Shown here piece after piece: positions 1 to 43,943 of a DNA stretch of 43,943 nucleotides. The DNA is taken from NCBI GenBank assembly GCA_008015595.1, contig SSFW01000014.1, forward strand, positions 1 through 43,943. The letters are read 5' to 3'. The first letter of the stretch is position 1, and each line of letters starts with the position of its first letter. The notes beneath the pieces were generated by a model. It was not told where the DNA came from. It made no database searches and saw nothing but the letters and a program-made list of their open reading frames with translations. Both the position numbers and the translations under genes were made by a program. This DNA is from Nitrosomonas sp. (GTDB lineage: Bacteria > Pseudomonadota > Gammaproteobacteria > Burkholderiales > Nitrosomonadaceae).

Positions 1-228
1 CATCGCATCAACTGGAATATTATTCGTTCCTGCACCGGCTCGCCCAATCGCGATCACATGCTCAGGAATATCCATGTCCAGCATATTATGAGACCGTACC
101 AAAATGACGTCAGGGTCTACCAGATCATGGCCAACTAAATATTGATCAGCCGGAAATTGTTTCAACCCCACCGACGAAATTTGATTTAATGTCAGAATCT
201 TAAAAACCTGCTGCGTTTTTTTAACCAT
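1..228 (-). CDS. serA: D-3-phosphoglycerate dehydrogenase, N-terminal part (runs off window start)
   Basis: Reverse-strand translation from ATG at 228: MVKKTQQVFKILTLNQISSVGLKQFPADQYLVGHDLVDPDVILVRSHNMLDMDIPEHVIAIGRAGAGTNNIPVDAM, typical SerA N-terminus; start overlaps the serC stop. Confidence 0.85.
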   Translation of the reverse strand, partial: MVKKTQQVFKILTLNQISSVGLKQFPADQYLVGHDLVDPDVILVRSHNMLDMDIPEHVIAIGRAGAGTNNIPVDAM

Positions 229-1333
229 ATTGATTTTCAAATTCTTCCATAAACGTAACCAATGCTTTAACACCTTCATAAGGCATGGCATTATAGATTG
301 AGGCGCGCATGCCACCCACCGAGCGATGACCCTTCAACTGCACAAGCCCTCTTGCTTTTGCCTGCTTTAGAAATTCAATGTCTAATGCGCTTTGCCTGAG
401 AATAAATGGAACATTCATACGCGAACGGTCTTGCTGGGCTACTGGACATTGATACAAATGGCTCGCGTCGATTAAATCATAAAGTAATTTTGACTTAGCA
501 ATATTAAGCGCCTCGATCGCAGGCACCCCCCCTTGTTTTTTCAACCATTCCAGCACAAGTCCCATCATATAAATCGCATAAGTTGGCGGCGTGTTATACA
601 TCGAGTCATGTTGCACATGGGTTTGGTAACTAAATAACGTTGGTGTCCCTGCAGTAGGCGCTTGTACCAGATCTTCGCGGATAATGACCAGTACCAAACC
701 CGCAGGTCCAATATTTTTCTGGGCTCCGGCATAGATCAATCCAAATCGACTGATATCCACAGGTCGAGATAAAAAATTAGAAGACATATCGGCGACTAAC
801 GGAATATCGGTGCTTCCCCCCGCAATTTCTGATAAATCGGGTATCCAATTGAATTCCACGCCACCGATGGTTTCATTCGATGTGTAATGAAGATACGCAG
901 CATTGCGACTCATTTTCCAAGTGTCAATCTCAGGTATTCCCGTAAAATGATTACCCACTGATGATGCGGCAATATTCACTGTGCCATACTTGCTAGCTTC
1001 TTCAATCGCTTTTTGGGACCATTGTCCGGTATTGACATAATCCGCTTCTTTTTTAGTCTGTAATAGATTCAGCGGAACCATGGCAAATTGACTGGATGCC
1101 CCACCCTGGAGAAACAAAATCTTGTAATGATCGGGAATCTTGACCAGATCACGGAGATCTGCTTCAACTTTAGCAATGATCGACATGAATTCCTCGCCAC
1201 GATGACTCATTTCCATCACGGACATACCGCTTCCATGCCAATCTAGCATTTCGTCACGCGCCTGCTCGAGCACTTCCTGAGGAAGAACTGCGGGACCTGC
1301 GCTAAAATTGTAAACCTTATTCATGAGATTCAT
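221..1333 (-). CDS. serC: Phosphoserine aminotransferase
   Basis: 370 aa ORF; YNFSAGPAVLP N-terminus, GAQKNIGPAG PLP-lysine motif, GHRSVGGMRASIYNA C-terminus. Start may be 1333 or 1324. Confidence 0.97.
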   Translation of the reverse strand: MNLMNKVYNFSAGPAVLPQEVLEQARDEMLDWHGSGMSVMEMSHRGEEFMSIIAKVEADLRDLVKIPDHYKILFLQGGASSQFAMVPLNLLQTKKEADYVNTGQWSQKAIEEASKYGTVNIAASSVGNHFTGIPEIDTWKMSRNAAYLHYTSNETIGGVEFNWIPDLSEIAGGSTDIPLVADMSSNFLSRPVDISRFGLIYAGAQKNIGPAGLVLVIIREDLVQAPTAGTPTLFSYQTHVQHDSMYNTPPTYAIYMMGLVLEWLKKQGGVPAIEALNIAKSKLLYDLIDASHLYQCPVAQQDRSRMNVPFILRQSALDIEFLKQAKARGLVQLKGHRSVGGMRASIYNAMPYEGVKALVTFMEEFENQYG

Positions 1334-1360
1334 TTTCCAAGAATGAGTAAGCTTGACTCA

Positions 1361-3913
1361 TTATTCCTCATCTGCCTCAACGACTCGTTCCAGTCCAACC
1401 AATTTTTCACCTTCATCGAGATTGATCAGCGTTACACCTTGAGTCGCGCGCCCCATTTCACGAATTTCACTGACGCGTGTTCGAATCAATATTCCTCCTG
1501 TAGTAATCAACATGATTTCATCTTCTCGCTTAACCAGCTGTGCTGCAACCACCTTACCATTGCGTGCTGAAGTATTGATCGCGATCATTCCCTGAGTTCC
1601 GCGATTGTGTCTTGTATACTCGCTAATCGGCGTTCGTTTGCCATAGCCATTTTCTGTTGCTGTCAAAACCGTTAGTTCTTCATTCTCGGCAACAAGCAAC
1701 GAAATGACTTTCTGTCCTGCTCCCAATCTCATCCCTCGTACACCACGAGCACTTCTACCCACCGGCCTAACATCGCTCTCACTAAAGCGCATCGCTTTTC
1801 CACCATCTGAAAATAACATCACATCGTGATTACCTTCAGTGAGCGCAACACCAATTAAATAATCGCCTTCATCCAATCCAATCGCAATAATGCCATTGCT
1901 ACGTGGCCGTGAAAATTCCGATAAAGGGGTTTTTTTAACGGTTCCTAACGATGTCGCCATAAAGATATAACGATTATCATCAAACGCTTTGACAGGCAAG
2001 ACCGCATTAATTTTCTCTGCTTTTTCCAGCTGTAATAGATTATTGATCGGTTTACCTTTTGAAACCCTTCCGCCTTGAGGTACGTTATATACTTTGACCC
2101 AATAAACGCGCCCTAAGCTTGAGAAACACAAAATATAGTCATGCGTATTCGCCATGAACATATTGTCGATAAAATCATCTTCTTTAGTGGCACTGGCTAG
2201 TTTTCCACGCCCTCCCCTTTTCTGTGCACGATAATCATCTAAAAGTTGTGATTTAATGTACCCAGCATGGGATAGCGTTATCACGACATCTGCTGGCGTG
2301 ATCAAGTCTTCTGTGTTGAGTTCCTGTGTATTCGTGACAATTTCACTGCGCCGTTGATCGCCAAATTGATCTTTAATGGAACGCAATTCATCAACGATGA
2401 TGGCTGTAATTCGATCCGCGTTCGCTAGAATATCGAGAAGATCGATGATTTGATCAATAACCTCCTTGTATTCATTGACGATTTTTTGTTGTTCGAGGCC
2501 AGTCAAGCGTTGCAATCGAAGATCGAGAATTGCTTGCGCTTGCACATCGGATAATTGATAGCCATGATCAAACAAACCAAATTCAGCACCAAGTCCTATA
2601 GGACGAAAAGCAGCTGTATCCTGTGCTGAACGGGCCAGCATTTCCGCAACCAATTGAGAGCTCCAGGCTTTTCCTATCAATGCTTTCTTTGCTTCTGCTG
2701 GTGTTGCCGCCGCTTTGATGAGTGCGATGATCTCATCTACATTTGAAAGCGCGACAGCCAATCCTTCTAATAGGTGCCCGCGCTCCCTTGCTTTTTTCAG
2801 CTCATAAACGGTACGACGGGTAACGACTTCACGACGATGGCGTAAAAATGCCTGGAGTAATTGCTTTAAATTGAGTAATCGCGGCTGACCATCGATTAAT
2901 GCAACCATATTGATGCCGAAAGTATCTTGCATTTGCGTTTCTTTATACAAGTTATTCAGAATCACTTCCGGTATTTCGCTACGCTTCAGCTCAATTACTA
3001 CTCGCATTCCGGACTTATCCGATTCATCACGCAAATCCGATATCCCTTCAATCTTTTTATCGCGAACCAGTTCACCAATCCGAATCAGCAAATTCGCTTT
3101 ATTAACCTGATAAGGCAGCTCATCGATAATAATGCTTTGACGTGACCCTTTCTCAAGATCTTCAAAGTGAGTTCGGGCCCGCATTACGACGCGCCCTCTG
3201 CCGGTAAGATAACCATCTCTAATGCCTGACGTTCCATAAATGATTCCAGCCGTTGGGAAATCAGGCGCTTGGATACACTCGATAATTTCGTCGATACTGG
3301 TTTCAGGGTTATTAAGCAAGCGGAGACAGGCATCGATTACTTCGCTTAAATTATGGGGAGGGATATTCGTCGCCATGCCCACAGCAATCCCTGAAGAACC
3401 ATTGACCAGCAAATTAGGGATTTTGGCTGGAAAAATCAGCGGCTCTCGCTCAGAACCATCATAATTAGGGCCAAAATCAACCGTTTCTTTGTCCAAATCG
3501 GCCAGTAATTCATGCGCAATTTTTGCCATACGAATTTCGGTATACCGCATGGCTGCTGCATTATCACCATCAACCGAACCGAAGTTACCTTGCCCATCGA
3601 TGAGTACATAGCGCAATGAAAAATCCTGCGCCATCCTAACAATCGTATCGTAAACAGCTGTATCCCCATGCGGATGATATTTACCAATCACGTCACCGAC
3701 GATACGCGCTGATTTTTTATAGGGACGATTCCAATCATTGGAAAGCTCGTGCATTGCAAATAACACTCTGCGATGAACTGGTTTCAAACCATCCCTAACA
3801 TCCGGTAGCGCCCTTCCAACGATAACGCTCATCGCGTAATCTAAATAGGAACGACGCATTTCCTCTTCAAGGCTAATCGTAAGTGTCTCTTTTGCAAATT
3901 GATTTATTGGCAT
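1361..3913 (-). CDS. gyrA: DNA gyrase subunit A
   Basis: 850 aa; [40 protein letters not shown], GyrA box QKRGGRG. Confidence 0.98.
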
Positions 3914-4293
3914 TGGGTCTGTTTGATTTTGAAAGTATTCTCAATCTATTTTGTTAAAGGGCAGATTGAAATAAAAATTAACTTATCGGTTAAAATTAAT
4001 AAAAGTGGCCATCCAACAAAGAAGTAAAATGCTACTTGCTTAAAGGTTGCTATATTTTAGCACGCCATTCCCGTCCATTTTTTTATAAAGTTTGAAGAAG
4101 CATGGAGGGAAGGAAATAATTTAGGTGACGTGGCGTTCAATACAAAGAGTGGAAATAGCCAAAAAGCGCTTGATAAAGCCTACTAAATAAGTAAATAATA
4201 AAAAATTACTTAATATTGCTTGATTTTCAATTTGATAATACAGCATAGTTTCAAATTTCTCCTTTTTAACTTTTTAGAGATGAGTACTCCACT

Positions 4294-5490
4294 GTGTCTT
4301 ATTTGATGAACACGTATCAAAGACTTCCGGTAACCTTTGTTAAGGGTTCAGGGGTCTGGCTATGGGATAACGATGGTAATCGCTATTTGGATGCACTATC
4401 GGGTATCGCTGTCTGCGGGTTAGGTCATTGCCACCCTGCTTTAGCGAAAGCACTCAGTCATCAGGCTGAAACACTCATTCATACTTCAAACCTATATCAC
4501 ATTGAAAACCAGGAATTATTGGCCGAGCGGCTGGCTTTGTTATCAGGGATGGATAAAGTCTTTTTCTGCAATTCAGGGGCTGAGGCCAATGAAGCGGCAA
4601 TAAAACTCGCTCGCCTTTATGGTCATCACCGCGGGATTGAGTTACCGACGATCATCGTGATGGAAAAATCGTTTCATGGTCGTACCATGGCCACACTGAC
4701 TGCGACGGGCAACCGTAAAGCGCAAGCTGGCTTTGAACCTTTACTCACTGGGTTTGTACGCGTTCCTTACGATGACCTCGTGGCAGTTGAACAAATTGCA
4801 GCTAATAACAAGAACATTGTCGCGATCCTAGTAGAAACCTATCAAGGTGAAGGGGGTGTCAACTTCCCTCAAGTTAACTACTTAGATGGTCTGCGTCGGT
4901 TGTGCAATCAAAATAACTGGCTATTGATGCTTGATGAAGTGCAATGTGGCATTGGACGAACTGGAAAGTGGTTTGCCTTTCAGCACAGCAATAGTAGTCC
5001 AGATGTGATCACGCTTGCCAAAGGATTGGGTTCAGGTGTGCCGATTGGCGCATGTATTGCAAAAGGACCAGCAGCGGAGATTTTTAAACCAGGCAATCAT
5101 GCATCAACCTTTGGGGGTAATCCTTTAGTATGTAAAGCCGCACTCACGACACTTGAAGTTATCGAACAAGATCACTTGATGCAAAATGCTGTCTCAATGG
5201 GAGACTTGATGCGGAATCGTTTTCATGAAAAGCTAGCAAACTGGTCTAACGTCATCAAGATCCGCGGGCAAGGCCTAATGTTAGGTATTGAACTGCCCAT
5301 CGCATGCGGAGAATTAGTTAAAGAAGCGCTAGCTGCAAAATTATTGATTAACGTTACTTCAGAAAGAGTTGTTCGGCTACTACCCGCTTTGGTTATTACT
5401 CAAGTCGAAGCTGAACAGATTGTGGATAAGACATCATCGCTTATTGATCGATTTCTAACGACGCAGTATAACAATACGACGCCTACGTAA
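4294..5490 (+). CDS. argD: Acetylornithine aminotransferase
   Basis: 398 aa class III aminotransferase; LDALSGIAVCGLGHCHP, FFCNSGAEANEAAIKLAR, LMLDEVQCGIGRTG; adjacent to argF and argG. Confidence 0.92.
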   Translation: MSYLMNTYQRLPVTFVKGSGVWLWDNDGNRYLDALSGIAVCGLGHCHPALAKALSHQAETLIHTSNLYHIENQELLAERLALLSGMDKVFFCNSGAEANEAAIKLARLYGHHRGIELPTIIVMEKSFHGRTMATLTATGNRKAQAGFEPLLTGFVRVPYDDLVAVEQIAANNKNIVAILVETYQGEGGVNFPQVNYLDGLRRLCNQNNWLLMLDEVQCGIGRTGKWFAFQHSNSSPDVITLAKGLGSGVPIGACIAKGPAAEIFKPGNHASTFGGNPLVCKAALTTLEVIEQDHLMQNAVSMGDLMRNRFHEKLANWSNVIKIRGQGLMLGIELPIACGELVKEALAAKLLINVTSERVVRLLPALVITQVEAEQIVDKTSSLIDRFLTTQYNNTTPT

Positions 5491-5517
5491 ATAAAGTAAA
5501 TCGATAACAACGACCTC

Positions 5518-6432
5518 ATGACTCCCAAGCATTTCTTGAAAATTAATGATTTTACCCTCGATGAATTTGAATATCTATTCGAGCGTGCGCATTGGATCAA
5601 GAATGAATTTAAACAATATCGTCAGTATTGGCCTTTAACCGACAGAACACTGGCCATGATTTTCGACAAACACTCTACCCGCACACGATTATCATTTGAA
5701 GCCGGCATGTGTCAGTTAGGTGGCAGCGTGATTTATCTTTCAACGCGTGATACCCAGTTAGGACGAGGAGAACCCGTTGAAGACGCAGCGCGCGTCATTT
5801 CCCGTATGGTCGATATCATCATGATTCGTACCTTTGAGCATAGCATCATCGAACGATTTGCAAATCATTCCCGTGTTCCCGTCATCAATGGCCTTACTGA
5901 TGAGTATCATCCCTGTCAGATTATTGGGGATATTTTTACTTTTATCGAACATCGCGGAAGCATCAAAGGTAAAACAATTGCTTGGATCGGTGATTCCAAT
6001 AATGTTTGTAATACCTGGCTCCAAGCGGCTGAAGTTTTCGACTTTAATGTTCATGTTTCAACACCGCCCGGCTATGAAGTCGAACCTGAACGAGCAGGGT
6101 TATACGGCACCAATCACTACGAAGAGTTTAGTTCTCCCCATGATGCGGTGAAAAATGCTGATCTCGTTACGACCGATGTTTGGACCAGTATGGGATTTGA
6201 AGATGAAACTGAAATCAGAAAGAATGCATTTGCTGATTTCTGCGTTGATGCCGAAATGATGGCTTATGCCAAAGCAGATGCGCTCTTTATGCATTGCTTA
6301 CCCGCCCATCGGGGTGAAGAAGTAACCAATGAAGTCTTAGAAGGAAAACAATCGGTTGTTTGGGATGAGGCGGAAAATCGACTACATGTACAAAAAGCAT
6401 TAATGGAATATCTGCTGCTTGGAAAAATTTAG
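5518..6432 (+). CDS. argF: Ornithine carbamoyltransferase
   Basis: 304 aa; KHSTRTRLSFEAGM (STRTR), YHPCQIIGDIFTF, FMHCLPAHRGEEV (HCLP). Confidence 0.97.
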   Translation: MTPKHFLKINDFTLDEFEYLFERAHWIKNEFKQYRQYWPLTDRTLAMIFDKHSTRTRLSFEAGMCQLGGSVIYLSTRDTQLGRGEPVEDAARVISRMVDIIMIRTFEHSIIERFANHSRVPVINGLTDEYHPCQIIGDIFTFIEHRGSIKGKTIAWIGDSNNVCNTWLQAAEVFDFNVHVSTPPGYEVEPERAGLYGTNHYEEFSSPHDAVKNADLVTTDVWTSMGFEDETEIRKNAFADFCVDAEMMAYAKADALFMHCLPAHRGEEVTNEVLEGKQSVVWDEAENRLHVQKALMEYLLLGKI

Positions 6433-6483
6433 CAACCCGTGCGTTATCACGGAATCAATTGAACTACGAAAATAAAAAAAGCG

Positions 6484-7704
6484 ATGAAAAAAGTTAAAAA
6501 AGTGGTCTTGGCTTTCTCCGGCGGACTCGATACGTCAGTTATTTTGAAATGGCTACAAGAAGTCTATCAATGCGAGGTGGTAACGTTTACTGCGGATATC
6601 GGTCAAGGCGAAGAAATTGAACCTGCGCGTGCAAAAGCTCAACGCCTTGGAATTAAAGAAATCTTTATCGAAGATTTACGCGAAGAATTTGTTCGGGAAT
6701 ATGTGTTTCCGATGTTTCGTGCGAATACCATCTATGAAGGGGAATATCTGCTGGGCACAAGTATTGCACGTCCTTTGATTGCCAAGAGACAAATTGAGAT
6801 CGCTCGAGAAACAGGGGCTGATGCGGTATCGCATGGTGCAACTGGAAAAGGGAATGATCAAGTTCGCTTCGAATTAGGCTATTACGCCTTACAACCGGAT
6901 ATTCAAGTCATTGCACCATGGCGAGAATGGGATCTGACTTCGCGTGAGAAATTATTAAATTACGCTGAACGCCATGGAATCTCTGTCGAGATGAAGCAAA
7001 AAGGCGGTTCTCCTTACAGTATGGATGCTAATTTGCTCCATATTTCTTATGAAGGGCGGTCTCTGGAAAACCCGGCATTAGAACCTGAGGAGTCAATGTG
7101 GCGTTGGACACAATCGCCGGAAAAAGCGCCCAATGAATCTGAATATATAGAACTAGAATATGAACGAGGGGATATCGTTGCAATTAATGGCAAGCGCCTA
7201 ACCCCAGCAATCATTCTTGAACAACTCAATCAACTGGGCGGAAAACATGGGATCGGTCGCCTTGATCTTGTAGAAAATCGTTATGTCGGTATGAAATCAC
7301 GGGGATGTTACGAAACCCCTGGGGGTACCATTATGCTTCGTGCCCATCGTGCCATTGAGTCTATTACTTTGGATCGAGAAGTCGCTCACCTGAAAGATGA
7401 GCTCATGCCCCGCTATGCATCATTGATTTACAATGGTTACTGGTGGAGTCCTGAAAGAATGGCATTACAAACACTAATCGATGAATCTCAAGTCCACGTA
7501 AATGGATGGGTACGGGTAAAACTCTATAAAGGAAACGTCATTATTGTAGGCCGAGATTCTAAAACAGATTCATTGTTTGATACCAATATTGCAACCTTTG
7601 AAGATGATGCAGGCGCCTATAATCAGGCCGATGCTGCTGGATTTATTCGCCTCAATGCACTCCGGTTAAGAATCGCCAGTAAAATTAGAACACCCAGAAA
7701 ATAG
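6484..7704 (+). CDS. argG: Argininosuccinate synthase
   Basis: 406 aa; [49 protein letters not shown]. Confidence 0.98.
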
Positions 7705-7746
7705 GGCGTAGGGGAACCGAATTCCGCTTCTTTGATTACATTAAAC

Positions 7747-8562
7747 TTAGCGATTCTGCGCAATGAGTTGATCGGTTATATAAGGTGAAATGATCTCCAT
7801 CAGTTGTGGAAAAATTTTAGGGTTGCCCGCTACGACCTGGCCACTTTTTAGATAATGATCATTCCCTTCCAGATCACTCACCATCCCACCTGCTTCGATA
7901 ATGAGTAAACACCCAGCAGCGATATCCCAGGGCGACAAACCCATTTCCCAGAAACCATCGTATCGCCCAGCAGCGACATAAGCAAGATCAAGTGCTGCAG
8001 ATCCTGGCCGCCGAATGCCTGCGGTCTTGGGAATAACCGCTTTAAACATGGCAAGATACGTTTCCATAAAAGAAAGGTCTCGGAATGGAAAACCAGTTCC
8101 TATCAAACTTTCTGATAGATTCGTTCGCTTACTGACACGAATTCGGTGGTCATTGAGGTAGGCGCCACGACCACGACTCGCAGTAAAAAGCTCGTTGCTA
8201 ACCGGATCATAAATAACCGCTTGTGATAAGACACCGCGATGTAATAACGCGATCGATACGCAATATTTTGGAAAACCAAGCAAAAAATTGGTTGTTCCAT
8301 CCAACGGATCGATAATCCATTGATAATCAGACTGCTTTTGACCTGACTGACTACCACTTTCTTCTGCTAGAATGGCGTGGTTAGGATACGCATCCAATAA
8401 TATTTTTATGATTGCCTCTTCTGCAGCACCATCTACTTCACTGACAAAATCACTGTGTGATTTTTGGGTAACGTTCAGAATATCCAGATTTCTAGAAGCC
8501 TGATTAATAATGTTGCCTGCACGGCGCGCAGCTTTCACTGCAATGGTAAGCATTGGATGCAT
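7747..8562 (-). CDS. suhB: Inositol-1-monophosphatase family protein
   Basis: 271 aa; AILAEESG, WIIDPLDGTTNFLLGFP, SPWDIAAGCLLIIEAGG. Confidence 0.93.
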   Translation of the reverse strand: MHPMLTIAVKAARRAGNIINQASRNLDILNVTQKSHSDFVSEVDGAAEEAIIKILLDAYPNHAILAEESGSQSGQKQSDYQWIIDPLDGTTNFLLGFPKYCVSIALLHRGVLSQAVIYDPVSNELFTASRGRGAYLNDHRIRVSKRTNLSESLIGTGFPFRDLSFMETYLAMFKAVIPKTAGIRRPGSAALDLAYVAAGRYDGFWEMGLSPWDIAAGCLLIIEAGGMVSDLEGNDHYLKSGQVVAGNPKIFPQLMEIISPYITDQLIAQNR

Positions 8563-8601
8563 GTTAATTGATCAATAAATTCAACAATTCAGTATTCTAA
8601 T

Positions 8602-9336
8602 ATGATTCACCACTCTCCGCTTGATAATGTCCGAGTTGTTCTCAGTCACACGAGTCATCCCGGTAATATTGGAGCTTCGGCTCGCGCTATGAAAACCATG
8701 GGTTTAAGCTCACTTTATTTAGTCAATCCTAAATCATTTCCTGACAATGAAGCTTATGTTCGCGCAACCAATGCTCGAGATATTCTCGATCAAGCAGTGA
8801 TTTGCTCAACGCTTGATATTGCCCTGCAAGACTGTGTATTAGCAGTTGCAATGACAGCACGCGCTCGTGAATTAACCCATCAGGTAATCGATACGAGGCA
8901 AATCGCTCAAAAACTTGTTGAAATCGCAACGGAATCACCCGTAGCACTGGTTTTTGGAAGAGAAAGCTCTGGGCTAACGACTGCTGAAGTCACCAAATGC
9001 CAGCTCACCGTCCATATTCCGACCAGCTCAACCTATGCATCACTTAATCTTGCAGCCGCTGTGCAAATCATGTGCTACGAGTTACGTATGGGCGCAGTTA
9101 CACCAGAAAGCACATCACCTCCACCTGAAGTGCCACAACTTGCCAGCTTGAATGAAATTGAACTCTTTTATCAGCACCTTGAGGAAGCCCTGATTACAAG
9201 CAAATTTCTCGATCCTCAGCAACCCAAACGCCTGATGCAACGAATTCGTCGCCTATTTTCTCGAACCGCCTTGGAAAAGGAGGAAGTCAATATATTGCGT
9301 GGAATTATTCATGCGTTAGCGAAGGAGAAGCGATAA
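8602..9336 (+). CDS. trmJ: tRNA (cytidine/uridine-2'-O-)-methyltransferase TrmJ
   Basis: 244 aa SPOUT methylase; LSHTSHPGNIGASARAMKTMGL, ALVFGRESSGLTTAEV, PTSSTYASLNLAAAVQIMCYEL. Confidence 0.93.
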   Translation: MIHHSPLDNVRVVLSHTSHPGNIGASARAMKTMGLSSLYLVNPKSFPDNEAYVRATNARDILDQAVICSTLDIALQDCVLAVAMTARARELTHQVIDTRQIAQKLVEIATESPVALVFGRESSGLTTAEVTKCQLTVHIPTSSTYASLNLAAAVQIMCYELRMGAVTPESTSPPPEVPQLASLNEIELFYQHLEEALITSKFLDPQQPKRLMQRIRRLFSRTALEKEEVNILRGIIHALAKEKR

Positions 9337-9440
9337 CTATATCGAATTTACATGACTGGATTGACTTAGTAGTGTTATTTAGCGATGATTGCAGATGATA
9401 TTTCTTTATTGACCCTACTTCTTATATTTAAGGAATGATT

Positions 9441-10184
9441 ATGACAACGAATACGATCTTTAAACATAAAGTTAGCGCGATTATTAACAATAAGCACTTA
9501 CTTAAACATCCGTTCTATATGGCTTGGACCGAAGGGAAATTAACCCAAGAACAGCTTCGCCATTATGCAGAGCAATATTTCTACAATGTATTAGCTGAGC
9601 CTACCTATCTCAGCGCCGTTCACTTCAATACCCCTCATGGTCATACTGAGGAAAACTGCGGTGATATCAGCGTACGTCAAGAAGTACTCAAAAACTTGAT
9701 TGATGAAGAACATGGTTCAGGTAATCATCCTGCTCTGTGGAAAGCGTTTGCATTTGCTTTAGGTGCGAATGATAAAAGTCTAGCAAATGCCGCAGCACTG
9801 CCAGAAACCGATAACTTGGTGTCAACTTTCCGTGATATTTGCTTGAATAGCCCGTTCTATGTTGGATTGGCTGCTTTACACGCATTTGAATCACAAGTTC
9901 CTGATATTGCTGCAGTTAAAATTGAAGGCTTGGCTAAATTCTATGGAATGAATAATCCGAAAGATTATGAATTCTTCTCAGTTCATCAGAAAGCCGACAT
10001 TTATCATTCTGAGGCAGAGTGGTCAATCATCGAACGGTTTGCAGATACGCCTGAAAAACAAGCAGCTGTTTTAGCCGCTACACAACGTGCTTGCGACGCT
10101 TTATGGAAATTTTTAGATGGTATCCATGAAAATTATTGCGCTAACTTGATTTGTGATCAGCAATCAGCCGTTACGCTTCATTAA
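9441..10184 (+). CDS. CADD-like / NE1434-type heme-oxygenase-fold protein (candidate self-sacrificing p-aminobenzoate synthase)
   Basis: TenA/PqqC-like fold; strong similarity from memory to Chlamydia CADD (HPFYMAW, QLRHYAEQYF, DEEHGSGNH, ESQVPDIAAVKIEGL, EFFSVHQKADIYHSEAE). ORF opens at 9435, but AAGGA at 9429-9433 is better spaced for ATG 9441. Confidence 0.85.
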   Translation: MTTNTIFKHKVSAIINNKHLLKHPFYMAWTEGKLTQEQLRHYAEQYFYNVLAEPTYLSAVHFNTPHGHTEENCGDISVRQEVLKNLIDEEHGSGNHPALWKAFAFALGANDKSLANAAALPETDNLVSTFRDICLNSPFYVGLAALHAFESQVPDIAAVKIEGLAKFYGMNNPKDYEFFSVHQKADIYHSEAEWSIIERFADTPEKQAAVLAATQRACDALWKFLDGIHENYCANLICDQQSAVTLH

Positions 10185-10189
10185 TTAAT

Positions 10190-10233
10190 GCGGTGGATAG
10201 ATGAGTTTTATCTCATCCATCCACCCGCTTATT
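10190..10233. terminator. Bidirectional intrinsic terminator between convergent CADD-like gene and TonB receptor
   Basis: gcggtggatagatgag-ttttat-ctcatccatccacccgc imperfect stem followed by ttatttt. Confidence 0.75.
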
Positions 10234-10245
10234 TTCAATAATCAA

Positions 10246-12483
10246 TTAGAAAGCTGCACTGAAGCCAACTTGACTACTAAACCCCGCTTCTGGCGCAAAG
10301 CTGCGTAAAAACGAAGTGGAATTACGAATCGTCGCATTGGTCATGTTAGACAGCTTTGCAAAGAAGAGAATCTTCATACGATCTGACGCTTTCCAATCAT
10401 AAGTAATATCAAGATCTAATCGGTTATAGCCCGGTGTCTCAGTCTCTAGAAGACCTGGTCTATTTTGCTCCAACGCATGCGTATAGCGCAAAAGGCTTCT
10501 CCATTGCAGCCATTGCAATCCAAACTCAGCACCAAACCGCAATGGTGGGAGTCTTGGAACATCGCCCAATGATCCACTTTGGAATGAACCTCGTACATAA
10601 TCTGAAAAGAATGTGAAGCGCGGATTATAAGTAGCAGCTATTTTAGGGCGCATGGTAATTTCAGCTTCATAGCCCCAGAAATTTGCAGTATCAGCCTGAT
10701 AGCCAAAAATGGGTAGGCAATTTCTTAAATTTGCACAAGCTAATTGGAAACGCGGGGGATCGGGCGCAAAGTTAAAAAAGAAACCTTGGTTTTTTAAATA
10801 AATAAAATCTTCAACAGATTTATAGTAACCATTCGCATTAAAAGAAATGACATTACCAGCGTAACGTAGCCCTAATTCGTAATGATCTGTTTGTTCAGTA
10901 TTTAAATCCATGCGCCCTAATTGATAGCTACGTGTAGCAAAATTAGGACCCGATGCAAATAGCTCTTGAACATCAGGGCTACGTTGCGCACGTTGCCAGT
11001 TTAGGAAAAATGACGTCAGTGGCAATATTTCGTAATTTAAGCTAGCCGCCAGCGAATAGGTCAAATAATTGAGCGAATTAGGCAGCGGCAGCGGCGAGGG
11101 AATACCGGCAAGCCGCAGCTCATTGCTTTTAGGCGAGGTGGTTTGGTGCTCTATTCGCCCCCCTAATTCAAATGTCGTTCGATCGTTAACGACTAGTGTC
11201 TCGGTTAGAAAAAAACCGATTGAATCTACATTCGATGATGGAGTAAACGTTTCTAGACCTGTCGCAGAAAAATTACGGTTCTGCCATTGCATCCCGAATT
11301 TACCATCCAACCAATCTCCCTTCTGGTGATTCATTTCCAGACGAGATTCCCAAACAGAATTACCAAATCGGGTCAGTGTAGAATTTCTTGCCGATATATT
11401 TTTATCAAAGTCTTTATGATCATAATCGATATAGCTGAGCTTGGCTTTGATCGATGGCAATGCTCCCCAGTAGGTTTTCCAGAAGCCTTCTAAATCGTAG
11501 CGTCGCTGATTCATATCAATACGAATTGCTTCTTGCTCGGATCGACTACTGTCACCGTGACCAGGAACACCTGGAGGGATGCCATAGTTTCTTGCAGTTT
11601 CATGATAGCTCCCACCCAAATAACCATATTTTCCTACCAAAGAAATTCCGGCAGAGCCACCCTGGCTATGTGAATGGCTATTTTGAATCACATTATTACT
11701 ATTCGTAGTAGGTTCTACCTGAAATTGCTGCCGAATCGCCGATTCATCCAATGCTGAGCCGGGAATGTGCATGTTATTGGCTGATCGATGAAAGTAATCA
11801 AAATGTAAGGCAACCATGCTGCGCCCAATATCCAAACTTATCATTCCCGCCTTTTCACCCGGATTATGGTCAAAACGAAAATCAGTTCTGCCGGACATAC
11901 CATTCGTCGGAATTCGATCAGGAATACGCTGGTGACTGATATCGACGACACCCCCGATTGCGTTTGCTCCATACTGCAGGGTTGCTGGGCCTTTTATAAC
12001 CGTTATTCCATTCGCCAGAATGGGATCAAAAGGAATTGCGAGATCGGGGCTAATCGCAGAAAGATCATGCATACCGATCCCATTTTGCATGACTCGCACG
12101 CGAGGACCGCTCATACCTCGAATGACAGGCTGTCCTACACCGGGACCATAGGAAAGATTGCTAACGCCAAGCTCTCGTTCGAGCATTCTGCCCAGCGTAC
12201 TTTCTGTACGCAAACGCAATTCATTGCCTTTTAACTTATGTATAGGCTCAGCAGTTACCGCTGACGAGGCTGATGTTTCAACCGTAATCGTTTCAAATTT
12301 AACTGTATTGCTGGGATTGGGTGTAATTGCAGGAATTGCAGATGAATCAGCAACAACAACAGGTTTCGGTTGGTTAAATTGATTGGTTGCTAGGGCATTA
12401 CTTATCGATAAAACTGAAGCTGAAGCCAAAGCGAAAACCATGCCGATCGATCTGATCAGCACATTGTTGCACCGCTGTATCAT
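10246..12483 (-). CDS. TonB-dependent outer-membrane receptor, ZnuD-like
   Basis: 745 aa; plug domain GVGQPVIRGMSGPRVRVMQNGIGMHDLSAISPDLAIPFDPILANGITVIKGPATLQYGANAIGGVVDI, His-rich loop NSHSHSQGG, C-terminal beta-barrel strand ending in F. Confidence 0.9.
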   Translation of the reverse strand: MIQRCNNVLIRSIGMVFALASASVLSISNALATNQFNQPKPVVVADSSAIPAITPNPSNTVKFETITVETSASSAVTAEPIHKLKGNELRLRTESTLGRMLERELGVSNLSYGPGVGQPVIRGMSGPRVRVMQNGIGMHDLSAISPDLAIPFDPILANGITVIKGPATLQYGANAIGGVVDISHQRIPDRIPTNGMSGRTDFRFDHNPGEKAGMISLDIGRSMVALHFDYFHRSANNMHIPGSALDESAIRQQFQVEPTTNSNNVIQNSHSHSQGGSAGISLVGKYGYLGGSYHETARNYGIPPGVPGHGDSSRSEQEAIRIDMNQRRYDLEGFWKTYWGALPSIKAKLSYIDYDHKDFDKNISARNSTLTRFGNSVWESRLEMNHQKGDWLDGKFGMQWQNRNFSATGLETFTPSSNVDSIGFFLTETLVVNDRTTFELGGRIEHQTTSPKSNELRLAGIPSPLPLPNSLNYLTYSLAASLNYEILPLTSFFLNWQRAQRSPDVQELFASGPNFATRSYQLGRMDLNTEQTDHYELGLRYAGNVISFNANGYYKSVEDFIYLKNQGFFFNFAPDPPRFQLACANLRNCLPIFGYQADTANFWGYEAEITMRPKIAATYNPRFTFFSDYVRGSFQSGSLGDVPRLPPLRFGAEFGLQWLQWRSLLRYTHALEQNRPGLLETETPGYNRLDLDITYDWKASDRMKILFFAKLSNMTNATIRNSTSFLRSFAPEAGFSSQVGFSAAF

Positions 12484-13364
12484 AAACCTGCTGCTTGATA
12501 GAAAGTCTCAATTGCACCGTGATCACTAAGGCCGCCCAATTCACCACCGAGCGTATAAATTTTTCCATCTAAACTGCCAAGGCAAGTACCATTGTTGTAA
12601 CACCGTGCATAATAGCCTTCGATAAAACGACTTTTTACTGCGTGTGGGAAGTAACGACTGTAATTCTCTTCAGCCCAATTAAAAAGTGCATCCATTCGAT
12701 TATAATTGTTTAACTTGAGCGCTGGAGGGACATCCAAAGCTTCACTCAATGCTAAACCATTAAAATTCCCTTTTGCGTTGATATGAAAAACTAACGCGAA
12801 CGGCTGGGAGGGTTGATAAAGAATATTTTCTCCTGTCGCATCAACACCGAGAACTGTAATGATCACCATATAGGCACCATCCTCCGGTGCTTGACCATCT
12901 GGTTTTTGAATTTTGAAAATAGGATGAGATTCGAATGTACTGGTATTCGTTAAATTTTCAATAAATCCTTGAATCCCTTTACCTTCTGAAGCTGATATCC
13001 GCTTTTCATCTGATAATCGACTAATGATAATTTGCTCTGAAAATCCTTCGGCCAACCATTGCGATTGCTCACTTGACCATTTCATCAAATGCGTTTCTGC
13101 TTGATACCCAAAAATTCCCCCTTGATCAAATTCTATGCCGGTGAATCCTGCATCACCCATGCGATAAGGAGCAATGGAATCAGTAAATCGAATTATAAAA
13201 GCGCTAAGATCACCCAATTTAGTGCCTTGTTTTCTGATATCAATTTCAATAGCCCCCTCTCGCCAGGCAAAACCCATATTGGGTTCACCTTCATGAGCAA
13301 CCGCATTGATACCAAAACTGATTAGTAAGATTATCAAAACAGCACAATTAAATTTTTTGATCAT
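12480..13364 (-). CDS. Secreted protein, paralogue of the product at 13521-14504; start/stop overlap with the TonB receptor
   Basis: 294 aa with signal peptide; C-terminal LFNWAEENYSRYFP...GYYARCYNNGTCLG...GGELGG module; overlaps TonB receptor start by 4 nt. Confidence 0.8.
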   Translation of the reverse strand: MIKKFNCAVLIILLISFGINAVAHEGEPNMGFAWREGAIEIDIRKQGTKLGDLSAFIIRFTDSIAPYRMGDAGFTGIEFDQGGIFGYQAETHLMKWSSEQSQWLAEGFSEQIIISRLSDEKRISASEGKGIQGFIENLTNTSTFESHPIFKIQKPDGQAPEDGAYMVIITVLGVDATGENILYQPSQPFALVFHINAKGNFNGLALSEALDVPPALKLNNYNRMDALFNWAEENYSRYFPHAVKSRFIEGYYARCYNNGTCLGSLDGKIYTLGGELGGLSDHGAIETFYQAAGL

Positions 13365-13426
13365 TATTCTTAATTAAACTCACTCGATTTATTGCGGGTA
13401 ATGCTAGCTCAGGGGAAGTTGAAAGA

Positions 13427-13449
13427 CAATGCGACAAATTGTCGCATTG
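13427..13449. promoter_or_regulatory. Perfect 23-bp palindrome, candidate operator for the divergent secreted-protein/TonB promoters
   Basis: caatgcgacaa-a-ttgtcgcattg (11-1-11) in the 156-bp intergenic space between divergent starts 13364(-) and 13521(+). Confidence 0.8.
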
Positions 13450-13520
13450 CCCCGATAGGGAATATTTGTTAGATTGGTACGCGTCTATACCCTGTCAACC
13501 ATCATTTCAGTTATTTCTTC

Positions 13521-14504
13521 ATGTCACTTTATCGCTTGATTTTCGCTGCTGTAATAAGTCTACTCATACCACTCCCCTCATTTGCTGGAGAGCTGCACCA
13601 ACATATTGAAGTCAACACAACGAATCAACGTGTGCAAGTCAATTTTTGTCGCCCTGAGAGAGGCTGTAGTTTGGTAAAACCAGAAACGATTGGATTACCG
13701 CCAGGCCAGCTCCCGCTTGATAAACTAACGGGTACAGCAATTTACGTTTCTGAATTTACGGCGCTTCCTAACGGAATTGCAATTGATAGTCCTGGATTTG
13801 AAGGTATTGCGGGTGATTTGAATGCAGGTGACCGTGTTCATTATGTGGCAAGTAGCCGACTTAGCTTCTGGAATCCTGCTGAACGTCAATGGTCTTTAGC
13901 ACCAGAAGGAACCCGTATTCGTTTAGCGGGCGGTTTAGATTTACAACCAGATCAATCCTGTGGTCAAGTGTTTTGTCTTCCAAAAGCTGTCGAGGGATTT
14001 ACGATATTTAATCGACAAGGTGTTTCAGGCATCAACTCGTTAATCGTGGGTGAAGCTCGTCCTGATGGCTCACTACACACCCATCTGGATTGGATTCTTG
14101 AAACAGAACAAGGTGCTCCGAATGGACCGATAGGCGCTTATTTAGTTGAGTTAAGTATAAGGACTGACGCTTATCCCACTCCTTCTGCACCTTTCTGGAT
14201 CATGTTTAATCATAGTCTACCAATCACTGAATTTCAGCAAGCGGTTGCAGACCGGGTTTTGAAAACCAGCATTGATACTGCTTTGGCTGATAAGCTTTTT
14301 GACTGGGCTGAATCAAATTACCTATCGCTATTTCCGAATAAAACCACTTCTTTTATTGCGGTAGGGTATTATGCGCGCTGCTATCAAAACGGAACTTGTG
14401 TCGGGGTTAGAGATAATTATGTTTTTGCTGTTGGTGGAGAATTCGGTCCCAATGTAGTCAATCTTGGAGAATTTTCTTCATTATTAAAGTTGGCAGGATT
14501 TTAG
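13521..14504 (+). CDS. Secreted protein, paralogue of the product at 12480-13364
   Basis: 327 aa with signal peptide (MSLYRLIFAAVISLLIPLPSFAGE); C-terminal LFDWAESNYLSLFP...GYYARCYQNGTCVG...GGEFG module; central SLHTHLDWIL / GAYLVELSI / APFWIMFNH. Confidence 0.8.
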   Translation: MSLYRLIFAAVISLLIPLPSFAGELHQHIEVNTTNQRVQVNFCRPERGCSLVKPETIGLPPGQLPLDKLTGTAIYVSEFTALPNGIAIDSPGFEGIAGDLNAGDRVHYVASSRLSFWNPAERQWSLAPEGTRIRLAGGLDLQPDQSCGQVFCLPKAVEGFTIFNRQGVSGINSLIVGEARPDGSLHTHLDWILETEQGAPNGPIGAYLVELSIRTDAYPTPSAPFWIMFNHSLPITEFQQAVADRVLKTSIDTALADKLFDWAESNYLSLFPNKTTSFIAVGYYARCYQNGTCVGVRDNYVFAVGGEFGPNVVNLGEFSSLLKLAGF

Positions 14505-14550
14505 TTTAGGTCTGAAGAAAAAGTTTTTCGATTTTTCATACTTATAAAAA

Positions 14551-14645
14551 TTAATGAATCTGGCGAGGCTGGATGTGTAATTAAAACATCTCTTGGAGAT
14601 GTGGCATGAGCAATATCGTGGACTCAGCCTTGCCAGATTCATTAA
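14551..14645. repeat. Long inverted repeat with nested hairpin in the convergent intergenic region before dnaJ
   Basis: Arms ttaatgaatctggcgaggctg (14551-14571) and cagccttgccagattcattaa (14625-14645), 20/21 complementary; inner acatctc-ttg-gagatgt (14586-14602). Confidence 0.85.
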
Positions 14646-14663
14646 CCCCTATGCAGGCGAAGA

Positions 14664-15779
14664 TTACTCTGAGAAAAACTCACGCGCCTTTTCCATCCAT
14701 GACTTCGCTCGAGGGCTATGCCTAGAATTATCTTTCTGACTAATATCCTCTAACTCTTGCAACAATTCTTTTTGGCGCGCGGTCAAATTGACCGGCGTTT
14801 CAACTGCAACATGACATAACAAATCGCCAGCAGAATTACTGCGTACCCCTTTTATACCTTTACCTCGCAAACGAAATATCTTACCGGTTTGAGTTTCAGC
14901 GGATATCTTGATTTTTGCATGTCCCTCCAAAGTAGGGACTTCAATCTCTCCACCTAAGGCAGCCGTTGCAAAACTGATGGGTATTTCACAGTGCAAGTCG
15001 TTTCCTTCTCGCTGAAATACGGGATGACTTGATAGTTGAATTACAACATATAAATCACCAGGCGGACCTCCGTTGATCCCGGCTTCACCCTCTCCAGATA
15101 ATCGAATTCGATCTCCATCATCAACCCCTATCGGTATTTTGACATTTAGCGTTTTATGCTGCTTAATACGCCCTGCGCCATGGCAAGAAGAGCAAGGCGA
15201 AGTGATCATTTTGCCGCTACCATGACATTTCGGGCAAGTTTGTTGAATCGAAAAGAAACCTTGCTGCATTCTGACCTGGCCATGCCCATCACAGGTTGAG
15301 CAGGTTTTTGGCGATGTTCCAGGCTTCGCACCAGAACCATTACAGGTATCGCAAGTCGTCATCGTCGGAATACGAATTTTTGTTTCGGAACCCCGCGCTG
15401 CCTGCTCAAGCGTAATTTCTAAATTATAACGAAGGTCTGCACCGCGATGGACATTGGAGCGTCCTCCTCCTCCGCGCATTCCAAAAATATCACCAAAAAT
15501 ATCACTGAATGCGTCACCAAAACCCTGTCCATGCGCAGCACCAGCAGCACTGGTATCCACACCTGCATGTCCATATTGGTCATAAGCCGCACGCTTACTG
15601 GCATCAGACAGTATTTCATAGGCTTCTTTGGCTTCTTTAAATTTTTCTTCAGCCTTCGTATCGCCTGCATTTCGATCAGGATGGTGTTTCATTGCCAATT
15701 TACGATAGGCTTTCTTGATTTCATTCTCATCAGCATCCCTGCTAATGCCTAGAACTTCATAATAGTCTCGCTTAGCCAT
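14664..15779 (-). CDS. dnaJ: Chaperone protein DnaJ
   Basis: 371 aa; J-domain with HPD ([11 protein letters not shown]), G-rich region, four CxxCxGxG zinc motifs. Confidence 0.98.
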
Positions 15780-15901
15780 ATAAGTTTCCTGTTACATGGG
15801 TACAATCAATATCAATTAGTACTGCCATTGATTATTTCCCAATGGGTATAACGTAATTATCTTGAGCATTAATGAAATAATCATTGCTCATCTCAAAACA
15901 A

Positions 15902-15953
15902 AACGCAGAGTATGCAAGAAAAAGAATTGATAATTTCTTGCATACTCTGCGTT
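15902..15953 (-). terminator. Perfect 20-bp stem-loop between dnaK and dnaJ (attenuator/terminator)
   Basis: aacgcagagtatgcaagaaa / tttcttgcatactctgcgtt with 12-nt loop; followed on the minus strand by ttgtttt. Confidence 0.8.
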
Positions 15954-15974
15954 AGTCCCAAAATAATTTACAAT

Positions 15975-17906
15975 TTATTTCTTCGTTTTAACTTCCTCAA
16001 ATTCTGCATCGACTACCTCACCTTCTACCGTTTTTTCGCCCCCTTGCTGAGCGGTTGATTCGGTTTTTGGCTGCTCACTTTGCGTTTGATCCTGAGCGTA
16101 GATTTTCTCGGCAAGCTTTTGTGACGCTTGAGTCAAAGCTTGGGTCTTAGCATCAATGATATCTTTATCATTTGATTTCAGCGCTTCCTCAGCTTCTTTC
16201 AGTGCCGCCTCGATCTTAGCCTTTTCATCAGCTTCAAGCTTATCACCATATTCCCCTAGTGATTTTCTAACTGAATGAATCATTGCATCACATTGGTTCC
16301 TGCTATTAACCAATTCTAGTGCCTTTTTATCTTCCTCTGCATGCGTTTCAGCATCTTTGACCATACGCTGAATTTCATCTTCCGATAAACCTGAACTTGC
16401 TTGAATCTTAATTTTGTTTTCTTTACCCGTTGCTTTATCCTTGGCCGATACATGCAAAATACCATTTGCATCAATATCAAATGTTACTTCGATTTGAGGC
16501 ATACCACGCGGAGCGGGAGGAATATCGGTCAAGTTAAATTGACCGAGACTTTTATTTCCGGAAGCCATTTCACGTTCACCTTGCAGCACATGAATTGTTA
16601 CAGCAGTTTGACTATCATCGGCGGTTGAAAATACTTGATTTGCTTTTGTTGGAATAGTGGTGTTTTTTTGAATCAACTTTGTCATGACACCGCCCAACGT
16701 TTCGATACCCAACGATAATGGTGTCACATCCAACAACAGCACATCTTTTACATCACCTTGCAACACCCCACCTTGAATTGCAGCACCGATCGCAACTGCT
16801 TCGTCAGGATTTACATCTTTACGAGGCTCTTTACCAAAAATCTCCTTAACTTTTTCCTGTACTTTAGGCATTCTTGTTTGTCCGCCCACCAAGATGACAT
16901 CATGGATATCCGAGAAAGATAGACCCGCATCTTTGATTGCAATTCGACATGGCTCAATGGTGCGCTCAATCAGCTCTTCAACCAAACTTTCTAATTTAGC
17001 GCGCGTGATTTTAATCGCAAGATGCTTAGGACCACTGGCATCTGCCGTAATGTAGGGCAAATTCACCTCTGTTTGCTGGCTTGACGATAGTTCGATTTTA
17101 GCTTTCTCAGCCGCATCTTTGAGTCGTTGTAACGCTAGCATATCTTTCTTGAGATCAATGCCACTTTCTTTCTTAAACTCGTCAACTAGATATTCAATAA
17201 CTCGAGAGTCAAAATCTTCACCACCGAGAAATGTATCACCGTTGGTGGCAAGCACCTCGAATTGATGCTCACCTTCAATCTCAGCAATTTCAATGATAGA
17301 AATATCGAATGTTCCACCACCGAGATCATAAACCGCAATTTTCCGGTCACCTTCTTTTTTATCCATCCCAAATGCCAATGCAGCAGCAGTGGGTTCATTG
17401 ATAATACGTTTTACTTCCAAACCGGCAATACGCCCCGCATCTTTCGTTGCCTGCCGTTGTGAATCATTAAAATAAGCAGGAACTGTGATCACAGCCTCAG
17501 ACACAGGTTCACCCAAGTAGTCTTCAGCAGTTTTCTTCATTTTAATCAAAACTTGTGCTGAGATTTCTGGGGGTGCTATTTTCCTTCCACGTACTTCCAC
17601 CCACGCATCATTATTATCCGCACGAACGATACTATAGGGCACCATCTTGATATCGCGTTGTACCATGTCTTCATCAAAGCGACGACCAATCAATCGCTTA
17701 ACTGCGAACAAGGTATTTTTAGGATTGGTAACAGCTTGACGTTTCGCCGAGGCCCCGACAAGAATCTCGTTATCATCAGTATAGGCGACAATCGATGGTG
17801 TAGTCCGCGTCCCTTCCGAGTTTTCGATTACCTTAGGTTTACCATTCTCCATTACTGCCACACAGGAATTTGTTGTTCCTAAATCGATTCCTATTATTTT
17901 TGCCAT
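15975..17906 (-). CDS. dnaK: Chaperone protein DnaK (Hsp70)
   Basis: 643 aa; [53 protein letters not shown]-terminal [18 protein letters not shown]. Confidence 0.99.
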
Positions 17907-17980
17907 TCTGGTTTAGTCCTTTAATAAATAATATCAATTACCGCTAATTAGGGTCTGAAATGGGGATTCATCGAGAAAAT

Positions 17981-18562
17981 TCAAGTACCTTCTTTATTTT
18001 TTGAAACAGCCACCATGGCGGGTCGAATCACTCGATCAAACAACAGATATCCGCGTTGCATAACCTGGGTAACAGTATTCGCTGGAAGTTCTGACTCAAC
18101 CATACACATCGCTTGATGCTGATGAGGATCAAATTTCTCTCCGACTGGGCTGATTGCTTTAATATTGAACTTTTCAAAAACATTGGTAAGCTGCTTGTGC
18201 GTTAACTCAACACCATTTCTAAAATTTTCTAATGTGACATTTTCTACAGCCAGCGCTGCATCAAGACTATCCATAACTGCAAGTAATTCAACTGAAACTT
18301 TTTCGATTGCATATTTGTGTGCGCTTGCAATATCCGCTTGAGCACGTTTACGAATATTCTCGGCATCGGCTTTGGCACGTAGCCAAGCATCATGGTGTTC
18401 GGCTGCTTTCAGCTCAGCATCCCTAAGTAATTGTTCTAAACTCGGCGTTGACTCAATAACCGAATCAGAAACAGTATTTCCTGTGTTACTAGCGCTACTC
18501 GTTTCTGTACCAACTGAAATAAGTTCTTGCTCACTTGATGATGAATTGTGCGATTCTTGCAT
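17981..18562 (-). CDS. grpE: Nucleotide exchange factor GrpE
   Basis: 193 aa; [49 protein letters not shown]. Confidence 0.97.
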
Positions 18563-18588
18563 ATATCCTCTCTGTAATTTTTCAGGTT

Positions 18589-18616
18589 ATGTGGGGCACA
18601 TTTTGCTAATTTCAAG
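18589..18616 (-). promoter_or_regulatory. Sigma-32 (RpoH)-type heat-shock promoter upstream of grpE
   Basis: Minus strand CTTGAAA-N13-CCCCACAT; consensus CTTGAAA-N(11-16)-CCCCATNT; about 27 bp upstream of the grpE ATG. Confidence 0.85.
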
Positions 18617-18641
18617 TTCTTTTCTGAAAAATTTATCAACC

Positions 18642-20051
<1,410 letters not shown>

Positions 20052-20340
20052 TTATCTTAATTACACGATAAGAACGCGGCACAAATTAAAGAAATTAATT
20101 CCATGACTACAGGATTGATGAATCGAACTGATTCACTCATGTGATGATATTTATTGCAGTTGTCAGTCTATTTTTTTATAACTTATCCAATAAAAATCGC
20201 TTTGACCTTGATAGTGTCTCATTTTTGTTTACGCTAAACTCACATAACTCAATGTTAATTCCGCTAAAACTTCAGTTTATTAGCGAGCCATGCTAGGATT
20301 ACGAATAATCTTACCATCAAAAATAGAGAGAGGAATTTGA

Positions 20341-21495
20341 ATGGGTATCCCTTTTTTACAAAAATACCGAGTGGGAAGCTACATATTAAAACAGAAAATT
20401 TTAGGTGTTAAGCGCTATCCGCTTGTATTAATGCTTGAACCTTTATTTCAATGCAATCTTGCTTGTGCTGGCTGTGGAAAAATCGACTATCCTGATGAGA
20501 CATTAAAACGTCGTCTAAGTGTTCAAGAATGTTTGGATGCTGTTGATGAATGCGGTGTACCAGTCGTTTCGATCGCAGGTGGAGAACCGCTGATTCACAA
20601 AGAAATGCCGCAAATTGTAGCGGGAATAATACAGCGCAAGAAATTTGTGTACTTATGTACCAACGCGCTACTCCTGGATGATCGGATGGATGACTATAAG
20701 CCTTCCCCCTACTTCACATTCTCTATTCACCTGGATGGTAACAAAGAACGCCATGATACCTCTGTATGCCGTGATGGGGTATACGACAAAGTAATTCCCG
20801 TTATCAAGAAAGCGCTTGAGCGCGGATTTAGAGTAACTGTCAACTGCACGCTGTTTCAGAATGAAACCGCAGAAGAAGTCGCTGATTTTTTTGATACCGC
20901 GACTGAGTTAGGGGTTGAAGGTATTAACGTTTCCCCAGGATTTAGTTATGAGCATGCTCCGCGGCAAGATGTTTTCCTTCAACGTTCTGTCAGTAAGCGT
21001 TTATTTCGTGCCATTTTTCAAGAAGGTAAGAAACGCAAACGCGCTTGGAGATTCAATCATTCAAGTTTGTATTTAGACTTTCTGGCAGGAAATCAAAGCT
21101 ATCAATGTACTGCGTGGGGTAATCCAACCCGTAATTTATTCGGATGGCAGCGTCCTTGTTATTTGCTCGTTGATGAAGGTTATGCATCAAGCTTCCGTGA
21201 GTTGATGGAAGATACTAACTGGGATAAATACGGCGTAGGGAAAAATCCTAAATGTGCAAACTGCATGGCTCACTGCGGCTTTGAACCAACCGCTATCAAT
21301 GATACTTTTGCACACCCAATCAAAGCAATGCGTGTCAGTTTAAATGGACCTAAAACTGATGGTCCAATGGCAATCGATCCCTCACAGCAAAATAGTAGTG
21401 CGGATAATGCACAAAAGGATTTTCCTATCCCTGTGGTTGTAGAGCCAAAAGCAGTAAAAGCTTCTTCTTCAGGAGATGTATCAAATAAAAAATAA
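20341..21495 (+). CDS. hpnH: Hopanoid biosynthesis radical SAM protein (adenosyl-hopane synthase)
   Basis: 384 aa; radical-SAM CNLACAGCGK, SIAGGEPLIHKEMPQ, FxCTNAL; clustered with hpnB/M/N. Confidence 0.93.
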   Translation: MGIPFLQKYRVGSYILKQKILGVKRYPLVLMLEPLFQCNLACAGCGKIDYPDETLKRRLSVQECLDAVDECGVPVVSIAGGEPLIHKEMPQIVAGIIQRKKFVYLCTNALLLDDRMDDYKPSPYFTFSIHLDGNKERHDTSVCRDGVYDKVIPVIKKALERGFRVTVNCTLFQNETAEEVADFFDTATELGVEGINVSPGFSYEHAPRQDVFLQRSVSKRLFRAIFQEGKKRKRAWRFNHSSLYLDFLAGNQSYQCTAWGNPTRNLFGWQRPCYLLVDEGYASSFRELMEDTNWDKYGVGKNPKCANCMAHCGFEPTAINDTFAHPIKAMRVSLNGPKTDGPMAIDPSQQNSSADNAQKDFPIPVVVEPKAVKASSSGDVSNKK

Positions 21496-21499
21496 ATAA

Positions 21500-21554
21500 C
21501 CGGTAGAATTTTTATTTCACTATATTTCAAAACGTGAAACTAGAACTCTACCGG
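21500..21554. repeat. Nested inverted repeat between hpnH and hpnB (possible terminator or mRNA structure)
   Basis: Outer ccggtaga/tctaccgg, 7x7 internal loop, inner tttcac/gtgaaa, 13-nt loop. Confidence 0.7.
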
Positions 21555-21573
21555 ATACATTGTTATTCAGATT

Positions 21574-22698
21574 ATGTTTGAAATTTTTACCGTTGGTTTT
21601 GCTTGCTTCGGTGCGCTTCTTTGGTGGATCATCGTACTACTGCCTTGGAAGCCAACGAGCACAAAAGAATATCTTGAGTCTAACCCTCGATTAAATTCTG
21701 AACAAATCAGTAATGTAACAGTTCTCATACCAGCGCGAAATGAAAGTGCTTCAATTGAAAGAACACTACAAGCGCTGTCAACGCAGGGGAAAAATTTACC
21801 AATCATCATCGTCGATGATCAATCTGAAGATGATACCAGTGAGAAAGCTAAAAACTTTCCAGTAACCATTATCTCAGGTACAACGCTACCAACGGGATGG
21901 AGTGGTAAGCTATGGGCACTAGAACAAGGATTGGCCCATATAAAAACATCTTATGTGTTACTGCTTGACGCTGATATCGAACTCGATAACGGTATGGTTG
22001 CAACATTACTTCAGAAAGCAGAGCATGAGCAGTTAGCGTTCGTATCGTTAATGGCAGAACCTAATATGGATAGTTTCATCGAACGTTTGCTGATGCCTGC
22101 TTTCGTTTTTTTCTTTAAACTGCTGTACCCTTTTAAGCTTTCCAATACCCCCCAATCAAAGATCGCTGCTGCTGCAGGTGGTTGCATTCTTGTCAAACGC
22201 GAAGCGCTACATCAAATCGGCGCCTTTAATTGCCTTCGAAATGCGCTCATTGATGACTGCACACTAGCGAATCGCGGTAAACAAGCGGGTTTTCTTACCT
22301 GGACTGGATTAAGTCACTCAGTCAAGAGCCATCGAGAGTATCAGACATTAATGCCAATTTGGGATATGGTGGCACGAACGGCATACACACAGTTAAATTA
22401 TTCTATCTTTTGGCTTCTGGTGTGCACACTTTTGATGATTAGCCTGTTCTGGTTTGCTCCAGTTGGATCATTCTTAGCGGAAGAATGGCTTGGCGTTATG
22501 ATTGGTCTATTTACTTGGTTAGCCATGTTAGTTGCTTATATACCTACACTTCAGTTCTATCGCCGTTCATTGCTATGGGTCGTTGCTTTACCGTTTATTG
22601 GTTCTTTATTCCTATTAATGACCTGGACATCTGCATTGAAATATTGGCGTGGAGAACGTGCTTTATGGAAAAATCGTCGCTATGAAATCTCGTTATAA
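21574..22698 (+). CDS. hpnB: Hopene-associated glycosyltransferase
   Basis: 374 aa GT2 family; VTVLIPARNESASIERTLQAL, VDDQSEDDT, C-terminal TM helices; follows hpnH. Confidence 0.88.
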   Translation: MFEIFTVGFACFGALLWWIIVLLPWKPTSTKEYLESNPRLNSEQISNVTVLIPARNESASIERTLQALSTQGKNLPIIIVDDQSEDDTSEKAKNFPVTIISGTTLPTGWSGKLWALEQGLAHIKTSYVLLLDADIELDNGMVATLLQKAEHEQLAFVSLMAEPNMDSFIERLLMPAFVFFFKLLYPFKLSNTPQSKIAAAAGGCILVKREALHQIGAFNCLRNALIDDCTLANRGKQAGFLTWTGLSHSVKSHREYQTLMPIWDMVARTAYTQLNYSIFWLLVCTLLMISLFWFAPVGSFLAEEWLGVMIGLFTWLAMLVAYIPTLQFYRRSLLWVVALPFIGSLFLLMTWTSALKYWRGERALWKNRRYEISL

Positions 22699-23317
22699 CT
22701 TTATTCTTTTACGCTATCTGATCATCTTCAGCGTGGTACTGTTTGTACCCGCACTATCTCATTCACAACCAACCGAAAGCGAAACACCGGAGCAAGTCAT
22801 CCATGAATTACAAGCTACGCTGATTCAAGTAATGCAAAAAGGCACTGAATTAAGTTATCAAGAACGTTTCAATCTCCTTGCACCAGTAGTTCAACGATCT
22901 CATGATTTACCAGCGATTATTAAGGCCGTGCTTGGAACACACTGGAATAAATTAACTGAGGAACAACATCAAGCAATTACCGAAACGTTCAGTAAGCTTA
23001 GCATCGCCACCTATGCAGAGCGATTTAATCAACATGACCAAGAGCGATTTGAGTTTATTGAAAAACGTACCTTACCGAAAGAGCAAGTACTTGTTCGGAG
23101 CCAGCTCATACAGGCTGATGGCAAAGCGGTTAACTTTGATTATGTAATGCGCCAAGGGACCAATCATAATTGGAAAATCATCAATATTCTCGCGGATGGC
23201 GTGAGTGACCTCGCATTAAAAAGAGCGGAATACAGTGCCATCATCCAACGCGATGGCTTCTCTGCACTACTTTCCTTGTTAGAACAAAAAATTATTCAGG
23301 CAGAGCAACATCACTAG
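22682..23317 (+). CDS. hpnM: Hopanoid-associated MlaC/Ttg2D-family phospholipid-binding protein
   Basis: Signal peptide from internal ATG 22682 (MKSRYNFILLRYLIIFSVVLFVPALSHSQ); MlaC-like QERFNLLAPVV...LRQGTNHNWKIINILADGVSDLALKRAEYSAII; overlaps hpnB end. Confidence 0.85.
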   Translation: MKSRYNFILLRYLIIFSVVLFVPALSHSQPTESETPEQVIHELQATLIQVMQKGTELSYQERFNLLAPVVQRSHDLPAIIKAVLGTHWNKLTEEQHQAITETFSKLSIATYAERFNQHDQERFEFIEKRTLPKEQVLVRSQLIQADGKAVNFDYVMRQGTNHNWKIINILADGVSDLALKRAEYSAIIQRDGFSALLSLLEQKIIQAEQHH

Positions 23318-23435
23318 TATCTTCTAATACATGCAATATTGTTCACTAACTTAGCCTTTACGTCTGTGATCGTGGTGCCTGACTTCTCATTTACTAATTG
23401 AGACAACTTTCCTTTCTTTCAGTATAACGAACTCA

Positions 23436-26093
23436 GTGAAACCTACCGATCAACAAGAACGTGTATTGATAGCCTGGGCAGCGTTTTGCTATCGCTACGC
23501 TTTTTGGGTTTTGTGTTTTTTACTCATAACCGGGATCGCATGCGGCACTTATACCGCGCGTAATTTAGAAGTGCTAACGGATACGGCTGATATGTTATCC
23601 GAAGAACTTCCTTTTCGTGTCAACCTTGCCAAACTCAATAAAGCTTTTCCACAATACGAAAATACCTTGATTCTGGTGCTCGATGCACCCACACCTGAAC
23701 AAGCTCATGCCGCAGCAAGCCGATTAACGTCTTATTTAAAAGACGGACATATCGAGGCTTATGATATTTATTATGGAGCGGGAGAACCATTCCTAGAACA
23801 GAATGGTTTACTTTATAAAAACATCGCAGAGCTTGAATTTTTAGCAGACCGACTTGCGGCAGCGCAACCGCTAATTGTTAGAATTGCTCAAAACCCAAGC
23901 CTATTAACCTTCATTCAAACTCTGACAGAAGCTGTCGATGCATTTCGTAGCGGCAACAACCTCGAATTAGACCCAGTTCTAGACGGAATTTCAGCAACGT
24001 TGTCTGCAAGGCTCGCCCATAATCCTAGGCCGCTTTCTTGGCAAGCATTATTTAACGATGAGCACCCTCAAAGCAGCTACAAAGAAATCATTATCCTACA
24101 ACCCAAACTAGATTACACCGAACTCTTTGCAGCTAAAGATTCGATTGATGCGATAAGAACCGCATTTCAGACACTTAATCTTGAAAATGATTTTTTAACA
24201 AAACTGCGGATTACGGGTGAAGTTGCACTTTCCTATGAAGAGTTGCTGAGTGCCATGCATGGCGCTGAATATGCGGGTTTGGTTGCGCTCATCATCGTTA
24301 CACTTATTCTTTTTGTTGCTTTACGATCAGCGGGGGCCATCATTACCGTGCTAGTGAGCTTGCTATTGGGATTAGTCATCACAGCGGCTTTCACGACGGC
24401 AACGATTGGTCATCTCAATTTAATTTCAATCGCTTTTGCTGCGCTCTATATTGGACTTGCAGTAGATTACGCCATTCATTTGATACTCCGCTACCACGAG
24501 TTGAATCGACCAGATCAACCCGTCATCGAAATATTGCTAAGGGCTATTCACGATATTGGCCCTTCTCTGCTAATTTGCGCACTCACAACCGCAATTGGAT
24601 TCTATGCTTTTATTCCAACAACTTTTCTAGGAATCGCTGAACTGGGAATCATATCGGGAACTGGTATGTTTATCAGCTTATTCATAACGTTAACGGTCGT
24701 CCCCGCATTACAACGTTTTCTACCCTCAAAAATTCAATTTCAAGCACACAAAAATAAATCAATAACTCAGCAATGGCTAGCGCTTCCACAAAAATGGCCT
24801 AAAACAGTTTATGCGTTAGTAGCACTATCTTTTGCACTTGCACTCACCACATGGAATCAAATTAGATTTGATTATAATTTACTGAATCTCAGCGACCCTA
24901 ATGGTGAAGCTGTGTTAACTTTTCGCGAGTTACTCGCCGATACGCAACATTCACCCTGGCTATCGATGGCAACTGTCAAAAGTCTTGAAGAGGCTAATAA
25001 CCTTGCTACGCAGTTAACAAACCTACCTGTCGTCGATAAAGTGATTAGTATCGCTGATTTCATCCCAGATCAACAAGATGAGAAACTTCAAATCATTGAA
25101 GGAATTGCACTTACACTCGGACCTTCCTTCTTTACTGAAAACCATGTCGAGAATGATAATCTTGAGTCCAGTGATTTCACCCAGATTAACCAAGCGCTTG
25201 AAAATTTAAGGTATCAGCTCAATCAATTAATGATTGAAAAACCTAATCACTTAAGTATTGAGTCATGGAAAAGACTGAGCTTTTCGATTGATCAGCTACT
25301 TACCTTTATCCACACAGTTCCTGCTGGACAAGTGCAACCTTTCTTAAATGCACTTCAAAACGATTTAATCGGTCAACTACCTGGTGTACTCAATCGCCTC
25401 CAGCTTGCTCTTGAAGCTAGCACCATCAAGGATGAATCTTTACCAAGCTCATTACGCCAGCGCTGGCACAATGAATCCGACGACTTCCTTGTTGCTGTTT
25501 ACCCATCAGAAAACCTCAATGATAACGATGCACTGAAACGTTTCATTCGATCGGTTCAACAACATGCACCACAAATTAGTGGCACACCAGCCATCATGCT
25601 CGCAGCAGGAGAAGCGGTGGTTGACGCATTTATCCATGCATTCATTCTTACTTTACTTGGTGTAACCCTATCACTTTATGTTTTATTGCGAAAAAACATT
25701 TTACTTGTTGTAATAACGCTTCTGCCATTACTTCTGGCAGCATTATTTACAGTTGCAACAACAGCGCTGCTAAATATTCCATTTAATTTCGCTAATGTAA
25801 TTGCATTACCACTTTTACTAGGCATTGGTATCGATAGTAGCATCCATATGGTTTATCGAAGCTTGAGTTCTGTAGAAAACCAAAGAAGTTTGCTACAAAC
25901 GAGTACAGGCTCTGCCATATTTTATAGCGCACTGACGACTATGGCGGGATTTGGTAGTTTGATTCTATCTACTCATCAGGGAACAGCAAGCATGGGTATG
26001 CTGTTAGCCGTTGGAATTCTTTACATCTTGATTTGCGTCTTTATCATTCTACCTACCCTGCTTACTCGTTTTAAACATAAGCTTAATTTCTAA
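23436..26093 (+). CDS. hpnN: RND/MMPL-family hopanoid transporter
   Basis: 885 aa, GTG start, two sets of TM helices with SSD-like LYIGLAVDYAIHLILRYHE and LLLGIGIDSSIHMVYR; follows hpnM. Confidence 0.92.
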   Translation: MKPTDQQERVLIAWAAFCYRYAFWVLCFLLITGIACGTYTARNLEVLTDTADMLSEELPFRVNLAKLNKAFPQYENTLILVLDAPTPEQAHAAASRLTSYLKDGHIEAYDIYYGAGEPFLEQNGLLYKNIAELEFLADRLAAAQPLIVRIAQNPSLLTFIQTLTEAVDAFRSGNNLELDPVLDGISATLSARLAHNPRPLSWQALFNDEHPQSSYKEIIILQPKLDYTELFAAKDSIDAIRTAFQTLNLENDFLTKLRITGEVALSYEELLSAMHGAEYAGLVALIIVTLILFVALRSAGAIITVLVSLLLGLVITAAFTTATIGHLNLISIAFAALYIGLAVDYAIHLILRYHELNRPDQPVIEILLRAIHDIGPSLLICALTTAIGFYAFIPTTFLGIAELGIISGTGMFISLFITLTVVPALQRFLPSKIQFQAHKNKSITQQWLALPQKWPKTVYALVALSFALALTTWNQIRFDYNLLNLSDPNGEAVLTFRELLADTQHSPWLSMATVKSLEEANNLATQLTNLPVVDKVISIADFIPDQQDEKLQIIEGIALTLGPSFFTENHVENDNLESSDFTQINQALENLRYQLNQLMIEKPNHLSIESWKRLSFSIDQLLTFIHTVPAGQVQPFLNALQNDLIGQLPGVLNRLQLALEASTIKDESLPSSLRQRWHNESDDFLVAVYPSENLNDNDALKRFIRSVQQHAPQISGTPAIMLAAGEAVVDAFIHAFILTLLGVTLSLYVLLRKNILLVVITLLPLLLAALFTVATTALLNIPFNFANVIALPLLLGIGIDSSIHMVYRSLSSVENQRSLLQTSTGSAIFYSALTTMAGFGSLILSTHQGTASMGMLLAVGILYILICVFIILPTLLTRFKHKLNF

Positions 26094-26109
26094 ATACTGC
26101 GACAAATAA

Positions 26110-27057
26110 TCAGCTAAGGGCTTCAAGGGCCTCTATCATCATTCCAGCAACATTAAATCCAGTTTGCTTGGTTATTTCTCGCATCCCAGTCGGACTCGTC
26201 ACATTGATTTCAGTTAATGAATCCCCGATCACATCAAGCCCAACCAATATTAAGCCTAGCGTATTTAGGACCGGGCCTATCGTAGTTGCAATTTGTAAAT
26301 CACGCTCTGACAAAGGCTGAACAATACCAATTCCACCCGCAGCCAGATTTCCCCGGCTTTCTCCTGATTTTGGCTTACGTGCAAGTGCATAGGGAACCGG
26401 TTTCCCGGCAATAAGCAAAATTCGTTTGTCGCCCAATACAATCTCTGGGAGAAAACGCTGGACCATAATGGTACGCGTCCCATAATGAGTCATCATTTCC
26501 AGAATTACGCTCAAGTTAGGATCAGTACTATGCACACGAAAAATACTAGCGCCTCCCATCCCATCTAACGGTTTCAATACGATATCTTGATGTTGACTCA
26601 GAAATTCCCGAATCAAATGCTCATTTCTAGTTACTAACGTGGCAGGAATAAAATCGGGAAATTTTGTAATTGCCAGTTTCTCATTATGATCTCTAACACT
26701 CCTAGGGTTATTAATGACCAACACACCCTGTTGCTGTGCGATTTCTAGCAAATAGGTGCTATAAATATACTCCATATCGAAAGGGGGATCTTTACGCATC
26801 AAGACTATATCGAATTGCGCTAATGGAACGACTTCTTTGGGGCCTAGATCAAACCAATGTGCCTGAATCTCTCCCGATTGCTTGGGCTGCAACTCGTTTA
26901 CTCTGGCCATGACGATATTATTTTCATAACTCAGGTCACCTTGATGCATTACAAAAACCCGATGATCACGCACGATGGCTTCTTGCATCATCGCAATACT
27001 AGAGTCTTTTTCAATTTTGAGCGATTCTAACGGATCAATAATAAAAACCAAATTCAT
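26110..27057 (-). CDS. gshB: Glutathione synthetase
   Basis: 315 aa ATP-grasp; VLKPLDGMGGASIFRV, INNPRSVRDHNEKL, LDVIGDSLTEINVTSPTG. Confidence 0.96.
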   Translation of the reverse strand: MNLVFIIDPLESLKIEKDSSIAMMQEAIVRDHRVFVMHQGDLSYENNIVMARVNELQPKQSGEIQAHWFDLGPKEVVPLAQFDIVLMRKDPPFDMEYIYSTYLLEIAQQQGVLVINNPRSVRDHNEKLAITKFPDFIPATLVTRNEHLIREFLSQHQDIVLKPLDGMGGASIFRVHSTDPNLSVILEMMTHYGTRTIMVQRFLPEIVLGDKRILLIAGKPVPYALARKPKSGESRGNLAAGGIGIVQPLSERDLQIATTIGPVLNTLGLILVGLDVIGDSLTEINVTSPTGMREITKQTGFNVAGMMIEALEALS

Positions 27058-27085
27058 ACGAAATCAGCCATAACTTGCAATCGAC

Positions 27086-28375
27086 CTAAGCGCCAACCTT
27101 AGGTGCATGCTGCTCTAGTTCAACGGCAGCGGCAAGTAAAGCCAGCCTCGCTACAACACCATAAGCATAGAACCGATTTGGAACTGAATCAGGAAGTGCT
27201 GCATGATTGGGAAGTACACAGGAAGTATCAAATGCTAATGGAACAAAATGCATACCAGGTGCGTTCAAATTCTCATCGATACCTTTACCGGTATGAACAC
27301 GATAGAATCCTCCTACAACATAACGATCGATCATATAGATCACAGGCTCGGCAACGGCTTGATGGATGCTCTCAAAAGTATAAACGCCCTCCTGTACCAA
27401 AACGTGGCTCACAGACAACCCTTCTTTGATTTTAGCCATCTTATTGCGCTGCTTGCGATTAAGCTTATAAACATCAGCCCCATCTTTTACCGTCATGATC
27501 CCCATGCCATAGGTACCCGCATCCGCTTTGACAATTACAAAGGGCTCTTCCTTGACACCATATTGAGTATATTTTTCTTTAATATTACTGAGTATTTCAT
27601 CTACGGTTGCTGCGACACAGTCTACCCCTTTCTCTTCATGAAAATCGATTTTTCCACAAGAATTAAAATAGGGATTAATAAGCCATGTATCGATACCAAT
27701 CAGTTCCGCAAACTCCTGTGCTACCCGATCATAAGCCGTAAAATGCTGAGACTTTAAGCGCGTAGTCCATCCTGCATGAATTGGCGGAATAATAATTTGA
27801 TCTAAATTTTTTAAGCTATCAGGAATTCCACTTGAAAGATCATTATTTAACAAAATAGCACAGGGATCAAAGTTTCCAACTGATAGCCGATTTCCTTTCC
27901 TTACGATTGGCTCTAGAAGTAGCGTATTTCCATCAGGTAGATTAATAGGTGTAGGTTCTGTAATTTCCGGAATCAACGAACCAATTCGGATATTTAATCC
28001 TGCATGTCGCATAATCCGCTCTAATACATGCACATTCTGAAGATAATAAATATTTCGTGTGTGACTCTCTGGAATGATGAGAATACTATGCGCTTCAGGG
28101 CAAATTTTCTCTACTGCCGCCATCATCGCTTGTACACAAAGTGGTAAAAAGTCGGTGTTGAGATTATTAAAACCACCCGGGAACAGATTGGTGTCGACCG
28201 GCGCTAGTTTAAACCCACTATTTCTTAAATCAACTGAACAGTAAAAAGGAATAGCATGTTGCTGCCATTTTCCTCGTAGCCAGTGCTCAATTGCAGGCAT
28301 TGCTTCAAGAATACGCTTTTCAAGCGCGAGGATCGGTCCACTTAAGGCCGTAGTAAGATGTGGTACTGCCATCAA
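27086..28375 (-). CDS. gshA: Glutamate-cysteine ligase, Acidithiobacillus-type (gshA_ferroox-like) family
   Basis: 429 aa; SVDLRNSGFKLAPVDTNLFPGGFNNL; adjacent to gshB. Confidence 0.88.
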   Translation of the reverse strand: MMAVPHLTTALSGPILALEKRILEAMPAIEHWLRGKWQQHAIPFYCSVDLRNSGFKLAPVDTNLFPGGFNNLNTDFLPLCVQAMMAAVEKICPEAHSILIIPESHTRNIYYLQNVHVLERIMRHAGLNIRIGSLIPEITEPTPINLPDGNTLLLEPIVRKGNRLSVGNFDPCAILLNNDLSSGIPDSLKNLDQIIIPPIHAGWTTRLKSQHFTAYDRVAQEFAELIGIDTWLINPYFNSCGKIDFHEEKGVDCVAATVDEILSNIKEKYTQYGVKEEPFVIVKADAGTYGMGIMTVKDGADVYKLNRKQRNKMAKIKEGLSVSHVLVQEGVYTFESIHQAVAEPVIYMIDRYVVGGFYRVHTGKGIDENLNAPGMHFVPLAFDTSCVLPNHAALPDSVPNRFYAYGVVARLALLAAAVELEQHAPKVGA

Positions 28376-28445
28376 AGCAAATCAGAATGATTGAATTAGA
28401 GATTATATCATGCTAATTGGCTTTACCCGCTAATGCCATCATTAC

Positions 28446-28480
28446 AAAAAAAAAACGACCCCTAAAAAGGGGTCGTTTTC
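28446..28480 (-). terminator. Rho-independent terminator downstream of nirK
   Basis: Minus strand aaaacgacccc-ttttta-ggggtcgtttt followed by an uninterrupted T run (10 A on the plus strand at 28446-28455). Confidence 0.95.
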
Positions 28481-28510
28481 TCTAAATAAGCTAAACTGCT
28501 TCTTTATGAA

Positions 28511-29614
28511 TTAATGATCCATCGCTGCATCTTTGTTAAAGCTTGCAGGTTTTTTGAGTTGTTCCATGATGTCATTATCCCATTCACCTTCAACATTCAT
28601 ATGAGCTGCTGCGCCGAGCAATACAGCTTCAATTAAGTTGTGGCTTAAGTAAACATAGAGACCAGGCATTTTGAAATCATAAAGTGCTGCAACAGCTGCT
28701 CCACCAGGTACAAACCATGTTTCTTGGTTAGTAATTGGAGGATCATTAAATGAACCACCTTGCCATACTAAGTCACCATGACCACCAATCAGATGTGGAC
28801 GTGAATCACGGTTAGCTTGTGAGTGGATAAATAATACTTTTTCGCCCACTTTAGCTTTCAATGCATTGTCACCGGTTATGGCTCCAACAGCACCGTTAAA
28901 CACTACGTGACTTGGTATAAGGCCTGCAGCTACTCCTAAGATATCAGCCATACCTGCAGCAGGTTGATCATAGGATTTGTATTTACCATCCGCACCTTTA
29001 GGTACATAGAAATCTTGCTCACCGATATAATATGCACGATCGTATTTAACTGATTTACCTTTATTGTCTTTCAGACCATCTTTCGGTAATACCATAATCG
29101 CACCACTCATACCAGAGATAACGTGGAATGGAATCATCGTTCCGCCTGGCGCGCAATGATAGACAAAGACGCCATTTTTGAGTGCTTTCCAGCGCAATAC
29201 CACTTCTTCACCAGGTTGAACCAATGTGAGTTGAGCACCGCCTAATGCACCTGTTGCTGCATGGAAATCAACGTTATGTGCCATTGTGCTCGTTTTAGGG
29301 TTTTTTAATGTAAGCTCTACATAATCCCCTTCATGAACAACGATAAGCGGACCAGGAACCGTACCATTAAAAGTCAATGCCCAGTATTTAACACCAGGAG
29401 CAATTTCAATTTGCTTTTCAATGGTTTCCATTGTTACTTCAACCACTTTAGGACCTTTTGAAACTTGATCATGCTCAGGAACAAACGGTGGTGCAACAAG
29501 TGTTTGTTTTACACGTGGCAATTTTGAAATATCATGCTTTGTTGCGAATGCAACAGAAGCAGTAAAACAGAGCAGCCCTAGCCCAATCACTGCTTGTACA
29601 GCTTTATTATTCAT
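28511..29614 (-). CDS. nirK: Copper-containing nitrite reductase (class I-type NirK)
   Basis: 367 aa; signal peptide; [69 protein letters not shown]. Confidence 0.95.
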
Positions 29615-29906
29615 AATCCCTCCATAAATTTTAAAAATTGCGCAATGTTATCTAATCAGAAGCGCCATTCTTTTTTCGGTACTGCTTCCCACATTACCGC
29701 AACCGCATAAACTCCAACTATCACAAACAAAAAACAGAAGCAAATGCAGCGTGTTAACTATACACTTTAATCGCTGGCCTGTCCACGAATAACCTTTCTA
29801 GCACTAGGGAATGCGCCCTTTATTCCTATCATTGATATCAATTTATCATCCTATCAAGAAACCATTTGCATTTAAAAATAAGGGTAATATTTAAGGTATA
29901 TAGCTA

Positions 29907-30119
29907 TCATCTCGAACGGCGTAGTAAAGCCTTTTTTGCAGCCTCATATTCTTCTTGAGTAATTGCATTTTCTGCCAGTGCACGCTGCAGATCCTGCAGT
30001 TCCTGCCCTGTCGTTATCGTGGAAGTTCCTTGCACTTTTACAGATGCGTCTCCTCCAAAAGCGCAACCGGTAATTAGCGTAATTAATGCCAAAACTAAAA
30101 CTGTAAACCTTATTGCCAT
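29907..30119 (-). CDS. Small SHOCT-domain lipoprotein
   Basis: 70 aa; lipobox LITGC; C-terminal LQDLQRALAENAITQEEYEAAKKALL SHOCT-like. Confidence 0.75.
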   Translation of the reverse strand: MAIRFTVLVLALITLITGCAFGGDASVKVQGTSTITTGQELQDLQRALAENAITQEEYEAAKKALLRRSR

Positions 30120-30139
30120 CTTAAATTTTCTCCCAATTT

Positions 30140-30346
30140 TTAGCGAATACTATCAATTAGTCGAGCTTTTTGGCGCTGAAATTCCTTCTCAGTCAATGCG
30201 CCTGAATCGTAAGCTTTTTTTAGATCGATAAACTGTTGACCAATCGAAACATTCAAATTGGGCTGTTGCACAACTTCAGTGCTACTACATCCGCTTATCA
30301 CTAGCAAAAAACACATATTAATTGTAGTGACTCTTAACTTACTCAC
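30140..30346 (-). CDS. Small SHOCT-domain lipoprotein (tandem paralogue)
   Basis: Likely GTG start at 30346 with GGAGAG upstream; lipobox LLVISGCSS; FIDLKKAYDSGALTEKEFQRQKARLI. Confidence 0.75.
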   Translation of the reverse strand: MSKLRVTTINMCFLLVISGCSSTEVVQQPNLNVSIGQQFIDLKKAYDSGALTEKEFQRQKARLIDSIR

Positions 30347-30496
30347 TATTTCTCTCCGTTTAATAATGATAGATAAACCCCAATTTAGACCCTTTATCAT
30401 TTAGCCAAACGATTGCAACCTTCCTTCTCATAGTTTAACTAATATGGTCTAGACTAATAAGATCTTGTCTGCTAGCTAGGCCTTAATATTATGAGC

Positions 30497-32122
30497 TTAG
30501 TGTGCCGTGGTCTCCAGATCCAATCTAATTTTTTCTAGTCGCGCATCATTCGGAAGTACACTTCCAGCTCTTTCCAAATAGAGCTGTGCATCTTCCAACC
30601 TACCTTCGAGTCTTGCTTTAGCTATGAACTGAATATAGCGATCGACGATTCTCCTTAATCCTGCCTGGGCGATATCATTATGTGCATCAATAGCAAGCAC
30701 CATCTGATAATGCTTAAACGCATTGTCTTTAGCAGGCGTTGTAAAACGCGAAGCTCTCATCGCTTTCTCAGCAGCGTCTAAATGCATCTTGATAACATTC
30801 TTATCAATCGGTTCTTCTACAATCATTTGTGCAGATGTGTTCACTGATAAATCAGCCATGGTTGAATGCTGATTTCCTTTCAGTTCTGATTCAACTGTTG
30901 AATGCTCTACTTTATGATCTTCACGTACTAAAGGAATATCTGGTAATGCGGATACATTTTCAGAAGATGTTTTACTTAATGGATCTTCAACTAAATCCTT
31001 AATGTGGTGTTCACTCGACAATATCGGTTCGCTAATTTCAACAAGATCAGCCCCTTTATTTACATCGACTAAATCCGATTTCTTTTCCCCAAACCACAAT
31101 CCAATCATAATAAATGCTGCAATACTAGCTCCTATCGCCAACCCCAACGGATTTTTAGTAATTTTATGCTTACCAAAATCATCAACGACTTCTGCACCAG
31201 TAATATTTGATTGAGCCTGATCTTTACCCGTTACATTATCGATTAACGCCATTAACTCCTCCACTGATTGAGGTCGATCACTGCAAGGAAGCTTCAGCAT
31301 CCAATCAACTACTTTAGTGATTGAAGGGCTTAATGTCATACCTGATAATTCTGAAAGTGAAATCAAAGGATCAGATTCACCTCGTTTAATTGCATTTAAC
31401 CGATTTTGTGCGGATACCGGCTCCTTATGGGTAATACACTGATATAGCGTCGCGCCGAGTGAATAAAAATCGGTTGCGGGCTTAACTTCCGTTGTAGATT
31501 CATATTGTTCTGAGGGCGAGTAAACTGTAATCAAGGTAGAAGTATCTTCACCCAATCGCCTTGCGAGTATCCAACGCGCAGATGAAAAACCCGTCAAGAT
31601 AGGCTCGCCATCTTTTTTCAAGAAAATCGATTCGGGCTGGATCCCCTCGTGAATAAAATTATATCCATGCAGTTCTTTTAAGGCATTTAAGATTGATATC
31701 AGTATAAATTTGATCTCTGCCTCTTCAAAAATTGTTGATGGCTCTAGTATGCGAGAAAGTGGTTTGCCTTCATTACGATGTGTTATCAAATAAGCTGTCC
31801 CGTTATGCTCCAAGATATTTTCAGAGGCGGCTATATTCGGGTGTTCCACGTGAGTAAGAACATTTCCTTGATCTAGAAATGCCCTCAAACCCAAGTCATA
31901 ATCTTCCTTATTCGATGGATTTTTGCATTCAACAACTTGGCTACCGCTAGCACGTAATGCAAGCTTCTGAGGAAAATATTCAAGTATCTCAACTTGTTCT
32001 TTTAGATGATGATTCCAAGCACGATAAGTAATATCAAATACCGTAGTTTCTTTCGTATCTTGAATTTCATAGACACCAATATGTGTACCTTTTGGCAGAG
32101 TCTGGTCGTGAGTATATGTCAT
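30497..32122 (-). CDS. Membrane-anchored Ser/Thr protein kinase-like protein, predicted pseudokinase
   Basis: 541 aa; kinase-like N-lobe VEILEYFPQKLALR, HEGIQPESIFLKKDGEPILTGFSSAR, SPSEQY, TDFYSLGATLYQCIT; single TM LGLAIGASIAAFIMIGLWFG; C-terminal helical repeat region. Confidence 0.85.
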   Translation of the reverse strand: MTYTHDQTLPKGTHIGVYEIQDTKETTVFDITYRAWNHHLKEQVEILEYFPQKLALRASGSQVVECKNPSNKEDYDLGLRAFLDQGNVLTHVEHPNIAASENILEHNGTAYLITHRNEGKPLSRILEPSTIFEEAEIKFILISILNALKELHGYNFIHEGIQPESIFLKKDGEPILTGFSSARWILARRLGEDTSTLITVYSPSEQYESTTEVKPATDFYSLGATLYQCITHKEPVSAQNRLNAIKRGESDPLISLSELSGMTLSPSITKVVDWMLKLPCSDRPQSVEELMALIDNVTGKDQAQSNITGAEVVDDFGKHKITKNPLGLAIGASIAAFIMIGLWFGEKKSDLVDVNKGADLVEISEPILSSEHHIKDLVEDPLSKTSSENVSALPDIPLVREDHKVEHSTVESELKGNQHSTMADLSVNTSAQMIVEEPIDKNVIKMHLDAAEKAMRASRFTTPAKDNAFKHYQMVLAIDAHNDIAQAGLRRIVDRYIQFIAKARLEGRLEDAQLYLERAGSVLPNDARLEKIRLDLETTAH

Positions 32123-32521
32123 GATATTGTTGTCCTTTTTCCTATACTTTATATTAACGTGTTGCCTTAAATATTAAATCATTTAGCGAGTTGAATTCAT
32201 CTAGGGGAAATGGCTGATTACGTATCTCAGTCTTAGATTTTCAATGATACATAATTCCATTGACCACTATCTCTTTGATGAAAATAACCTTTCCCACAAA
32301 CTTTACCATGATGCGCTCTATCGTAATTAAATCTTCATCCATATCTCTCATTATCCAACTTAAAATCGATCAAACAAAATGATTGAACCAGCAGTATTGC
32401 GATAACCAATTATCTTACAGATATTACCCAGTTAGCTCTGAGCAGAAATCGTTTAGAATCCTGACTAAACCGCGATACTTCGATATACTATATAAAATAC
32501 ATTTAATTAAAAATTGATAGT

Positions 32522-33514
32522 ATGAAACCTCCTGTTTGCATCACAGTCACAGGCGCAGCTGGGCAAATTGGCTACAGCTTAATATTTCGGATAGCGGCTG
32601 GGGACATGCTTGGTAATGATCAACCCATCATTCTTCGTTTACTGGATGTTACTGAATCGCAAGGTTTTCTTAATGGTATCATCATGGAGCTTGTTGATTG
32701 TGCCTTTCCGCTCTTAATAGATGTCATTAAAACTGATGATCCACTCGTCGCTTTCGATAAGGCTAATATTGCGATCCTAGTCGGCGCTCGACCACGAACA
32801 AAAGGAATGGAGCGTAAGGACCTGCTAGCTGCTAATAGCGTTATATTCAGTACCCAAGGTAAAGCACTCAATGAAGTTGCTGATCCAAACGTAAAAGTGC
32901 TCGTTGTTGGCAATCCAGCCAACACGAATGCATATATTGCGATGAAGAATGCACCTAAACTACCAATAAATAACTTTTCAGCAATGCTCCGATTGGATCA
33001 CAATCGAGCATTGTCCCAGGTAGCTATGAAAATTAATCAACCCGTTACAGAAATTAGAAAAATGATTATCTGGGGCAATCATTCTTCAACTCAATTTCCT
33101 GATATTGATCACACAGAGGTTAGAGGCGAGAAAATAATCAACCTTATTAGTGATTACGAGTGGGTTGAAAATTACTTCCTTCCAACTGTGCAAAACCGGG
33201 GTGCAGCTATTATCGAAGCGAGAGGTGGGTTATCGAGCGCTGCAAGCGCTGCCAATGCAATTATTAATCATATGCATGATTGGTTGATTGGAACTCGAGA
33301 AAATGACTGGGTGACAATGGGGATACCCTCTGATGGTAGTTATGGCATCCCAGAGGAAATTATTTATGGATTCCCTGTTACATGTCAGAATGGCACTTAC
33401 AGGATTGTTCAAGAACTTGAAATCAGTAGTCGATCTAAGGCTAAAATGCTTGAAACCTACCAAGAACTCCTCGAAGAAAAAGATTCAATCAAGCATTTAC
33501 TTTCAAACCGATGA
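32522..33514 (+). CDS. mdh: Malate dehydrogenase
   Basis: 330 aa; [51 protein letters not shown]. Confidence 0.95.
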
Positions 33515-33523
33515 AACTTCAAT

Positions 33524-33979
33524 TCAAAGTGTTTTAATAAATGATAGAACCTCATCTACATGACCAGGCACTTTCACACCACGCCACTCTCTTATTAGCT
33601 TGCCCTGTTCATCGATAACAAAAGTACTCCGTTCAATACCACGAACTTGTTTGCCATACATATTTTTCAATTTCATGACTTCAAAGCGATTACAAACCGT
33701 TTCGTTTGAATCACTTAATAAATCAAATGGCAATCCTAGTTTTTCTCTAAAATTTTCGTGTGATTTAATGCTATCTCTTGAAATTCCAACAACTTCACAA
33801 TTAAGTGCTTTAAATTGTTCATATAAATGGCTAAATTGCTGACTTTCGGTGGTACAACCCGGCGTGTCATCTTTTGGATAAAAATAGATTATCAACTTCT
33901 TACCACGATAGTCAGTTAACCTAAAAGGTTTACCTTCAGTCGATTCAAGTTCAAAGTCAGGTATAGGATTAGCTAACAT
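33524..33979 (-). CDS. bcp: Thioredoxin-dependent peroxiredoxin, Bcp/PrxQ type
   Basis: 151 aa; YFYPKDDTPGCTTESQQF, VVGISRDSIKSHENF, GIERSTFVIDEQGKL. Confidence 0.93.
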   Translation of the reverse strand: MLANPIPDFELESTEGKPFRLTDYRGKKLIIYFYPKDDTPGCTTESQQFSHLYEQFKALNCEVVGISRDSIKSHENFREKLGLPFDLLSDSNETVCNRFEVMKLKNMYGKQVRGIERSTFVIDEQGKLIREWRGVKVPGHVDEVLSFIKTL

Positions 33980-34009
33980 CTGAGTATCAATTAATAAAGA
34001 AATTTATGT

Positions 34010-35350
34010 TTAGGGTATGATTTGATCAATTGTAATCAAGACATCTTTATCGCCCAATTTAACTGGTTGGCTAAATCCTTCTAAGTCTCCACTTGTCGGA
34101 ACTGCCTGACCTGATTTACTTACCCTAGCCCCAATAACTACTTCAGGAAAACTAGACATTTTCATGGTAGGAGTCATAGCCATATCATCGTCAAGTGAAA
34201 AAGTTGCTGGTAAATCCTTAGCACTTAATCTGAGGATTGCTAAAGGCATTTTAGATCCTGTTTTTGCACGAGCAAAAACAAACAAAACATCCGTAGCGGA
34301 TACTTTACTTGCCAGATCAGGACTAATGATCACTTTTCCAGATACCTTTGTTGATGTAATCGAATTTGCTGCTATCTTAACTTCATCTGAAGACGTAGCA
34401 TCATGCTGTAAATCACTTGAGACCTTTGAATTCTGAGCTAATTGAACTGGGTGATCTTCTTTTCCTTTTACAGCAAGTGTCTTGGCTTGCTCGATGCTAC
34501 TAGTCACTGATGCTGCTAATTGAGAATCTTCAGGAATAAGCGCCACCAGCCTCTGCCAGTAATTTGCTGCTTGTTCATAGTTTTCTTTCTCAAATTCAAC
34601 TGTTCCGGCCAGAGCAAGTGCTTTCGGGTATTCTGGATCAATGCTCAGTGCATGAGCAATCAACTCAGCTGGTCTACCAATCAAGCTTCCATTATTCGTC
34701 ATTGCCAACACATCTGCATAGTCACTTAATAATTGCGCATTGTCGGGAATCATCTCGACTAACTTAGCATAAGTAGCACTCGCTTGTTGATATTGACCCA
34801 TTATGGCGTAGGTTCTGCCTAACATAACCCATCCTTCGATATCTTCCGGATTATCTTGAAGACGCGCTACTAGATTATCAACAACCGATTTAATCTCAGC
34901 ATGCCCTTGTGGCACTCCGGCCATATTTTCAGAATGAAACTGTGTTGCATTTGCAAGCTGCGACTGTGGCAACAATCCCCGCGTATCACCGATCGCCATA
35001 TACAACGATATAGCTGTTAGGGGAATAGCAAGCATAATCACAACCGCAGTTACTAAACCACGCGCTTTACTGGGTAATGCATCGGTGCCGGACTCAGTGC
35101 CCGATGCATTGACATCTAGCAACATTCTTTTTTGTAATTCTTGTTTACTCTTTTCGTACTGTTCCTTAGATAAAACATCGTTACTCAAATCTGCATCTAA
35201 TTCAGCTATCTGATCACGATAAATCGCAATATTAGCTGTTTGACGCTCTAGTGCTGTTATTTTTCCCTGCCGACTCTTGATCAAGGTTGGCAAAACGAAC
35301 ATCAGCGCAGTAACAATAAAAGCACCTGCAACAACCCAAAATGTAGTCAT
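34010..35350 (-). CDS. ccmI: Cytochrome c-type biogenesis protein CcmI
   Basis: 446 aa; two N-terminal TM segments, NIAIYRDQIAELDADLSNDVLSKEQYEKSKQELQKRML, TPR region; in ccm cluster. Confidence 0.92.
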   Translation of the reverse strand: MTTFWVVAGAFIVTALMFVLPTLIKSRQGKITALERQTANIAIYRDQIAELDADLSNDVLSKEQYEKSKQELQKRMLLDVNASGTESGTDALPSKARGLVTAVVIMLAIPLTAISLYMAIGDTRGLLPQSQLANATQFHSENMAGVPQGHAEIKSVVDNLVARLQDNPEDIEGWVMLGRTYAIMGQYQQASATYAKLVEMIPDNAQLLSDYADVLAMTNNGSLIGRPAELIAHALSIDPEYPKALALAGTVEFEKENYEQAANYWQRLVALIPEDSQLAASVTSSIEQAKTLAVKGKEDHPVQLAQNSKVSSDLQHDATSSDEVKIAANSITSTKVSGKVIISPDLASKVSATDVLFVFARAKTGSKMPLAILRLSAKDLPATFSLDDDMAMTPTMKMSSFPEVVIGARVSKSGQAVPTSGDLEGFSQPVKLGDKDVLITIDQIIP

Positions 35351-35356
35351 CCTTTT

Positions 35357-35866
35357 TTATTCCTTCTCAATTTTTCTAATCAAGGTTTCTGCTTCTAGCT
35401 GCTGACTCTCAGATAGTTGCTGCGGTTCTTCAAATACTAGCGATCGACGACGTCTTAAATATAAAACTAAAGCAAGGATTGCCCCTAAGAATAATAAGAT
35501 GGGGCCAAGCCATAGCAATATTGTCGTTGGCTTAAACGGTGGATTGTAAAGAACAAAATCACCGTATCGCGCAACTAGAAAATCGATTATTTCTTCATCG
35601 CTTTTATTAGCTTTCATTTGTTCTCGAATTTCTCGCCTCAGATCATTCGCAAAATCAGCCCGTGAACCAGCCAGTGATTCATTTTGGCAAACTAAACAGC
35701 GTAAGTTCTCCGAAAGCTCAATCAAACGTTTTTCTAAAATGGGGTCTTCAGCTACTGGAATTGCTTCATTAGCAAAACTTATCTGTACAAAAAATACTAA
35801 TATAAATACAAGCGACATCTGCCAGCTTGACAGAAAATGACTGTTTAAATAATTCATTAATCTCAA
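35357..35866 (-). CDS. ccmH: Cytochrome c-type biogenesis protein CcmH
   Basis: 169 aa; LRCLVCQNESLAGSRADFANDLRREIREQM; YGDFVLYNPPFKPTT. Confidence 0.96.
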   Translation of the reverse strand: MRLMNYLNSHFLSSWQMSLVFILVFFVQISFANEAIPVAEDPILEKRLIELSENLRCLVCQNESLAGSRADFANDLRREIREQMKANKSDEEIIDFLVARYGDFVLYNPPFKPTTILLWLGPILLFLGAILALVLYLRRRRSLVFEEPQQLSESQQLEAETLIRKIEKE

Positions 35867-36387
35867 CCTTGCAATTCTTTTATCAGAGGTAGGATTTTAT
35901 CCTCCAATGACTTCACCGTGACGGGTCCGATATGTTTATAACGAATGATCCCTTTCTTATCAATAACATAAGTCTCAGGAACTCCATATACCCCATAATC
36001 AATCCCTACCTTTCCATCAGCGTCAATAATACTTACCGCATAGGGATCACCATATTGCTTCAACCATTGAATTGCAGTACTTCGCTCATCTTTATAATTC
36101 AATCCATAAATTGGGACTATGCCAAGTTTAGCAAGTTGAACTAACAATGGATGCTCATCTCGACAAGCTACACACCATGAGGCCCAAACATTTAGCATCC
36201 AGACCTTACCCATATTGTCTTGCGATGCTAATGTCTTCGAAGGATCGTGTAATTGCTGTAATTCAAAGACAGGTGCAGGTTTATCAATGAGCGGAGAAGG
36301 AACTTGACGCGGATTCAGTGTTAATCCTATCCCTAAAAAAACCACTAATACAATAAATACTGCTAATGGCAATAGAAAGCGCATCAT
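35863..36387 (-). CDS. ccmG: Thiol:disulfide interchange protein CcmG/DsbE
   Basis: 174 aa; MLNVWASWCVACRDEHPLL; YGVYGVPETYVIDKKGIIRYKHIGP. Confidence 0.95.
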   Translation of the reverse strand: MMRFLLPLAVFIVLVVFLGIGLTLNPRQVPSPLIDKPAPVFELQQLHDPSKTLASQDNMGKVWMLNVWASWCVACRDEHPLLVQLAKLGIVPIYGLNYKDERSTAIQWLKQYGDPYAVSIIDADGKVGIDYGVYGVPETYVIDKKGIIRYKHIGPVTVKSLEDKILPLIKELQG

Positions 36388-38432
36388 ACGCTTTTACCTT
36401 CTGAAACGATTGTCGAGCTAATTGCAACGCCAGTGGAATTTGGAATCGATGTCGCTTCCTTTTCAACAGTCTGATTAACCTCAGATTGTTTTTTTCTAAG
36501 AATATTAAATCGATAACGGTGATCTGAAATAGCCAGAATTCCTCCCAGCGCCATAAAAATACAACCGAGCCATATCCAAACAACAAAGGGCTTGTGGTAC
36601 ACACGGACAACCCAAGCACCACTATCCAACGGCTCTCCCAATGCAATATACAAATCTCTTACAATGCCAGTATCTATCGCAGCTTCTGTCATAACCATAC
36701 CAGATGCATTGTAAGTTCTTTTCTCAGGATATAATTTACGCACCACGGTATCACCTTTCAGCACATCGATATCACCTACTGTCGCTTTGTAGTTTGGTCC
36801 TGGCTTATTTGTAGTTCCATTAAACTTAAAGGTATAGCCGCCAATTGATACAATATTTCCAAGCTCCATCCGAACATCTTTCTCGGTTTCGTAACCATTA
36901 ACCATCGTTACACCGATTACAAAAGCTGCTATACCTAAGTGCGCGCAATGCATTCCATAATAACTAGAGGATTGGCGAGTCAATCTCGCTATGACGCTCC
37001 CCTGCCCACTATTTTGGATACGATGTTTAATATTGACAACAATACTTGTGATAATCCAGAACGCCAAAAGCAGACCAAAACTAACCATAGGCTTCCATTC
37101 TTCCATCAATAACGGCATGGTCAGGGCACTTACCATACTAACCACAAATGCCCAGCGTAAACGAGTGACTAATGACGGTAAACTTGCTTGCTTCCACCGA
37201 GCAATTGGCCCAAGACCAATCAAGAAAATAGCTGGTGCCATCAAAGGAACAAATATTGTTTCAAAATAGGGAGGGCCAACGGATATTTTGCCTAAATTCA
37301 ACGCATCCATTAATAAAGGATAGAGTGTGCCAAGCATGACACTCCCTGCAGCCACGAGCAATAAGACATTATTAGTCAATAACATCGTTTCGCGTGACAC
37401 CAACTGAAAATCACCGCCTAATCCTACTTTAGGCGCACGCCACGCGAATAACGTTAATGAAAAGCCCACAATCACTACTAGATAAACTAAAATGAAAATA
37501 CCACGGGCTGGATCAGTTGCGAATGCATGAACTGAAGTCAAAACACCTGAACGCACCAAGAATGTACCCAATAAGCTTAATGAGAATGCTGTAATCGCCA
37601 GTAAAACCGTCCAGCTTTTGAAACTACCACGCTTCTCAGTTACAGCCAAAGAATGAATCAGTGCGGTTCCAACTAACCATGGCATAAAAGATGCGTTCTC
37701 GACAGGATCCCAAAACCACCATCCCCCCCAACCTAATTCATAATAAGCCCACCAACTACCGATCATGATACCAATCGTTAAGAATACCCATGCTGCAGTG
37801 GTCCAAGGACGTGACCACCTTGCCCATGCTGCATCGAGCTGTCCACTCAATAACGCAGCAATTGCAAAGGCAAATGCAACCGAAAACCCAACATATCCCA
37901 TATAAAGCATTGGAGGATGCATGACCATTCCTGGATCTTGTAATAATGGATTCAGGTCACTTCCTTCAAGCGCAGCGGGTAACAAACGATCAAATGGGTT
38001 AGAGGTAAATAATAAAAATAACAAAAATCCAACGCTAACCAATCCCAAAACACCTAAGACTCTCGCAACCATATCATCAGGCAATTGCTTACTAAATACA
38101 CTTACAGCAACAGACCAACCTGATAACAAGAATATCCATAGTAATAACGAACCCTCATGTGATCCCCAAGTTGCAGCAAATCTGAAATGAAGCGGTAATT
38201 CAGAATTGGAATGAGATGCGACATTGAGTACTGAAAAATCATTATTAACAAAAGAATAAGCTAAGCACCCAAATGCGATTGCAATAAATACAAACTGCCC
38301 TTGTACTACTGGCCGCGCTATTGCTATCCAAGCAGGAATACCACGAGCCGCTCCGATTAATGGGAGCGTGCCCTGAATCAATGCTAATAACATTGCAAGA
38401 ATCAAAGCAAAATTACCGAGTTCTGGGACCAT
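36384..38432 (-). CDS. ccmF: Heme lyase CcmF
   Basis: 682 aa; ATWGSHEGSLLLWIF, WWD domain ELGWGGWWFWDPVENASFMPWL. Confidence 0.97.
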   Translation of the reverse strand: MVPELGNFALILAMLLALIQGTLPLIGAARGIPAWIAIARPVVQGQFVFIAIAFGCLAYSFVNNDFSVLNVASHSNSELPLHFRFAATWGSHEGSLLLWIFLLSGWSVAVSVFSKQLPDDMVARVLGVLGLVSVGFLLFLLFTSNPFDRLLPAALEGSDLNPLLQDPGMVMHPPMLYMGYVGFSVAFAFAIAALLSGQLDAAWARWSRPWTTAAWVFLTIGIMIGSWWAYYELGWGGWWFWDPVENASFMPWLVGTALIHSLAVTEKRGSFKSWTVLLAITAFSLSLLGTFLVRSGVLTSVHAFATDPARGIFILVYLVVIVGFSLTLFAWRAPKVGLGGDFQLVSRETMLLTNNVLLLVAAGSVMLGTLYPLLMDALNLGKISVGPPYFETIFVPLMAPAIFLIGLGPIARWKQASLPSLVTRLRWAFVVSMVSALTMPLLMEEWKPMVSFGLLLAFWIITSIVVNIKHRIQNSGQGSVIARLTRQSSSYYGMHCAHLGIAAFVIGVTMVNGYETEKDVRMELGNIVSIGGYTFKFNGTTNKPGPNYKATVGDIDVLKGDTVVRKLYPEKRTYNASGMVMTEAAIDTGIVRDLYIALGEPLDSGAWVVRVYHKPFVVWIWLGCIFMALGGILAISDHRYRFNILRKKQSEVNQTVEKEATSIPNSTGVAISSTIVSEGKSV

Positions 38433-38477
38433 AATTATTAAGTATTAAATGAATTACAATGAAAAAAGATTATTCTA

Positions 38478-38924
38478 TTAATTTTGAGTTGATTTCTGGG
38501 CTTTAGCTGCTTGTTCAAGTGCAACAGCTGCTTCTGGAGGCATATAATTTTCATCATGTTTCGCAAGAACCTCGTCAGCATAAAAAATGCCATCGTTTGC
38601 AATTTTCCCCTGCGCCACAACCCCTTTCCCTTCCTTAAATAAATCAGGAAGTATCCCGGTATAGACTACTTTTATGGTTTCTGCCGTATCGGTAATCGCA
38701 AAATTAACGGTTGTGGAATCATTCTGGCGTTTAACGCTACCTTCTTCCACCAACCCACCAATTCGGAAACTTTTCCCAATTGGCGCTTCCTTTGCTACAA
38801 CCTGAGTTGGACTAAAGAAAAACACAAGATTACTTTGGAACACATTCAACACCAAAATTGCTGCACTCGTTAATGCGGTAAGGCTAAAGGCTATTATTGC
38901 CATCTTTTTATGACGTGGCTTCAT
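38478..38924 (-). CDS. ccmE: Heme chaperone CcmE
   Basis: 148 aa; [14 protein letters not shown]; HxxxY heme motif [11 protein letters not shown]. Confidence 0.96.
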
Positions 38925-39105
38925 CTTTTCTCTCTCTTAAAATTGACTCTTTTGTGAGACTCAGTTGCTGCCTTAAAGTTCTAGCGCTTCTTTTAACCAT
39001 CAGAATCTCACCTATAACACATATAAATGTAGCTAGATAAGACCCCCAAACATAGAGGCCATATCCTCCCATATTAAAAAAATCGGACCAGCTATCCCAG
39101 ATCAT
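38908..39105 (-). CDS. ccmD: Heme exporter protein CcmD
   Basis: 65 aa; [28 protein letters not shown]. Confidence 0.93.
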
Positions 39106-39842
39106 CGCGTTGTTCCTCTTAATTCAGCTACCCAGCTTGTATGACTCTCACGTTCCAATATAATGTTCCGCGCTCTAAGCAAGATTACCGCTATAGAATA
39201 CATCCAAGCAGCCAGCACCATCACTAACATTCCAACCAACATCGCAGTTGCCATTTTAGGTGACTGCATCACGCTAACCGAGGCTCCTTGATGCAAAGTA
39301 TTCCACCACTGAACCGAAAAATAGATAATTGGAATATTGACAACCCCGACCAACGCTATTACAGCACCAGCTTTATCAGCTCTTCTCGGATCATCAATAG
39401 CTGCTTGTAGTGACATAAATCCAATATATAAAAACAATAATATCAATTCAGAAGTCAATCTAGCGTCCCAAACCCACCAAGTTCCCCACATCGGCTTCCC
39501 CCACCATGCACCTGTCCATAAAGCAATAAATGTAAATAAAGCCCCAGTCGGTGCTATGGCTGTAGCAAACATAGATGAAAGTCGAGTATTAAACGCCAAT
39601 CCTATCCCTGCCCAGAAAGCCATAACAACGTATAAAAACATCGACATCCAGGCCGCTGGAACATGAATAAAGATAATGCGATATGCCTCTCCCTGCTGGA
39701 AATCAGTTGGCGCCACAAAAAAACCAATGTATAGCCCTGCAACAAGAAAGATTACTGCTAAAACAGTAAAAAAAGGAATTAATTTCCCGGCAAGGAAATA
39801 AAAACTCGAGGGTGCTGCATACTTATACCAATTTATTGACAT
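39102..39842 (-). CDS. ccmC: Heme exporter protein CcmC
   Basis: WWD domain MWGTWWVWDARLTSELILLFLYIG; likely start at internal ATG 39842 (MSINWYKYAAPSS), removing the overlap with ccmB. Confidence 0.95.
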   Translation of the reverse strand: MSINWYKYAAPSSFYFLAGKLIPFFTVLAVIFLVAGLYIGFFVAPTDFQQGEAYRIIFIHVPAAWMSMFLYVVMAFWAGIGLAFNTRLSSMFATAIAPTGALFTFIALWTGAWWGKPMWGTWWVWDARLTSELILLFLYIGFMSLQAAIDDPRRADKAGAVIALVGVVNIPIIYFSVQWWNTLHQGASVSVMQSPKMATAMLVGMLVMVLAAWMYSIAVILLRARNIILERESHTSWVAELRGTTR

Positions 39843-39877
39843 ACTAACTAATTTTATAAATTTACTAAAATAATATT

Positions 39878-40537
39878 CTACTCCATCGAAATTCTTAGCG
39901 ATGCAGCGGCTGCCCAAGGAGCAAAAACGAGTGAAACCAATAGAAAAGCGCCAAGCAATGAAAAATGTGCATCATACCCTAAACCTGCAGCGCTTGCTTC
40001 AACTGCACCGGCCCCAAAAATTAATATGGGGATATAAAGTGGTAATACTAATAACGAAACTAATACCCCTCCTCCCCTAACTCCCAATGTCAGCGCTGCA
40101 CCGATTGCGCCAATCAAACTCAGTATTGGGGTCCCTATCAATAATGATAGCGTTAGAACTCCCAAGGCTTCCAGGGACAAATCGTATTGAATACCAAGAA
40201 TAGGTGCCATTAATACTAAAGGCAAACCGGAAACTAGCCAATGTGAAATCATCTTTCCCAATACCAAAAGAAACAAAGGCGATGGTGCAATCAATAATTG
40301 CTCTAATGTACCATCCATATAATCGATGGAAAACAATCGACCAAGTGACAACATCGAAGCTAGTAGTGCAGCTACCCATAATACACCTGGCGCTATGGCC
40401 CTCAGAATATTCATTTCTGGACCAACGCCCAGTGGAAATAGGCTAACCACAATAATAAAAAAAAACAATGTGATCAACACATCAGCCTGGCGACGCATCG
40501 CTAGCATCAAGTCTCTTCTGATTATCCACATCAACAT
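39878..40537 (-). CDS. ccmB: Heme exporter protein CcmB
   Basis: 219 aa; FSIDYMDGTLEQLLIAPSPL; multi-TM; LPLYIPILIFGAGAVEA. Confidence 0.96.
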   Translation of the reverse strand: MLMWIIRRDLMLAMRRQADVLITLFFFIIVVSLFPLGVGPEMNILRAIAPGVLWVAALLASMLSLGRLFSIDYMDGTLEQLLIAPSPLFLLVLGKMISHWLVSGLPLVLMAPILGIQYDLSLEALGVLTLSLLIGTPILSLIGAIGAALTLGVRGGGVLVSLLVLPLYIPILIFGAGAVEASAAGLGYDAHFSLLGAFLLVSLVFAPWAAAASLRISME

Positions 40538-40543
40538 TTCATT

Positions 40544-41158
40544 TCAATTCAAGTGTAGGTGATGAATCGCTGTCGCTGAAATATCGATGTCTTGATGTGT
40601 CGTCAGTATTACCATCCCACCTTGAGCAAGAAACCATTCTAACTTTTCTTTGATTAATTTTATAGCTACCACATCCAGCGCAGTAAGTGGCTCATCTAAA
40701 ATCCACAATTTTGTTTTAACTAGCAATAATCTCGCCAGAGACACTCTTCTTCTTTGTCCTTGTGACAACACTCGGGCCAGCAAGTTTTCCCGCCCCTTTA
40801 AACCAATCTGTTGTAGCGCCTCAAGCGCCATTTTGTTATCAACTTCTAAACCAGCCAGCGCGCAGGAAATTGATAAATTCTCAACTGCCGTTAGATCATC
40901 CTTTATTCCGATCATATGACCTAAATAAGTAAGACAGCTATAGTACTGTTCACCAAGTGATCGGATATTTGAATCATTCCAAGTAATCTTCCCGACGCTT
41001 GGCTGTGTCAGTCCACATAGCATTCTCAATAAACTTGTCTTACCGCTACCATTGGGGCCGTGAATTTGTAGCAATTCACCTGATTTCACTGAAAAATTAA
41101 GATCGGTGAATAAAACGTGTCCTCCCCGTGTACACTCTAATTTGGTAGCTACTAGCAT
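40544..41158 (-). CDS. ccmA: Cytochrome c biogenesis ATP-binding export protein CcmA
   Basis: 204 aa ABC ATPase; IHGPNGSGKTSLLRML Walker A, LSQGQRRRVSLARLL, WILDEPLTALD. Confidence 0.97.
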   Translation of the reverse strand: MLVATKLECTRGGHVLFTDLNFSVKSGELLQIHGPNGSGKTSLLRMLCGLTQPSVGKITWNDSNIRSLGEQYYSCLTYLGHMIGIKDDLTAVENLSISCALAGLEVDNKMALEALQQIGLKGRENLLARVLSQGQRRRVSLARLLLVKTKLWILDEPLTALDVVAIKLIKEKLEWFLAQGGMVILTTHQDIDISATAIHHLHLN

Positions 41159-41211
41159 TTAGTATTTATAAGACTAAGTTTCAATTCAGAATCTCAACGC
41201 ATCGTTAATGT

Positions 41212-42168
41212 TCAATGTGACACTAATCTTTTGGGCCTTATTTGATTGGCTTGAATCGTTTCTCCAATTCCCAGAAAATTCCCTCGTAAGTCATATAACT
41301 TAACTTTATTGCCCATCGGTAACTCTTGCTCATTTTCTTTACTAACGACTTGTCCATTAAACAACAAATTAACCTGTTCTTCACTTAACACTACTGAATG
41401 ATATCCTTGCAAAAGAGAATCAACTGGATAGAGAAGTGAATCATGTCGTGCATTTACATCATCTTGAAATTGATCAAGCCCATAGGCCTGATCTAAGCAA
41501 AACAACCCTACTTGGCTTCTACAAAGATCAGTTAAATAAGCGCCCCCCCAACCCATTGCCTTACCTATATCCTCAGCTAAGGTACGAATATAGGTCCCAG
41601 AACTACATCTAACTCGAACCGTCAACACATCATTTTCGCATTTTAACAAATTTATATCGTAAATATTTACTTCACGCACTTTTCGCTCCACAACGATATT
41701 TGCACGCGCATAATGATATAAAGGTTTGCCATTTAGCTTTAGCGCACTAAAAAGAGGTGCAGTCTGATTCGTTTTGCCAAGAAAGTTATTTAGAATTTCT
41801 TGAACTTGGAAAGGAATCAACTCTACCTTACTTTTATACAGATCATTGACTGACCTAATTTCACCCTCTGCATCACCTGTCGTACTAATATATCCAAGTC
41901 TCAATGTGGCAAGATAGGTTTTATCTGCATTCAACAACATCGATGAAAACTTTGTTGCTTCACCAAAACATATCGTCAACAAACCTGTCGCCATTGGATC
42001 AAGCGTTCCTGTATGCCCTGCTTTAGAAGCTCGATAAAAACGCTTCACTACTTGTAGTGCACGATTAGAACTAATATGTTTTGGCTTGTTCAGTAGCAAG
42101 ACCCCGTTAATCTTACGCTTAACGCAAGATTTTGGAGAAGAATGGGGATTAACCAACAAATTATCCAC
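41212..42168 (-). CDS. truB: tRNA pseudouridine(55) synthase TruB
   Basis: 318 aa; GVLLLNKPKHISSNRALQVVKR, AGHTGTLDPMATGLL, VRCSSGTYIRTLAEDIG. Confidence 0.97.
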   Translation of the reverse strand: MDNLLVNPHSSPKSCVKRKINGVLLLNKPKHISSNRALQVVKRFYRASKAGHTGTLDPMATGLLTICFGEATKFSSMLLNADKTYLATLRLGYISTTGDAEGEIRSVNDLYKSKVELIPFQVQEILNNFLGKTNQTAPLFSALKLNGKPLYHYARANIVVERKVREVNIYDINLLKCENDVLTVRVRCSSGTYIRTLAEDIGKAMGWGGAYLTDLCRSQVGLFCLDQAYGLDQFQDDVNARHDSLLYPVDSLLQGYHSVVLSEEQVNLLFNGQVVSKENEQELPMGNKVKLYDLRGNFLGIGETIQANQIRPKRLVSH

Positions 42169-42190
42169 AATTCAATTTTGAAAATCTGAT

Positions 42191-42556
42191 TCAGATTCTC
42201 CCATTCGCCACATCGATCAAATGCGAGAGATATGCACCTCGTTCAATTGACTCGTCGTAAACAAAATGTAATTGTGGAAAAACTCTTAACTTAATTCTAC
42301 TGGCTAATTGTTTTCTTAAGTAACCATTTGCATGCTGCAATCCTGCCTCAATTTCGCTATGGTCAGCATTATCATTTAATGAAGTATAAAAAACCTTTGC
42401 ATGGGAATAGTCTCTGGTCACTTCGACATCTGTAATCGTTATCATTCCGATGCGAGGATCTTTTAAATCATGATGAATCAAATCAGCCAATTCGCGCTGA
42501 ATCTGATCAGCTAGCCGTAATGCACGTGCATGACCTTTTGACGATAGCGTACCCAT
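42191..42556 (-). CDS. rbfA: Ribosome-binding factor A
   Basis: 121 aa; RALRLADQIQRELADLIHHDLKDPRIGMITITDVEVTRDYSHAKVFYT. Confidence 0.96.
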   Translation of the reverse strand: MGTLSSKGHARALRLADQIQRELADLIHHDLKDPRIGMITITDVEVTRDYSHAKVFYTSLNDNADHSEIEAGLQHANGYLRKQLASRIKLRVFPQLHFVYDESIERGAYLSHLIDVANGRI

Positions 42557-42559
42557 GGT

Positions 42560-43943
42560 TTATAAAGTCCGCATGACCTCAACAACTTCATAGACTTCAA
42601 GCTGATCACCCACTTGAATATCATTATAATTCTTGAGTGATAGCCCACATTCAAATCCTGCTTTTACTTCCTTCACGTCATCTTTAAACCGTTTCAAAGA
42701 ATCAAGCGCGCAGCTATGGATAACAACGCCATCCCGCAATACTCGAACCATAGAATCCCGCTTAACGAAACCTTCAAGAACATAGCACCCAGCAATTACA
42801 CCAATTTTTGAGATTCGAAATATCTCTCTGATATCAATCAGCCCAGTAATATTTTCTTTACGTTCAGGCAGCAACATTCCCGAAAGTGCCTTTTTGATCT
42901 CATCGACCGCATCGTAGATCACGTTATAGTAATGAATATCAACGCCGGTAGTAACAATCAGTTTCCTAGCCCCAGCATCAGCCCTGCTGTTGAACCCAAT
43001 GATAATAGCTTTCGAAGCAAGCGCCAAATTGATATCTGACTCAATAATTGCACCCACACCACTATGAATGATATTAATTTTTACTTCGTCCGTCGCAAGC
43101 TTCTGCAATGCGTAAGCCAAAGCTTCAGCTGACCCCTGCGCATCAGCCTTAATGATCAGATTAAGTATTTTAATATCATCTTTCTGATTAAATACCTCCT
43201 CCATCTTAGCTACTTGGCGCTGATCGAGTCTCACATCTCTAAATTTACCCTGACGGAAAAGCGCAATCTCCCTTGCACGACGCTCATCCTCTAACGCGAG
43301 AACCGTCTCACCGGCAACTGCCACATCCGACAAACCTTGAATTTCTACAGGAATAGACATACTGGCACTTTCAATGGGATTACCATTTTCATCCAGCATG
43401 GCTCTAACTTTTCCAAATGCTGCACCAGTCAGCAATACATCACCGCGCTTTAATGTTCCCGACTGTATTAAGATTGTAGCTACTGGCCCACGCCCTTTAT
43501 CTAGGCGCGATTCAATGACGACCCCCTTTGCAGGCGCTGCTTTGACAGCTTTAAGTTCAAGAACTTCCGCTTGCAATAAAATACTTTCGAGTAATTCATC
43601 AATTCCCAGACCTGTTTTTGCAGAGACGCCGACAAAAATGACCTCTCCACCCCAATCCTCAGCAACCACACCGTGCGTGACTAGTTCCTGTTTAATACGC
43701 TCAAAATTGGCTTCTGGTTTATCCATCTTATTTACAGCAACAACTATCGGTATTTTCGCTGCTTTAGCATGGTGAATAGCCTCAATCGTTTGTGGCATAA
43801 CTCCATCATCTGCAGCAACCACTAACACAACGATATCTGTAATCTTAGCACCTCGCGCCCTCATCGCTGTGAAGGCTTCATGCCCTGGGGTATCTAGAAA
43901 CGTAATCATTCCATGTGCTGTCTCAACATGATAAGCCCCAATG
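42560..43943 (-). CDS. infB: Translation initiation factor IF-2, C-terminal part (runs off window end)
   Basis: Open frame continues past 43909 to the window edge as [43 protein letters not shown]4 motif; C-terminal IF2 domains. Confidence 0.97.

Follow-up and report, generated by a model that had tools for sequence, protein, structure and literature searches.

Ammonia oxidisers are strongly dependent on copper and iron, whilst, to our knowledge, copper acquisition and its regulation have been little described in the bacterial members of this group. The MbnH- and CorA-type proteins of methanotrophs are associated with the acquisition of copper.

Several described systems provide points of comparison for the locus considered here. 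The outer-membrane receptor ZnuD binds zinc through Asp99, His100, Glu340 and His499, and haem receptors are structurally close to it (PMC4557270). ZepA (All3515) is a Zur-repressed secreted zinc protein (PMC10957091). With regard to redox control, RegB sensors are recognized by a GGxxNPF-type quinone motif, an H-box and a redox-box Cys (PMC8191878), and the RegR consensus of Bradyrhizobium is GNGRCRTTNNGNCGC (as quoted in PMC5506826). The window analysed, a stretch of 43,943 nt from a Nitrosomonas genome, harbours a TonB-dependent receptor gene and two genes for secreted proteins, herein termed SecA and SecB, arranged around a palindromic box (Table 1).

Table 1. Features of the receptor locus, with positions in the window
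Feature	Position	Strand	Basis or remark
TonB-dependent receptor, ZnuD-like, 745 aa	10246..12483	-	NCBIfam NF038289, Pfam plug and barrel, PDB 4rdr
SecA, secreted partner 1, 294 aa	12480..13364	-	
SecA C-terminal domain, LFNWAEENY...GYYARCYNNGTCLG...GGELGG	12483..12704	-	
SecB, secreted partner 2, 327 aa, SecA paralogue	13521..14504	+	
SecB C-terminal domain	14277..14501	+	pLDDT about 80-92
SecB His186-Thr-His188 (LHTHLDW), HxH of the secreted-domain family	14076..14084	+	
Palindromic operator CAATGCGACAA-A-TTGTCGCATTG, RegR/RegA-type box	13427..13449	.	Between secA and secB
Receptor Asp147-Leu148, equivalents of ZnuD Asp99-His100, His lost	12040..12045	-	4rdr alignment and ligands of PMC4557270
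Receptor Asp358, equivalent of ZnuD Glu340	11410..11412	-	
Receptor Asn514, equivalent of ZnuD His499 (His in orthologues)	10942..10944	-	
Receptor NSHSHSQGG segment, His residues variable	11656..11682	-	

A receptor with two secreted partners

The three open reading frames, together with the 4 nt shared by secA and the receptor gene (12480-12483, from the ORF coordinates), reproduce those of an initial sequence-only reading of the window. That reading also took SecA and SecB to be paralogues of one C-terminal architecture, and the two indeed align with 28 % identity over 272 aa (E 3e-19) and have the domain LF.WAE.NY..FP...GYYARCY.NGTC.G in common. A CADD-family gene (9435-10184) lies past the 3′ end of the receptor gene, and dnaJ lies downstream of secB; there is no evidence that either belongs to the module.

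Orthologous trios are present at nine named Nitrosomonas loci, including those of N. marina Nm22 and Nm71, N. halophila Nm1 and metagenome-assembled Nitrosomonas, as well as in about nine further Nitrosomonas genomes, some of which are partial or probably the same organisms, with possible overlap with the named loci. Overall, about ten Nitrosomonas species are estimated to carry the trio, normally as one operon. Such recurrence indicates that the arrangement is not due to chance, and the suggested module of a receptor and two secreted proteins, to be checked by neighbourhood conservation within the Nitrosomonadaceae, is supported. The divergent layout described at the outset is true of the window but not of its relatives: wherever the whole locus can be read, these have the order secA-receptor-secB on a single strand, and secB is reversed in the window genome only. 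The rearranged secB nevertheless still lies about 71 nt from the palindrome, with secA about 62 nt away. No SecB homologues were found amongst PLSDB plasmids.

Both secreted proteins have a hydrophobic N-terminus with an AxA or similar cleavage pattern, as judged by eye, and the predicted mature SecA begins with an invariant His (...AVA/HEGEPN). SecB possesses six invariant Cys residues and an invariant HxH, of which SecA retains the second His only. The WAE/GYYARCY C-terminal domain occurs on many other Nitrosomonas proteins, and stands where the L113 and L115 homologues have a PEP-CTERM tail. The HMM search proposed for both proteins assigned no Pfam or NCBIfam family to either. AlphaFold models built from 9-10 sequences had a mean pLDDT of 59-60, too low to be of use for the metal-binding domain; only the C-terminal domain of SecB was confidently modelled; a PDB fold search with the SecB model returned nothing at E ≤ 0.001. 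A profile of the secreted domain detected relatives in no more than 4 further genomes out of 369 sampled from the class, and in 2 further ones out of 399 sampled from the phylum, so the family is rare.

A resemblance to all3515-type proteins, suggested with reserve in the sequence-only reading, is not sustained. The ZepA motif H-x2-9-H-F/Y-H is missing from SecA and SecB, and was seen only in a ZepA-like protein at L115; PEP-CTERM is also missing from their C-termini, by Pfam and NCBIfam and by sequence comparison. On these grounds SecA and SecB were rejected as ZepA homologues.

The intergenic palindrome and RegB/RegA

The box at 13427-13449 is an 11-1-11 palindrome. Its core, TGCGACA-NNN-TGTCGCA, occurs upstream of secA in every orthologue with upstream DNA examined, with few changes at most, persisting mostly letter for letter amid otherwise diverged upstream sequence. 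Across 23 Nitrosomonas genomes, matches at up to 2 mismatches numbered 347 strand-wise, near-palindromic sites being scored on both strands, versus 14 for a reversed control; such enrichment was absent from 14 genomes representing other families. One match inside chemotaxis genes (C138), and similar single sites with 2 mismatches, are likely to be chance occurrences. Compared with the Bradyrhizobium RegR consensus, the box has 1 mismatch in the window and 0 in L042, whereas of random 15-mers about 5e-5 fit it within 1 mismatch. Control of the window operon by Zur or Fur was rejected, as no site was found; a Zur-like site, specifically, was not found between secA and secB.

The same box stands upstream of a RegB/RegA-type operon (L080) in the window genome. 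The best matches of this operon are ActS/PrrB/RegB (NF033792; 271 bits, below the NCBIfam cut-off of 350) and ActR/PrrA/RegA (NF033791; 200 bits, below that of 250), and its RegB bears the quinone motif as GGSTNPF, along with the H-box and redox-box Cys. Each of the 37 Nitrosomonas genomes searched has RegB. Of 30 Nitrosomonas regB loci examined, 26 have the box in the 300 nt upstream of the gene, typically at 54-80 nt from the reference point; 24 of these sites have at most 2 mismatches, one has 3 and one has 4 (in-gene control, 6-8). From the similarity of the box and its position upstream of regB, we infer that RegA may bind at 13427-13449. A literature search found no publication in which metal uptake under RegA/RegB is connected with Nitrosomonas.

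Other genes are also preceded by the box. It is present before all four CorA-like/MbnH-like (di-haem) pairs, found in four Nitrosomonas genomes, where the CorA match, at 22.4 bits, is below the Pfam cut-off of 27. It also precedes all 29 members of a secreted family found throughout the genus, the mature forms of which seem to start with His. Further genes with the box encode TlpA proteins, BNR-repeat proteins, a PepSY protein and several TonB receptors. Through co-regulation with the CorA/MbnH-type genes, copper is a possible ligand of the module and the leading candidate.

Probable zinc ancestry and the ligand of the module

The receptor has a TonB plug and barrel, and is similar to ZnuD over its whole length. 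Although its score of 303 bits is under the NF038289 cut-off of 950, this model and the best solved structure (4rdr, ZnuD; E 1.8e-47) make ZnuD its nearest match, as first proposed; models of haem receptors also score. When the ZnuD ligands are placed on the receptor via the 4rdr alignment (chain numbering offset by 14), the window copy has Asp, Leu, Asp and Asn at the four positions, leaving the buried zinc site incomplete. In a receptor tree, eight branch members group together with full support, their nearest relative being the zinc-type receptor of L161. None of these eight has His at the His100 position, which is Leu, or Tyr in N. halophila, and six have Asp in place of Glu340. The His499 equivalent is kept in the branch (n=8) except in the window copy. 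All four ligands are kept in every readable receptor outside the branch, save that the L148 receptor is a fragment ending before the His499 position. Judged from these aligned positions, the zinc site of the receptor has decayed in this Nitrosomonas branch. The NSHSHSQGG segment, originally noted as His-rich, is replaced in orthologues by NSNANSQGG, NSHASSQGG and NSRTQSQGG; as its His residues vary, it was ruled out as a conserved metal site.

A receptor with two secreted proteins recurs in distant proteobacterial homologues. In other Nitrosomonas (L108-L110 and L112), the modules are divergent from or near a COG0523-type GTPase gene and a Zur-like Fur-family gene, and their intergenic regions contain the Zur-like palindrome TGATATAACATATCA and variants, such as GTTATGTTATAAC in L108. 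The L115 locus combines a Zur-like gene and two COG0523 genes with the ZepA-like protein, which bears HGNHFH, and at L161 the module is accompanied by a ZrgA zinc-uptake gene (COG0523 and Zur-like labels being sequence motifs judged by eye, and ZrgA a Pfam assignment). Because several of the distant homologues adjoin genes for Zur, COG0523, ZrgA or a true ZepA, the ancestral job of the module was probably zinc-related, and the metal-uptake context originally proposed is thereby supported. Two genomes (G002 and G025) carry both the branch-type and the Zur-linked module, which argues for different jobs.

The explanation we favour, to which we would give an even chance, is that a zinc-type module was moved to RegBA control, probably for the uptake of copper or a metal complex. 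The receptor and its partners SecA and SecB would form one outer-membrane uptake unit, descended from a zinc-linked type made up of a ZnuD-like receptor and a pair of secreted proteins with HxHL domains; within the Nitrosomonas branch the unit would have been taken off Zur control and put under a RegA/RegR-type redox operator, with decay of the zinc site. On sensing an altered quinone or redox state, RegB would cause RegA to act at the palindrome, driving secA and the receptor gene leftward and secB rightward. SecA and SecB, once exported and either retained at the surface or set free, may bind a metal, most likely copper, or a metal complex, using the SecB HxH, the SecA N-terminal His and disulphide-rich regions, and would pass it to the receptor for TonB-powered import. 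A wider reading, offered more tentatively, is of a Nitrosomonas RegB/RegA redox regulon for outer-membrane acquisition of copper (or another metal), in which the redox state of the quinone pool sets metal uptake for ammonia oxidation, and to which a receptor module of zinc type was recruited, losing its zinc site.

It is unlikely that the module performs plain zinc uptake, with SecA and SecB scavenging zinc for a ZnuD-type receptor and only the regulation changed. The kinship of the receptor with ZnuD, the zinc-related neighbours of homologous modules, the Zur-like palindrome common to L108-L110 and L112, and the HxH that SecB has in common with those homologues are all in keeping with this, and the receptor could use new zinc ligands or import a zinc complex. 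Against it, the high-affinity ligand His100 is lost in all eight branch members, with Glu340 and His499 also altered in the window, and the space between secA and secB holds a RegR/RegA-type box rather than a Zur box, which together weaken the case for plain zinc; the window genome has, moreover, a second ZnuD-like receptor that adjoins a second Fur-family gene and has intact equivalents of Asp99, His100 and Glu340. For this branch, the sequences do not support zinc, ZepA membership or Zur control. Of the earlier idea that the secreted partners scavenge or present zinc or copper, the metal-uptake setting stands, zinc as such is weakened, and copper is possible by co-regulation.

Similarly improbable is an organic complex, haem or other cofactor as the ligand, rather than a free metal ion. 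The structural proximity of ZnuD to haem receptors (PMC4557270) and the scores of haem-receptor models favour it, and without the buried metal site the argument for a bare ion falls away; however, the secreted partners come from a zinc-associated family, SecB retains its HxH, and the operator is common to the module and the copper-type genes. We consider it quite doubtful that the palindrome belongs to another genus-wide regulator with regBA as just one target among others. The RegA-type boxes in the literature are degenerate, some studies finding no clear motif (PMC5506826, PMC4263372), and the Nitrosomonas site is unusually regular, yet its fit to the RegR consensus at 0-1 mismatches would be rare amongst random 15-mers, and its recurrence upstream of regB favours RegA.

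Comparison with described systems

The locus is of interest in two respects. A genus-wide operator that ties a redox two-component system to secreted proteins and TonB receptors constitutes a directly testable regulon. In addition, one uptake module exists both in a Zur-linked version, whose zinc site is complete, and in a RegA-linked version that lacks a complete one, sometimes in one genome, providing a natural case for the study of change in receptor specificity.

With ZnuD of Neisseria (4rdr; NF038289), the receptor has in common its whole-length similarity, the plug and barrel, and the Asp99 equivalent. It differs in the absence of His100 throughout the branch and the changes at Glu340 and His499 in the window; in addition, the His/Asp-rich loop 3 of ZnuD is unmatched, and the window module has two secreted partners and no Zur box. 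The Zur-linked modules of L108-L110 and L112 consist of the same three components, with receptors that align full-length at about 37 % identity over the barrel. The branch differs from them in that they are divergent from a COG0523 gene and a Zur-like gene, possess a Zur-like box and a full zinc site, and have dockerin or other C-terminal ends. Like ZepA/All3515, SecA and SecB are putative secreted partners of metal uptake, and a Zur/COG0523 cluster in genome G041 holds a ZepA-like gene as well as two SecA/SecB homologues; they do not, however, align closely with the ZepA-like protein of L115. The RegB motifs and the boxes fitting the RegR consensus, including one ahead of regBA, resemble those of the RegB/RegA regulons (PrrBA, RegSR, ActSR), whilst amongst the putative targets in Nitrosomonas are TonB receptors and secreted proteins of copper or metal type. 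Finally, in relation to CorA/CorB (MopE-type) and MbnP/MbnH of methanotrophs, the CorA-like and MbnH-family pair of Nitrosomonas bears the operator of the window but lies outside the window locus, such that the tie between this pair and the module is one of regulation only.

C-terminal domain of the secreted proteins

Many otherwise unrelated Nitrosomonas proteins bear the WAE/GYYARCY C-terminal domain of SecA and SecB, the paralogous secreted proteins of the module. It matches no Pfam or NCBIfam model and is possibly a sorting or anchoring domain. Adjoining the module is a CADD-family (TIGR04305) gene (window 9435-10184).

Features and their coordinates
Feature	Location	Strand
AFA|HTRL secreted family, example members	L081:4935-5729; L084:8791-9549; L101:301-1134	
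ZepA-like PEP-CTERM protein with HGNHFH	L115:2583-3539	-
CorA-like copper protein with adjoining MbnH-family di-haem enzyme	L087:494-3287; L171-L173	
WAE/GYYARCY domain	window 14277-14501 (SecB); 12483-12704 (SecA)	
Second Fur-family protein of the window's genome	L148 (G000:C51)	

Zinc-related loci

The cluster at locus L115 that holds the ZepA-like gene also encodes a pair of SecA/SecB homologues and a ZnuD-like receptor, and it includes one Zur-like gene and two of the COG0523 type. In the window's genome, the second Fur-family gene is adjoined by a ZnuD-like receptor with SPDHPV, the two products probably being its Zur and zinc receptor.

Box-associated secreted family

A RegA-type box lies 5′ of the CorA-like/MbnH-family pairs, and of the AFA|HTRL... 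genes at all 29 loci tested. This genus-wide secreted family, marked also by a C-terminal INRDMP.I...QIWP, occurs in 33 of the 37 Nitrosomonas genomes searched, and was not found, within the sample, in the order's other families. It has no Pfam or NCBIfam matches. Judged by eye, its sequences resemble YcnI-like copper proteins.
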